DNA of 64,000 bases from Candidatus Cloacimonetes bacterium HGW-Cloacimonetes-3 (lineage in GTDB: Bacteria > Cloacimonadota > Cloacimonadia > Cloacimonadales > Cloacimonadaceae): assembly GCA_002840645.1 (NCBI GenBank), contig PHBO01000006.1, positions 1-64,000 on the forward strand. The letters run 5' to 3'. Numbering within the stretch: the stretch's first letter is position 1; every line of letters begins with the position of its first letter. The position numbers and the translations under genes are program-made. Shown piece by piece: positions 1 to 64,000 of this stretch. Under the pieces are notes generated by a model. That model saw only the letters and a program-made list of their open reading frames with translations. It ran no database searches and was not told where the DNA came from.

Positions 1-65
1 ACAATTCCCTAACAATTCCCTAACAATTCCCTAACGGCGTTAGGGAATTGTTAGGGAATCGTTAT
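1..65. repeat. Family A palindromic intergenic repeat, 11-bp tandem units (AATTCCCTAAC) inverted around GGC
   Basis: acaattccctaacaattccctaacaattccctaac-ggc-gttagggaattgttagggaatcgttat; arms complementary for >20 nt; may extend left of the window. Confidence 0.9.
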
Positions 66-258
66 AGCGATATTAAAGAAAACAGCAAGGTAAAAGATAG
101 AGCTTACAAGGGTGTTTTACAGTATTTGGGAAACACCGGCAAGGTAATGGCAACATGCCACCAAGCCGTTTTGGATGTTCGCTTTCTAATACTACGCGGT
201 TGCACTATCAGGACTACGGCTTATATTGTAAGTAATAACTTGAAGAAAGGATACAAAG

Positions 259-570
259 ATGATAATCGAGCTTGATGATCTAAATTATGATGACGTGGTT
301 AGTGGTAGTGCTGTCTTGATAGATTTCTGGGCACCTTGGTGCGGACCCTGTAACCTTTTGGCTCCCAAGATAGAAGAAATTGCCAAAGAAATGGCTGGTA
401 TTGTTATTGGAAAAGTGAATGTGGACGATTACCCTGAACTTGCGGGGAAGCATGGAGTGATGAGTATTCCAACCCTAAAATTCTATAAGGAAGGAAAGGA
501 AATGGACAGTTCCGTTGGGGTGGTTTCCAAAAGTGTAATCTTGAAGAAATTGGAACTGCTCCTGATTTGA
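259..570 (+). CDS. trxA: Thioredoxin
   Basis: WAPWCGPC active site, thioredoxin fold motifs (cis-Pro SIPT), 103 aa. Confidence 0.95.
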   Translation: MIIELDDLNYDDVVSGSAVLIDFWAPWCGPCNLLAPKIEEIAKEMAGIVIGKVNVDDYPELAGKHGVMSIPTLKFYKEGKEMDSSVGVVSKSVILKKLELLLI

Positions 571-647
571 AAGATATTGCTTGTCAGCTTTAGGCAAGTT
601 CAAAATTATGTCCTCTTGGGTGTTACTACCACCGAGAGGAATAATAA

Positions 648-1535
648 GTGCCTAATAAGAAGTTAGTTAATAAGATAGAATACTATAGTTTCAGAGCTTG
701 GTTAGCCGGATTTAGCTTGCTGCCTCGCTGCGTGGTGAGGAATGTGTTGATGTTTCTTTTCGCGGCGATTGGTTATGGGGTGGGAATACGCAAAAAGGTT
801 GCCTTGAAGCAGTTACAGAAGGTATATCCCAATACCGCTGAATACAAATTGAAAACAATCCTCAAGCAATTGTATCGTAATATGGCTTTAATGGTGCAGG
901 AAATGTACCTGACCAGCGACAAAGACCTGTTATCGATGACTAAGATAACAGGCAAAGAGCATGTGGATGAAGCTCTGTCTCTCGGCAGAGGAGCTATATT
1001 AGCTACAGCACATTTTGGCAACTGGGAAGCCGCAAGGATATTACCAATGGTTGGCATTCCCTTAAGTGTGATCACTAAAACACAGCGCAATAAATTGTTC
1101 GATGAATACACAAATGAGCTGCGCGAACGGAGTGGGCTGAAAGTTATCAACATGAAGCGAGGGCTAAGAGATATTATTCACCAGCTTGCCGAGGGTAGAA
1201 TAGTGGCAATACTGATGGATCAGAATGCCGGGAAATCTGGCTTGATGATGGATTTCCTTGGTTACCCTGCATCCCACTGGAAGGGCGTAGCAAAGATATC
1301 ATTGCGATACAAAGTGCCTATTGTAACAGGTTTTGCCCGACGTGTTGATAACGGATTGATTCAATTTGAATTTCACAAGCCAATCTTGCACGAAGAATTG
1401 GAAGATTGCGAAGCTAACTACCGGATTGTTCTGGAAGAAGTAAACCAAATCATCGAATCACAAATCAGGCAATATCCCGATCAGTGGTTTTGGGTGCACA
1501 AAAGGTGGAAAAATGCTTATGATATGTTTGCTTAG
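648..1535 (+). CDS. Lysophospholipid/lipid A acyltransferase (LpxL/HtrB family)
   Basis: AHFGNWE and MDQNAG motifs typical of the LpxL/HtrB family; GTG start. Confidence 0.88.
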   Translation: MPNKKLVNKIEYYSFRAWLAGFSLLPRCVVRNVLMFLFAAIGYGVGIRKKVALKQLQKVYPNTAEYKLKTILKQLYRNMALMVQEMYLTSDKDLLSMTKITGKEHVDEALSLGRGAILATAHFGNWEAARILPMVGIPLSVITKTQRNKLFDEYTNELRERSGLKVINMKRGLRDIIHQLAEGRIVAILMDQNAGKSGLMMDFLGYPASHWKGVAKISLRYKVPIVTGFARRVDNGLIQFEFHKPILHEELEDCEANYRIVLEEVNQIIESQIRQYPDQWFWVHKRWKNAYDMFA

Positions 1536-1576
1536 CAGGTTGCAGGTGTCAGGTTACAGGTGGCAGACTTCAGGGG
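1535..1576. repeat. Degenerate 7-bp tandem tract (gcaggtt gcaggtg tcaggtt acaggtg gcagact tcagggg)
   Basis: Six consecutive 7-mers of NCAGGTK type, read directly. Confidence 0.75.
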
Positions 1577-1616
1577 AGTGTGGCAGTTTTAGCGATGCAA
1601 TAAGTGGAGCAAAAAG

Positions 1617-4600
1617 ATGTACATAGACCATCGATATGAAGTTCTGGAGAGCCTTGGATCCGGTTCATGGGCAAATGTGTTTAAAGTGCGGGATGTACGC
1701 ACGAATAACATCTATACTCTGAAATTGTTCCAATATCTGGCATCAGACGAGCTATATTCGCATTTCAGTGCTGAGGAAATGCATCACATAACTAAGATTG
1801 AACACCCAAACTTAAATCATGTGATTGATTTTGGACATGTTGGTGATCATATATACTACATCAGCGATTATTTTGAGGGTAAGACCCTTGCTAATTTCCG
1901 CTTCAGTAAGTCGAAAGTAAACCAAATTTTTGATATTGCTGTGCAAACCTGTTACGCGTTGCATGCCCTGCACATCCAAAACATTTTACATAAAGACCTT
2001 AAGCTTGAAAACGTACTTTATCGTATTGAGGCAAAATCATTAATCCTCAAACTGATTGATTTTGGTTTTACTAAGATAGACACAACCAAGGATACTCAAA
2101 TGGTTTCCGGCACATTGCCGTATCTGGCACCGGAGATATTCTTAGGAAAACCTGCAAGTAAAGCCAGCGATTTCTATGCATTGGGTGTGATCCTATACCG
2201 ATTGACAACAGGTAGCTTTCCCTTTAGCGTGGATCAGATAAATACTCTTATCACCGGCGGGCATCAGTACTTTATCCCCAATTTTCCCAGTGAATTGAAC
2301 AAGGATATCCCGCCGACACTGGAAAAGTTCATCTTGCGCTTGTTAGAGAGAAACCCGGATAACCGTTTTAGCAGCAGCGAAGAAATTGTATCATACGTAA
2401 ACCGTATCCACCATCAGGAATATCCTTTTTCGGCAGAATGGTCGATGATCAACACATTACGCTTTAATAGCTACATTGTACGCGAGAAATACTCTCATCA
2501 ACTGCTGGATTTCATACCTGCACTGGAAAGTAGCAATGGGAAGATCGTGTCGGTCATTGGGGGAGATGGTCTTGGTAAGGATAATATTCTGTCTCTGTTT
2601 CGCTATCACTTATTAGGCGGCCAGTATTTTATTTTTGACTACGAGTGTTCCAGAACCGAGCACGAAGCTTTTTTTGCTCTGATTAAAGAATTCGTGAGGT
2701 CTCTGGGTAAAGTGGAAATAGAGCAGTACGCAAGCCTGAAGCAAATATCCGAAAAACTACGAAGATACTTGTTCGATTCTGAGCAGGAAGCCAAAGCCGT
2801 CAGCCAAACTGTAACAGATTTGAAAATTGATTTTGAATCTGTAAAGAGCTTGCTGATTGATATCTCAGCTCGAAAACCTATAATCTTCATCATACGTAAT
2901 TTTCAGCATGTGCATCGGCACACGATTGACTTTATTAACTTCATATCACCTTTCATCATAAACCAAAGGATTATAGTAACTCTTTCCTGTAATGACTATA
3001 ACAAAATCAACCAAATTAATCATACTGTTATGGTGAACATTCCATCCCTTAGTATGGATGAGAGCAAAGCTTATACCAACAGACTACTTCCTGTTTCTGC
3101 TCCAAGTGAGATTGTAGAGGGTCTATATCACAGATCAGCCGGCAATCCCCAATTTATAAAAGAGATACTTATTGATCTGGCGCAGAAAAAGAAGATTTAC
3201 TCTGATGATAAAGTCCACTTCCCTGAAGATTTAACAAGCTATACGATGCCTTCGAGATTGATACATTCTGTATATTCTCGCTTAAGCCATATTACTACCA
3301 CAAATTATACTCATTTACAGAAGCTCAGTATCGTGCAAACCCCATTAACCAGAGAGTTGATAAGCTACATCACCAAGGCAAGCGATCAGGAACTATACAA
3401 TCTCTTAAATGACAGCACTTATAACGAGATCATCATTAAACAAGGCAAGTGCTATTTCTTTGCTTTTGCAGAAGCAAAACAGCGCTTGTACGATGAATGT
3501 GCAGTGAAGCTACATGTTCTGGTATCAAAGCGGGTTTTAAAATTTTACAGCAATAAAGACATGCTGGATATAAATACCTGCGAGGGCATTATAAAGAATG
3601 CTCTGCTTGCGGGAGACTTGCTTTCCGTACGGCAATATTATTTGAAACTGTATCATTTGTCTAACAGCGAACATGAACAAGAAAGAGCTTATGATGCGAT
3701 TTTAAATGTGTTACAGTTGGACTTGAATTCCGACCTTGGAATCCCTTTAAGTGATATAATCAGTGATATATACAAATTCCACGACAAAATGGATACTACA
3801 GGCTTTTTCGATAAAGCTCTTTATATGTTTGAAGATAAACCGGGGGCAGAAAAGAAAGATTCTAAACCTGAGATTGCTCCCTTAGCCCAGGGGCAGTTTC
3901 TTGCCTTGCCGGACATATTCGAAAAGTACTTCTTGTTAGGCGCAATAAGGCTTATGGCAGAAGATATGGATATGGCACTTGAATATCTTACCCAAGCAGA
4001 AAAATATGTATCTACAGGTAAACAACAACTGCTGATATGGCTTTACTTGGTTCAAATCTATGGGAAAAAAGATATAAGCAAGATGAAAAAGTACCTCGAT
4101 CTGGCTCAAAAACAACAAAAGTCTCTGGATTTGAAAATTGCTTTTACAGACAGGCTTGCTGTTTACTATTCATTGATAAAAGATCCAGACCGGGCGATAA
4201 AAACTATTGAGGATTATCTTGTCTCCATACCACCTGAGCATGACCCCAAAGTTATGATCCGTCTCGCTGCAATGCACAACGATTTAGGAGTGTTTTACAG
4301 CGAGCAAAAGAACATTGAAGAAGCCGACGAACACCTGTTTGCAGCATTAAGTATCTGGAAGCGGTACAATGTTAAGCGATATTTGGGCTTGATATACAAC
4401 AATATCTCTGATTTGTTTCTCAAGCAAGGAATAACGCTGCTTTCAGAGCACTATTCAGAAATGGGCTACCACCATGCAGACGAGCTGAATCAAACTATGA
4501 CAAAAGCATTAGCTCTGTTGAACCAGGGTGAAGCTAAGATAAAAATGGGTGATTTTCTGAGCGCAGAAGCCAAATTGCTTGAATGCAAGGATTTGGTGTT

Positions 4601-7139
4601 GTCCAAAAATAGCAGCACATACTTGTTATCGGTGAAAAGAAACCTCGCCTTAGCTAAAAGCAAGATCATTGGTTTTGGGCACTACTTTCGCTTTATCCAA
4701 GATACTGAACCGGAATTGATTGCCGGTAACATAATGGAGATAACCCCTCTTGTAAAAACATATTTCTATTACTTGAACGAAATGTCCAACACCAAAAAGC
4801 TGAAGAAGCTGATTCATAAGAATGTTCAGATAAACTACAAGCATATTCATGAAGAAGAGTTTTACCATAATGTACTTAGCCTGATTGCGCTATCAGAGAA
4901 GGATTTCGAAACCGCTCTCAGCGAGTTGAAGCTTGCTATGCGCCATGCAGGTGAGGTTAATAATAATTATGCTATTGCAGTGTTTTATGTGCTCCAAATC
5001 TCATGTTATTATGGCTTGAATGACGTAACCCGAGCCAGAGAATTGATAGAGTTAGCACTGCCTATTATTAAAGAAAACCAGTACCGTTACTGGCTATGCA
5101 AGCTGGATATTTTAAGGGTGAAGCTGGACTTGTTGATACCGGATATTCCATTGCGGGAATTGCTGCGGGTAGTTGAGGGCTTCATAATGCAGTGGCGGGA
5201 ATATCAATATTATCAGCTAAACATAGAGCTGTACCAGATCAAAATACAGATACTTATTGAGCTGAAACAGGATAACTTAGCATCAGAATGCTATCAAAAC
5301 TATCGGAAATATCTGGAAGAGATAACCTTGGATATTAGCCCGGATGATAAGCAGAACTATCTTCAAGTTAACTTGTACAGTATAACCGCCATTAGAAAGT
5401 TTGATCTTGTGCCCATTGTATCCCGAGTAAAAGACCTGCGCCATAAGTGGAACGAGATGCTTTATAACATAGCTAATGTTTATAATGTGGAACGGATAAA
5501 GTTCTTGGTAGAGAAAGGGCTAAGCCAAGTTCTCTCACCTTGGAAGTTTAAACTAATGCAGTACTCTGAAAAAATTCAGAACTACACTTGCTTTCAAAGC
5601 TATAATACAGATATGGATAGTTTCATTGATGCAGGTTATGTTCCATTCATAGATAAGGCATTTAAATCCGATAACTTAGTGATGTTTGAAGCAAATGGAA
5701 ATCATCTGATGATAGTTCCATTTCAAAGCGGATCGAAGCGGATAGGGTTCCTGCTACTATCGGATAATGGTGAAATGGAATACACGAAGCAAGAAATGTC
5801 CATTATGCGGAATGTAAAGCAACATCTAACTGCTCTAATTATCAGAATTCAGGATTATGGGCAGATTACCAAGCGTATCGAGAAAATGAACCAGCTTATG
5901 TTGATAACGCATGAGCTTATGCGGATAGTGGACATTAACGATCTGGAGCATGAAATAGTATCTGCTTTTATTGATTTCACTAATAGCACCAGAGGATTTC
6001 TGATAAAACGCGATAGCGATGGTAATAACATCTACAAGGTTCAGTTAAACAACGCCAAACAAATCTTGCCAACCGTGTCGGGGCTTAGTAAAACTGCTTT
6101 AAGCCTAAGCCAGAATACAAGAGAGATGATCTCAACCTTCAATGCGGTGGAAGATAGCCGTTTTAAGAGTGCAATCAGCGTACAGGATTATATCTTACAC
6201 ACTATCTTCTGTGCACCGATTATGGTGGACAATACAATATTTGGCTATATTTATCTGGATAACATCGATGATAACGGTAGAGATATGTACCTAAACCCAG
6301 AGATAATAAGTCTATTGATGGAACAAACCACTATTGCTTTGAAGAATGCTATGCTATATGAAAACCTGTTAACCAAAAATAGTGAGTTAAATGCATTCGA
6401 AATGCTTAAGGATGAGTTCATGGCTATTGTTTCTCACGAACTGAATACGCCTCTCACAACATTGCAGGGGCATATCTCGCGCTTGAAACGCAATTTGTAT
6501 GCAGACGAAGAAGAAAGAAAGGAAATCCTGAATAAAGTAGAGGGTTCGGTAAAGAAACTGATTCTGACTACTAACGATATAACCACAATGAACACCTATA
6601 ATCTGAAGAAAACTCTTACCCTCGCACCACTATCGATAGAAGAGATATTGGAGTTAATCCAGCAGGAAGTGGAGATATTGTCCAGAAAGAGAAAGATGTT
6701 TATCCGGCTGGAGATTGAAAAAGACCTACCAAACCTGAAGGCTAATTGGGAGGCAATGCATCTGATGATTTACAACTTAGTGCTGAATGCAATTCGCTTC
6801 ACCAATGATTTTGGTACAGTTACTATTGGTGCCCGGCGTTCTGCTTTTCAACAAGAAAAAATAGATGGTAAGGAAAGCATTGTTCTGTATGTGCAGGATA
6901 ATGGGATTGGGATTCCTGAGTTTCAATTGAAAAATGTGTTTCGGAAATTCTATGAGCTTAATGAGATTTATGCCCATAAATCCGGTACAATTGAATATCG
7001 TAGTAGTGGTCTTGGCTTAGGTCTATCCACCTCAAAAAGAATCGCAGAATTACACGGTGGTAATATCTGGATTAAGAGTAAGGAAAATGAAGGTACTACA
7101 GTGTTTATTACTATTCCTCTAAAAAGTGCTAATAGGTAG
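1617..7139 (+). CDS. Giant multidomain signalling protein: Ser/Thr protein kinase - AAA-like ATPase - TPR-like - GAF - histidine kinase
   Basis: N-term LGSGSWANVFKV, HKDLKLEN, DFG, APE; middle P-loop-like GGDGLGKDN; C-term H-box SHELNTPL, N-box NLVLNAIRFTN, G1 DNGIGIP, GLGLGLSTSK. Confidence 0.92.
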   Translation: MYIDHRYEVLESLGSGSWANVFKVRDVRTNNIYTLKLFQYLASDELYSHFSAEEMHHITKIEHPNLNHVIDFGHVGDHIYYISDYFEGKTLANFRFSKSKVNQIFDIAVQTCYALHALHIQNILHKDLKLENVLYRIEAKSLILKLIDFGFTKIDTTKDTQMVSGTLPYLAPEIFLGKPASKASDFYALGVILYRLTTGSFPFSVDQINTLITGGHQYFIPNFPSELNKDIPPTLEKFILRLLERNPDNRFSSSEEIVSYVNRIHHQEYPFSAEWSMINTLRFNSYIVREKYSHQLLDFIPALESSNGKIVSVIGGDGLGKDNILSLFRYHLLGGQYFIFDYECSRTEHEAFFALIKEFVRSLGKVEIEQYASLKQISEKLRRYLFDSEQEAKAVSQTVTDLKIDFESVKSLLIDISARKPIIFIIRNFQHVHRHTIDFINFISPFIINQRIIVTLSCNDYNKINQINHTVMVNIPSLSMDESKAYTNRLLPVSAPSEIVEGLYHRSAGNPQFIKEILIDLAQKKKIYSDDKVHFPEDLTSYTMPSRLIHSVYSRLSHITTTNYTHLQKLSIVQTPLTRELISYITKASDQELYNLLNDSTYNEIIIKQGKCYFFAFAEAKQRLYDECAVKLHVLVSKRVLKFYSNKDMLDINTCEGIIKNALLAGDLLSVRQYYLKLYHLSNSEHEQERAYDAILNVLQLDLNSDLGIPLSDIISDIYKFHDKMDTTGFFDKALYMFEDKPGAEKKDSKPEIAPLAQGQFLALPDIFEKYFLLGAIRLMAEDMDMALEYLTQAEKYVSTGKQQLLIWLYLVQIYGKKDISKMKKYLDLAQKQQKSLDLKIAFTDRLAVYYSLIKDPDRAIKTIEDYLVSIPPEHDPKVMIRLAAMHNDLGVFYSEQKNIEEADEHLFAALSIWKRYNVKRYLGLIYNNISDLFLKQGITLLSEHYSEMGYHHADELNQTMTKALALLNQGEAKIKMGDFLSAEAKLLECKDLVLSKNSSTYLLSVKRNLALAKSKIIGFGHYFRFIQDTEPELIAGNIMEITPLVKTYFYYLNEMSNTKKLKKLIHKNVQINYKHIHEEEFYHNVLSLIALSEKDFETALSELKLAMRHAGEVNNNYAIAVFYVLQISCYYGLNDVTRARELIELALPIIKENQYRYWLCKLDILRVKLDLLIPDIPLRELLRVVEGFIMQWREYQYYQLNIELYQIKIQILIELKQDNLASECYQNYRKYLEEITLDISPDDKQNYLQVNLYSITAIRKFDLVPIVSRVKDLRHKWNEMLYNIANVYNVERIKFLVEKGLSQVLSPWKFKLMQYSEKIQNYTCFQSYNTDMDSFIDAGYVPFIDKAFKSDNLVMFEANGNHLMIVPFQSGSKRIGFLLLSDNGEMEYTKQEMSIMRNVKQHLTALIIRIQDYGQITKRIEKMNQLMLITHELMRIVDINDLEHEIVSAFIDFTNSTRGFLIKRDSDGNNIYKVQLNNAKQILPTVSGLSKTALSLSQNTREMISTFNAVEDSRFKSAISVQDYILHTIFCAPIMVDNTIFGYIYLDNIDDNGRDMYLNPEIISLLMEQTTIALKNAMLYENLLTKNSELNAFEMLKDEFMAIVSHELNTPLTTLQGHISRLKRNLYADEEERKEILNKVEGSVKKLILTTNDITTMNTYNLKKTLTLAPLSIEEILELIQQEVEILSRKRKMFIRLEIEKDLPNLKANWEAMHLMIYNLVLNAIRFTNDFGTVTIGARRSAFQQEKIDGKESIVLYVQDNGIGIPEFQLKNVFRKFYELNEIYAHKSGTIEYRSSGLGLGLSTSKRIAELHGGNIWIKSKENEGTTVFITIPLKSANR

Positions 7140-7143
7140 AAAC

Positions 7144-10059
7144 ATGCTTAAAAAAATGATCTGTGTATTCGTCGTAGTTTTCATTAGTGTAAATGCTATG
7201 GCTCAGCGTAAAAATGGGACCATACTGGCTGTAAGTACGCAAGAACAATATGCCTATCGCTATATCGTGGAACTCTATGATACCGGAGATAATGTGTCTC
7301 TTGCAAAAGAAACGTATCAATTCCAGGCATTGTACCCTAATTCAGTTTATCTGCCCTATGTACGGTTTATTGATGCAAATCTCTCATTAGAAGCCGGTGA
7401 TAACCAGAAAGCTCAGAGAATATACACCGAATTGCTAACGGATGGTTCTATCAAAGAGCTTAGGGCAGAATTACTACTGAATTTCGCTATCAGTCTAAAA
7501 CAAAGCGGTGATTATGCAAAAGCTATGAACCTCTTGCAGAGGATTGACAGTGAGGTGGCTGACCCCACATACAGCGCAGAGGCAGCCATTCAACGAGCAG
7601 CCATTTATTACAAACAAGGACAGTATTTCTCTGCAGAACGTGCTTACCGCGTGGCATTAAGCTACTTCCCCAACGACAATGAACTCCAGCTTGGATTGTT
7701 CTCTTGTTTGGTGAAGCTGCAAAAAGATGAAGAAGCACTGGGTTTGTTGTGGAGCCAAGACCCTTCATCAACAACCTACAGGCAGTTTTTACCCATCTGG
7801 TTGGAATACCTGTTAGCAAACGAACGATATAATGATTTTGATACTTTCATGAAAAACAACGTTCTTGGTGCGGCAACGAAAACAACGGTTATATACGACA
7901 TATGCATAAGAAGGGCTTTACTTAAAGGCGATTATGCTGCTGCTGATTCTATCTTAGCAATAACAGGAACTCCAAATTCACATTTCTTGTTCTATAAAAC
8001 TCTTGTGCTGCAATCAAGAGGAGAATTTAACCTTTCAGAAGCAAATTTTCGCACCTTAGTGAAAGATCCTGATCCGGAAGTATCAATTCCTTCTTATCTT
8101 GAGAGCCTTAAGTTTCTTTATAAATCTGAACCTCTATCAGCCATAACTCAGCTAACCAATTTCATCAAGACATCGCCGAGTAATGTTAAGAAAACTGAGA
8201 TGTATTACACGCTTGGCTACTTCTGTTATAATATGAAAGATTATTCGGAAGCTATTAAGCAACTAAGCTTGGCAAAACAGTTTGATATGGGCAGAGAGCT
8301 AAGCTCCAGAATAGACATGTTAATAGCTGAATCATGGCTTGCCTTAGGGCGCACAGATTTGGCAATGGATGCATTCAATAAGTTTCTCAATCAATATACT
8401 GAAAGCTCTAATTCAGATAAAGCACTATTTCACATAGGTTATATCAACTTTACCCGTAAAGACTACTCTCAAGCAAAACAAGCACTTACGAGGTTAACAG
8501 TTAACTATCCCCAATCCACGTATTTCAAAGATGCAATCTTTTATCAGGGAGAAATGGATTTCTATTTAGCTAATTACAACGTTGCCTTACAGAGTTACCT
8601 GAAGCTAAATCAGATTAACTCCAAGAACAATGCAGTATCCTTGCGTATTGCCCAAGTGTATTACTACTTGGGTGATTATGCGAAAGCAGAGCAGTATATC
8701 GGAGAGCTTCTGCCTTCATACGAATCATGCATATTAAAGGGTAATATATTAGTTACGCATCGAAACTATACATCCGCAATAGAGCAGTTTCTGTTAGCAG
8801 AAAGCTTTGCCGAAGAGCCGTTACGGAAGGCAGAAGCACAGAGCTACAGAGCCTTGTGTTTGTATCAATTGAAGCGCTATAAGGAAGCATCGGCACTCTA
8901 CCTCAAACTATTCAATGCCAAAGAGAGCCAGGATACCTACCTGTTCTTATCTGCTAAATCTGCATATGCGGCACAGGATTACAATCAGGCATTACAGTTA
9001 TTCGACACATTTATAGATGAATACCCAAATTCGCAGCTATTCCTGTCTGCTCTTAGCAATATGGCAAATTCATACTACAACATGGGTAATTACATGCAGG
9101 CGGTAGAAGATTGGATAAATATCCTTAAACGCTTTCGCAATAGCGTTAATTTCAGCGATAGTGAATTAGCTATAGTAAAAGATGCTTTATTAGGGATTGA
9201 TCTCGGTATAAAGAGGCTTGATGGGCTGGAGATAACTGATGATCTGATCTCATTGCCCGATACTTTTTCAAGTGAGTTCATTAAGTTTGAGATAAATTTG
9301 ATACTTCTCAAATCCTATGCTTCAAACGATAGATGGGCAGATATTATTGCATCTGCAGAAAAAATCAGGAGTGAGTACCCTCAAAGAAATACAGATGAAG
9401 TAGCCATGCTAATGGTTAAGAGCTATATTGAGATGAATCAATATGAAGAAGCGGATACCTTACTTTCGGAGATATATCAGCTGGGTAACAGTAATGAAGC
9501 ATTGCTCAAGTGGGCAGAACTGGAAATGCTAACAGGTAATTATACGTCGGCATTGAACAAGTATAAGCAGTCATTCGTTACTAATCCTATAACAGACACA
9601 TGGTTGAGCATGTTGGAATGCTCTTCTAAGCTGGAATTCATCGAATTCGATGAGTTATGGTCTCTTGGGTCTCAATTTGGGGATTCACAGGCAATAGCAG
9701 GCAGATACAGATTAAACCAGTTATACATGGGCGAGCGCTTCAATGAAGCGGGAATCCTTGCGACCAGCATGTTAAATAATAGTCTATCTACTCTGGATCA
9801 TGCTCAGGCTTTTCTAATTCTCGGTTTGATAGATTTCCAGAATCAAAACTATAGTGCTTGCATCGCTTCACTCAAACGAGTTATACTTTTATTCCCGGAA
9901 TTCCCTGAGGTTCGCAAAAGCGCGATAATCCATACAATTAAAGCTCAGATAGCCAGCGGGGCAATTACGGAAGCGGAAATGCATCTAAACTTATATGCCA
10001 GAGATCTGGATTTGGAAACACTCACCGAATTGAATCAGTTAGTGGAGAAAGCCAAATGA
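7144..10059 (+). CDS. Secreted/periplasmic large tetratricopeptide-repeat protein
   Basis: Signal peptide-like N-term (MLKKMICVFVVVFISVNAMAQ) and many TPR-like units (e.g. YYYLGDYAKAEQYI); the ORF is open from 7126 but ATG 7144 fits the signal peptide. Confidence 0.85.
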   Translation: MLKKMICVFVVVFISVNAMAQRKNGTILAVSTQEQYAYRYIVELYDTGDNVSLAKETYQFQALYPNSVYLPYVRFIDANLSLEAGDNQKAQRIYTELLTDGSIKELRAELLLNFAISLKQSGDYAKAMNLLQRIDSEVADPTYSAEAAIQRAAIYYKQGQYFSAERAYRVALSYFPNDNELQLGLFSCLVKLQKDEEALGLLWSQDPSSTTYRQFLPIWLEYLLANERYNDFDTFMKNNVLGAATKTTVIYDICIRRALLKGDYAAADSILAITGTPNSHFLFYKTLVLQSRGEFNLSEANFRTLVKDPDPEVSIPSYLESLKFLYKSEPLSAITQLTNFIKTSPSNVKKTEMYYTLGYFCYNMKDYSEAIKQLSLAKQFDMGRELSSRIDMLIAESWLALGRTDLAMDAFNKFLNQYTESSNSDKALFHIGYINFTRKDYSQAKQALTRLTVNYPQSTYFKDAIFYQGEMDFYLANYNVALQSYLKLNQINSKNNAVSLRIAQVYYYLGDYAKAEQYIGELLPSYESCILKGNILVTHRNYTSAIEQFLLAESFAEEPLRKAEAQSYRALCLYQLKRYKEASALYLKLFNAKESQDTYLFLSAKSAYAAQDYNQALQLFDTFIDEYPNSQLFLSALSNMANSYYNMGNYMQAVEDWINILKRFRNSVNFSDSELAIVKDALLGIDLGIKRLDGLEITDDLISLPDTFSSEFIKFEINLILLKSYASNDRWADIIASAEKIRSEYPQRNTDEVAMLMVKSYIEMNQYEEADTLLSEIYQLGNSNEALLKWAELEMLTGNYTSALNKYKQSFVTNPITDTWLSMLECSSKLEFIEFDELWSLGSQFGDSQAIAGRYRLNQLYMGERFNEAGILATSMLNNSLSTLDHAQAFLILGLIDFQNQNYSACIASLKRVILLFPEFPEVRKSAIIHTIKAQIASGAITEAEMHLNLYARDLDLETLTELNQLVEKAK

Positions 10060-11534
10060 AACGGTTTATAATTGCTTTGATAAGCTCGTTGCTATTCTGC
10101 ATGCTACAAGCACAAACACAAACACTACCGGATATACGTGTGATAGGAAACAGCGATTTGAAGACATATCTGTATAAGCGGTCATTATTATTTTCTCCCC
10201 TTACCAATTCTACTGATAGTCTGCCTGTCTTTATTCCCATGGGGCTTAGGGATAGCACCGATGTAAAGAAAGCTACCCCCAAACCAAGATTAGGATATCT
10301 CCAGTTTGAAGCCAATGCAGGTTTTGGATTGAATAGTTATTTCAGCTTCTACCCCCGTGATTCGGGCTTTCATAATATTTCCCATCATATGAACTTACGT
10401 GCTCCCGAGGTAAACTTACTAAGTTTTCAGAATCACCTTGTCATTGGGGGAGACATGATCCCACAATTACCAGTTGTATTCAAATTCGATCACGCCAACA
10501 CCAAAGCCAAAGATTACAAAGGAAGCTATTTCGAAACAGAGCTTACTCACCATCGGGCTACTCTTGATCTTGATTTTGTTCAGCTTAACGAGTTGCTGCT
10601 AAGCTTTGGGTTCACGAACCTCAGGCAAAAAATACGGTTCGACAATTACAATCGGGATTACATTGATTTTCACACACGGGCAAGGATATTAAGGAGCAAT
10701 CTGGATATCAAAACAAACGTGATATGCCAGGCAGGAGAAGTAGGTGTGGGTTTAGCTCCTTTGATAAATTGGGAACCCGGTAGTTTCTCCCAGATAAGAT
10801 TTCACATCCTTGCGGATGCTTACCGTGTTATACCAAGTTTAGAGTTTAACGTGCGTCATCAACTTAGCGATTCTGGTGTGATTAGCATAAGTAATACACC
10901 GTTGATAGAAAGCCACAGCTTCACTTCATTGTTAGAGGGAAGTCAATGGATTCAGTTCAGTGATGCTCATAAACTACAGAAATCACCAATCAATCTGAAC
11001 ACTTCCTTAGACTACAGATTCCCTTTAACAAGTTCTTTCAGCCTAAACAAGATGTCAATCTCCAATAAGACCATGTATGATGTACATAGCCCAGTGTTAG
11101 CTACAGGAGCTACCTATGGAGTTCCGCTGGTACAATTTGTAGATGTTGCCTCATCCCAAACATCATTTTTGGCTTTCTTCAAAATGCGAGACTTTAGTTT
11201 GCTTCAGGAACTATGCGTTGATTTGGCTTACCTTCCCAACCAATCTATGCATAGAGTAGGATACAGACCTATACTTAAGCTTGAGACAAATCTGGATTAC
11301 TACGCCAATGATTGGGTGTTCAGCATTGATGTTATCCAAGATTACTTCACTAAAGATCACACAGGAAGGAATCTTTCGGAATCTATTAACGGGAATCTTG
11401 GTGTCGAATATCGCAAAGGGGATTCATCTCTGTATGCGATTGCAGCAAACATATTCAATCACCGGCAATGGGCATTCTCGGAGCACCCATCTTATAAACG
11501 TAACATATTTATGGGTGCGAAGCACCGATTCTAA
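10056..11534 (+). CDS. Putative outer-membrane beta-barrel protein
   Basis: Signal peptide; alternating beta-strand-like pattern; C-terminal aromatic (AKHRF); ATGA overlap with upstream TPR gene. Confidence 0.65.
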   Translation: MKRFIIALISSLLFCMLQAQTQTLPDIRVIGNSDLKTYLYKRSLLFSPLTNSTDSLPVFIPMGLRDSTDVKKATPKPRLGYLQFEANAGFGLNSYFSFYPRDSGFHNISHHMNLRAPEVNLLSFQNHLVIGGDMIPQLPVVFKFDHANTKAKDYKGSYFETELTHHRATLDLDFVQLNELLLSFGFTNLRQKIRFDNYNRDYIDFHTRARILRSNLDIKTNVICQAGEVGVGLAPLINWEPGSFSQIRFHILADAYRVIPSLEFNVRHQLSDSGVISISNTPLIESHSFTSLLEGSQWIQFSDAHKLQKSPINLNTSLDYRFPLTSSFSLNKMSISNKTMYDVHSPVLATGATYGVPLVQFVDVASSQTSFLAFFKMRDFSLLQELCVDLAYLPNQSMHRVGYRPILKLETNLDYYANDWVFSIDVIQDYFTKDHTGRNLSESINGNLGVEYRKGDSSLYAIAANIFNHRQWAFSEHPSYKRNIFMGAKHRF

Positions 11535-11574
11535 ATGGAAATAAGCGTCTTAAAAATGAAGAACGGGATACAGC

Positions 11575-12384
11575 ATGTTTGATGCCAAGAATATCATAAG
11601 GAGTATGGGGGAGTCACTGTTTGGTGGCTATAACGGCGTTCAAATATTTTTAGCCCCTCTCACCCTTTTGTATTTATTACAAAGTAATAGTATGCTATCC
11701 TCGATAACCAGTTTATTTAGCTTTCGAATTCACTATTTTCCGCTTTTGATCTTTCTTGTTACTCTGATTTTCGTTCTGTTTATGCTTGTAAAGATTAGGA
11801 TGCTCTACCCAGGGAATATGTCCGAGTATATTGATAAGATTGTAGATTTGAACATAAGTATATTAGCTGTAGTGCTAATTGCGTTGATATACTATGCAAT
11901 ATCAGCTTTCTTAGGCTATTTCTACGGCATAAAAGGGATTTTGAAACCAGGGCTGGCATTGCTATTTAAACTCTTTACAACATCGCTCGTGTTGTACCAT
12001 TATAGTCTATTTGTCTGGACGAAACCTCTGTTTAAACGAGGTTACAAATCAACCCGTGCTTCTAAAGCCCTTAAAGCATGGGGAAGAAGCAACAAACTTC
12101 TATTCGCAAAATATAGTTTGCTGATAATAGTTATCGTCATAGCTTCAGTCCGTATCTACCAATTTGCCATGAGTTATCTGCTTTTTCCATTATTGGATGG
12201 CATAAATCAACACTGGGGTGTGGAAATGAGGTTTTATCTTTTGCCATTTAATGGTATAAGTGATGTATTCATTAACACACTAATTCTTTCTTTTGCGTTT
12301 CTGGTAGCCAATCTATTTTTCTACCCGATTGCTTTTACTATCAATCGCATCCTTATTAAGCTGAACCCCCTAAAAACTAAGTAG
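11575..12384 (+). CDS. Polytopic membrane protein of unknown function
   Basis: Several hydrophobic TM segments; co-directional with the operon. Confidence 0.6.
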   Translation: MFDAKNIIRSMGESLFGGYNGVQIFLAPLTLLYLLQSNSMLSSITSLFSFRIHYFPLLIFLVTLIFVLFMLVKIRMLYPGNMSEYIDKIVDLNISILAVVLIALIYYAISAFLGYFYGIKGILKPGLALLFKLFTTSLVLYHYSLFVWTKPLFKRGYKSTRASKALKAWGRSNKLLFAKYSLLIIVIVIASVRIYQFAMSYLLFPLLDGINQHWGVEMRFYLLPFNGISDVFINTLILSFAFLVANLFFYPIAFTINRILIKLNPLKTK

Positions 12385-12395
12385 GTTTGTAGAAT

Positions 12396-13718
12396 ATGCC
12401 AAAATCGAGAAACAAGAAACCCAAGGTCGTTAAGCGCAGGAAAAAAAAGAGCGAGTCTTTAGGGATCTACATTGTAGTGGGGATATTTACTTCACTAATC
12501 ATCTGGCTAATTGTAAAAGAGCCGGTTGTATTATTATCCTCAGATTCCAATACTTCTCAAACTGAGCAAACTTCAGATAAACAGAAAGATGCTAAAGTCT
12601 CCAAAAAGGCTAAGCAAGCACGTGATAATAAACACAGGCAAAGCAACGTGAAAACCCCTCCCCCTGCCACCAACAAAGCAGATGATGTTCGTAAAGTGCA
12701 GCCCCTACCCCAAGCTACCCAGCAGGTTAGCATAGATTCATCGATCGAAAAGGCATTAGAGAAACTAAGTATCCCCAAGGGTTATTACAAAAGAAAGAAG
12801 AGCGGTGAGTTAACAACCTACTCTGTACCCATAGACCGGTCAGTTATGGATCTCGTTTATGCTAATATGATTTTTAAGGGAGAGTTAGAGCGAAGTGGTG
12901 GAGTATTGCTAAAGGGAACAGACAGTTCCGGTAAACAAAGCCTTACTTTCGGCTCTAAAGAGGGCAATGATAAGTACGTGATAAATCTTTATTATGATTC
13001 TAAACTATACTCCACCAAGCATAACCCCCGTACTATTACCATAGTAGTAGATGATTTCGGAGCCATTGGCGGGGAGTTGTTAGATGGCTTTTTCACTCTT
13101 GATGAAGAGGTTTGCTTTGCAATATTCCCGGATGAACCCAATAGCATTTTAACGATGCAAAAAGCTAAGGCACAAGGTAGAGAAACTATTATTCACGTGC
13201 CAATGGAACCAATAGGGTATCCAAGTGTAAATCCCGGTAAAAATGCTATCTTAGTGCAGTACAACGAAGCCGAAATAAACAAGCTCTTAACAAGGTTTAT
13301 CAAACAACTCCCTGATTGCGTGGGTATTAATAACCACATGGGAAGCTTAGCAACCACAGATGAAGCAATAATGCGAATCGTTATGAGTACACTTAAAGAG
13401 CATGATAAACTGTTCCTGGATAGCCGAACTTCTAATGTTTCGGTGGCATATTCGGTTGCTCAGAAAGCACATATCCGTTCTTTCCGTAATGATACATTTC
13501 TGGATTCGCCTAATATAAGCCAATCCACAATGGATGCAAAACTTAGCCAAATCATTGATATGGCCTCCACACGGAGTAATCTGATTGCTATAACCCATTG
13601 TCATACACCGGAGAAACTTCAGTACCTGAAGCGGATTATTTCACGGCTAAAAGCAGCTGGATTTACTTTGGTACCCTTAACAAAGGTAGGGCAATATAAT
13701 GTCCCCGGTTTACTATAG
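12396..13718 (+). CDS. Divergent polysaccharide deacetylase family protein (YibQ-like)
   Basis: N-terminal TM, then TITIVVDDFG, FAIFPDEPNS, HVPMEPIGYP, GINNHMGS, FLDSRTS motifs. Confidence 0.88.
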   Translation: MPKSRNKKPKVVKRRKKKSESLGIYIVVGIFTSLIIWLIVKEPVVLLSSDSNTSQTEQTSDKQKDAKVSKKAKQARDNKHRQSNVKTPPPATNKADDVRKVQPLPQATQQVSIDSSIEKALEKLSIPKGYYKRKKSGELTTYSVPIDRSVMDLVYANMIFKGELERSGGVLLKGTDSSGKQSLTFGSKEGNDKYVINLYYDSKLYSTKHNPRTITIVVDDFGAIGGELLDGFFTLDEEVCFAIFPDEPNSILTMQKAKAQGRETIIHVPMEPIGYPSVNPGKNAILVQYNEAEINKLLTRFIKQLPDCVGINNHMGSLATTDEAIMRIVMSTLKEHDKLFLDSRTSNVSVAYSVAQKAHIRSFRNDTFLDSPNISQSTMDAKLSQIIDMASTRSNLIAITHCHTPEKLQYLKRIISRLKAAGFTLVPLTKVGQYNVPGLL

Positions 13719-13719
13719 T

Positions 13720-13747
13720 GTTAGATATCAGATTTTAGACATTACGT
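13720..13747. repeat. Degenerate 7-bp tandem tract (gttagat atcagat tttagac attacgt)
   Basis: Four consecutive 7-mers, read directly. Confidence 0.5.
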
Positions 13748-13802
13748 GATTGCTATCATAACGTTTATAGCTGTACTCTAACTTACAAAAGAGAGGTTTA
13801 TT

Positions 13803-14612
13803 GTGAGTTTTATTAGTGCGATTGTACTCGGCATCCTACAAGGGCTTACCGAGTTTATCCCGGTAAGTAGCTCGGGACATCTGGTCTTGTCTCAGTACTT
13901 TTTTGGCATTGGGGATGATAACAGCATTCTTTTCGAACTGTTCATGCACTTAGGCACTTTGTTGGCTGTATTTGTTTTCTTCCGCAGAACTTTGTGGGAG
14001 CTAACGAAATCCCTGTTTAGCTGGAAGAATACCATGAATAGAGAAATCCATCGCAAAAACAGGTGCATGATACTGTATCTGGGCATTGCCACGCTCGCAA
14101 CAGCAGTGATTTATCTGATATTTGGCGACTTATTCAAGCAGATTTACGAGAATCCGGCTATTGTTGCAGGTTTACTGCTTGTTACCGGTGGAATTGTATT
14201 TGTTTCGGATTACCTAAAAGACCGTGGAGTACCTGCTTCAAACATGGGCTTCTGGCGCGCTATACTTATTGGGCTGGGTCAGGGTTTTGCCATTTTACCT
14301 GGTATCTCCCGCTCCGGATCTACTATTACCGCAGCCTTGGCAACGGGTATAAAAAGAAAGGATGCAGCACATTTTTCTTTCTTGCTAAGTATTCCTGCAA
14401 TCCTTGCGGCTAATATCAGTGAGGCAAATGCTTTTATGCAGCTTGATGTAAAGCAGCTTCACAGCTATCTTGCGGGGTTTTGTTTTTCCTTCATCACAGG
14501 TTATTTTGTAATCGCCTTTTTAATAAGGCTTATACAGGGAAATCGCCTCAAGTATTTTGCTGTTTACTGCTGGTGCATAGGCATAGTGTCTCTCTTAGTT
14601 ATGGCTTTCTGA
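13803..14612 (+). CDS. uppP: Undecaprenyl-diphosphatase
   Basis: LQGLTEFIPVSSSGHL and PGISRSGSTI motifs; GTG start. Confidence 0.95.
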   Translation: MSFISAIVLGILQGLTEFIPVSSSGHLVLSQYFFGIGDDNSILFELFMHLGTLLAVFVFFRRTLWELTKSLFSWKNTMNREIHRKNRCMILYLGIATLATAVIYLIFGDLFKQIYENPAIVAGLLLVTGGIVFVSDYLKDRGVPASNMGFWRAILIGLGQGFAILPGISRSGSTITAALATGIKRKDAAHFSFLLSIPAILAANISEANAFMQLDVKQLHSYLAGFCFSFITGYFVIAFLIRLIQGNRLKYFAVYCWCIGIVSLLVMAF

Positions 14613-14613
14613 T

Positions 14614-15621
14614 ATGAGTGAAAACTCTGCTGTAACCGCTCTGGATTTTTCACCTGCTTCCGTAAAACTCGGTAAATCCTATTTGTTGGTAGGGACTGAT
14701 GCCTATCTGGCAGACAGAGTGCTTGATAAACTAAATACTAAGCTGAAACTTGATGACGCAGTAGATAAAACAATTCTCTATGGAGATGAGTTAAAAAGTG
14801 CTGTTCTGGCAGAACATCTGGATGCCTTTTCCATCTTCTCTTCTGCCAAGCTGATCGTAATCCGTAATGTGGAGAAAATGGATAAAAAAGAGCTGGATAC
14901 TCTGGGAGATTACTTTGATTCCCCCTCCGAGATTCAGAGCCTGGTGATTGTAACCGAGAAAATGGATGCCCGCTTTGCTGCATGGAAAAAGATCAAGGCA
15001 AGTTGCCTGCAAATTACTTGTGAGCCACCCAAATATGGCGGAGCTATAAGAGCTTGGCTGGATATTGAGCTCAAAAGCATCCATAAGAGCATGACTCCTA
15101 AAGCCATAGAAGAATTTATCAATCGCATAGAATTGGACTTTTATCATGCTGCAAACGAGCTAAATAAAATTGATTTGCTTAGCAGCGGGAGAACCACAAT
15201 CACCGAAAAGGACGTATTCAAAAGCCTTGGTACCACCAGGGCTGGTACCTTGATCGATTTTTACCGTGCTTTAGGCAAGCGGCAGATAAAACAATCTCTT
15301 GAAGCGATGGACAAAATGCTCTTTGCGGATTGGGAGCCACTGCAAGTCTTCTTTCATTTTAACAAGTTCTATTGGATTATCTGGCGCATCCTGCTGCTAA
15401 AAAAGGCTCATATTTCCGAGAATGAGATTCTCTCCAAACACCTAAATGATCTGTTCCAAAACCAGAAACGAGAGTATTTGGACTTCTCAAAAAGTTATAG
15501 TCTGGCTTCATTGGATACTATTTTCGGAATTTTACTGGAGACAGATTCTCAGTTCAAGCTATCAGTTGCGGAAGCAAACGTACTTCTTTGCAATTGTTTG
15601 ATCAAATTGTTGGAAGCATAA
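14614..15621 (+). CDS. holA: DNA polymerase III subunit delta
   Basis: HolA-like N-terminal domain, size and layout (YLLVGTDAYLADRVLDKL; GTLIDFYRALGKR). Confidence 0.82.
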   Translation: MSENSAVTALDFSPASVKLGKSYLLVGTDAYLADRVLDKLNTKLKLDDAVDKTILYGDELKSAVLAEHLDAFSIFSSAKLIVIRNVEKMDKKELDTLGDYFDSPSEIQSLVIVTEKMDARFAAWKKIKASCLQITCEPPKYGGAIRAWLDIELKSIHKSMTPKAIEEFINRIELDFYHAANELNKIDLLSSGRTTITEKDVFKSLGTTRAGTLIDFYRALGKRQIKQSLEAMDKMLFADWEPLQVFFHFNKFYWIIWRILLLKKAHISENEILSKHLNDLFQNQKREYLDFSKSYSLASLDTIFGILLETDSQFKLSVAEANVLLCNCLIKLLEA

Positions 15622-15622
15622 A

Positions 15623-17095
15623 ATGCGGGAAACAGGTATATTGCTACATATCACATCACTTCCCACAGAGTTTGGGATAGGTGATTTCGGACCTGCTGCT
15701 TACCGTTTTTCGGAATATTTAAAGCGTGAAGGGCATAAGTATTGGCAAATACTTCCTGTAAATCACTGTGGTTATGGAAATTCGCCATACAACCCCATCT
15801 CTGCTTTTGCTTTATCCCCTTATCTAATCAGCCCGGAGTTGTTGTATCAACAGGGTTTGATATCTGCGCGAATTCTGGAGGAAGCAAAGCTTCCTCCCGG
15901 TGATACAGTGTTTTATGAGAGTGTTTATAAAGCCAAGGACAAGCTTCTTGCTATTGCTGGAGAAAACTGGCTTTTAAGCAATGATATCTCCCGTTTTGTA
16001 GCCTCTAACAAAGATACCTTGAAGCCTTATCTCGCTTTCCAGATTCTTAGCCGTATCTATGGTGACAATGCCTGGCATGCCTGGAATCCCGAGCATCGCA
16101 GATACACCGATAAGCTATTTGATGAGCTGTGGATTAGTCATGCTTCTGCTATGAAATTGGTAGCGGCATATCAATGCATATTAATGGAGCAAATTGCCCT
16201 GTTCAGAGCTGTTTTAAACCGGGATGGAATTACCTTGGTGGGAGATGTACCCCTGTATTTGTCTTACGAAAGCGCAGATGTGTGGGCTCATCCGGAGTTG
16301 TTCGATTTAGATGAAAACGGCGTTCGGCTACATTATGCTGGTGTTCCTCCGGATGCTTTTGCTTCCGAAGGACAGCTTTGGGGGAATCCTATTTACCGCT
16401 GGGATACCATGAAAGACAGCGTTTACCAGCTTTTTCTTGCCCGCATATCACACGCACTAAACTATATTGACATACTGCGTTTGGATCACTTTATCGGTTA
16501 TGTAAATTTCTGGCAGGTGGAAAGCGATTTTAATCCGCAAGGTTTACCCATTTCACCCACATCTGCCAAAAATGGGCGGTGGGTCTCTACTTCTGCAAAA
16601 GATTTCTTTGCATTACTTTGCAGCCATTTTGGCAAAGGTCGTTTTATTGCGGAAGATCTTGGAATCCTGAATGACGAGGTGTGCAATATCCGCGATAGTT
16701 TTGGCTTTCCGGGGATGATTGTTCTCCAATTCTGCTTCGAAGAAAGTGTACCTAAGGTGCGGGAATATCCTGCAAGCAGATGGCTTTACACCGGTACGCA
16801 TGACAATCCCACCCTGCGAGGTTGGTTTGAAGCTCTTTTATCAGATTCTCCCAGCCTTGCCCATTTAATGCAGTATTGCAGTGAAAACAAAGTGCGCGAT
16901 TGCCGCAAGATTCCCAATGCTGAGAATATCCATCAGATAATGAGAAGCATTGCCCTGGCTTCCGCTTGTGAAAAGGTTATCATGCCTTACCAAGATGTTC
17001 TTGGCTTGGATGATTCTGCCCGCATGAATGTCCCCGGTACGGCATTGGGAAATTGGCAGTGGCGTATCAGTATGGATACCAATGAGTTATTTTAA
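15623..17095 (+). CDS. malQ: 4-alpha-glucanotransferase (amylomaltase)
   Basis: RETGILLHITSLPTEFGIGDFG, DVPLYLSYESADVWAHPELF, LRLDHFIGY, AEDLGIL, GTHDNPTLRGW. Confidence 0.96.
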   Translation: MRETGILLHITSLPTEFGIGDFGPAAYRFSEYLKREGHKYWQILPVNHCGYGNSPYNPISAFALSPYLISPELLYQQGLISARILEEAKLPPGDTVFYESVYKAKDKLLAIAGENWLLSNDISRFVASNKDTLKPYLAFQILSRIYGDNAWHAWNPEHRRYTDKLFDELWISHASAMKLVAAYQCILMEQIALFRAVLNRDGITLVGDVPLYLSYESADVWAHPELFDLDENGVRLHYAGVPPDAFASEGQLWGNPIYRWDTMKDSVYQLFLARISHALNYIDILRLDHFIGYVNFWQVESDFNPQGLPISPTSAKNGRWVSTSAKDFFALLCSHFGKGRFIAEDLGILNDEVCNIRDSFGFPGMIVLQFCFEESVPKVREYPASRWLYTGTHDNPTLRGWFEALLSDSPSLAHLMQYCSENKVRDCRKIPNAENIHQIMRSIALASACEKVIMPYQDVLGLDDSARMNVPGTALGNWQWRISMDTNELF

Positions 17096-17190
17096 TCTCC
17101 TTGCAAGCATTGCCCTATCATTGCCCACCCATTCCCCTCTTTGTGGGGTATAGGTGGGGTGTGATAGGGGGCAAGAAGCAAGGGAGATTA
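17093..17190. repeat. Family B palindromic intergenic repeat, copy B1 (imperfect)
   Basis: aatctccttgcaagcattgccctatcattgcccaccc...ggggtgtgatagggggcaagaagcaagggagatt; imperfect inverted arms downstream of malQ. Confidence 0.75.
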
Positions 17191-17311
17191 CCTTTTTCTG
17201 CTTGACGAATTATTGCTATAATTCAAAATGCGGAAATGGCTTGTTGATGTAGCAAAGCCATAGTTAAATGATTAAACGATATATAAATAGAAACAACAAG
17301 GAGATTAAAGA

Positions 17312-18907
17312 ATGGATGCTTTGATGCTATTAGGTGATGAAGCCTTGGCGCAAGGTGCGTTGGATGCAGGTATATCCGGCTTTTTTGCCTATCCGGGTAC
17401 GCCTTCCACAGAGATTATGGAATACGTTCAACGCAGTAAACAAGCAGAAGGCTTGCACCGCACATGGAGCTCTAACGAGAAAACAGCCATGGAATCCGCA
17501 ATTGGTATGAGCTATACCGGAAAGCGGACTATGGTAATGATGAAGCATGTTGGCTTGAATGTAGCAGCAGATCCTTTTATGAATTCTGCCTTCACAGGTG
17601 CACATGGTGGTTTAATTGTAACCGTGGCTGATGATCCTTCCATGCACAGCTCTCAAAATGAGCAGGATTCACGCTTCTACGGCAAGTTTGCCATGATTCC
17701 GACACTGGAGCCGTCTAACCAACAAGAATGCTATGACATGGCGTTTTATGGCTTCCAGCTATCCGAGCAATACCGTATCCCGGTGTTAATTCGCTTAACC
17801 ACCCGTCTTTCTCATTCCCGTTCCGGAGTAGTTCGGCGCGAGAAACTTGCCCAGAACCCCTTAAAAAAACCTGATGATCTCTTTCAGTTCATGCTGTTGC
17901 CCGCTATAGCCCGTAAGAAGTACAAGCATTTGATTGAACTGCAAAAAGACTTTGTAAACGAATCCGCATCTTCACCTTTTAACTCCTTTGCGCTTAAAGC
18001 AAAGGATTATTCCAAGGGTATTATCTGCACAGGATTGGCATTTAACTACCTTAACGAAGCATTTAAGGGTAGAGAGATTCCTTATCCCGTGGTAAAAATA
18101 TGCCAGTATCCATTACCCGCAGAGCAGATACATCAGCTATATGACACTTGTGACAGTTTGCTAATTCTTGAAGAAGGCATGCCTCTGGTAGAAGAGCAGT
18201 TAAAAGGGCTTGCTTTCAAAGGGCAAAAGCCTATTCACGGCAGACTGGACGGCACCTTAACCAGAGATGGCGAGCTTAATCCAAACAAAGTAGCTGTGGC
18301 TCTGGGTATGGAAGATACCTATGGAAGCCCAGTTCCGGAGATTGTAGCCGGACGCCCGCCCATGCTGTGCGTTGGTTGCCCGCATGCGGACTCGTACCTT
18401 GCCTTAAATGAAGCGTTAGAGCAATATGGCAGAGGTCATGTGTTCAGCGATATCGGCTGCTACACGCTTGGATTCTTACCGCCTTACAATGCCATAAACT
18501 CCTGCGTGGATATGGGCGCATCTATTACCATGGCAAAAGGTGCTGCTGATGGCGGATTGTTCCCTGCCATTGCCGTAATCGGTGATAGTACATTTGCCCA
18601 CTCCGGATTAACCGGTTTGCTGGATTGTGTTTATGATAAAACCAATATTGTAATAGTAATTTTGGACAACTCTACCACAGGCATGACCGGCGGACAGGAT
18701 TACACTGCCTTTGGCAAGCTTGAAGAAATCTGCCTTGGTCTTGGGGTGGAGCGCGAACATATACGTGTGTTTGTTCCCTTCAAGAAGAATTACCCCGAGA
18801 TGATACAGATTTACAAAGACGAAATGGCTTACAAGGGCGTATCTGTTATTATACCACGTCGTGAATGCGTGCAAACACTAAAGAAAAAGCATAAGATGGA
18901 GGGTTGA
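17312..18907 (+). CDS. iorA: Indolepyruvate ferredoxin oxidoreductase alpha subunit, short form without C-terminal ferredoxin domain
   Basis: FAYPGTPSTEIMEY, CVGCPHADSYLAL, TPP motif GDSTFAHSG..DNSTTGMTGGQ; ends at PRRECVQTLKKKHKMEG. Confidence 0.9.
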   Translation: MDALMLLGDEALAQGALDAGISGFFAYPGTPSTEIMEYVQRSKQAEGLHRTWSSNEKTAMESAIGMSYTGKRTMVMMKHVGLNVAADPFMNSAFTGAHGGLIVTVADDPSMHSSQNEQDSRFYGKFAMIPTLEPSNQQECYDMAFYGFQLSEQYRIPVLIRLTTRLSHSRSGVVRREKLAQNPLKKPDDLFQFMLLPAIARKKYKHLIELQKDFVNESASSPFNSFALKAKDYSKGIICTGLAFNYLNEAFKGREIPYPVVKICQYPLPAEQIHQLYDTCDSLLILEEGMPLVEEQLKGLAFKGQKPIHGRLDGTLTRDGELNPNKVAVALGMEDTYGSPVPEIVAGRPPMLCVGCPHADSYLALNEALEQYGRGHVFSDIGCYTLGFLPPYNAINSCVDMGASITMAKGAADGGLFPAIAVIGDSTFAHSGLTGLLDCVYDKTNIVIVILDNSTTGMTGGQDYTAFGKLEEICLGLGVEREHIRVFVPFKKNYPEMIQIYKDEMAYKGVSVIIPRRECVQTLKKKHKMEG

Positions 18908-18909
18908 AG

Positions 18910-19482
18910 ATGAAAAAGGATATTATTCTTGCCGGTGTTGGTGGACAAGGGATATTGACTATCGCCACAATCATTGGTACTGCTGCCCTGAAGCGCGGAA
19001 TGCATTTGAAACAAGCAGAAGTTCACGGTATGAGCCAACGTGGGGGAGATGTGCAATCGCACCTTCGCCTTTCAGATGAACCCATCTGGAGCGATCTGAT
19101 CAGCTTCGGTGGCGCAGACATGATACTTAGCGTGGAACCTATGGAAGCCCTGCGCTACCTTCCTTATCTTAAGAAAGATGGATGGATTATCACCAATTCC
19201 ACTCCCTTCAAAAACATCGCTGTGTATCCTCCCGAAGATAAAATCTATGCAGAAATAGAGAAAACAGGGAATCATGTGCTGTTGGATGCAGACACCATTG
19301 CCAAGGAGATGAAAGCAAGCAGATCGATGAACGTAGTTGTGCTTGGTGCAGCTATAAAACACCTTGGCTTTACCCAGGAAGAGATTGAGGAAGCCATCAA
19401 AAGCATATTTGCCCGTAAAGGGGAATTGATAGTTGATGCCAACCTTCGTGCTTTGCAAGCGGGTATTACCGCCACTGTTTAG
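18910..19482 (+). CDS. iorB: Indolepyruvate ferredoxin oxidoreductase beta subunit
   Basis: GVGGQGILT, EVHGMSQRGG; directly downstream of iorA; ATG 18910 preferred over TTG 18904. Confidence 0.93.
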   Translation: MKKDIILAGVGGQGILTIATIIGTAALKRGMHLKQAEVHGMSQRGGDVQSHLRLSDEPIWSDLISFGGADMILSVEPMEALRYLPYLKKDGWIITNSTPFKNIAVYPPEDKIYAEIEKTGNHVLLDADTIAKEMKASRSMNVVVLGAAIKHLGFTQEEIEEAIKSIFARKGELIVDANLRALQAGITATV

Positions 19483-19533
19483 GCAATATAACAAAATACT
19501 ACACATAATGTCCGTTTTGGGCATCATAAATGT

Positions 19534-19565
19534 ATCCGGGGTGAAGCGTTAGCCGCATCCCGGAT
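19534..19565 (+). terminator. Putative hairpin terminator after iorB
   Basis: atccggggtg...gcatcccggat inverted repeat followed by ttgtcttt. Confidence 0.5.
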
Positions 19566-19740
19566 TTGTCTTTGATGTTAAGGATACTCTGATATAACCA
19601 ATGTTTTGGTGTACAGTTTGCAGCTAAATACCATTACAAGTCGTACTCTATTTTAGATTTAGAATAGATTTTTCTTTACACGGCGCATAAATTGCACTAT
19701 AGTATAAGTATACAACAGTAATCCCATCAGTGAGGTAGCC

Positions 19741-22686
19741 ATGTTTAAAGTGATTCTAATGATCATCCTACTTGCCCTTACTTGGATGAATGCCGTTTTT
19801 GCCGCAAGGCTAACACCCATAGAGAACTTTGATAGCGGGGAAGTTATCCTTTCGTCGTGGGCAACCGAAGATATAAATCCGGATTCATGGAGCATGGATA
19901 CAAACACACCGGATGGATCAGCGTATTGCCTGAAACTATATGGCAACATGTGGAAGTATCAGGAAATAAACCCACATGCAGTTGATAGCGTTGGGATTAT
20001 CCAGTTGAAAGTGAAAACATCGAGCGGTGGCAGAATACAGGGGATTGGTTTTACAGACGGGGTTAATCAATTGTTCTACAGTTTTGCCGGAACTGCCATA
20101 TTGGATTTAGAAACATGGATTCCTGTTTATCAAGGGGCTATGACATCAGGAGTTTGGAATGCGTATCTGCTTCCCTTAGCTTCTGATTGGCAGGCTTTTT
20201 TTGAATATCTTCCCACAATTACTGGCTTGATATATGTGAACGACTCTGATGGAACAAGCAACAAAACAATGTATATCGATGCTATAGAAGACATCAGCTC
20301 AGATATACCTGTAGCACCACAAGTTAGCATTATTGCCGGTGTTCCGGTGTATGCTAAGCAAGTTGGCATTAGTTTTGAGAGCGTTGTATTTGATCCGGAT
20401 AGCAGTATCTTTTCTTACGAATGGACATTTGGAGATTCAACCACAAGCGTAGAAGCTAATCCGATGCATTGGTTTACTTGTTATGACGCACACAGTTATA
20501 CTGTGTCACTTAAAGTAAGAGATGATACCGGGAAATACGGTTACGCTTCCACAGATGTTACCGTTGATCCTGGTCCAAGTAGTTTGCCCTTAACCATGAA
20601 CTTCGTGGGCGATGTGATGCTGGCGAGAGCTTATGAATCGGGCGGCGGAATAATCCAGACACAGGGAGTAAATGCTATCTTTGCACCAACAAAGCCAATC
20701 TACGGTGATGTGGCAGATGTTAGCGTTGCAAATCTGGAGGTAGTGTTATCCAACATGGGCACTCCTCACCCCACAAAATCAGTTATATTCCGGGGTAATC
20801 CTGCAAACATCAGCGGGCTTGTGTACGCAGGCATAGATGTAGTTAGCACGGCAAATAATCATACTCTGGATTATGGAGTACTTGCTCTTCAACAGATGCG
20901 GGGTTTGCTGGATTCCAACGGTATTATCCATAGTGGTTCCGGGGTAAATACCTACGATGCATATCAGCCTGCTTTTATCAACCAAAAGGGTTTGAATATC
21001 GCTTTCTTAAGAAGTAGTGACAGAACAGGTCAATACAACAATGCGCAGCCATATCTTCAGGCGGGATACGACAAACCGGGTTTTGCCTATATGACCCCCT
21101 ATTACATCCAACAGCAGCTTGAAGCAGTGGAAAGCGTGGCAGATCTGAAGATTGTGGAAATGCACGGGGGAAGCGAGTATTCTCTATCTCCAGGTTCCGG
21201 CTATGATAAGGGTAATCCGTTTGCGCTTGATCTTGAAGACGAGGATTATAACTATCGCAGCGATGTACCTCACCAATGGGATATTGATATCAGGCACAGC
21301 GCGATTGATAGCGGGGCAGATTTGGTAATTGTTCACCATCCGCATATTATCCAGGGTTTGGAAGTATATAATAACAAGCTGATTGCACATTCACTTGGTA
21401 ACTTTGTGTTTGATCTTGATTACCCAGAAACTATGCCGAGTATGATCTTGTATGCTGATGCTTACGAGGATAGATTCGACAACTTTAGCATAAAGCCTGT
21501 GTTTATCGACGGATATATCCCCAAACCTGCAACAGGTGAATTGGGCTTGCATATACTGGACTACTTAGCAATGCGCTCCCGAGAGCTAAACACAAGGCTG
21601 TGGGTGGATAAAAACAGTATGCAGGCAAGGGTTTTAATGGAGGATGATAACCCCTCTATATGCACAAGCCCGTGCAGTATTTACAAAAGTCTGGATTCTC
21701 ATGTGCCCGGGTTCAATCAAACAGCTCCTATTAACTTGCCGAGAATGGGTTCCATAAGTGATATAACTTCCATAGAACCCGCTGGCAATGCGCAGATACG
21801 CTTGGGAGCGGAAAAGATATGGTATGGCAATTTTGAGGACGAGGGATCGTCTTTTTGGGCACCTCCATTGTATTCAAGCACAGAGTTTGTTGACGGCAGT
21901 AAAAGTGCATGGTTGAGTGTCGTTGGTAGTGGATCAGTTACTTCAACGATTCCCAAACGCACCAAGATATATGATAATTCCAGAAAATACTCTTTACACG
22001 GGTGGATAAAAACCGAAAACTCCGGGGGTTCTACTATCACTATTCGCTATTTTAGTGCCCGTACTTCGGGATCTGCATTATCATCTGAGAATATCTGCAT
22101 ACCTATTACGGGGACGAATGATTGGGCTTTCTTTCACCAGGAGATCACAATTCCTTCTAACGGGTATTATTATGACATCCGGCTAAGCCATATAGGTAGT
22201 TATGGAGTATCTAACTCCTGGTTTGATAATGTGGGACTGATAGAATGGACATCATGGGCAGACCCTTGGGATCTTAGCAATATTCCTTGGCCCAATAACT
22301 ATTACTGGATTCAGGCGAGATCGCTCCTGGACATGAAATCACTTTGTATCTCATTTAATGAGAAATCTTTCTACAATACTCCACCGGAGATTATTGCGCC
22401 CCTGGGCACGCCAATTCCATCTCTATCTGTGTATCCAAATCCCTTTAATCCAACCACAACTATCAGTTGCTATCTTCCCATAGCGGGGAATGTCTCGGTA
22501 GAAGTGTACAATATCAAAGGGCAACTGGTGAAGAAGCTAATTCATGGCTATTTAAACATTGGTAATCATCAATTTATCTGGGATTCGGAAGACGATAACA
22601 ATCGCAAAGTATCTTCTGGTATTTACTTCCTCCGTATTCAGTCCGGCAAACATTGTGTCGTAAAGAAAATGGTTTTGATGAAGTAA
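19741..22686 (+). CDS. Secreted CapA-family protein (poly-gamma-glutamate synthesis CapA-like) with PKD domain and FlgD/T9SS-like C-terminal domain
   Basis: PKD-like YEWTFGDSTTSVEANPMHWF; CapA-like NFVGDVMLAR, ANLEVVLS, NNHTLDYG, HHPHIIQGLE; C-term SVYPNPFNPTTTISCYLP...SSGIYFLRIQSG. Confidence 0.9.
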   Translation: MFKVILMIILLALTWMNAVFAARLTPIENFDSGEVILSSWATEDINPDSWSMDTNTPDGSAYCLKLYGNMWKYQEINPHAVDSVGIIQLKVKTSSGGRIQGIGFTDGVNQLFYSFAGTAILDLETWIPVYQGAMTSGVWNAYLLPLASDWQAFFEYLPTITGLIYVNDSDGTSNKTMYIDAIEDISSDIPVAPQVSIIAGVPVYAKQVGISFESVVFDPDSSIFSYEWTFGDSTTSVEANPMHWFTCYDAHSYTVSLKVRDDTGKYGYASTDVTVDPGPSSLPLTMNFVGDVMLARAYESGGGIIQTQGVNAIFAPTKPIYGDVADVSVANLEVVLSNMGTPHPTKSVIFRGNPANISGLVYAGIDVVSTANNHTLDYGVLALQQMRGLLDSNGIIHSGSGVNTYDAYQPAFINQKGLNIAFLRSSDRTGQYNNAQPYLQAGYDKPGFAYMTPYYIQQQLEAVESVADLKIVEMHGGSEYSLSPGSGYDKGNPFALDLEDEDYNYRSDVPHQWDIDIRHSAIDSGADLVIVHHPHIIQGLEVYNNKLIAHSLGNFVFDLDYPETMPSMILYADAYEDRFDNFSIKPVFIDGYIPKPATGELGLHILDYLAMRSRELNTRLWVDKNSMQARVLMEDDNPSICTSPCSIYKSLDSHVPGFNQTAPINLPRMGSISDITSIEPAGNAQIRLGAEKIWYGNFEDEGSSFWAPPLYSSTEFVDGSKSAWLSVVGSGSVTSTIPKRTKIYDNSRKYSLHGWIKTENSGGSTITIRYFSARTSGSALSSENICIPITGTNDWAFFHQEITIPSNGYYYDIRLSHIGSYGVSNSWFDNVGLIEWTSWADPWDLSNIPWPNNYYWIQARSLLDMKSLCISFNEKSFYNTPPEIIAPLGTPIPSLSVYPNPFNPTTTISCYLPIAGNVSVEVYNIKGQLVKKLIHGYLNIGNHQFIWDSEDDNNRKVSSGIYFLRIQSGKHCVVKKMVLMK

Positions 22687-22760
22687 GAGCAAAATGCTTG
22701 ACTAAAACACGGCTTCATTTTCCCGTGTAAGTAACATTACATACAGGTTCAGGAGTTTAC

Positions 22761-23433
22761 ATGCGCAAGTATCTTATCTGCCTATTAGTCATATTATTCG
22801 GGCTTAACCTTGCTGCCCAGGATTCAGGAAAAAACCAAGTTAAGTTTGCACTAATCTCCTCTCCTGTATATGATCTTGATCTACGCCTTTCAAATGAGTT
22901 GCGCAGAATCTATGTAACTGCTCAATTCTCTGTAAAACAAGATAGTTTGAATGTTGCGGATTACTATAGTTTCTTTGTAAATCAGGATGTTAGGATAGAG
23001 CAGATATTTATAAACGAGAAACTTACAGCCCCGATTCTTACCACAAATCTGCAAGCGGAGCACTTTATCCCCGTGCTTCCTGTACCTGCTCTTTTAGACA
23101 CAAACTCGGTTATGATATGTTATAGCTTTAAGCAATCAGATATGGTATCTAAAGCAGATTCACTAAGTTTTAAAGTGAAGTTCTGGGTTCCCACTCCCGA
23201 GTGGCAGCCCAATTCTGATGGTTCCAGCATGATAGGTTATCTTACCGATCATTATTGGTTTCCACGTAATATAGAGACAAGCAGTACCGTTAACATCAAG
23301 CTGCTAAGCTCTGCTTATTACAGGCTTGAGATTGAAAGACCATGTTTGTGGACAGATAATTCGGGGATACGAACGCATCGTGGGTGTTTTCAGGATAGCC
23401 CGGGACGATCGACATTTTTGAAGATTATTAAAG

Positions 23434-23438
<5 letters not shown>
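22761..23438 (+). CDS. Secreted protein resembling the N-terminal region of M1-type peptidases; possibly truncated
   Basis: Signal peptide (MRKYLICLLVILFGLNLAAQ); WVPTPEWQPNSDGSSMIGYLTDHYWFPRN; stop codon lies inside the tRNA-Thr gene. Confidence 0.5.
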
Positions 23439-23510
<72 letters not shown>

Positions 23511-23518
23511 GCCTTAGT

Positions 23519-23558
23519 AGCGGTTTGCCCATAGTATTGTGGCAAACCGCTTTTCTTT
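23519..23558 (+). terminator. Rho-independent terminator after tRNA-Thr
   Basis: agcggtttgcc-catagtattgt-ggcaaaccgct followed by tttctttg. Confidence 0.85.
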
Positions 23559-23672
23559 GTGTTGTTGTACTACTATGTAGCTGTCGGTGAGGATTTGTAA
23601 GGAAAACTGAATACAATTTTCTTGACTGTTTATGCAAAGCCAAAAACAGTGCCAAACAAAGAAGGAGTACTG

Positions 23673-25652
23673 ATGTGCGGAATAGCTGGTATCTTTAGCC
23701 TGAACAAGCAACCTGTTGATGTAGCATTGCTACATGCGATGACGGATAAAATCCGCCACCGGGGTCCGGATGACGAAGGCTATCTTCTGGTGGATAATGT
23801 CAAAAGTACCATGAAGAGCTATTCAGGCAGGGAATCCACAGAAACGATAAAGGAAAAATATCCTTCCTTAAAACACAATTCCAAAGCAACACTTGGGCTT
23901 GGATTCAGACGCCTGAGCATTCTGGAACTGCATGACTGCGGGCACCAACCAATGGTGGACGAAGAGTTGCATATCGCCCTCAGCTTCAACGGAGAGATTT
24001 ACAATTACATAGAGCTTCGCACCGAGCTTGAAGGTATGGGCTATAGCTTTGCAAGCCAATCCGATACAGAGGTTATCATCAAAGCGTATCATGCTTGGGG
24101 AGAGGACAGTGTGGTGCGTTTTAACGGTATGTGGGCATTTGCGCTTTGGGATGGCAGAAACCAACGACTATTTTGTAGCCGGGACCGATACGGAATAAAA
24201 CCGTTCTATTATGCTCTGAACAACGAGTTTATCTATTGGGGCAGCGAGATTAAGCAGCTGCTGTTAGCACCTATCAACAAGAACCTGAACAAAGCCATGA
24301 TTTGGCGTAGCCTGAAGATAAACTCCATGTTAGTTTATGATGATGAGACCTATTGGCAAAATGTCCATAGCCTCAAACCGGGTAACAACTTAAGCGTGAT
24401 GAATGGTTGTGTGGAGATAAAGCAGTATTACTGCTTAAATATAAGTAGTTTCGAACAATCTACCATGTCCTTTAACAAAGCAGTTGAAGAATATCAGGCT
24501 ATATTCCTTGATGCCATAGCGATACAGCTACGAAGTGATGTACCCGTGGGGGCTTCACTATCGGGAGGCATGGATTCCTCTGCTATAGTTTGCTCCGCTG
24601 TGCGTAGAATGGCAGAGCCCATGCACACCTTTTCTTCCTATTATGCCGATACACCCGCTTTGGACGAGCGTAAATGGATAAACAAGATAGTGAAATATAC
24701 GGGTAGCCATTCCCATCTTGTAACACCTACGGCGCAGAATGCCATGGCTTGGTGGGAAATGGCAACCGAACTGAACGACCTGCCGATAGCAGCGGGATTT
24801 GTATCGCAATATGCGGTAATGCACAAAGCACACGAAACTGGGATAAAAGTTCTGTTAAGCGGGCAGGGATCAGATGAGCTAAGTGCTGGCTACAAACACG
24901 CCTCATATCGCTACTTTGCGGATTTGATACGAGGAGCTAAGCTCGGTAAACTTCATAAAGAACTTCATGCCTATCTACCTAAAGGTAAAACAGGAGAGAG
25001 TATAGCTATGCTTGGTAAGATAGGTTTGTCAGCTTTGTTACCTGAGTCCGAGCTTTATAAACTGGAGTTTAACCATCTACGTTTTGAGCCCTTTAACCAC
25101 AATTTCACTTCAGATGCCAAGCATGAAGCAGGTGAGAAGATATTGAAGCACATTGGCGATATCAAGGCATCCAGACTTTCTAACTTCCTGTACAACATGA
25201 TGCATAACACCTCCATTCAAACGTTGCTGCACTTTGAAGACCGAATCTCAATGGGCAATTCCGTGGAAAGCAGAGTACCCTTTTTAGATCACCGACTGGT
25301 AGATTTGGTGTTTAGCTTACCTTCACACTACAAGATAAAGCCGCCTTACACCAAGCTTATTCACCGTAAAGCGATGCAGCCTTTGATACCTGAAGATATT
25401 TTCCGACGCAAGGATAAAGGCATCTTTTCCTCTCCTTTTTATGAACAATGGATGCGAGGGGAAATGAAGGGCTATCTGTCTGATATTATGTCCAGTTCCG
25501 CATTTCGCAGCAGGCGCATCTGGAATCTCCCCAAGATAAACCAACAATGGCAACGCTATCTTAGCGGAGATCACAAACCAGCAGAAATGCTATATCACAC
25601 TTTTGCTTTGGAAATCTGGTTCCGAAGCGTTTATGACCAAGGAGTATCATGA
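23673..25652 (+). CDS. asnB: Asparagine synthetase (glutamine-hydrolysing)
   Basis: Cys2 start MCGIAGIFSL (the ORF upstream extension to 23622 is not coding), SGGMDSSAIV PP-loop, SGQGSDE. Confidence 0.95.
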   Translation: MCGIAGIFSLNKQPVDVALLHAMTDKIRHRGPDDEGYLLVDNVKSTMKSYSGRESTETIKEKYPSLKHNSKATLGLGFRRLSILELHDCGHQPMVDEELHIALSFNGEIYNYIELRTELEGMGYSFASQSDTEVIIKAYHAWGEDSVVRFNGMWAFALWDGRNQRLFCSRDRYGIKPFYYALNNEFIYWGSEIKQLLLAPINKNLNKAMIWRSLKINSMLVYDDETYWQNVHSLKPGNNLSVMNGCVEIKQYYCLNISSFEQSTMSFNKAVEEYQAIFLDAIAIQLRSDVPVGASLSGGMDSSAIVCSAVRRMAEPMHTFSSYYADTPALDERKWINKIVKYTGSHSHLVTPTAQNAMAWWEMATELNDLPIAAGFVSQYAVMHKAHETGIKVLLSGQGSDELSAGYKHASYRYFADLIRGAKLGKLHKELHAYLPKGKTGESIAMLGKIGLSALLPESELYKLEFNHLRFEPFNHNFTSDAKHEAGEKILKHIGDIKASRLSNFLYNMMHNTSIQTLLHFEDRISMGNSVESRVPFLDHRLVDLVFSLPSHYKIKPPYTKLIHRKAMQPLIPEDIFRRKDKGIFSSPFYEQWMRGEMKGYLSDIMSSSAFRSRRIWNLPKINQQWQRYLSGDHKPAEMLYHTFALEIWFRSVYDQGVS

Positions 25653-26536
25653 AAAGCCTTACATACATAGCCTTACTTATGGGATTGTTACTATCCCTAT
25701 GCTCTTGCAAAATTGTAAAAAAACCAAGTGTGGAGCGGATTCAGGATATTAGAGTAGTATCCATCAATCCCGATAAGAGCATTGTGAACGTGTCTCTTAT
25801 TGTCCGTAATCCCAATGGATATAAATTAAAACTGAATAAGCTCAGCCTGGATTTATTGAATAAAGATCGAGGCAAAGTAGGGATGGCATCGCTCGCCAAA
25901 GATGTGGAGATACCCAAGAAAGCCTCTGTGAACCTGGATTTTATGGTGGAACTGGATACCCGTCCCGTGGTTAAGATGGTAAGCAGTTTAGATCAGAAAG
26001 TGCAGTTCTTTGTGGTGGGAAAGGGGCAGGGCAAGGCATTGGGAATGGTGCGTGATTTCGAATTTGACGAACCTTTCGAACTGGATTTAAAAGACCACAT
26101 AGAAAGTCTTCTCACTCGTTTTTCCGCTTCAGGGCAGAGCTTGTTTAAGGTGCAGCGTACCAGCGTGGAAAAAGTGGGGCTTAGCGAGACAGAATTGCAA
26201 GTAAGCTTCATAATATTAAACCCCTACGGCTTCAGTTTTAATTTAAGGGGCTTCCCTGCTGAAATATATGTAAACAACAAGCTGGTAGGCAAGGGTAACT
26301 TACAGAACCAAATGAGGTTCGATGAAAGCATCTATTCCAAGGATGGAGTGATGGCTTTCAAGCTTAGTAATTTTAAATCGGCTATCGGAGCAGTTTCGGG
26401 TGTTTTTAAAGGCGAGGTTGCTTACACAGTGAAGGGGAAAGTGATAATAGATGCATTGGGGATGGAAGTAGTGCGCCCTTACGAATACAAGGGTAGCATA
26501 CCTTTAAGCCTTTGGGAATTAATACTTAAACCATAG
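25649..26536 (+). CDS. LEA14-like (WHy domain) lipoprotein
   Basis: Lipobox-like LLLSLCSC; two beta-rich repeats (VSLIVRNPNGYKLKL, VSFIILNPYGFSFNL). Confidence 0.75.
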   Translation: MKSLTYIALLMGLLLSLCSCKIVKKPSVERIQDIRVVSINPDKSIVNVSLIVRNPNGYKLKLNKLSLDLLNKDRGKVGMASLAKDVEIPKKASVNLDFMVELDTRPVVKMVSSLDQKVQFFVVGKGQGKALGMVRDFEFDEPFELDLKDHIESLLTRFSASGQSLFKVQRTSVEKVGLSETELQVSFIILNPYGFSFNLRGFPAEIYVNNKLVGKGNLQNQMRFDESIYSKDGVMAFKLSNFKSAIGAVSGVFKGEVAYTVKGKVIIDALGMEVVRPYEYKGSIPLSLWELILKP

Positions 26537-26610
26537 ACCCCCAGAAATGGCTTGACATAATACAAATGACATTGCATGTTGCAATATGCCTTTAAATAAG
26601 GAGAATAAAG

Positions 26611-28206
26611 ATGAAAAAGCACCTTTTATTTCTCATGATTCTTGTCCCGTTGTTCTTGTTTGCACAAGCTTTAACGGATGAGCTAAGCATCCCCGGTGAC
26701 CCTTGTGTGGAAGAGGACGCCGATTACCCTGATGCTGCTGTTTACGGAATGAGCGGAGCAGTAGGCACCGTGATAAGTGGCAACGAAACCTATTCCCAAG
26801 TGCGCTTACTACCTCAGATAAACGTTGGTAAGCTTGGTTTTGGCTTGGATGTGGATTTACTTATCGACAGCGAAGGTCAGGTACGCAAAGAGGACTGGGA
26901 CACCTGGGAAGATTATGTAAACAAAATTTATTTCATCAGTTGGGCAAGACGCAAGGATCCCTTCTACTTCAAGGTGGGGTGCATACCTGATTACACTCTG
27001 GGGCATGGCTTGATCTTTGATCACTATTCCAATATGCTCCGCTACCCGGAAGTGAAGAATGTGGGTGCGTATGTGGGGATAAACACGCCCTATTCGGGGC
27101 TTGGTTTTGAGGCTTACACCCATAATATTCACCAGAATGAAATCCTTGCCGGCAGAGTAAGCGTAAACCCGTTGGCATTGCTGGAAATCCCTCTGTTAGA
27201 GAAGCTTAAGATAAGCGCTAATGTGGGTATAGACCGCAATCAATATGGCAAGTACGAAGATGAAGACAACGATAAAATCCCCGATGTCTATGATAAGTTC
27301 CCCAACGACGCTAACCATTGGCTTGATACCGATAACGACGGTATCCCCGATGGCATGGATATTGATATAAATGGCAATGGAATAATAGATCATCCAGATT
27401 ACAATTCTTATGTAGCTCAGTGGTTCCCGGAAATAGTAGCCCAGAATACCACAGGCTATGTGTTTGATACCAGTGTGTTGCGGGACACGGTTCAAGCTTA
27501 TCCCAAAGACGATGACGTGCTGGTGTACAGCATGGATTATCAGATTCCCCTGGTAGAAGGAGATTTCTTCAGCCTGGCTAATTACGGCGAAATAGCCATG
27601 ATAGACGGCTATGGTTCAGGGGTAATTTTCCCCGGATTTAGCAGCAAGTTCCTTATCTTTGATGCCAAGCTGGAGTTCCGCAATTTCGGTGAGCAATTCC
27701 TTCCCGGTTATTTCGACAGATTGTATAACAATCAGCGCTCCTATGTGCAATATCTGGAACGTCCTACTGGTGGTAAAGAGTGGTCACTTGCCACCAAGGA
27801 AGCTTCGCTGGCAAGCATCGAGCCTTCTTTGGGTTGGTTCGGCTATCTACGTGCCAATATCTATGATATGATTTATGTGAAAGGCGCATATCAGGATATG
27901 TATGGCGAGAGCACCTTTCTTGGCAAATCACTGTGGGCAAGCATTTCTGTAAACCCCACCATGATTTCCAAACTTAAGGAAGCCACGATATACTATTCGC
28001 AGACAAACGTGAACTATATCAATTTCAAGTACCCCAGAAACAACAATTCCAATGTTATGGGAAGGCTTGTTTATGCCATTTCGGATAATACCAATCTCGT
28101 GGGACGATACAGCGAAATTTACAGCGATCTGAACGGAGATGGTAATATCAAAGGCAAGGATGAAGTTCAGGAAATGTTTAATTTTGGAGTGGAATTCACC
28201 TTCTAA
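26611..28206 (+). CDS. Putative outer-membrane protein with thrombospondin type-3-like Ca-binding repeat
   Basis: Signal peptide; DEDNDKIPDVYDKFPNDANHWLDTDNDGIPDGMDIDINGNGIID; C-term FNFGVEFTF. Confidence 0.72.
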   Translation: MKKHLLFLMILVPLFLFAQALTDELSIPGDPCVEEDADYPDAAVYGMSGAVGTVISGNETYSQVRLLPQINVGKLGFGLDVDLLIDSEGQVRKEDWDTWEDYVNKIYFISWARRKDPFYFKVGCIPDYTLGHGLIFDHYSNMLRYPEVKNVGAYVGINTPYSGLGFEAYTHNIHQNEILAGRVSVNPLALLEIPLLEKLKISANVGIDRNQYGKYEDEDNDKIPDVYDKFPNDANHWLDTDNDGIPDGMDIDINGNGIIDHPDYNSYVAQWFPEIVAQNTTGYVFDTSVLRDTVQAYPKDDDVLVYSMDYQIPLVEGDFFSLANYGEIAMIDGYGSGVIFPGFSSKFLIFDAKLEFRNFGEQFLPGYFDRLYNNQRSYVQYLERPTGGKEWSLATKEASLASIEPSLGWFGYLRANIYDMIYVKGAYQDMYGESTFLGKSLWASISVNPTMISKLKEATIYYSQTNVNYINFKYPRNNNSNVMGRLVYAISDNTNLVGRYSEIYSDLNGDGNIKGKDEVQEMFNFGVEFTF

Positions 28207-28237
28207 TCCGTTATTGTATAATAATATAAAGCTACTT

Positions 28238-28264
28238 GGTGCCAGGCTTCGGCTTGGCACCTTT
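28238..28264 (+). terminator. Hairpin terminator
   Basis: ggtgccaggc-ttcg-gcttggcacc followed by tttatctt. Confidence 0.75.
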
Positions 28265-28298
28265 ATCTTAGCGGCTTGCTTGCATTAATTACGCTTGT

Positions 28299-28352
28299 AT
28301 TACGGATGAAATACGCATCCCATCCGTAATTCATGCGTAATTCATCCGTAAT
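28299..28352. repeat. Family C palindromic intergenic repeat, copy C1
   Basis: attacggatgaaatacgcat - 14 nt - atgcgtaattcatccgtaat; 19/20 arm complementarity; 11-bp periodicity (gtaattcatgc/gtaattcatcc). Confidence 0.88.
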
Positions 28353-28475
28353 TCCGGCAGGGAAGGTTAGCCGAAGTCCTCTTCGACGGTAGCTTACACC
28401 CCCTTCGCAGAATGATTTTACAATTCATTTGACAGCTTGGCTAAGCTAAAAAAACTGCCCTAAATGAGGTGAAGT

Positions 28476-31364
28476 TTGAAAACAAAAATCATTATCAAAG
28501 GCGCACAGGAACATAATCTTAAGAATATAGATCTGGAAATCCCCCGCAACAGTCTGGTAGTGTTTACCGGTGTGTCCGGTTCGGGTAAATCGTCTCTGGC
28601 ATTTGATACTCTCTATGCTGAAGGGCAAAGGCGTTATGTGGAGTCCCTTTCCGCCTATGCTCGTCAGTTTCTGGGGCAGATGGAAAAGCCTAAGGTAGAT
28701 TATATCGAAGGGCTTTCCCCTGCGATTTCGATAGAGCAGAAGGCTTCCAGTAAGAATCCGCGCTCCACCGTGGGTACCGCTACAGAGATATATGACTACC
28801 TGCGTGTACTTTTTGCCCGTGTGGGCAAACAATACTGCTACAACTGCGGCGAGCCGGTTGGCTCACAATCTGTGGACCAGATGATAGAGCACCTGATGGA
28901 TAGCCACATGGGGACTAAACTGCAAATCCTTGCTCCGCTGGTGCAAAATCGTAAGGGAGAGCACAAGGACGAACTGGAACAGCTTAGGCAGGAAGGCTTT
29001 GTACGCGTGATGATAAATGGGGCGTTGCGCAATTTGGATGAGGACATTGTCTTAGACAAAAAGAGCAAGCATAATATAGATGTGGTTATCGATAGAATCG
29101 TGCTGAAAGAGGGCATAGAGAGCCGTCTGGCGGAATCGCTGGAACTGGCTTTGAAGCTTACGGAAGGCGTGGTTAAAATAGACTACAGCGATGAAGGCAG
29201 GGAGCTGATCTTATCTGCTGCGAACGCTTGTGCCCACTGCAACATAGGCTTCGAAGAGCTTGCCCCGCAAAGCTTTTCCTTCAATAGTCCCCTGGGGGCT
29301 TGCAAGCTGTGTAACGGCTTGGGTTATAAGCTGGAGTTCGATCCAGACCTTGTTATCCCTGATCCCGAACTGAATATCATGGAAGGCGCAGTGGCGGCAT
29401 GGGGCAAACTGGAAGCCAAGCAGGATAGCTGGACTATGAATACGATAAAAAACCTTGCTAAAGCCTATAACTTTTCACTAACCACACCTTGGTACAAGCT
29501 TCCGGACATAGCAAAACAGCTAATCCTGTACGGTTCTAAAGGAAAGAAGTTCAAAATAGCCTGGCAGAACGAACGGGGAAGCGGAGAATTTATGATGCGC
29601 TTCGAAGGCATTATTCCTCAGCTGGAAAGGCGTATGCACGATACGACTTCGGAGGATATGCGCCGCTATTACATGCAGTTTATCAGCGACAAACCCTGCC
29701 CGGAATGTGAGGGACAGAAGCTGAAACCCTCCTCCCTGGCTGTGAGAATTGGCGATAAAAACATCGGCGATATTACTGCCATGAGCATTGCAGAGGCGTA
29801 TAAGTTCTTTGGGGATCTAAAACTTAGCGGTAATAAGCTGCTAATCGCCACGGAAGTGCTAAAAGAAGTTCGCAACCGTCTGGGCTTCCTGCTGAGCGTG
29901 GGTTTACACTATTTAAGCTTAGACAGGCGTTCTCCAACTTTGTCCGGGGGAGAAGCTCAGCGCATCAGGCTTGCAAGCCAGATTGGCAGCCAGCTTGTGG
30001 GCGTGATGTATATTCTGGATGAACCAAGCATTGGCTTGCACCAAAGGGATAATGCAAAGCTGGTGCAAATGCTTGTCCAACTGCGTGATCTGGGCAACAC
30101 CGTGATAGTTGTGGAACACGATGAAGATACCATGCGTGCTGCTGACGGTATTGTAGATTTCGGTCCCCGAGCAGGGATATTTGGCGGCCAGATTGTGGCG
30201 CAAGGCACCATTGAAGAGATCATGGCGCACCCTGATTCGCTTACTGGGGCGTATTTATCGGGCAGAATGAAGATACCCATTCCGGAAAAGCGGGTGAAAG
30301 CAGATGAGCGTGTGATATGCCTTAATAATGCTACCCATAACAACCTGAAGAACCTTACCGTGGAAATACCTATCGGCTTGTTTGTCTGTGTAACGGGTGT
30401 ATCGGGCAGTGGGAAAAGCAGCTTGATAAACCAGACGCTATCGCCATTTCTGCACAACAACTTCTATCGCAGTTCGCATAAAGTGGGGAGTGTGGATTCT
30501 ATTACCGGGATAGAGCATATAGATAAGATTATTTCTATAGATCAGCAGCCCATAGGGCGCACTCCGCGTTCAAATCCCTGTACTTATATTAAGCTGTTTG
30601 ATCCCATCCGTAATTTATTTTCGGAGCTACCCGCATCCAAGATGCGTGGCTATAAACCCGGACGTTTTTCCTTTAATGTAAAAGGCGGACGCTGTGAGAC
30701 ATGTGAAGGTGCCGGGCTGAAACAGATAGAAATGCACTTCATGGCTGATATCTATGTTACCTGCGAGGTGTGCAAAGGCAAGCGCTATAATCACGAAACC
30801 CTGTCTATCCGCTACAAAGGCAAGAACATAGCCGAAGTTCTGGATATGGACGTTCAGGAAGCTATAGAGTTCTTTGATGCCATCCCCTCCATCAAACAGA
30901 AACTGAAAACCCTGCACGAAGTAGGCTTGGATTATGTGAAGCTGGGGCAATCCTCCACCACTCTTTCCGGTGGCGAAGCGCAGCGTATCAAGCTATCGCG
31001 TGAACTAAGCAAAACATCCACCGGCAATACTTTATACCTTCTGGATGAACCCACCACAGGCTTACACTTCGATGATATTAACAAGCTGCTGGGAGTGCTA
31101 AAAAAGCTGGTAGCTATGGGCAACACGGTAGTGGTGATAGAGCATAATCTGGATGTGATAAAAAGCGCAGACTGGGTGATAGATTTAGGTCCCGAGGGTG
31201 GACAAGAGGGCGGAAAGATTATTGCTTTCGGCACACCTGAGGACATTATCAAAGCCAAAGATTCCGCCACGGGATATCATTTGAAGCAGCACTATGATCG
31301 TGAGAGTAAGCAAGGTAGCACTAACCCCGTAAAACGCAAAAAAACTACCTCCAAAAAGCCATAA
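28476..31364 (+). CDS. uvrA: Excinuclease ABC subunit A
   Basis: [35 protein letters not shown], CxxC zinc motifs, [15 protein letters not shown] start. Confidence 0.98.
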
Positions 31365-31367
31365 ACT

Positions 31368-33554
31368 ATGAGTATGCAACGCTTCAGCTATTCTCCCCTT
31401 ACCGCCGGTTCGCATTTAGTCGGCTTGGCTGGTGATTTTTCAGATTGGCAGATTCTGCCTATGGAAGACATCGGCGGGTTATTTGTGCTAAACCTTGATA
31501 TCCCGGCGGGCAGCTACGCTTACAAGCTGATTGTGGATGGTAACTGGATGGCAGATGAAGCATGCCCGTTATCTGCGCCGGATCCCTTTGGGGGCATGCA
31601 TTCTGTGCTTGTGGTGGAGGCATCCCGGCAAGCATTTAGCTGGGAAGATATCCTCAGCCATAAAGCGCACAAAAAGGCACTCTCTTACCTGAAACTATAC
31701 CGCCATGGCTTGCATGAAGCAGAGCTGCGCTTTTCATGGTATCCGCGTCTAACAGATGAGATTAGGCTTATTACCATGAAGCAAAGTATCACTATGGAGC
31801 GAGTAGGTAGCAATGCCTTGTTTGAAGTGTTTCACCTCTTTATAGATGAGAATATAAGCCAAGACAACGTGCTAAATTTCTACCTTGAGCTGCATTACCA
31901 GGGTAAGCAGCATTATCTTGGCAGCGCGGGACTGGTCTCAGACGCTTCAGATATCCCTCTGATACAGCTTACTTTAGATGATTACCAGATATTTAAGGCA
32001 CCGGCTTGGGTGGGGAAGAGCGTTATCTATCAGATATTCCCCGATCGCTTTTGTAACGGAAACGCTAAGATAAACCCTAATTTTGAGGAGTGGTATTACA
32101 AGGACTGCAAAACACCACCTCCAGAAGGTGAGTTACTGCCCCTGAACATGGAATACTTCCATTTGGTGGAGGATTGGAAAGATGTCTCTGGTTTAAAGCA
32201 AAGCCCCTATCAACCCGCCGGAAAACCGGACTGGTGGTCTTTTTACGGTGGCGACATTGCCGGTGTAATCAGTAAGCTGGGTTACCTAGCTGATCTCGGG
32301 GTTGATGTTCTGTATTTCAATCCGCTGTGGCAGGCGAAATCCAACCATAAATATGATTCTGCGGACTATAAAAGCATAGATCCCCATTTCGGTACCCCTG
32401 ATGATATGATGAAGCTGGTGCAATTGGCGCATGAAAGGGGCATCAAGGTTATTCTGGATGTGGCTTTTAATCACACGGGTGAGACCTTTTGGGCATTTCG
32501 TGATACTGTGGAGAAGGGTACCCAATCCCTGTACTGGAATTGGTACGATTGGTATAAGTGGCCATTACCCAGCCCCTTACCGGTAGATTTTAAGCCCAAG
32601 GACTACTATCAATGCTGGTGGGGGATAAAAGACATGCCAGACCTGAACTTCGATTTGTCCCGCCATCATCCTGAGGAGAATGCCATACGGATAATTGACG
32701 CCGCCGTTCCCAACATGCCGCTGGTGGAATATATTATGGACACCGTGCGTTGGTGGCTGCTGGATATCGGTATCGATGGTTTCCGCCTGGATGTGCCTGA
32801 CGAAGTGCCTTTCTGGTTCTGGGAACTGTTTCGCAAACAAGTGAAACAGTGTAAGCCTGAGGCATGGATTGTAGGAGAGATTTGGCACGATGCGGTGAAG
32901 TGGGTGAACCATCTATACTTTGATTCTGTAATGAATTACGCCTATTTCAAGAACCCGGTAACGGAGTTCTACCTCTTGCACATCATCAATCAGGAGGATT
33001 TTGTTCAAAAGATAGAAAGCGGCTTGGCATTATACCCGTTTCATGCCCTGCATTCGATGATGAATCTTCTGGGTAGCCACGACACCTATCGCATTTTTGA
33101 GCTCGCCAAAGGCGACATTTGCGCGGTTAAAATGGCAATTGTATTCCAGATGTGCTTCCTTGGTGCACCCCATGTTTATTACGGGGATGAAATTGGCATG
33201 CTGGGAGCTAAAGACCCCGATAACCGCAGACCCTTCGATTGGGATTGGGAGAGCAAGGAGCTTTCCACCGAAATCCATGCTTTGTACAAAGAGCTAATCA
33301 AACTAAGAAAGGCGTACCCGGTGTTTACGGAAGGCAGCTTCGCCTTTTTAACTTCGCAAGAGGGGCTGATATCATATCAGCGCAAGCTGGGTAGCACCAG
33401 CGCAATTGTATATCAGAATACAGGTGAAACAAGCCTGCCCATCACTGTAAGCGCTGGTATGAAATTGGTTCATGGTTCTGCCGCCTTGCCTGAGCCCGCC
33501 ATTGCGCCAAAGAGCTCACAGATATATATTCAAGCCAGTCCGGAAGTATTATAA
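31368..33554 (+). CDS. GH13 alpha-amylase family glycosidase (neopullulanase/cyclomaltodextrinase-like) with N-terminal CBM48-like domain
   Basis: VIYQIFPDRFCNG, DVAFNHTG, GIDGFRLDVPDEV, VGEIWHD, NLLGSHDTYR. Confidence 0.93.
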   Translation: MSMQRFSYSPLTAGSHLVGLAGDFSDWQILPMEDIGGLFVLNLDIPAGSYAYKLIVDGNWMADEACPLSAPDPFGGMHSVLVVEASRQAFSWEDILSHKAHKKALSYLKLYRHGLHEAELRFSWYPRLTDEIRLITMKQSITMERVGSNALFEVFHLFIDENISQDNVLNFYLELHYQGKQHYLGSAGLVSDASDIPLIQLTLDDYQIFKAPAWVGKSVIYQIFPDRFCNGNAKINPNFEEWYYKDCKTPPPEGELLPLNMEYFHLVEDWKDVSGLKQSPYQPAGKPDWWSFYGGDIAGVISKLGYLADLGVDVLYFNPLWQAKSNHKYDSADYKSIDPHFGTPDDMMKLVQLAHERGIKVILDVAFNHTGETFWAFRDTVEKGTQSLYWNWYDWYKWPLPSPLPVDFKPKDYYQCWWGIKDMPDLNFDLSRHHPEENAIRIIDAAVPNMPLVEYIMDTVRWWLLDIGIDGFRLDVPDEVPFWFWELFRKQVKQCKPEAWIVGEIWHDAVKWVNHLYFDSVMNYAYFKNPVTEFYLLHIINQEDFVQKIESGLALYPFHALHSMMNLLGSHDTYRIFELAKGDICAVKMAIVFQMCFLGAPHVYYGDEIGMLGAKDPDNRRPFDWDWESKELSTEIHALYKELIKLRKAYPVFTEGSFAFLTSQEGLISYQRKLGSTSAIVYQNTGETSLPITVSAGMKLVHGSAALPEPAIAPKSSQIYIQASPEVL

Positions 33555-33560
33555 CCGGTT

Positions 33561-34667
33561 TTACGTAGAAATTGTATTCCCGGGATATCCACTTAGCATA
33601 AAGTTATCGTTAAAACGCTTTATCTTTATGTCCCGCAGAATAATAGCACTGGCTATATTGGAAATCCCCAGATTTGGCAAAGGGCTGTTACTGCCGCCAA
33701 TAATTTTGGCACCGTAAAAGAAGAGGCATTTATCAACCAAGCCTGCTTTTAAGAAGGATTCGGCTATCCCGCTACCTGTTTCCAGCAGCACCGAATACAG
33801 CTTCAGAGAAGCCAGATGATGCAGCACCTCAAGCAGATCAAAATGCCCCTTGATAATGGGCAGACCATGCAGGCTTGCTCCCATCTCTAATAATTTCACA
33901 GCCCGGCTGGAGCTAAGCAATTTGCTATCACAATACAGCAAACTGGGATATTCGCTCATACTTGCCGCAAAGTTAGATTCCAAAGGCATTTGCAATGCCG
34001 GATCAAGCACCACACGCAGGGGTTGTTTGTGCCTTCCCTTAAGGCGTACATTTAGCATGGGATTATCTATCGTGATGGTCTTAATCCCCGTTAAAATAAC
34101 GTCATGCTCGCTGCGCAGGCGGTGCGTATAAAGGCGGGAAGCCTCATTGCTGATCCACCGTGAGCTGCCATCCTCCGCCGCATACTTGCCATCCAGCGAC
34201 AGGGCGGTTTTCAGGCTTACAAAGGGTCTGTTCTTTTGTATGTAGCACAGATAGTATTCCAATTGGCGGGTTATCTCTGCTTCCATAAAGCCGCTTCTAA
34301 CCTCAATTCCAGCGTCTGCAAGCATCTTTATTCCCTTGCCGGACACCAGAGGATTGGGGTCTGTTATACCGATGAAAACTCGTCTGATTCCCGCTTTGAT
34401 AATCGCCGAAGCACAGGGCGGGGTTTTGCCATAATGCGAGCAAGGCTCCAGAGTTACATACATATCTGCACCACGCGCTGCTTCACCTGCTTTGCTAAGT
34501 GCCTGCACCTCTGCATGATCGCTTCCATATCTTTGTGTGTAGCCTGTGGCAATAACGGCATCCTGTTTCACTATCACCGCACCCACAAAGGGATTGGGAC
34601 TGCACATCCCGCGAGCTTTCTCAGCCGTACGAATGGCAAGCTGTATAAAGGAAATGTGCTTATCCAC
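33561..34667 (-). CDS. ribD: Bifunctional diaminohydroxyphosphoribosylaminopyrimidine deaminase/5-amino-6-(5-phosphoribosylamino)uracil reductase
   Basis: HAEVQAL, TLEPCSHYGKTPPCA; C-terminal reductase domain; GTG start at VDKHISF. Confidence 0.95.
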   Translation of the reverse strand: MDKHISFIQLAIRTAEKARGMCSPNPFVGAVIVKQDAVIATGYTQRYGSDHAEVQALSKAGEAARGADMYVTLEPCSHYGKTPPCASAIIKAGIRRVFIGITDPNPLVSGKGIKMLADAGIEVRSGFMEAEITRQLEYYLCYIQKNRPFVSLKTALSLDGKYAAEDGSSRWISNEASRLYTHRLRSEHDVILTGIKTITIDNPMLNVRLKGRHKQPLRVVLDPALQMPLESNFAASMSEYPSLLYCDSKLLSSSRAVKLLEMGASLHGLPIIKGHFDLLEVLHHLASLKLYSVLLETGSGIAESFLKAGLVDKCLFFYGAKIIGGSNSPLPNLGISNIASAIILRDIKIKRFNDNFMLSGYPGNTIST

Positions 34668-35856
34668 GCGCCAGTCTTTCCAGATTCTTAGCCGCAACCT
34701 CAAAGGTGGGGAATTGGATAAGGATTCTTTCCCAAATATCCTTTGCTTCTGCCTTCAAGCCCTCACCCGCATAGCAGGCAGCAAGGTTGTTTAGCGCATT
34801 GGGGTTATCGGGTTGTAGCAGGCAAAGCTCATTGAACCATAGGCGGGCTTGGGTGAAATCATTCTTGGCAAGATACAGGGTGCCAAGGTGGAAAAAAGGC
34901 TCTATCCAATGGTTGTCCAGACTGATAGCGTTAAAAAAATCCACCGCAGCCTTGTCGTTCTGTTTCACAATTTGCCAATACATCCCCCGGTAGTAATAAA
35001 GATCTGGGCTGTCGGGATATATCTTCAGGTTAGTGCTGATTAGCTCCCAAACCTTGTCATCTTCGGCTTTTCCCAGGGCTTCTGCGATATCTGCATATAT
35101 CTGGTTCTGCGCAAAATATGCCTGAGGCGAACCGGCGATATTCTGGCGCACTTTCCACTCTCCGCTGGCGTTGCTAAGCAGCAGAGTCCAATCCAGCTTG
35201 TGGTTTAGCTCCAGATACACGATAGCGGTATTCCCTGCTTCGGCAATGCCACTATGAACGATGCTGTAAGTGGATATCTTTGATAGGGTTGGTACAGCAG
35301 AAAGCAATTCCCGGTAACGAAGGTTGAGGTCATCCATAGGGTTATCATTTATGCTGTACGCACGCAATTCATCCCAGGCGAGGCGGACAATAGCATTCAT
35401 ATAGGCATGAACGCATTCCTCGTGATGGCTGGGCAGGGGATTGGTATCTTCTTTAGTTTCGGTGGTGCTGATGCCCAGTTTCTGCATCAGGTGGTTAAGC
35501 GGGAAATGTACGGGGTATTGAAATCCTGTTAGCCATGACACTATTTTGGCGGGATTCTCCTGCGCAACGCTGATGGGGCTGCGGTTTTCCAGATGCGGGT
35601 TTTCTCTGCCCACCCACAGATTTATGTATAGCTGTAAAACTTGGGCTGCCTCGGTTAAAGAATCTGCTTTGAAGATAGGGAAGATGCTTCCTTCTGCTTC
35701 TGTGGGAGCATAGGGGCAGTCTTTTGTGCATTTGCCGTCACAGCGCAAGGCGTTGCAACATTGCCAGCAAAGCTTCTTCTTATTCCGGGGGCAATCTCGG
35801 ACGATGCGCTCTGTGTAGCATATGTTGCAGCGTTTGTTATTAAAGAAACTAAGCAT
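34660..35856 (-). CDS. TPR protein with N-terminal Cys-rich (probable metal-binding) module
   Basis: CNICYTERIVRDCPRNKKKLCWQCCNALRCDGKCTKDCPY N-term; C-term TPR-like FHLGTLYLAKNDFTQARLWF. Confidence 0.7.
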   Translation of the reverse strand: MLSFFNNKRCNICYTERIVRDCPRNKKKLCWQCCNALRCDGKCTKDCPYAPTEAEGSIFPIFKADSLTEAAQVLQLYINLWVGRENPHLENRSPISVAQENPAKIVSWLTGFQYPVHFPLNHLMQKLGISTTETKEDTNPLPSHHEECVHAYMNAIVRLAWDELRAYSINDNPMDDLNLRYRELLSAVPTLSKISTYSIVHSGIAEAGNTAIVYLELNHKLDWTLLLSNASGEWKVRQNIAGSPQAYFAQNQIYADIAEALGKAEDDKVWELISTNLKIYPDSPDLYYYRGMYWQIVKQNDKAAVDFFNAISLDNHWIEPFFHLGTLYLAKNDFTQARLWFNELCLLQPDNPNALNNLAACYAGEGLKAEAKDIWERILIQFPTFEVAAKNLERLARG

Positions 35857-36602
35857 TATACACGCTCCGGGGCAGGGGGCATAACTCTTTTGAAAGCGGA
35901 GTGCATAATTAAGTTCTTCACTTTGCTTAGCGCACCAGCGGCGAAGTCCTCTGTGGAACTGCCTTGCAAAATTGCCTGTAGAATAGCGTCCAGATCAGGA
36001 TAGCTGATGCCGAGTTCGGCTTCATCGCTCTGCCCTTCCCAAAGGTCGGCTGTGGGTGTTTTGCTAATCAGCTTTTCCGGAAGTTCCATAACCTTTGCCA
36101 TTTCCCACACTTCAGTTTTGTAAAGATGACCGATAGGCTCGAAGGCGCAGGCAGAATCTCCATACTGAGTGCAATAACCCACCATAAGTTCTGTAAGATT
36201 GCCTGTTCCCATCACCAGAGCGTTCAGCTTGGCAGCCTGGTCAAAAAGGATGTTCATGCGTATGCGCGCTATCCAGTTACCCCTCCGCAGAGCGGTTGCA
36301 TCAGGCTCATAAGCATCAAAGTAAGTATCCGTGAAGTGGCTAAGGTCAATCGTTGTCAGGTCCAACCCCAGATGCCGGGCTACGAGAGCTGCATCCAAAG
36401 CACTGTCGGGGTGACTGTTCCGGTATGGGAGGTTAAAGGAGTGAACATTGCTGATGCCTACCGCTTTAACTGCCAAAGCTGCCGATAGAGCGGAATCTAT
36501 CCCCCCTGAAAGCCCTATAACCAGATGCTTGAACCCGGACTTGTCACAATAGTCCTGTATGAATACGCATATTCTATCAATTTCCTGAGGGATATTAAGC
36601 AT
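35856..36602 (-). CDS. nadE: NAD+ synthetase
   Basis: GLSGGIDSALSAALAV, GTGNLTELMVGYCTQYGDSA, EVWEMAKVM; SD-like ggag upstream of ATG 36602. Confidence 0.95.
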   Translation of the reverse strand: MLNIPQEIDRICVFIQDYCDKSGFKHLVIGLSGGIDSALSAALAVKAVGISNVHSFNLPYRNSHPDSALDAALVARHLGLDLTTIDLSHFTDTYFDAYEPDATALRRGNWIARIRMNILFDQAAKLNALVMGTGNLTELMVGYCTQYGDSACAFEPIGHLYKTEVWEMAKVMELPEKLISKTPTADLWEGQSDEAELGISYPDLDAILQAILQGSSTEDFAAGALSKVKNLIMHSAFKRVMPPAPERV

Positions 36603-36705
36603 AGCACATCTCCTAATCCGTTTATTTATGTACAAGCACCAAAATAGTAACAGGGAAGATGAGTCAAGTAAAAAAGAACGCTTCAATGCCTGAAGTCGAT
36701 ACGAC

Positions 36706-36740
36706 TGCCACCTAACCCCTAACACATGTCACCTAACACC
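36706..36740. repeat. Degenerate 7-bp tandem tract (tgccacc taacccc taacaca tgtcacc taacacc)
   Basis: Five consecutive 7-mers; reverse complement shares AGGTGGCAG with the 1535-1576 tract. Confidence 0.65.
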
Positions 36741-36873
36741 TTCCTTCCTGCTTGCTAAATCGCAACATTCTATCATCCAAATACCAACCAAAACCTTATT
36801 AGCGTGGGGTTTAGCAGGATATTTGGCGGTTTGGAACAGGATGTGTAAGGGGGGGGAGAGGTGATGAAGTGAC

Positions 36874-36905
36874 GGTGTGATGGTGTGATGGTGTGATGGT
36901 TTGAT
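36874..36905. repeat. 8-bp tandem repeat GGTGTGAT x4
   Basis: ggtgtgat ggtgtgat ggtgtgat ggtttgat. Confidence 0.9.
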
Positions 36906-37144
36906 TAGGTGACTGAACATCCAAGTCTGAATAATCTGAATAATATCAGGGGGTGCACCCCCCATTTTCATGGAGGGTATCATACTTGTAGGGGTAAACC
37001 CCCGTGTTTACCCGTTGAGGGCAGACTCAGGGAGAAAGCCCCGACATGATAACCGGCGATCAACCCAAATAACTAAAAAGAGGTTGACTAAATATCAAAG
37101 CCAAATTTCCTTGCAAAAAAGACTATTCACAGATAGAGGTTATC

Positions 37145-38314
37145 ATGAGATTAGCTATTGAAAAGAAAGACTTGTTAGCTCATATTCAGCATCTGGCTGC
37201 CATTGTGCCGATGAAGAATACATCCCCGATACTAACAAACTATCTGATAAACGTTTCGGCAGAAACCAATCAGGTGAGAATAACGGCATCGGATTTGGAA
37301 ATCACTGTGGTGGTAGAGTTTCCCGCTGCTGTTTCCGAAGGTGGCACAATTGCTGTTTCGGCAAGGCACTTTAACGAGATAATCAACTTTATGCCTGATG
37401 CGATGGTAAATCTGTGGCGTCATGACGAAGTGCTGATGATACAGTGCGGTAAGGTGGATTTTAATCTGCTGATAGCCGATCATACTCTCTTTCCCGTTAT
37501 CCCCGAGACCAAGCTGGAAAACGCAATAAGCATTGATGCCGGGCTATTTAACCGCATGATAAGTAAAACTCAGTTTGCCGTGTCCTCAGATGTGAACCGT
37601 GCCGTGCTTACCGGTGTATGCTGGAAAATATTCCCGGATAACCACATTATGGCTGCTACAGACGGGCGCAAAGTGGCAGAGATAAAGATACTGGATTCCT
37701 CCCTGCTTAGCCCACAGGAAAACACCCCCAGCCCGGAAGAAAACATCTTCACCGAAACCAACCAAAGCTATGTAGAGAAAGTGATTCCGGTGAAAACTCT
37801 GTTATTTATTCAGAAGATTTACGATTCTGAGTTTAAAGAGCTGAAAATATCTATAGAACGCAACAAAATGATGTTCTCCTATGGGAAATATTTCGTGTTC
37901 TCTCAGGTGATAGAACATAAATATCCCGAGTATCAGAAAGCCTTTATTAGTGATCTGCCAAACAGATTTGTGATAGACAGAGAAGCCCTGCGCACCGCTA
38001 TCCGCCGTGTAGCCCTGGTGGCACCGGATGATAACCTGCGTATTCGTTTTGAGCTGGATAACGATCGCTTTGAAGTGAACACCTCAAACCGCGACACAGG
38101 CGATGCCAAGCAGAACATGGAAAACTATAACTTCGAGGGCACATCCACTGGCGTGTCCTTCAACTATAAATTTATGCTCTCCATCCTGGAAGCGATTGAT
38201 TCCGATAAGGCAATCATTAAGCTGGGAAGCTCCAAGGACCCAATGATGATTTACAACGAAACTGCGGTGCCCGGACAGGAGATAACCTTCCTGCTTATGC
38301 CCCTCCGGTCATAA
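37145..38314 (+). CDS. dnaN: DNA polymerase III subunit beta (sliding clamp)
   Basis: MRLAIEKKDLLAHIQHLAAIVPMKNTSPILTN; typical C-terminus ITFLLMPLRS. Confidence 0.97.
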   Translation: MRLAIEKKDLLAHIQHLAAIVPMKNTSPILTNYLINVSAETNQVRITASDLEITVVVEFPAAVSEGGTIAVSARHFNEIINFMPDAMVNLWRHDEVLMIQCGKVDFNLLIADHTLFPVIPETKLENAISIDAGLFNRMISKTQFAVSSDVNRAVLTGVCWKIFPDNHIMAATDGRKVAEIKILDSSLLSPQENTPSPEENIFTETNQSYVEKVIPVKTLLFIQKIYDSEFKELKISIERNKMMFSYGKYFVFSQVIEHKYPEYQKAFISDLPNRFVIDREALRTAIRRVALVAPDDNLRIRFELDNDRFEVNTSNRDTGDAKQNMENYNFEGTSTGVSFNYKFMLSILEAIDSDKAIIKLGSSKDPMMIYNETAVPGQEITFLLMPLRS

Positions 38315-38317
38315 AGA

Positions 38318-39400
38318 TTGGAACTGGCACGAATCAGACTGGAAAACTTTCGCAGCTATAGTAACCGGGAGTTCTGTTTCGAGCCAAAGGGAAGCCTGAT
38401 AATAGGTCCCAACGGCTGTGGTAAAACAAACCTGCTGGAGGCTATCGCCTATTGTGGGATTGGTAAATCCATCCGCTTTCATCACGATGAGGACTTGCTG
38501 CTGTTTGATGCTTCCTTTTTCAGGGTTTGTAGCGAGTTTGTATCCGATACGGACAACCCATTACATGTAGCACTTAGCTTTAGCGCTGCCAAGAAACTGC
38601 TGAAACTTGATGAACTGCCTATCCGCCAGCTTAGCCGTTTGTTTGATGTGGTGAAGGTAATCTATTGTGCTCCGGAAGACTTGCTTCTCGTAAGTGGTGC
38701 ACCCCGTTTTCGCAGGCAATATTTTGATCTCGCAATTGCCCAGCTATATCCCCAGTACATTCCTGTGCTTAGGAACTACCTGCATGTGGTGGAACAGCGT
38801 AATGCAATGTTAAAACGCAGCTATCAGAAAGAAGAAAAGCGCAGTTGGGATATCCGTTTTGCGGAAAGCCTGAAGGAAGTTTGGGATTATCGCCATCGCT
38901 ATCTGGAGCTGGTGAATGGAGCGTTTGAGGGGCAGTTCACTACTATCTTTCCCCAGGCTGCTGCCATCAGGATTAACTATCAGCCCACTTTGAAGCTTGC
39001 GATGGATTGCAGTGTAGAGGATATTCATCGCCACTTGCAGGATATAGAAGCCAGAGAAAAACAGTGGCAGCGTAGCTTGGTGGGAGCACATCTGGATGAT
39101 TATGAATTTCGTTTCCGGGGCAGAGCCATGAAACTGTTTGCCTCTCAGGGGCAGAGGCGCATTTCCGTAATAATCCTGAAACTAATCCAGGCAAGACTGA
39201 TAGAAAGCGTTACCGGAATTAAGCCTATTCTGCTGTTTGACGACATCTTTGCGGAGCTGGACAGCTACCATGCGGTAAGTATCAGGGATTGCATCGACAG
39301 CCGTTATCAGGTGTTTATCGCCAGCCCCAAAGAGGATATCTGCAAGATTTGGCAGGGTTACCAAGCTCTGAATCTGAACGAGGCTGCCAGTGAAGCTTAA
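38318..39400 (+). CDS. recF: DNA replication/repair protein RecF
   Basis: LENFRSYSNREF, IGPNGCGKTNLLEAI, SQGQRRISVIILKL, LLFDDIFAELD; TTG start. Confidence 0.96.
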   Translation: MELARIRLENFRSYSNREFCFEPKGSLIIGPNGCGKTNLLEAIAYCGIGKSIRFHHDEDLLLFDASFFRVCSEFVSDTDNPLHVALSFSAAKKLLKLDELPIRQLSRLFDVVKVIYCAPEDLLLVSGAPRFRRQYFDLAIAQLYPQYIPVLRNYLHVVEQRNAMLKRSYQKEEKRSWDIRFAESLKEVWDYRHRYLELVNGAFEGQFTTIFPQAAAIRINYQPTLKLAMDCSVEDIHRHLQDIEAREKQWQRSLVGAHLDDYEFRFRGRAMKLFASQGQRRISVIILKLIQARLIESVTGIKPILLFDDIFAELDSYHAVSIRDCIDSRYQVFIASPKEDICKIWQGYQALNLNEAASEA

Positions 39401-40619
39401 TCGCAACATTATGGGCTGGATGTTTTACGACTTCGCCAATTCGGCGTTTACAACCATCATAGTTACGGTTGTTTACAGCGTCTACTTCATCAATAACGTT
39501 GTAGGCGGAACTTCCGGGTATGGAGAAATGCTGTGGGGAAGAGCCATAGGTATCTCCATGACGATGGTAGCGCTTTCGGCACCTATTTTAGGTGCTGTGG
39601 CAGATTACTCCCGCTCCAAGAAAAAGCTGTTATTTATAAATTGTTACTTAACGGTTATCTTTACGGCTTTGCTGTATTTTGTGCATCCTGGACAGGTGTT
39701 TCTGGGGATGCTGTTCTTCATCATAGCCAATTTCGGTTTTAATAGTGCCAATGTGTTCTATGATGCTTTCCTGCCGGAGATATGTTCGCAGGAAGACATA
39801 GGCAAGGTTTCCGGCTTTGGTTGGGCGCTGGGATATGTGGGCGGATTGATTTCGCTGTTAGTGGCATTGGTGCTAGTGAAGCAGAATGTACGCTATGTAT
39901 TTCCTGCGGTGGCGGTACACTTCTTTCTGTTTTCGCTGTTTACCTTTTTTTGGTTGAAGGAGTTCAAGCGTCCTTCCAAGCGGAGTAACTACCTGCGGGT
40001 GGCTTACCAGCGGATTTACTTTTCTGTAAAAAATATCGCCAAACAGCCTCAGCTTCTTCGCTACATAATCAGTTACTTTATTTACAACGATGGCATCACC
40101 ACAGTGATTGTGTTTGCCTCCATATATGGCATCGAACGTTTCGGGATGAAGACCACGGATATGATTATCTATTTCATTCTGGCGCAGTTCACTTCCATTA
40201 TCGGATCGGGGATCTTTGGTTGGTTCACCGATAAGTTCAATGTAAAGCTGTCTCTAAGCATCTCACTGCTAATCTGGATTGTCGTGGTAGTATGGGCTTA
40301 TTTCTGTGGCAGTGCCAGAGAGTACTATTACGTAGGTTTGCTGGCAGGTTTGGCAATAGGCAGCAGCCAATCCAACAGCCGCACGATGTTATCTATGCTT
40401 ACCCCCAAAACACGACAGGCAGAGTTCTTCGGTTTTTATACCTTGACAGGACGCCTTTCGTCAATAATTGGTCCAATACTATATGGGTGGATAGCACACA
40501 AAACCGGTGATATCCGATATTCCATACTTTCGCTTATTCTTTTCTTTGTAGTAGGGTGGATTATATTACAAAGTGTTCATCTGAAAGAAGGGATTGCCCA
40601 GGCAAATCGCCACACATAA
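39390..40619 (+). CDS. MFS transporter (UMF1/Atg22-like family)
   Basis: GWMFYDFANSAFTTIIVTVVY; ~12 TM segments; SQSNSRTMLSMLTP. Confidence 0.88.
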   Translation: MKLNRNIMGWMFYDFANSAFTTIIVTVVYSVYFINNVVGGTSGYGEMLWGRAIGISMTMVALSAPILGAVADYSRSKKKLLFINCYLTVIFTALLYFVHPGQVFLGMLFFIIANFGFNSANVFYDAFLPEICSQEDIGKVSGFGWALGYVGGLISLLVALVLVKQNVRYVFPAVAVHFFLFSLFTFFWLKEFKRPSKRSNYLRVAYQRIYFSVKNIAKQPQLLRYIISYFIYNDGITTVIVFASIYGIERFGMKTTDMIIYFILAQFTSIIGSGIFGWFTDKFNVKLSLSISLLIWIVVVVWAYFCGSAREYYYVGLLAGLAIGSSQSNSRTMLSMLTPKTRQAEFFGFYTLTGRLSSIIGPILYGWIAHKTGDIRYSILSLILFFVVGWIILQSVHLKEGIAQANRHT

Positions 40620-40639
40620 TTGGATTATAAGAGTAAAAT

Positions 40640-41713
40640 ATGAGGTACATGCCCATGAAAACACCGACTGTAGTTAAACTGATACTGATAGCTTTTCTCA
40701 TGTTGGCGCTAAGCTCATGTGGAAAACGCCAACCGGTACTGTATATCTTTAATTGGAGTGATTATATCGATCCGGAGCTGCTAAGCGAATTTGAAACAGC
40801 TAACAATTGTAAGGTTAAATACAGCACTTACGACTCCAACGAAAACATGCTTACTAAGATAAAAAGTGCCAGGGAATCCTTCGACATAATTTTCCCCAGC
40901 GGAGATCATGTAAGCATCCTCAGCAGGGAGAATCTGCTGGAACCGATAGACACAAGTAAGCTGCCCAATTATAAGAATCTGGATTTGGCACTGCTGCAAA
41001 AAGCGCAGTCCTTTGATGCTGGCAACAAATATGCTATTCCCTATTTCTGGGGCTTAACCGGCTTGGTGTTCAACAAACGCTATGTACCTGCTGCTCTAAT
41101 AGCCAAACAAAGTTGGAGCATTGTTGGTGATGCTTTCTTCAAGGATAAAAACAAGGTAACCATGCTTGATGATGCACGCGAAGTGATAGGTTCTGCATTG
41201 ATATATAACGGTTTTGACCTGAACGATACCAGTGACTCTGCCTTAGCTGTTGCCAAGAAAACTCTTAGCGAATGGGACATTAATATAACTCAATTTGATT
41301 CGGATTCATACAAAAATGAAGTGCCGGATGGGACAACATGGGTTGCCCAAGCATATAATGGTGATGCACTTCAACAAATGGCAGATAACAGTGATCTGGG
41401 TTTTGTGCTTCCAATCGAGGGCAGCAGCCTGTGGATGGATAACATCGTTATGCTAAAATCTTCCAAGAATAAGGAGCTTGCTTATAAGTTTCTGGATTTC
41501 CTGCTGGAAGTGAATAACGCAAAACGAAACTCCGAATACACCCAATTTGCTACACCTAATAAGGCAGCACACGAACTGCTTGCTGCCGATATGAAGAACA
41601 ACCCATTCATCTACCCAAGTGATGAGTACTTAAATAAATGCTATATGATAAAAGCCATTGGCGAAGAAGTAAAAAAGATAGATGCGCTTTATGAAGCCAT
41701 TAAAATGAACTGA
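40640..41713 (+). CDS. potD: Spermidine/putrescine-type extracellular binding protein (lipoprotein)
   Basis: Lipobox-like [36 protein letters not shown]. Confidence 0.88.
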
Positions 41714-41720
41714 GGATGTA

Positions 41721-43502
41721 ATGTTAGATAACCTGGGCACACGGAAACGGACAAATTATTGCGGAGAACTGAAACTAAGTGACCTGAACAAAGAAGTATG
41801 TATTATGGGTTGGGTGCACAAGCGCCGTGACCTTGGCGGATTGATCTTTATTGATGTGCGCGATGTGAAAGGCATTCTACAGGTGGTTATTCATCCGGAG
41901 CAAACAGACATCTTCAACAAAGCCGAAAAGGTTCGCAACGAATACGTGATTGCCGTGGTGGGTACTGTAACTGCAAGAGACGCAAGTAATGTAAACAAAA
42001 ATATGGGCACCGGCGAAGTTGAGCTGGTTGCCTCCGATTTCTTTTTGCTTAACGACACTCTGCCTTTGCCTATACAGATTAACGAAGCTGCCATGGCGGA
42101 AGAAGACCTGCGCCTCACTTACCGTTATCTGGACTTAAGGCGTGCCAAGCTACAGAACATCATTATCACCCGCCACAAGATTGTAAGCATTATGCGCCGT
42201 TTTTTGGAAGCAGAAGGCTTCTACGATATTGAAACTCCCATTTTAATGAAAAGCACTCCCGAAGGCGCAAGGGACTATCTTGTCCCCAGCAGGATACAAC
42301 CAGGCAAGTTCTATGCCCTGCCACAGTCACCTCAGATTTTCAAGCAATTGTTAATGATAGCTGGATTTGACCGTTATTACCAGATTGCCCGCTGCTTCAG
42401 GGATGAAGACTTGCGTGCCGACCGCCAGCCTGAGTTTACCCAGCTCGATATCGAGCTTAGCTTTGCCTCGCAGGAGCAGATCTTTGATTTGCTGGAACGC
42501 CTTATGTATTGGCTGTTCAAGGAAGTTATGGATATTGAGCTTAGCATTCCCTTCCCGCGTCTAACCTACACGGAAGCAATGAACCGCTACGGCTGCGATA
42601 AGCCCGACACCCGTTTTGCTCTGGAGCTTTGCGACCTTAGCACCACAGTGGCGAACAGCAGCTTTCAGGTATTCTGCGCTGCGCTGCAAAGCGGGGGAGT
42701 GGTGAAAGCCATTTGCATCCCCAAAGCCGCAGAATTCAGCCGTAAGCAACAGGATGAGCTGATTGACGTAGCCAAGCATCTGGGCGGTAAAGGCATCGCT
42801 TTTGCCAAGGTGGCGGAAGCAGGGCTGGAAGCAGGCATTTCCAAGTTTTTATCCCCTGAGGAAGCACAAGCTATCATTCAGGCCTGCGATGCCAAACCAG
42901 GCGACCTCATCGCCATAGCAGCGGATACCTACAATACCGTCAGCAAGGTTTTGGCTGGTCTGCGTAACCACATTGCAGCCAAGCTAAACCTTATCCCCGC
43001 CAACAGCTATAACTTCTGCTGGATAACCGACTTTCCTTTATTCAACCGAGACGAGGAAAACAACCGCTGGGAACCGGCACACCACATGTTCACCCTGCCC
43101 AAGGAAGAGCACATCCCATATCTGGACATGCCCGATAAGATCGGCGAGATTCAGGGACAGCTATACGATCTTGTTTGCAACGGTATGGAGCTTTCCAGCG
43201 GGAGTATCCGTTGCCATCGCTACGATGTACAGCGCAAGATATTCCAGGTGCTGGGCTTCGAAGAGGAAGACCTGAAAGCCCGCTTTGGCTTCTTCCTTGA
43301 TGCCCTGAAATACGGCACTCCGCCTCATGGCGGCATCGCCCCCGGACTCGACCGTATGGTTATGATCATGACCGGTGCCGATTCCATCCGCGACGTTATC
43401 GCCTTCCCCAAAACCCTTAAAGCTACAGACCTGATGAGCCAGGCACCTTCCGAAGTCGATCCCATCCAATGGAAAGAACTGCACCTGGCACCTATAAAAT
43501 AG
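41721..43502 (+). CDS. aspS: Aspartyl-tRNA synthetase (bacterial type)
   Basis: [62 protein letters not shown]. Confidence 0.97.
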
Positions 43503-45310
43503 CCGTCCTCAGCAGCGGACACAGCCGCGGTTCCAATCTCGCCGCCATGCATGGCTACTGGCAGATGCATAGGCTTCCGGTAGAGATTGCTCTGGCTGTG
43601 TTTACGCGTTCCGATTCCCCAGCGTTCAACCTGGCACAAGAGCTTGGCATCCCTTCTGTGGTTGTCTCTACGCGTAATATGCCAGCTTTTGAGGCAGAAG
43701 TGCTGCGTTTGTGCAAGGCAGAAGGCATTGTGCTTATTGCGCTTGCCGGATTCCTGAAGCAGCTTTCAAACGAGTTTATCAATTCAATAGGAATACCTAT
43801 TCTAAATATCCATCCCGCACTATTGCCAAAATATGGTGGCAGGGGAATGTTCGGTATGGCGGTGCATAATGCTGTTCATGAAGCGGGGGAGAAGCTTTCC
43901 GGTGCAACTGTGCACCAAGTTGATCCGCTCTACGACCATGGCAGTATTGTCGCTCAGAACAGAGTGGATGTTACGGAGTGCCCCACTCCCGAAGCCATTG
44001 CCTCAAAAGTCCTTACTGTTGAGCACCAGCTATACGCCCCGAGCATTTACCAATTCCTTACCCGTCCCAAAACCAGAATAGCCACCAGAACTCTTGGCTG
44101 CAAAACCAACCAAGCCGAATCCGCCATAATCCTCGACCAGTTCCCCAAGGGCGCAGTAGAGTTGGTAGATTGGGATAGCGAAGCGGACATCTACCTCATC
44201 AATACCTGCACCGTTACCAATCGCACGGACTACAAAAGCCGTTACCATATCCGCCAGGCATTGGTAAGAAAAGTGGTTAACCCCAACGTAAAGATAATCG
44301 TTACCGGCTGCTATGCGCAGCGCAGCAAGGATGAGATAGCCCTGCTTGGCGAGGTGGATTACATCGTGGATAATCAGCAAAAGCTCAATATCGCTACGCT
44401 GCTTGCCACCCACAACCATAGCTTCACGGACATCATGCAAGCCACGAATTTCAGCTACCAGCCCGTTACCAACATGCAAGGGCACACCCGAGCCTTCCAG
44501 AAGATACAGGATGGCTGCGATTTCTACTGTGCTTACTGTGCAGTACCTTACGCCCGTGGACACAACCGCTCTGCCACAATGGAACAGGTGCTGGAGCAAG
44601 CCCGGCTGTTTGTGCAGAACGGATTCAAAGAAATTGTGCTGGGTGGCGTGAATCTGGGGCTGTACAAAGATGAAGCGCACACTCTTGCCCATGTTGTAAC
44701 TGCAATGGCACAGATAGAAGGCCTGGAGCTTATCCGCCTTAGTTCCATTGAGCCGCAGCTTTTTACTCAGCAGTTGATTGACCAATTGCGCACCATAGAT
44801 AAAGTCTGCCCTCATTTCCATATTCCGCTGCAATCAGGCAGTGACACAGTGTTAAAGCGTATGGGAAGGCGTTATGATACTGCTTTGGTGCAAGCCTTAG
44901 TTAGTAATGTACTAATGGCTTTTCCCGATGCCGCTATTGGCTTTGATGTGATTACCGGCTTTCCCGGTGAGAGTGAAGCCGAACATAACAACACCTATCA
45001 GTTCCTGAGTAGCCTTCCTCTGGCGTATCTGCATGTTTTCAGCTATTCCAAACGCAAAGGTACTCCTGCGGATAAAATGCCGAATCAGGTACCTAAGGAT
45101 GTAAAGCATACCCGCACGAATCAGCTTACTGCTTTAAGCGAACAAATGGAGACGGCATACCGCCAGAAGCTGATTGCCGATAAAGTGTTGCTGCGTGGAG
45201 TGGTAGAAGCAAGTCCCAATGGCGAAAGCGAGTTTTTAAGCGACCATTACATCAGGGTTCGTACTTCCGCTATGATCCCCATCGGCGAGCTTGCAATCGT
45301 AAGCCCATAG
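43469..45310 (+). CDS. Fusion protein: phosphoribosylglycinamide formyltransferase (PurN) + tRNA t6A37 methylthiotransferase (MtaB)
   Basis: Pur[41 protein letters not shown]; Mta[27 protein letters not shown], radical-SAM [15 protein letters not shown]. Confidence 0.92.
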
Positions 45311-45430
45311 GAGTGGATGGAGTTCCTCCCAAAGACCTTGTGTCACTTCAGCACCCGGTACAACATTAAAACTCGCATGCTATTCTTGAACAACTCTCTG
45401 CTTCTCACTACTTACCATTCCCTTACTGCA

Positions 45431-45500
45431 ATTACATTAGCAATACGCATGAATTACGGATCGCATCCATATTTCATGCGCAATTCATAAGTAATTCAAG
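45431..45500. repeat. Family C palindromic intergenic repeat, copy C2 (imperfect)
   Basis: aatacgcatgaattacggatcgcatccatatttcatgcgcaattcataagtaattc; same units as C1. Confidence 0.75.
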
Positions 45501-45715
45501 CAAGGAATATAATATTGCTTAAGGTTGATTCTGCTTAAGTGTATTCTACTAACACCAGCAGCGCAAATGAATGCCATACGCTTTGAATTGATAAACACTT
45601 GACAAGAATAGTGCCTAAAAAGGAAGTGTGTCTCTTAAACATAGTCACCACAATCCATCATGAACAGAGCAAAGGATTGAGGTGTTATAGTAAAATTAGA
45701 TAGGAGATTACACGA

Positions 45716-46279
45716 ATGAGCGAAAGAAAGTATGCAAATCCGGCGGTAGTTGGGCTGGCAGGTTTTTCCATGACGACCCTCATCCTGCAGTTTCATAATG
45801 TGGGCTGGTGCGGGCTTGGACCTGTGGTTGTTATGGGATTAATCTTTGGAGGTCTGGCACAGCTAATAGCCGGTTTTCAGGAACAGAAGATGGGCAACAA
45901 CTTCGGTTATTGTGCCTTCACGGCTTATGGCAGTTTCTGGATCGGGCTGGCACTCATTTTGTTAATGAATCAGTTTAGCATATACAAATCATCCACCACC
46001 GATATCGGCTGGTATCTATTTGCCTGGATGATATATACACTGGTGATGTGGGTGGCTTCGTGGAGAATCCATACTGCCATGAGCATCACTTTCTTTACCC
46101 TGTTTCTTGGCTTTTTCCTATTGGTATTGGGTCATTTCGGTGATCCCAAGTGGAATGTGGTGGCGGGTTATGAACTGATGTTCTGCGCCGCATGCGCCAT
46201 GTATATGATGTTTGCCAACGTGGTGAACGATCTGGCAGGCAGAGTGGTGATCCCCTTCGGAAAGCCCTGGGTGAAGTAA
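45716..46279 (+). CDS. satP: Acetate/succinate uptake transporter (GPR1/FUN34/YaaH family)
   Basis: NPAVVGLAGFSMTT; six TM segments; SFWIGLA. Confidence 0.88.
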   Translation: MSERKYANPAVVGLAGFSMTTLILQFHNVGWCGLGPVVVMGLIFGGLAQLIAGFQEQKMGNNFGYCAFTAYGSFWIGLALILLMNQFSIYKSSTTDIGWYLFAWMIYTLVMWVASWRIHTAMSITFFTLFLGFFLLVLGHFGDPKWNVVAGYELMFCAACAMYMMFANVVNDLAGRVVIPFGKPWVK

Positions 46280-46301
46280 CTAAGCACAGTTACAAATAAG
46301 A

Positions 46302-46328
46302 AAAGTCCCCGTTCTTAGCGGGGACTTT
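46302..46328. terminator. Bidirectional terminator between convergent genes
   Basis: aaagtccccg-ttcttag-cggggacttt flanked by A and T tracts. Confidence 0.88.
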
Positions 46329-46355
46329 CTGTTTTAGGCATTTTATAGTACGAGA

Positions 46356-47603
46356 TTAGGCTCCGTACATTGCCATTATCTCGTTCTTGGTTTTGCCAAG
46401 GATGTCGTACTTCTTACCAACCTTAATGAAGGCAGCGAGGGCTGTTTCAAGATGGTGCATTTCGTGCGCAGCGGATATCTGAGTGCGGATTCTGGCTTTG
46501 CCTTGCGGGACCACAGGGAAGAAGAAGCCGATGGCATATACGCCTTCCTTGAAAAGATCAGTAGCAAAATCCTGACTCAGCTTGGCATCAAACAGCATCA
46601 CAGGGACGATGGGGGTGTCACCGGGCTGAAGGATAAAGCCAGCTTCAAGCAAGCTCTTACGCCACCAATTGGCGTTTTTCTCCAGTTTGTCACGGCGTTC
46701 GGTAGTCTTGGACAGTGTATCCAAAACGCTTATCACACCTGCCACCACGGGCGGGGCAATGGTATTTGAGAACAGATATGGGCGTGCCTTTTGACGGCAC
46801 AGCTCCACCAGCTCTTTTCTACCGGACACGCAACCGCCGGAAGCACCGCCGAGTCCCTTACCAAAGGTGGTGGTGATGAGATCTATCTTGCCCATCACGC
46901 CGCACTTTTCGTGGGTTCCTCTGCCAGTCTTACCGATAAAGCCGGAGGCATGGGATTCGTCCACCAGAAGCATGGCATCATACTTCTCGCAGAGGGCAAC
47001 CATTTCGTCCAGCTTGGCAGTGTCGCCATCCATGGAGTAAACGCCGTCTGTAATAACCAGTTTAACGCGTTTATCGGCATGAAGGATAAGCTTTTCTTCC
47101 AGATGCTTCATATCCGAGTGCTTGAAGGAATCGGTCATGGCTTTGCACAGCCTGATGCCGTCAATAAGGGACGCATGCACCAAACGGTCGGAAATCATCA
47201 CATCTTCATCGGTAAGGATAGCTTCGAACACGCCGGCATTAGCATCCATACACGAAGGGAAAAGGATGGTATCTTCGGTTCCGAGGAAATCGGTTACCTT
47301 CTGCTCAAGAATCTTGTGTATATCCTGTGTTCCGCATATGAAGCGAACGGAGGACATGCCATAACCACGTGCATCCAGACCTTCGTGGGCAGCTTTCACC
47401 ACATCAGGATGGCTGGATAAGCCAAGGTAGTTATTGGCACAAACGTTGATAACCTTCTTAAGCGGTGCTCCGGGAGGAAACTCCACTTCAATTTCGGCAT
47501 CCTGAACGGAATGAATGTAGCGTTCAATCTTGAAGATACCGGCATCTTTCAGGGTTTGAAGCTGAGAGCCATAGATACTGCGTATTTTGTCACTATAAGC
47601 CAT
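46356..47603 (-). CDS. kbl: Alpha-oxoamine synthase, glycine C-acetyltransferase (2-amino-3-ketobutyrate CoA ligase)-like
   Basis: NNYLGLSSHPDVVKAAHEGLDARGYGMSSVRFICGTQDIHKILE; PLP site TTTFGKGLGGASGG. Confidence 0.88.
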   Translation of the reverse strand: MAYSDKIRSIYGSQLQTLKDAGIFKIERYIHSVQDAEIEVEFPPGAPLKKVINVCANNYLGLSSHPDVVKAAHEGLDARGYGMSSVRFICGTQDIHKILEQKVTDFLGTEDTILFPSCMDANAGVFEAILTDEDVMISDRLVHASLIDGIRLCKAMTDSFKHSDMKHLEEKLILHADKRVKLVITDGVYSMDGDTAKLDEMVALCEKYDAMLLVDESHASGFIGKTGRGTHEKCGVMGKIDLITTTFGKGLGGASGGCVSGRKELVELCRQKARPYLFSNTIAPPVVAGVISVLDTLSKTTERRDKLEKNANWWRKSLLEAGFILQPGDTPIVPVMLFDAKLSQDFATDLFKEGVYAIGFFFPVVPQGKARIRTQISAAHEMHHLETALAAFIKVGKKYDILGKTKNEIMAMYGA

Positions 47604-47613
47604 TTCTAACCTC

Positions 47614-47859
47614 TTATCCTAAGAATTCCTGAACCAGGGCAGTTATCTTGTTTACGGTATCAAATGCTTCCGGTGTGGCACGATTATCGGGCAAACTAAT
47701 CTTGTATCTGGTCTCTAAGAAACGCTTCAGGGATACCATAGAGAATGAATCTACAAAGCCGCCGGAAATGAGGGCGGTGTCGTAGGTCAGTTCTTCATCC
47801 TGGTCTTCCATATACTCGTTCTTTACGTATTCGAGGACTACTTCGCGAATTTCTTCCAT
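47614..47859 (-). CDS. Acyl/peptidyl carrier protein (DltC-like)
   Basis: 81 aa with phosphopantetheine-site motif GGFVDSFSMVSL. Confidence 0.88.
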   Translation of the reverse strand: MEEIREVVLEYVKNEYMEDQDEELTYDTALISGGFVDSFSMVSLKRFLETRYKISLPDNRATPEAFDTVNKITALVQEFLG

Positions 47860-47889
47860 TGTTAGGCTCCTTTATATGTATTATTTTGT

Positions 47890-49590
47890 TTAATCGTCTT
47901 CAAGTGATGAGGTATCACCAATTTCCTCGCCCCATTCCTGGGCTTTGAGGATACGGCGCATAATCTTACCGCTGCGGGTTTTGGGCAGGCTGGGCACGAA
48001 CTCTATTTCCTGGGGCATTGCCAGAGGGGAGAGGCGTTTGCGGATGAAGTTCATTATTTCCAGATCCAGCTCGGGGCTTGCAATAAAGCCGGGTTTAAGG
48101 CACACAAAGGCTTTCACCACTTCCATGTTTACAAAGTCCGGCTTTGCCACCACAGCGGATTCCGCTACGGCAGGGTGCTCTATCAAAGCAGATTCTACTT
48201 CGAATGGGCTTACCAGATGTCCGCCGGTGTTGATGATATCATCATCGCGGCCAATGAACCAATAGTAGCCGTCCCCATCAATATAGGAGCGGTCGCCGGG
48301 GATATACCACCCGTTTTTGAACTTGGCATCGTATATTTCCTGATTGTTCCAGTACATGCGCATCATGCTTGGCCAGCCTGGTTTGATGCCTATCAAGCCC
48401 GCTTGACCGGTGGGGACTGGTTCGTATGTGTCGGGATCAAGGATAGTGGCAGTGATACCGGGGAAGGGTTTACCCATACTTCCCGGTTTAATCTTCATGC
48501 CGGGGTAGTTGGAGATCATAATGCTTCCGGTTTCGGTCTGCCAGTAAGAATCGTGGAAAGGTAAACCAAAAACCTTTTCACCCCAGATAACAGCTTCTGC
48601 GTTAAGGGGTTCGCCCACGCTGGCAAGATGCCTTAAAGAGGAGAGGTCATAGTTCTTTATAACCTCTTCGCCGGCTTTCATCAGAGAGCGAATGGCAGTT
48701 GGGGCAGAATACCAAACGGTGATCTTATGCTTTTGGATAAAGGCATACCATGCATCGGCAGAGAAGCCGATGTCATTCACACATTGCGTTACGCCACATG
48801 CCCAGGCACCAATTATGCCGTAGGAAGTGCCGGTTACCCAGCCGGGATCAGCAGTACACCAGTAAATATCATCATCCTGTAAGTCCAAAACCCATTTGGA
48901 GCTGAGATATTGCGAGATTAGAGAATAGTGAACGTGTTTAACGCCTTTGGGCATGCCGGTGGTGCCGGAAGTGTAGTGCAAAACAGAAGGTGATTCAGCT
49001 TTGGTGGGGAAGGATTCAAAGACCTCGACACGTTTCGCTTCATCCATAATGAACGCTACTTCCTTATCTTGCAGCGGGTTTTTGCCGTTGTCATCAACAA
49101 TAATCACATGCTTCAGGTTGGGCAAAGTAGCTACTATTTTGCGTACTTTACCAAGGTGCTTTTTCTGGGTTATAATCGCAGTAGCTCCGGAATTTTCCAT
49201 ACGGACATGCAGTGAATCCTCACCAAAAGCGGAGAATAAAGGCTGAGCAATCGCACCCGATTTCAGGATACCTACAAAGCCTATGTACAGCTCCGGAATC
49301 CTATCCAGAAAAAGGCAGACGCGTTCTTCAGGCTTTATACCCAGTTTTTGAAGGAAATCCGCGATGGTGTTGCTAAGTTGACGGAGGTCATTATAAGTGT
49401 AGTTCTTGGCTTTGCCTCCCAGACCTTCCCATTTTAAAGCCAGTTTTTCGCCTTTGCCCATGTTGCAGATGCGGTCGGAGCAATACCAACCGATGTTGAT
49501 AACATCACCGGGTTTGTAACCGAGTTCATCTTCAGCTATCTTCCAGGAAAAGTTGTTTAGTCTCTCGTTGTAGGAACCGATATTGTGCAT
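47890..49590 (-). CDS. AMP-forming acyl-CoA/acetyl-CoA synthetase-like ligase
   Basis: YTSGTTGMPKG, DSYWQTETGSIMI, PGDRSYIDGDGYYWFIGRDDDIINTGGHLVSPFEVE, SGKIMRR. Confidence 0.9.
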   Translation of the reverse strand: MHNIGSYNERLNNFSWKIAEDELGYKPGDVINIGWYCSDRICNMGKGEKLALKWEGLGGKAKNYTYNDLRQLSNTIADFLQKLGIKPEERVCLFLDRIPELYIGFVGILKSGAIAQPLFSAFGEDSLHVRMENSGATAIITQKKHLGKVRKIVATLPNLKHVIIVDDNGKNPLQDKEVAFIMDEAKRVEVFESFPTKAESPSVLHYTSGTTGMPKGVKHVHYSLISQYLSSKWVLDLQDDDIYWCTADPGWVTGTSYGIIGAWACGVTQCVNDIGFSADAWYAFIQKHKITVWYSAPTAIRSLMKAGEEVIKNYDLSSLRHLASVGEPLNAEAVIWGEKVFGLPFHDSYWQTETGSIMISNYPGMKIKPGSMGKPFPGITATILDPDTYEPVPTGQAGLIGIKPGWPSMMRMYWNNQEIYDAKFKNGWYIPGDRSYIDGDGYYWFIGRDDDIINTGGHLVSPFEVESALIEHPAVAESAVVAKPDFVNMEVVKAFVCLKPGFIASPELDLEIMNFIRKRLSPLAMPQEIEFVPSLPKTRSGKIMRRILKAQEWGEEIGDTSSLEDD

Positions 49591-49730
49591 ATTTATTACC
49601 TCTTGTGAGTTTATTTACCTTAAACACATTGGGACAGCAGTAATGAATCTGATTCTAATTTACAGGGTTTCGTCGGGCTATATTTTTGTCAATAACAAAT
49701 TCGAATCAGCTTCTTACTTTCAGGTATTGC

Positions 49731-49785
49731 CCTATCATTGCCCACTCATTGTCCACAAACAGGGCAATAGGTGGGCAATGATAGG
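49731..49785. repeat. Family B palindromic intergenic repeat, copy B2
   Basis: cctatcattgcccactcattgtcc - acaaaca - gggcaataggtgggcaatgatagg. Confidence 0.85.
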
Positions 49786-49910
49786 AATAAGGCACTAAGA
49801 AAGTAGCAGGAAACCTGATAGTGTATTATACAGCCGAGAACTCAAAAATTGCATTGACATCATCGTGCCTTAAGAAAAAGTTGGCAAGGAACCTGACCTT
49901 GGAGAAAAAA

Positions 49911-51008
49911 ATGCCCAAATATATGATTTTGCTAATGCTGTGCCTGCTGTGGTCACTTAATTATGCCGACGAGTTGGACGATAAAATGCGCCAACTGAAA
50001 GAAGTCCAAAAACAATTGGAAAGCACTCAGCAGAAAGTGAAACAAGCAGAAACGAAAAAGAAGCAGGCAGAAGGTGAGATTCAGCGCACCTCTTCATTGA
50101 AACGCAGGACTGAAGACAATCTAAAAAAGCTAAAAAAAGAAGAAATGGTAATCCGGGATTCTTTACGTTCCGTACAACAACGGCTGGTGGATGCAGAAAG
50201 CAGTTTAAGTGCAATGCGCCGTGCTCAGAATGCAGAGCTCGATATGCTGCTGCGGGTGGATAGATCTTACAAACAGCAAGGGATTAAGCATCGTGATCAC
50301 CGTTATTTAAAAAACTTGATTCAAGGTAGCAAACAGAAGATAGATATATTGTCCGGTTACCGTGTGTCACTTACTTTCGAGCGTGAACTGCATCAGAACG
50401 AGGCAGTGAAGGTTACACGTGGAGTGAAAGAAGAAAGCAGCAAAAATGTTCAGTACGACAAAAAGATAAAAAACCTTGCCACGCAAAGCAAACAGCTTAC
50501 CCAGGAACAAAAAAAGCTTCAGGCACAAGTAGAAAAGCTTAAGAAGGATAGTGCTTCGTTAGAAGGATTAGTAAACCAATTGATGGCAAAGCAAGGTAAA
50601 ACCCCTTCCACATACCAGTTTACAGGGAAAAAGATCGCTTGGCCCCTTCGGGGTAAAATTATCCGTAGCTACGGTGAGGAAACTAAAAGCTATGGTACAA
50701 GCGTGGTAAACAACGGAATTGATATAGCCGCTAAGGAAGGAACGACCGTGGTTGCCGCAGATGATGGCGAAGTGATATTCTCGGACAGGTACGGCGGGCA
50801 AGGCAAACTGATTATAATTGATCATAAAAACGGCTTTTTCACCCTATATGCCTATAACAACGAGTTAACGGTTGCCAAAGGTGCAACCGTGAAACGAGGA
50901 CAAACTATTGCCAAAAGCGGTATGTCCGGCTCTGCCAATCAGGCATCACTTCATTTTGAGCTGCGTAAAGATGGCAAAGCTATAAACCCCGTACCCTTTT
51001 TAGAGTAA
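49911..51008 (+). CDS. Murein hydrolase activator EnvC-like (coiled coil + M23 peptidase/LytM domain)
   Basis: Signal peptide; long coiled coil; WPLRGKIIRSYGEE..GIDIAAKEGTTVVAADDGEVIFS, LHFELRKDGKAINP. Confidence 0.9.
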   Translation: MPKYMILLMLCLLWSLNYADELDDKMRQLKEVQKQLESTQQKVKQAETKKKQAEGEIQRTSSLKRRTEDNLKKLKKEEMVIRDSLRSVQQRLVDAESSLSAMRRAQNAELDMLLRVDRSYKQQGIKHRDHRYLKNLIQGSKQKIDILSGYRVSLTFERELHQNEAVKVTRGVKEESSKNVQYDKKIKNLATQSKQLTQEQKKLQAQVEKLKKDSASLEGLVNQLMAKQGKTPSTYQFTGKKIAWPLRGKIIRSYGEETKSYGTSVVNNGIDIAAKEGTTVVAADDGEVIFSDRYGGQGKLIIIDHKNGFFTLYAYNNELTVAKGATVKRGQTIAKSGMSGSANQASLHFELRKDGKAINPVPFLE

Positions 51009-51019
51009 GGAGATTAATA

Positions 51020-52144
51020 GTGCAAATAATGCGCGATCCCGGAATCCACAAGCTGGAAAAACTGCTAAGCAAAAACCCCATGCATGAAGCCACAATCCTG
51101 CACTGGACTGGTTCGATGTGGGGAATTGGATGCAGGCTGTCCTCAAAAGAGGCGATCACACGTATAAACCACCTTAAGCAACGATCTGACAAGCACGGCT
51201 ACATAGCTTTGCTTCCGGATATATCCGTGTTGGATGCAGCAAAAGTACCTTCTGCTCTGAAGCCTTTACTGGAGCAGTATTGGCCTGGCAACTTAACCGT
51301 TGTTTTTAGCTACGATGATCCCAAGTTCAAAGATATTGCTGTGGATGGCAAAGTAGCTTTTCGGGTTCCCGCAGATCCTTCGCTTAGGGCGATGATAAAC
51401 CTGCTGGGAGAACCACTGATTAGTACAAGTGTAAATGTATCAGGCTTACCGCCGGAAGAAGATTTTAACCGGATTGAACGTAACTACAGCACTTGGTTTG
51501 ATTTTGCCCTGTTACCACAAGCAAAGGAAGTAAGAAGCGGAACAGAATTCTCCACTATCGTAGAATACATCAGAACAAACGAAGCAAAAAGCACAAGCCG
51601 CAGTGATGAACTTAAATGCCTGCGTGAGGGTTCGGTGCCCTTCTATGAGATAAAGCAATCTTTTAAACTGCCCATGGTTATGTTTGTGTGCACGGCTAAT
51701 ATATGCCGCAGTCCCATTGCAGAGAAGCTGTTTAGGATGATGATTCTGAACGATAACATGCCTTTGGCAACGGATTCTTGTGGTTTGATAGACGGGGGAC
51801 ACAATATCTCGCTAAGTTCCATGCAATTACTTATGGAACGCGGGCTTTTGGAAGCTCAGGAGCATGTGTCCAAACAGGTTACTCCCCAGATGATTACATC
51901 GAGTTGGTTGGTGCTTACCATGGAAGAAAGACAACGGGAATGGCTGCGGGATCAAAGCCCCAATTCCGGACACAAGATATTAACATTAAACGAGATAGTA
52001 GGGGAAACCGGAGATATAAAAGATCCTTATGGTAGCGATCTGGAAAGCTATCGAAAAACTTTCGTGATTATTGAAGACCGTCTGCAACGACTGATGGAAA
52101 TGATAAAAACCGATACTCTAAAACTTACGGACAACGGCATATGA
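51020..52144 (+). CDS. Fusion: Sua5/YrdC-like domain + low-molecular-weight protein-tyrosine phosphatase domain
   Basis: YrdC-like [46 protein letters not shown]-loop [16 protein letters not shown] and DPYG. Confidence 0.82.
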
Positions 52145-54351
52145 TTGAATGCTTGATAAGCCCTGCTCTGATTGCTGAACATGGCATCAGCCCGGAAGAA
52201 TACCAACAGATACTTAGCATATTAAAAAGAGAACCAAGCCTTGTGGAATTGGGGATATTCAGTGTGATGTGGAGCGAACATGCCAGCTATAAGAACTCGG
52301 TTAAGCTACTAAAAACCCTTCCCAAGGACGGGTCTGCCATGCTTACCAAAGCCGGTGAGGAAAATGCCGGAGTGGTGGATATAGGGCAGGGGCTGGCGAT
52401 AACTTTTAAGATTGAAAGCCATAATCACCCCTCCGCACTGGAGCCATACCATGGTGCTGCTACAGGTGTGGGAGGGATATTAAGAGATATCTTTACCATG
52501 GGAGCAAGACCGATTGCAGCCCTTAATTCGTTACGATTTGGTAATCCCGACAATCCCAAAGTGAAGCACCTTATCAGCGAAGTTGTGCACGGCATTGCCG
52601 ATTATGGTAATTGCTTTGGCGTGCCCACTGTGGGTGGCGAGATATACTTTGAGGATAGTTACGAAGGCAATCCACTGGTTAATGCTATGGCGGTGGGAGT
52701 TTTGAAGCATGGACAGATGGCGAAGTCTGCTGCTTCCGGGGTTGGCAATGCAGTAATAATCGTGGGTGCTAAGACTGGCAGAGACGGTATTCACGGTGCT
52801 ACTTTCGCTTCTATAGAACTCAGCAATGAATCAGAAGAAAAGCGTACTGCTGTGCAGGTCGGCGATCCCTTCCTGGAGAAACTGCTGTTGGAAGCCACTT
52901 TGGAAGTAATACATGCAGGCTTAGTGGTTGGCATACAGGATATGGGCGCAGCAGGCTTAACCTGCTCCAGTTCCGAAATGGCAGGCAAGGGCGAAGTTGG
53001 CATAGAGATTGATGTGGCACTTGTTCCCCAGCGCGAATCGGGTATGAGTCCCTATGAGATTATGCTGTCCGAATCACAGGAACGGATGCTTGTGATTGTT
53101 GAACCACATAATGTTGATAAGGTTAAAGATGTCTTCGCTAAGTGGGATTTGGATGCTGTGCAGATTGGCAAGGTTACCGATGATAAGCTGCTGCGCGTGT
53201 TTTTCCAGAAAGAGATGGTGGCGGAAATCCCGGCAGAAACGCTTATTCTGGGTGGTACAGCACCGGTTTACAGCCGTGAAAGCAAACGCCCAGAGTATCT
53301 TGAAGAGTTACTAAGCTACGATCTGGAGAACTTGCCGGAGCCACATGATTACAACGCAACTTTCTTCAAAATGATGGCATGTGCCAATCTGGCAAGTAGA
53401 CACAGGGTTTACCGCCAATATGACCATATGGTTCAAATTGGCAGTGTAGTAGAGCCCGGTTCTGATGCAGCAGTGATTCGCATTCATGATACCGACATGG
53501 CTATCGCATTATCTACAGATTGCAATGGTAGGCACTGTGCACTTGATCCCTATATGGGAACTATGGCAGCCGTGGCAGAAGGTGCCCGTAACGTAGCTTG
53601 CAGCGGAGCTAAACCATTGGCAATTACGAATTGCCTTAACTTTGGCAATCCCTATAAGCCGGAGGCATACTATTTCTTTTCGGAAGCAATACGTGGTATG
53701 TCTGAGGCATGCAAAGCATTTGAGACACCAGTAACCGGTGGCAATGTGTCGTTTTATAACGAGAACCCTACCGGAGCAATATATCCCACTCCTGTGATCG
53801 GGATGCTTGGTTTGATGCAGGACTTTAGTAAAGCCATGACCCAAAGCTTTAAGCATGCAGGTGATGTGATAATGCTGCTCGGCAGCTTAAGCAGCGGTAT
53901 TGGGGGATCTGAATACCTGAAACAGGAGTTTGGCATTGTGGCAGGAAACCCTCCTCAGATTAATCTGCATACGGAAAAGCAGTTACAGCAGCTTATCTTA
54001 CAGCTTATACATGAAGAGCTTGTAAACAGTGCCCATGATGTTTCGGACGGTGGTCTATTGGTTGCTGTGGCAGAATCCTGTTTTAATGATTCTCATCAGC
54101 ATGGAGCTAATCTGCAATTCAGTTTGCCGCACAAAGCATCACACATATATTTTGGCGAAGCTGCGGGACGCATACTAATAAGTGCAAACCCCAATAACAT
54201 CAATTCTATCAAGCTGCTTGCTGATATGTACGGGATAGAATGCTATGATGTGGGTCTGATTAATGATAGTAATCTGCTTAGTGTAAATGATCATATCAAG
54301 ATAGATATAAATGAACTACACCATGCTTGGTGGCATGGATTAACTCTCTAA
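52141..54351 (+). CDS. purL: Phosphoribosylformylglycinamidine synthase subunit PurL
   Basis: [61 protein letters not shown]. Confidence 0.97.
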
Positions 54352-54361
54352 GGAGGAGGAA

Positions 54362-54946
54362 ATGAGAATGGACTTTATCTTTGGCAACATCTTTTGGGGG
54401 ATTGTGATAATCCTGTTTGGAACCTCGATGATTTTAAAAGGATTCAACATTAATCTACCCCTTGTGAAAGTCTTTTTTGCCATAGTTATTATCATGTTTG
54501 GAGTAAGAATGCTCATCGGAGGCGGGAAACCACGCATCCATCGCTCAAAGAGTAACTTCAGTAAAAGTAGCTCAGTTCTTTACAGCCGTGATGATCAGGA
54601 ATACACTATGGTGTTTACCAGCGGAGATATTGATCTAAGCGAGCTACAGCCTGATGCCAAGGATATGGAAGTAACGGTTGTATTCGGCTCTGCCAAAGTT
54701 ATCTTGCCATCCGATCTTCGCTTCGACATTCGGACTACGGCTGTTTTGGGAGGTATTATATTGCCCAAAACTGGTCATTATGGCATTTCTGAAAATAAAA
54801 CATCTTTGAACCCGGATAGCACTTCTTCACCCATAAGAATTGAAGCAACTTCCGTGTTTGGGCGCATAGAATTCATTACCAAGGACAGAAGAGGTACTAT
54901 ACCAAAACCAGAAACTGAAGAGATAAAGCCTGAAGAGAGCTTTTAA
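54362..54946 (+). CDS. LiaF-like membrane protein
   Basis: N-terminal TM pair then VFGSAKVILPSDLRFDIRTTAVLGGIILP; VFGRIEF. Confidence 0.72.
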   Translation: MRMDFIFGNIFWGIVIILFGTSMILKGFNINLPLVKVFFAIVIIMFGVRMLIGGGKPRIHRSKSNFSKSSSVLYSRDDQEYTMVFTSGDIDLSELQPDAKDMEVTVVFGSAKVILPSDLRFDIRTTAVLGGIILPKTGHYGISENKTSLNPDSTSSPIRIEATSVFGRIEFITKDRRGTIPKPETEEIKPEESF

Positions 54947-54975
54947 TCCTTGTTGCCAGCAGAACAAAGATAACT

Positions 54976-57171
54976 ATGACGGGTATAAATGCCAGAATTA
55001 GCATAATAGTCTTAATCCTGATCTCTTTCTGCTCATTCCTGAGTGGAAAGAAGCTTGGTTACGCCTTCAGCGGAGGCGGTGCGCGTGGATTTGCTCATAT
55101 CGGAGTGCTAAAGGTTCTGGAAGAAGAGGGAATAAAGCCGGATTATATCGCCGGATCAAGCATTGGTGCGATTATCGGTGCTTTTTACGCTATGGGTTAT
55201 TCTGCTGCTGAAATAGAAGATATTTGTTTAAGCTTAGATTGGGAGTTTCTCGCAAAGGACGTTCACTCCCGGGAAGATCTATACATAGGCCAAAAACGCT
55301 GGGCACCCTATGGTAATGCGGTTTTTGAGCTTAATGATAAATGGGTGCCCCGGCTGCCTTCAAGTGTTTATATGGGTAACCGGATAAATCTGGAAATGTT
55401 CAAATTTTTCGCTTCTGCATCAAGAGTCAGCTCTTTCGATGATCTGCCAATCCCTTTTGCATGCAACGCCACGAACTTGCTTACAGGCGAAGCAAAAACA
55501 TTCCGCAGTGGTTCTCTGATGCAAGCACTGCGGGCTTCCATGTCTATCCCAAGCTTGGTGAAACCATTTGAAATTGATGAAAATGTGTATATTGACGGAG
55601 GAGTTTCCCAAAACCTGCCAGGTGATTTATTACATGAGATGGGGGCGGATACGGTTATTGGTCTTAAGGTGAATTCCACCCTAAGAACCAGTGACAATCT
55701 GAACAACCTAATCGAAGTGTTAGACCAGACTATCAATATCGGTATTACACGTAATCTTAATGATCGCCTGGAGTGTATCGACCTGCTTATCGAACCAGAA
55801 TTGAATAGTCATTCAGCCACAGACTTCAGAGATATCCGTGCCATCATTGCAGCCGGCGAGAAATCCACAAGAGATAATATTGCTGTAATTCGCGCTTTCA
55901 AAGCAAAAATGCTTTTGGAGTCACATGATTCTGCCAAAGAGGATTCAAAGCCTCTTCAAAAGGACTTCAATCGTTATCTGGACACCTTCCATATAGAAAG
56001 CATCCAGGTTCACGGCAAACAATTCCTAAGTAAGGCAAAGGTAGAAGAGTACACAGATTTGCACAGCAATAGGGAATATACCACATCCGAGATTATTACC
56101 GGCTGCCAAAAGGCGTGGAACTCGCAAGCATTCAACACTATTTACCCGGTTCTGGAATATTCTTCCTCCAACAACTACATTCTCCACCTCCATATAAAGG
56201 AACGAGAACGCAAGCAAGCTGCGATCAACAATACTTACAACAGCGAGGACAAGCTTTGTGCCGGTGCTGTTCTTCTCTTGAATAATTACTTGCTTAAGAA
56301 CTCAAAGCTACTTGTAGAAGTTAAACTGGGGGGTAAAAACGAGTTAAATCTCGACTATGTGAAGAATTATGGCGAGGAATGGGGAGCATATTATCGCATA
56401 TTCCCTTACATAAACGATAAAACAATTTACAATTACAAAGATCATCACAAAACAAACAGCGTAAACTCACTGGAATGGGGTATGACATCCGGTTTGGGCT
56501 TTTTTGCCAAAGACTTAGTGATTGGTGAGATATTTTTGTTTAGCAGCCAAACCAGGCTTGACGAGGAGATATCCGAAACTCCATCACTTCCTCGACACAA
56601 TATCGTTAGTGGATTTGGCGTAAAAGGATACCATGAATCACTGGATAGCTACATCTTTCCCACCAAAGGCTCAAGAATAATGGCGAAGTTTAATTTTGCC
56701 CGCAGTGTGTCTATAAGTGACTACATATTTAGCAATTTACAGATGAAGAGCGAGCTTTATTTACCTCTTTCCAAGTGTTTTAGCGTGGGGGGGAGCATTG
56801 ATTACGGGACACATTTTAATGAAGCCGATGACAAGGGATATGATCACTTCGTTATCGGTGGTGCTGATGGATTCATGGGTTACTCTCGTAACGAAGTAAG
56901 TGCATCCCACTATCAAATTACATCGTTAGGATTAACAAGCACACCCTGCAAACGATGGGTGTTTCATGCAGGTATTCAGGGTTTACGATTCTCCGAAAGT
57001 GAGCTTTGGGGGGTGGAAAAAAACTGGGAATACTGTGGTTTTGCCGGTATCGGATATGCAAGCGCTATAATGCCGGTGCGCTTGAATTTAGCGGTGAATG
57101 AGGCTGGGAAAATAAACAGTTTGTTTAGTGTTGGCTACGATTTTGATATTTTCAAGTTTTCCCGTAGGTAG
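54976..57171 (+). CDS. Patatin-like phospholipase with C-terminal Omp85/surface-antigen-like barrel
   Basis: GGGARGFAHIGVLKVLEE, GSSIGAIIGA (GxSxG), DGGVSQNLP; C-term GGADGFMGYSRNE and barrel-like ending. Confidence 0.87.
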   Translation: MTGINARISIIVLILISFCSFLSGKKLGYAFSGGGARGFAHIGVLKVLEEEGIKPDYIAGSSIGAIIGAFYAMGYSAAEIEDICLSLDWEFLAKDVHSREDLYIGQKRWAPYGNAVFELNDKWVPRLPSSVYMGNRINLEMFKFFASASRVSSFDDLPIPFACNATNLLTGEAKTFRSGSLMQALRASMSIPSLVKPFEIDENVYIDGGVSQNLPGDLLHEMGADTVIGLKVNSTLRTSDNLNNLIEVLDQTINIGITRNLNDRLECIDLLIEPELNSHSATDFRDIRAIIAAGEKSTRDNIAVIRAFKAKMLLESHDSAKEDSKPLQKDFNRYLDTFHIESIQVHGKQFLSKAKVEEYTDLHSNREYTTSEIITGCQKAWNSQAFNTIYPVLEYSSSNNYILHLHIKERERKQAAINNTYNSEDKLCAGAVLLLNNYLLKNSKLLVEVKLGGKNELNLDYVKNYGEEWGAYYRIFPYINDKTIYNYKDHHKTNSVNSLEWGMTSGLGFFAKDLVIGEIFLFSSQTRLDEEISETPSLPRHNIVSGFGVKGYHESLDSYIFPTKGSRIMAKFNFARSVSISDYIFSNLQMKSELYLPLSKCFSVGGSIDYGTHFNEADDKGYDHFVIGGADGFMGYSRNEVSASHYQITSLGLTSTPCKRWVFHAGIQGLRFSESELWGVEKNWEYCGFAGIGYASAIMPVRLNLAVNEAGKINSLFSVGYDFDIFKFSRR

Positions 57172-57325
57172 TGGGTTAGAATATCATCCACACCTAAAGC
57201 TACTTCCTTTCAGCTCTATGTAAAATTTAGTTATCAGCTTGTTACTTCCATGTTACCCGCTTTGCTGTAATACTACCATTTCACCTTTGCAGCAATATCA
57301 TCATCCTTGCTGTTTTCATTTATAA

Positions 57326-57390
57326 TGCCATAATAATTCCCTAACGATTCCCTAATGGCGTTAGGGAATCGTTAGGGAATTATTATGGCA
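57326..57390. repeat. Family A palindromic intergenic repeat, second copy; perfect 30-bp arms with 5-nt loop
   Basis: tgccataataattccctaacgattccctaa-tggcg-ttagggaatcgttagggaattattatggca. Confidence 0.95.
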
Positions 57391-57564
57391 GCAGTAGGGA
57401 AACCAGCAAGGGTAATGTGGGATCCTAAATAGCCGGCAGGATGCACAATTTGAAAAGATAATAAGTACCACTTACGCGCATAATTTGATATAAAACCGAA
57501 AGAAAGAAGCGATTTAACTTGACAAGATATCGAGAATAATTAGATTGCCATATAGAGGTGATGT

Positions 57565-58278
57565 ATGCAAAAGATACTCATTATGCTATGTCTGATAGCA
57601 AGCCTCGTAACGGGGGCTTGGGCTATCTCCATATATACTGTTCAATTCACTACCAATCCCGGTAGCGATGGTACTTATCCATCCAGTTTCGTTGGTAAAA
57701 ACGTTAGTCTGGAAGGGATTGTTACCGCCACAAACTATCGCGGAGGAGGATACTTTATTAGTGAAGCATTGAATGGGGCATGGCGCGGAATCCTGATACT
57801 GGATAGAAACCCCGGAATTAGAAAGGGTGACCGTGTGTATGTTAGCGGAACAGTTTCGGAAACTTTTGGCATGACTTGTCTGCAAGATATCAGCCAAACC
57901 CGTGTTTTAGAAAGCTCTGTCAGTTTGCCACGTCCGGTAGTATTAACCACCGGTCAGCTATCACAAGCCGATGAAGCCGAAGCCTACGAAGGTGTGTATG
58001 CCAAGCTTATGAATGCTACAGCCTACGGCTCTAAAGCTTTAAAAAACAAGCTGAATGTAACTGATGGATCAGGAACTTGCATGGTAACGGGAGGAAGCTT
58101 TGGAGACAAGGAATTGTTCAAATCCTCCGGTGGCGCATATTCTTCCATTTCCGGCATTGTTACGTATGGTTTCAGCGAATTCTCTCTAAGTCCCATTAGT
58201 TCCACGGATCTGGTTGGCAATCAGCCCACATCTATCCAAAGCCGTAGCTGGGGCAAGATCAAATCTATTTATAAGTAA
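57565..58278 (+). CDS. Secreted protein with OB-fold (nucleic-acid-binding-like) domain
   Basis: Signal peptide; VSLEGIVTATNYRGGGYFISEALNGAWRGILILDRNPGIRKGDRVYVSGTVSE. Confidence 0.65.
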   Translation: MQKILIMLCLIASLVTGAWAISIYTVQFTTNPGSDGTYPSSFVGKNVSLEGIVTATNYRGGGYFISEALNGAWRGILILDRNPGIRKGDRVYVSGTVSETFGMTCLQDISQTRVLESSVSLPRPVVLTTGQLSQADEAEAYEGVYAKLMNATAYGSKALKNKLNVTDGSGTCMVTGGSFGDKELFKSSGGAYSSISGIVTYGFSEFSLSPISSTDLVGNQPTSIQSRSWGKIKSIYK

Positions 58279-58295
58279 CAAACGAGGTATAGACG

Positions 58296-58676
58296 ATGAA
58301 AAAGCTCTTTAAAGCATTACTGGTTGTTGGTGGAGCAGCTTTGGCTGCGAATTTCGGATTGAAAGCATACAAGAAGATTAATGGAACGGTTAAGCTATCC
58401 AAATCATTACCGGAATTCCTGAACAATGTGTACGGTGAAATGCCGGAAATGAATATCAACCGAACCTTGAACTCCCTTAACATCAGGATTGGCTTCTCTC
58501 AGGAAATACTGGATAAACATACTGACATCGAAAATACAGTGCAAGAATACATTGACGATTTCTATCCTGAGCTGTGCAAGAATTCCATTGAAATAAACGT
58601 CTCTCTGAAAGGCGAAGAAATGGAAGAAGATGCAGATGAATCCGAAGTAGCAGAAGATACAGAAGAGAAAGATTAA
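58296..58676 (+). CDS. Small membrane-anchored hypothetical protein with acidic C-terminus
   Basis: N-terminal hydrophobic helix; EEMEEDADESEVAEDTEEKD tail; start shortly after the upstream gene. Confidence 0.6.
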   Translation: MKKLFKALLVVGGAALAANFGLKAYKKINGTVKLSKSLPEFLNNVYGEMPEMNINRTLNSLNIRIGFSQEILDKHTDIENTVQEYIDDFYPELCKNSIEINVSLKGEEMEEDADESEVAEDTEEKD

Positions 58677-58696
58677 ACCAAATATTAGATATTATC

Positions 58697-58733
58697 AGAA
58701 GAACCCGGTGGTTGCAAACTACCGGGTTCTTCT
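58697..58733. terminator. Bidirectional terminator between convergent genes
   Basis: agaagaacccggt-ggttgcaaact-accgggttcttct. Confidence 0.88.
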
Positions 58734-58752
58734 TATATAGGAAAAAGAGCTG

Positions 58753-59034
58753 TTAATTCGAGGTAAGATTTGCAAGTCGGGAGCTTATATCCCGGGAGAA
58801 CTCAATATCAGATGCATCCGGGTTGCGGGTATCATACCAGACTTTGCATGGTGCTTGCCCGCACTCTCCACAGGAGTGAAGCTTTTTGTCCTTCACGCAC
58901 GCATAGATGGGGCATTCTTCTTTCCCATAAAACTCTGCCCAAGATACCTTGCCCTGTAGTGCTTCGCAACCTTTGCATTCTGCTTCGTAGGCACGGCAAT
59001 CGGTGGCACAGTTAACTCCGCAAACGCTAAGCAT
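58753..59034 (-). CDS. DUF3795-type cysteine-rich protein
   Basis: CGVNCATDCRAYEAECKGCEALQGKVSWAEFYGKEECPIYACVKDKKLHSCGECGQAPC. Confidence 0.85.
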   Translation of the reverse strand: MLSVCGVNCATDCRAYEAECKGCEALQGKVSWAEFYGKEECPIYACVKDKKLHSCGECGQAPCKVWYDTRNPDASDIEFSRDISSRLANLTSN

Positions 59035-59042
59035 TTCCTGTT

Positions 59043-60878
59043 TTACTCCACTGTAACACTTTTAGCGAGGTTGCGGGGCTGATCTACATCGAAGCCCTTT
59101 AAATCTGCTACATGGTATGCAAGCATTTGCAAAGGAATAACTGTGAGCAGGGGCTGAAGGTTGGTAAGCGTATCCGGGATGTAGATAATATGTTCGGATA
59201 TCTTTGCCAGTTCGGTGTCGCCTTCGGTGGCGATGGTTATAAGCCTTGCCTTGCGGGCACGAACTTCCTGCAAGTTGGAGTATATCTTTTCGTATAATGG
59301 GTCTTTGGTGGCTATGGCGACTACGGGCATATTCTCGTCTATAAGAGCTATAGGACCGTGTTTCATTTCTGCGGCAGGATATCCCTCTGCATGTATGTAG
59401 GAGATTTCTTTTAGTTTCAAAGCACCTTCCAGAGCCACAGGGAAATTCACCCCTCTGCCAAGATACAGGGCATTGGTGCAGTCCTTTATGCTATCGGCAA
59501 TTGTGCGGATAGAATCGTTGAGAGCAAGGATGCTTTCTATTTTTGCGGGGATTAGTTCGAGCTCCTTGATATACTCCATGCCCTGCACGGGGGAGAGGTG
59601 GTTCATGCGCCCCATCAGCACGGATAGTAAGACCATAATCGTCACTTGGGAAGTAAATGCTTTTGTGGAAGCCACTCCGATCTCGCTACCGGCATGGATG
59701 TATGTACCTCCATCGCTTTCTCGGGCTATGGTAGAGCCTACCACATTGGTAATACCAAGCACTCTCGCTCCTTTTGCATTGGCTTCGCGCATAGCTGCAA
59801 GAGTATCGGCGGTTTCACCGGATTGGCTGATTACGAAAACAAGTGTATCCTCCGGGATGATGGGATTTCGGTACCGGTATTCAGAAGCGTATTCTGCATG
59901 TACCGGAATGCGGGCAATATCTTCAATTATGTACTTGCCTATTAAAGCGGAGTGGAAGGATGTTCCACATGCTACAAGGTGAATCTGCTTAATCTTACGC
60001 AACTCAAAGTTTTCCAGGTTCAACCCGCCGAGACGAGCGGTGCCCAATTGATCGTTAATACGACCTCGGAAGCCATTGCCGATGGTGGTTGGCTGTTCGA
60101 ATATCTCTTTTAGCATGAAGTGCTTGAAGTCACCTTTTTCTATGGCGGAGATATCCCAATCCACAACAGAGATTTGGGGCTTAACGCTGTGTTTATCAAG
60201 TGTTGTGATTTCAAAGCCATCAGCACGGACAATGCACAGCTCGTTATCCTGTAGATAAATAACCCGTTTAGTATGGATAACAATGGCGCTTACATCACTG
60301 GCAATAAAGTGTTCTGTATCACTGATGCCGATAATGAGGGGACTACCCTTGCGCACGGCAATCAGCTTATCCGGCTCGTGCTTGGATATCACCACTAATC
60401 CGTAGGTGCCTTCCACTCTTTTCATTGCTTCACGTACCGCATCTTCCAGAGTGGGTTCGCTGGTAAGGAACTGCTCTATCAAGTGCGCAACCACCTCAGT
60501 ATCTGTTTCACTTACAAAGCTGTGTCCCAATTCCTTAAGCCTCTCTCGCAAGGGCTTGTAGTTCTCTATTATCCCATTATGAACAATGGCAATATCGCCG
60601 GTGCAATCTGTGTGGGGGTGGGCGTTTATCTCGGTGGGTTCGCCATGAGTAGCCCAACGTGTATGGGCTATTGCTATGTTCCCACTACATTTGTTAGGTT
60701 CCGGCAAGCTGCGTTCCAGTTCAATTATCTTACCCTGGCGTTTGTACACTTGTAGTACGTCGTCATGTATCAGAGCACAACCGGAGCTATCATAGCCACG
60801 GTATTCCAGCCTTTTAAGAGCTTCTACTACTATCGGGAGGGCATTTCTATGCCCAATATAACCAACTATTCCGCACAT
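59043..60878 (-). CDS. glmS: Glutamine-fructose-6-phosphate aminotransferase (isomerizing)
   Basis: MCGIVGYIGHRNALPIVVEALKRLEYRGYDSSG; two SIS domains; C-term DQPRNLAKSVTVE. Confidence 0.98.
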   Translation of the reverse strand: MCGIVGYIGHRNALPIVVEALKRLEYRGYDSSGCALIHDDVLQVYKRQGKIIELERSLPEPNKCSGNIAIAHTRWATHGEPTEINAHPHTDCTGDIAIVHNGIIENYKPLRERLKELGHSFVSETDTEVVAHLIEQFLTSEPTLEDAVREAMKRVEGTYGLVVISKHEPDKLIAVRKGSPLIIGISDTEHFIASDVSAIVIHTKRVIYLQDNELCIVRADGFEITTLDKHSVKPQISVVDWDISAIEKGDFKHFMLKEIFEQPTTIGNGFRGRINDQLGTARLGGLNLENFELRKIKQIHLVACGTSFHSALIGKYIIEDIARIPVHAEYASEYRYRNPIIPEDTLVFVISQSGETADTLAAMREANAKGARVLGITNVVGSTIARESDGGTYIHAGSEIGVASTKAFTSQVTIMVLLSVLMGRMNHLSPVQGMEYIKELELIPAKIESILALNDSIRTIADSIKDCTNALYLGRGVNFPVALEGALKLKEISYIHAEGYPAAEMKHGPIALIDENMPVVAIATKDPLYEKIYSNLQEVRARKARLITIATEGDTELAKISEHIIYIPDTLTNLQPLLTVIPLQMLAYHVADLKGFDVDQPRNLAKSVTVE

Positions 60879-62878
60879 TCGGGTACTCCTTTTTCGGTAA
60901 CCTTGTGGAAGAGATATATAGCTCCGGTGAAAACTATTACGGCGGGAATTATCAGCCAATAGTGTAGTGAATCCTCACCGGAGATCAGGGGTTTTAACCA
61001 TGCAGAGCTGCCATAGGTAACTAAAACCAGAGCTAACCCGTTATTAATAGTATGAGACAGCATGCTGTTCACCAATGAACCTGAGCGCAGGGTTAAATAT
61101 CCTAATAGTAATCCCAGCAGAAACACCGGTACAAAACGGAACGGATCAAGGTGGAAGGCAGCGAAAAGCAAGGCTGAAAGCACAATTGCAACCTTAGTGC
61201 CATACTTCTCGAAGAAACGGATTATAAATCCACGGAAGAGGTATTCTTCGCAGATTCCCGGAGCAACTGCCATTACCAGAAATACCTTCCAAACAGATGC
61301 ATCCATCGTGAATAGCTTGGAGAGCATTTCCACATACTTGGGTGGGAAGGGGAAGATAATGTTTATCAATTGTGATATAACAGATACGATTATTGCTGCG
61401 GGTATGGCTATAAAGGGTATCAGCAGCAGTTCTGTCGCCTTGGGCATCTTTATACGTAAGATTTCTTTCTCTTTTAGCTTCAATAATCTGATAATCGCAT
61501 AGACAGGCAGCGCAATGATAAATACCTGAGTTTTAAGCAAGCCGGACATCAGGTCTTTTCCCTGCCAGTAGGTACCAAGATAATAAAGCGCGATCAATGC
61601 TAAAGAGAAATAAACCAAGCCATAGAAGGGATTGAAGAAGTTGTTCTTGTTTTTACCGACTGCCTTCAGGCTACCGCTGTCATCCTCGGAACGGAAAAGC
61701 ACCGATTCCGAAGTAAAGAGCTTTATCGTTGCCCAGATCGCCAAAACATCCAGCACCAAAGTGCTACCTATGGTTATCAGCAAGTGAGATAGAGCATATT
61801 CGTTAATCATCACCGCCTTAAACAGCAAAGCGATATTTATCACAGGTATTAATGCCATCAGGTTATTCATTTCCACCGCAGGCAAAAAGCTTACCATAGC
61901 CATCATCATGGCTACCCACAGAATTGGCTGCTCATAAGTTTTTGCTTCCTTCATATTGCGGCTGAAGGTGGAGATAGAAAGCAACAATGCGGCAAAGAAA
62001 GTTGCCAGCGGTATCATTGCCATCAGCAAGATAAGGATAGCACTTATAGGCATCTGCACACCGGACATTTCCGCAGCAGAATTGGCAAGCATGAACTTAA
62101 GTGAAAAGCTAATGCTGAAGAGGTTCACCACCACATTCACCATCGCCAGAGTAATAATCGTCAGGTATTTTCCAAATACCAGTTCTTGCCTGGCTGCGGA
62201 GGATACTAACAGGGTTTCCAGGGTGCGGCGTTCCTTTTCGCCAGCCACAAGGTCGGCAGCAACGGTTGAAGCACCGGACAGCAGCATGATGATCATAATA
62301 TAGGGAAGAAACATACCCAGCAGCATTCCCATCTTCTTCTGCGCAGTGGAGGTATCCCGCTCTCTAACGCTTATCAAATCAAGGAACTCAGGGTTGATGC
62401 CTGATGCTTGCAACTGCTGTTTCTGAAGCTTCTTTTCGCTTGCTTTGAATGAGTCGTAAAGCTTATCGAATACTATTCTGCTCCTGTCCTTGGATTTGTC
62501 GTATTGTACGTAAACCTTATAAAATTGAGTGCCATCAGCCCCAAGAGAATCACCTATACTAACAATAGCATGCACATCTTTATCTTCATACAGCTGGTTA
62601 GTGGTAGCAGTAAAGGGCACAAGATTATAGTTATCAATAGTTCCTATTTCCTCTGCTAACAGGCGGGAGACAGCATTACCCACACTATCGTTTATGGCAA
62701 TTGTTGCGCCTTGTTCTTCCATCACAGCAGTTTGCCGGGTCATAATGGAATTAAAACCTACAATCAGGAGGGGATATAGTAGTACAGGCAGTATCAGGGT
62801 GGCGAACAGAGTGCGTTTATCGCGTAATACTTCCAGCAGTTCTTTGCGGTAAACAACGCCTACTTTCTTAAAATTCAT
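60866..62878 (-). CDS. ABC transporter permease (NatB-like) fused to CPBP-family intramembrane protease domain
   Basis: N-term KELLEVLRDKRTLFATLILPVLLYP; C-term CPBP motifs EEYLFRGF, FAAFHLDP, HTINNG. Confidence 0.9.
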   Translation of the reverse strand: MNFKKVGVVYRKELLEVLRDKRTLFATLILPVLLYPLLIVGFNSIMTRQTAVMEEQGATIAINDSVGNAVSRLLAEEIGTIDNYNLVPFTATTNQLYEDKDVHAIVSIGDSLGADGTQFYKVYVQYDKSKDRSRIVFDKLYDSFKASEKKLQKQQLQASGINPEFLDLISVRERDTSTAQKKMGMLLGMFLPYIMIIMLLSGASTVAADLVAGEKERRTLETLLVSSAARQELVFGKYLTIITLAMVNVVVNLFSISFSLKFMLANSAAEMSGVQMPISAILILLMAMIPLATFFAALLLSISTFSRNMKEAKTYEQPILWVAMMMAMVSFLPAVEMNNLMALIPVINIALLFKAVMINEYALSHLLITIGSTLVLDVLAIWATIKLFTSESVLFRSEDDSGSLKAVGKNKNNFFNPFYGLVYFSLALIALYYLGTYWQGKDLMSGLLKTQVFIIALPVYAIIRLLKLKEKEILRIKMPKATELLLIPFIAIPAAIIVSVISQLINIIFPFPPKYVEMLSKLFTMDASVWKVFLVMAVAPGICEEYLFRGFIIRFFEKYGTKVAIVLSALLFAAFHLDPFRFVPVFLLGLLLGYLTLRSGSLVNSMLSHTINNGLALVLVTYGSSAWLKPLISGEDSLHYWLIIPAVIVFTGAIYLFHKVTEKGVPECAE

Positions 62879-63635
62879 GAGCCAAGACCTCCGTTTCATC
62901 GGTAAACTTGTTAACATAATACACAAAGATATCGTCCAAATCTGTCTGCTCTGATACTATGCGCAATTCATCCAATGTTCCATTGGCAAGTATTTTTCCC
63001 TTATGAATCATCACGATGCGGTCTGCCAGCCTTTCTGCTTCACGCATAATGTGAGTAGAAAATAGTACACATTTACCCCGCTGCTTACATTCGCGGATAA
63101 AAGAAACAATGTTCCTTGCGGTTAGGATATCCAAGCCGGATGTAGGCTCATCAAATATCATCACAGGGGGATCGTGGATAATTGAGCGGACAATAGACAC
63201 TTTCTGCTTCATACCTGTGGACATAAACTCTATCTTCTTATCCAGAAAGTCGTGCATGTCCAGCATATCTGCCATTTCCTTGATGCGGGCATCTATCGTT
63301 TTTTCCGCAACGCCATAAAGCCTGCCGAAATAACGGATAAATTCGCTGCCTCGCAGGCGGTTATAAAGCCCGGTATCACCTGTTAAAAAGCCCAGATTCT
63401 CGCGGACATGCTGGGCGTTTTTCTGTATATCATAGCCTTGAATTTCAGCCGTACCTGAGCTGGGCTTAAAAATTGTGGAAAGGATGCGCATGGTGGTAGT
63501 TTTTCCTGCACCGTTCACACCCAGCAGGCAAACAATTTCAGAATCTTTGGCTTCAAAACAAATATCATCAACGGCACTGAATACCGTTCCGTCCTTTTTA
63601 GGAAACTCTTTACTAAGGTTCATCACTTTAATCAC
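62868..63635 (-). CDS. ABC transporter ATP-binding protein (NatA-like)
   Basis: LLGVNGAGKTTTMRIL Walker A, FMSTGMKQKVSIVRSI signature, VMIFDEPTSGLD Walker B. Confidence 0.93.
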   Translation of the reverse strand: MIKVMNLSKEFPKKDGTVFSAVDDICFEAKDSEIVCLLGVNGAGKTTTMRILSTIFKPSSGTAEIQGYDIQKNAQHVRENLGFLTGDTGLYNRLRGSEFIRYFGRLYGVAEKTIDARIKEMADMLDMHDFLDKKIEFMSTGMKQKVSIVRSIIHDPPVMIFDEPTSGLDILTARNIVSFIRECKQRGKCVLFSTHIMREAERLADRIVMIHKGKILANGTLDELRIVSEQTDLDDIFVYYVNKFTDETEVLAHEF

Positions 63636-63729
63636 ATAACCTCCATCAACACTTTTCTATTTCAAAATGGCATTTTCTGAATAGCCTCTTTTTTGTCGAG
63701 TTTTTATTTCATTCCTGCTTGCCAATCCA

Positions 63730-63780
63730 TATCATTGCCCACTCATTGCCCTCTTTGTGGGCAATGAGTGGGCAATGATA
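63730..63780. repeat. Family B palindromic intergenic repeat, copy B3; perfect 22-bp arms with 7-nt loop
   Basis: tatcattgcccactcattgccc-tctttgt-gggcaatgagtgggcaatgata. Confidence 0.93.
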
Positions 63781-63934
63781 GGGCTATACCTGCAAGCTTG
63801 CTTTTCCTTTAAACAGCTTTAAATTGTTTAATGACCCTGTTTCTTAAAGCTTCGGCTTTAATTTTGCAATACTAAAGCAATAATCAAGATGATAGGGTCG
63901 AAGTAAAATTAATACTTCCCGATAGGAGGAATAA

Positions 63935-64000
63935 ATGAAAGTAGTCCATTTCGATCAGGTAGAACTTGAGCCAGTTTATGCCGAAGGTGCCGAGGGTGCC
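63935..64000 (+). CDS. Partial CDS running off the window; possible cupin-family N-terminus
   Basis: Strong SD-like aggagga then ATG; MKVVHFDQVELEPVYAEGAEGA open to the window end. Confidence 0.5.
   Translation, partial: MKVVHFDQVELEPVYAEGAEGA

Follow-up and report, generated by a model that had tools for sequence, protein, structure and literature searches.

The analyzed window, a 64,000-nt stretch that forms the start of contig 3 (PHBO01000006.1) of the 2.68-Mb draft genome of an uncultured member of the phylum Cloacimonadota (Candidatus Cloacimonetes bacterium HGW-Cloacimonetes-3), contains seven hairpin-forming elements with arms built in 11-nt steps, in addition to a gene for a very large multidomain protein (Table 1). 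All seven hairpins of the preliminary description were present, at or within a few bases of the places it gave and with the 11-nt units it listed, and a profile search of the contig retrieved these seven and no others in the window. When folded as single DNA strands, the seven had z-scores of −4.0 to −13.7, with no shuffled sequence folding as well. The preliminary description required correction on several points. The three families it called unrelated (A, B, and C) are not all unrelated, since B/C hybrids exist and most families share their ends; its statement that the units contain ATT does not hold for the additional families D, E, and H; and each element extends to about 85–110 bp, beyond the limits it gave. 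Since window position 1 is the start of the contig, the first copy is cut short.

Table 1. Positions of the period-11 hairpin elements and of one additional feature in the 64,000-nt window.
Feature	Position	Unit(s)	Ends	Remarks
Family A element	1..92	AATTCCCTAAC	right end ..CAGCAAGG	Left end cut by the start of the contig; profile match 5-92
Large protein	1617..7139			1840 aa; joins a Ser/Thr protein kinase domain, TPR repeats, GAF and a histidine kinase
Family B element	17094..17191	ATTGCCCTATC / ATTGCCCACCC	CTCCTTGC..GCAAGGGAG	
Family C element	28270..28374	ATTACGGATGA / ATTACGCATGA		
Family C element	45417..45510		right end AAGCAAGGAA	Arms partly mismatched
Family B element	49705..49812	ATTGCCCTATC / ATTGCCCACTC		
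Family A element	57302..57414		CCTTGCTG..CAGCAAGG	Five-unit arms
Family B element	63704..63801	ATTGCCCACTC		

In order to establish how widespread this architecture is, we scanned 852 kb of this genome (contigs 3, 15, and 20 and parts of 28 and 30), 800 kb of a congener (G001), and smaller samples of other relatives. Of the 98 palindromes that passed a fixed threshold in this genome, 75 had 11 as their best arm period, while no other period was represented by more than 6; dinucleotide shuffles gave one palindrome in total, and sequence from other phyla gave 91 palindromes, 4 of which had period 11. Of 74 clear period-11 elements, 69 (about 93%) were intergenic, although intergenic DNA made up only 9–11% of the sequence, and the density was roughly 100 elements per Mb. 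Within the arms, bases matched at lag 11 (mean 0.46) and lag 22 (0.38) against about 0.26 at most other lags, in every family. Nearly all period-11 tandem repeats were located in or near these palindromes (35 of 40 in this genome and 34 of 43 in G001). DnaA-box-like sequences (TTATCCACA) were also found in tandem at 11-nt spacing, at 106387-106421 of contig 30 and at 1604-1628 in G001, and are possible replication origins. Several contigs (the window contig and contigs 20, 21, 29, and 32) begin at or within 90 bases of a family A element, so the assembly breaks there and copy numbers are lower bounds. That the elements form one class is near certain, and the central proposal of the preliminary description, one class of intergenic element that changes its sequence while keeping an 11-nt period, is supported.

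Besides families A, B, and C, we identified families D (GTAACCCTCCC), E (CCTGCCACGAC), F (TTAATCAAGCG), and H (AAACCTCACCT), as well as single copies of others, giving at least seven unit families in this genome. Hybrids between B and C and between B and H showed that some families intergrade. Two family D copies (contig 15, 83041-83208 and 100943-101110) were 87% identical over 168 bp, so D may extend beyond the common ends. Relatives carried the same design with other units, for example ATTGCTTACCC, ATATGATTCCC, and GTAACACTTCC in G001, and CAATACGGTAG and GTATACTTTCT in a further relative, G047.

Two properties unite the class, namely a terminal motif and a quantized arm length. Most families end in CTTCCTTGCTT...AAGCAAGGAAG, although family E has different, longer ends. 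One family C copy reads exactly as eight 11-mers around a 3-nt loop: CTTCCTTGCTG TAATTACAGTA GAAATACGGAT GAAATACGCAT CTC ATCCGTATTTC ATGCGTAATGC ATAAGTAATTC AAGCAAGGAAG. The end motif started 44 nt (33 arms), 55 nt (34 arms), or 66 nt (3 arms) from the center in 70 of 88 arms, with both 44 and 55 nt occurring within family D; copies of one family share ancestry, so these are not 70 independent events, but several families agree. A search of 50 genomes of the family for CCTTGCTT and AAGCAAGG spaced 56–86 nt apart gave 42 copies in G032, 32 in G049, 3 in G006, and 2 in G003, with unrelated inner units. These four genomes span three genera. Single matches in G011, G014, and G042 look like chance, the reversed-pattern control had 1 match, and none of the 75 genomes outside the family matched. 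The exact pattern is strict, since this genome itself scores zero because its ends vary by a base or two, and absence elsewhere is thus not proof. A non-inverted tandem array of 21 copies of the 11-mer CAAGGATTGAG, which resembles the end motif, was observed at 2060-2290 of a locus on contig 5, just upstream of an IS200-type tnpA and next to a family E element.

Several comparisons indicated that the elements are likely mobile, although this was inferred from comparisons between species rather than from strain-level empty sites. Family A has about 30 loci in this genome. Among conserved neighboring gene pairs of this genome and G001 that are separated by a long gap, four contained an element only here, one only in G001, and none in both. 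The element at 17 kb of the window is absent from the corresponding gene pair in G001, G002, G003, G004, G007, and G008, while G002 keeps the sequence TTTCTGCTTGACGAAT that follows the element here. An apparent case of the same orthologous place being occupied by changing units, at the patatin locus, was taken as coincidence, because the systematic comparison showed no positional conservation. Two G049 copies were identical at 84 of 86 positions in unrelated flanks, and the congeners of G032 have no exact-end copies, from which we infer recent, lineage-specific spread, with separate expansions in G032 and G049. An alternative is that the hairpins are immobile arrays of binding sites for a host DNA-binding or nucleoid protein (one protomer per 11 bp), kept by selection at each site and created or lost locally. 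The exact spacing and quantized arms agree with this, as does the higher conservation of the inner two units compared to the outer ones among copies of family A (0.94–0.95 vs. 0.71–0.78). However, the lack of positional conservation between congeners, and near-identical 85–86 bp copies with sharp ends in unrelated flanks and in bursts in single genomes, which need copying rather than local origin, make this unlikely.

The dispersed, lineage-specific, and discrete character of the elements fits the earlier suggestion that they are MITE-like. It is nevertheless unlikely that they are MITEs of an ordinary DDE insertion sequence whose autonomous copy is missing from the assembly, despite their conserved terminal inverted repeats, discrete size, and bursts. 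No target duplication was detected (flanking direct repeats of 3.35 nt vs. 3.38 nt between different elements), although the element ends are slightly fuzzy and a short duplication could have been missed. No solitary ends flanking a gene were found, for family A genome-wide and for families A, B, C, D, and F in the sampled 32% of the genome, nor were multi-copy transposase genes seen in that sample, and the full-length internal period and freely varying interior are not expected of a deletion derivative. Insertion into pre-existing palindromes was suggested only by anecdotal cases of element-specific inverted flanks, without an excess, and searches of viral contigs for exact unit patterns gave only matches without palindromes, so spread by phages was not supported.

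The preliminary description also proposed REP elements, but membership in the strict sense of a RAYT (Y1 tyrosine transposase) partner fails. RAYT-type genes exist in this genome (NF047646 over cut-off), and the elements are short, palindromic, intergenic, and numerous like REPs. However, the RAYT genes inspected in this genome (contigs 12, 15, 26, and 28) and in G047 (loci L309, L310, L312, and L313) carry their own, different flanking repeat pairs, for example GGAGTTCAA..TTGAAGTCC in this genome and AGTCCGTTAGGACG in G047, which are apparently separate REP systems in this phylum. G032, with 42 copies, is 99% complete and has no Y1 transposase. The GTAG and CGTC tags that define the REP superfamilies (PMC3733652) were not enriched at the foot of the palindromes (8 and 3 of 90 elements; about 0.23 expected by chance). 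A small doubt remains, since four Y1 genes in G047 (L308, L309, L310, and L312) lie within about 1.5 kb of a period-11 palindrome of the GTATACTTTCT family, which also occurs away from Y1 genes.

Elements occurred in tandem, convergent, and divergent gaps (37, 16, and 16) roughly in proportion to the gaps available (119, 35, and 54), so that, contrary to what is expected of REPs and of intrinsic terminators, divergent gaps were not avoided; genes were called by a simple longest-ORF rule and these figures are approximate. A role as transcription terminators or RNA hairpins (mRNA stability elements) is thus very unlikely, although strong RNA folds were predicted on either strand and element centers lay nearer to gene 3′ ends (36% within 100 nt) than to 5′ ends (12%), as expected if promoter insertions are lost. 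On the transcribed strand, G-U-type and A-C-type mismatches were equally frequent (51 and 48), and the only Rfam match in the window was a tRNA. The period-11 hairpins of this genome showed a constant and unexplained polarity across families, the 5′ arm being C-rich and the 3′ arm G-rich (C:G 924:392 and 405:929, respectively).

The two arms of an element appeared to copy each other. Among the 32 G049 copies (with the last six bases implied by the search pattern), the four columns that vary as isolated sites in the outer stem had changed on both sides in every copy, including two changes private to single copies. The only one-sided stem changes were three nearby columns in one copy, whereas positions next to the loop varied freely on one side. 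Shuffling arms among copies never reached the observed match. Family A showed the same at columns 11, 22, and 23, but family B arms did not show within-element matching, so this is not universal. Slow compensation under selection would leave half-changed copies, and copying of one arm from the other is therefore the better, and a fairly likely, reading. By our count, the loop was inverted relative to the arms in at least 6 of the 42 G032 copies; arm homogenization and spacer inversion are described outcomes of template switching between inverted repeats (PMC8604942). In the G032 copies, one 11-nt slot differed wholly between the two arms (GCCGTGGTGAT against TACTCGGAGCC) while neighboring units still paired, as if one unit had been exchanged as a block.

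Taken together, the hairpins are, with reasonable though not strong confidence, best explained as one class of miniature, non-coding, palindromic mobile element of one Cloacimonadota family, in which each arm is a stack of 4 or 5 (rarely 6) units of 11 bp, usually ending in CTTCCTTGCTT, around a loop that is often only a few nt. We infer, with no mobilizing gene identified, that a factor acting in trans recognizes the common end and moves or copies the element, that the second arm is renewed from the first through a hairpin template switch during spreading or replication, and that families spread and replace one another, giving genome-specific units. The 11-bp step may reflect one turn of helix, read by a protein that sits in register along the arm, so that a unit may change as long as its spacing does not. 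This part is plausible but unproven, as is the earlier suggestion of tandem protein sites one helical turn apart; A/T phasing within units was not above that of shuffled units, so the helix argument rests on the spacing and quantized arm length alone. No published description of such elements was found in a literature search of partial coverage. It is possible, though tentative, that they are a kind of mobile DNA of their own, independent of RAYT and IS transposases, with a fixed end motif and freely exchangeable 11-bp modules, moved by an unidentified helix-registered protein and renewed by arm copying at each round of spread, whose unit families compete within one bacterial clade. Known short palindromic repeats are defined by their sequence, whereas here sequence is free while spacing is fixed, across at least seven families in one genome and several genera, which makes the question of what a palindromic repeat needs in order to spread directly testable. 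The near-identical bursts in G032 and G049 suggest recent activity, so the factor should still be present in those genomes, and the arm-matched changes would constitute a copy-by-copy record of hairpin template copying in bacteria.

Among known systems, REP and REPIN elements are likewise short, palindromic, and intergenic, with tens to hundreds of copies and several families per genome (PMC3733652; PMC3116915), but they are 20–60 bp long with GTAG or CGTC tags and RAYT linkage, whereas the elements described here are 85–110 bp long, have 11-nt modular arms, lack enrichment of these tags, are not the flanking repeats of the RAYT genes inspected, and occur equally in divergent gaps. MITEs are also small, non-coding, and dispersed, with conserved terminal inverted repeats and lineage-specific bursts, but here neither target duplication nor, within the searches described above, a parent element was found, and the whole element is an 11-nt modular palindrome with an interior that varies without limit between genomes. 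Foldback elements and Galileo of Drosophila, the inverted arms of which are likely composed of short tandem repeats around a middle, resemble the hairpins in architecture, which is not a test of kinship; they are far larger, eukaryotic, and transposase-related, without 11-bp quantization. Quasipalindrome template switching predicts arms made identical and spacers inverted (PMC8604942; PMC7202029), both of which were seen here, but it is a mutational process rather than an element and does not explain the 11-nt units, the common ends, or the dispersal.
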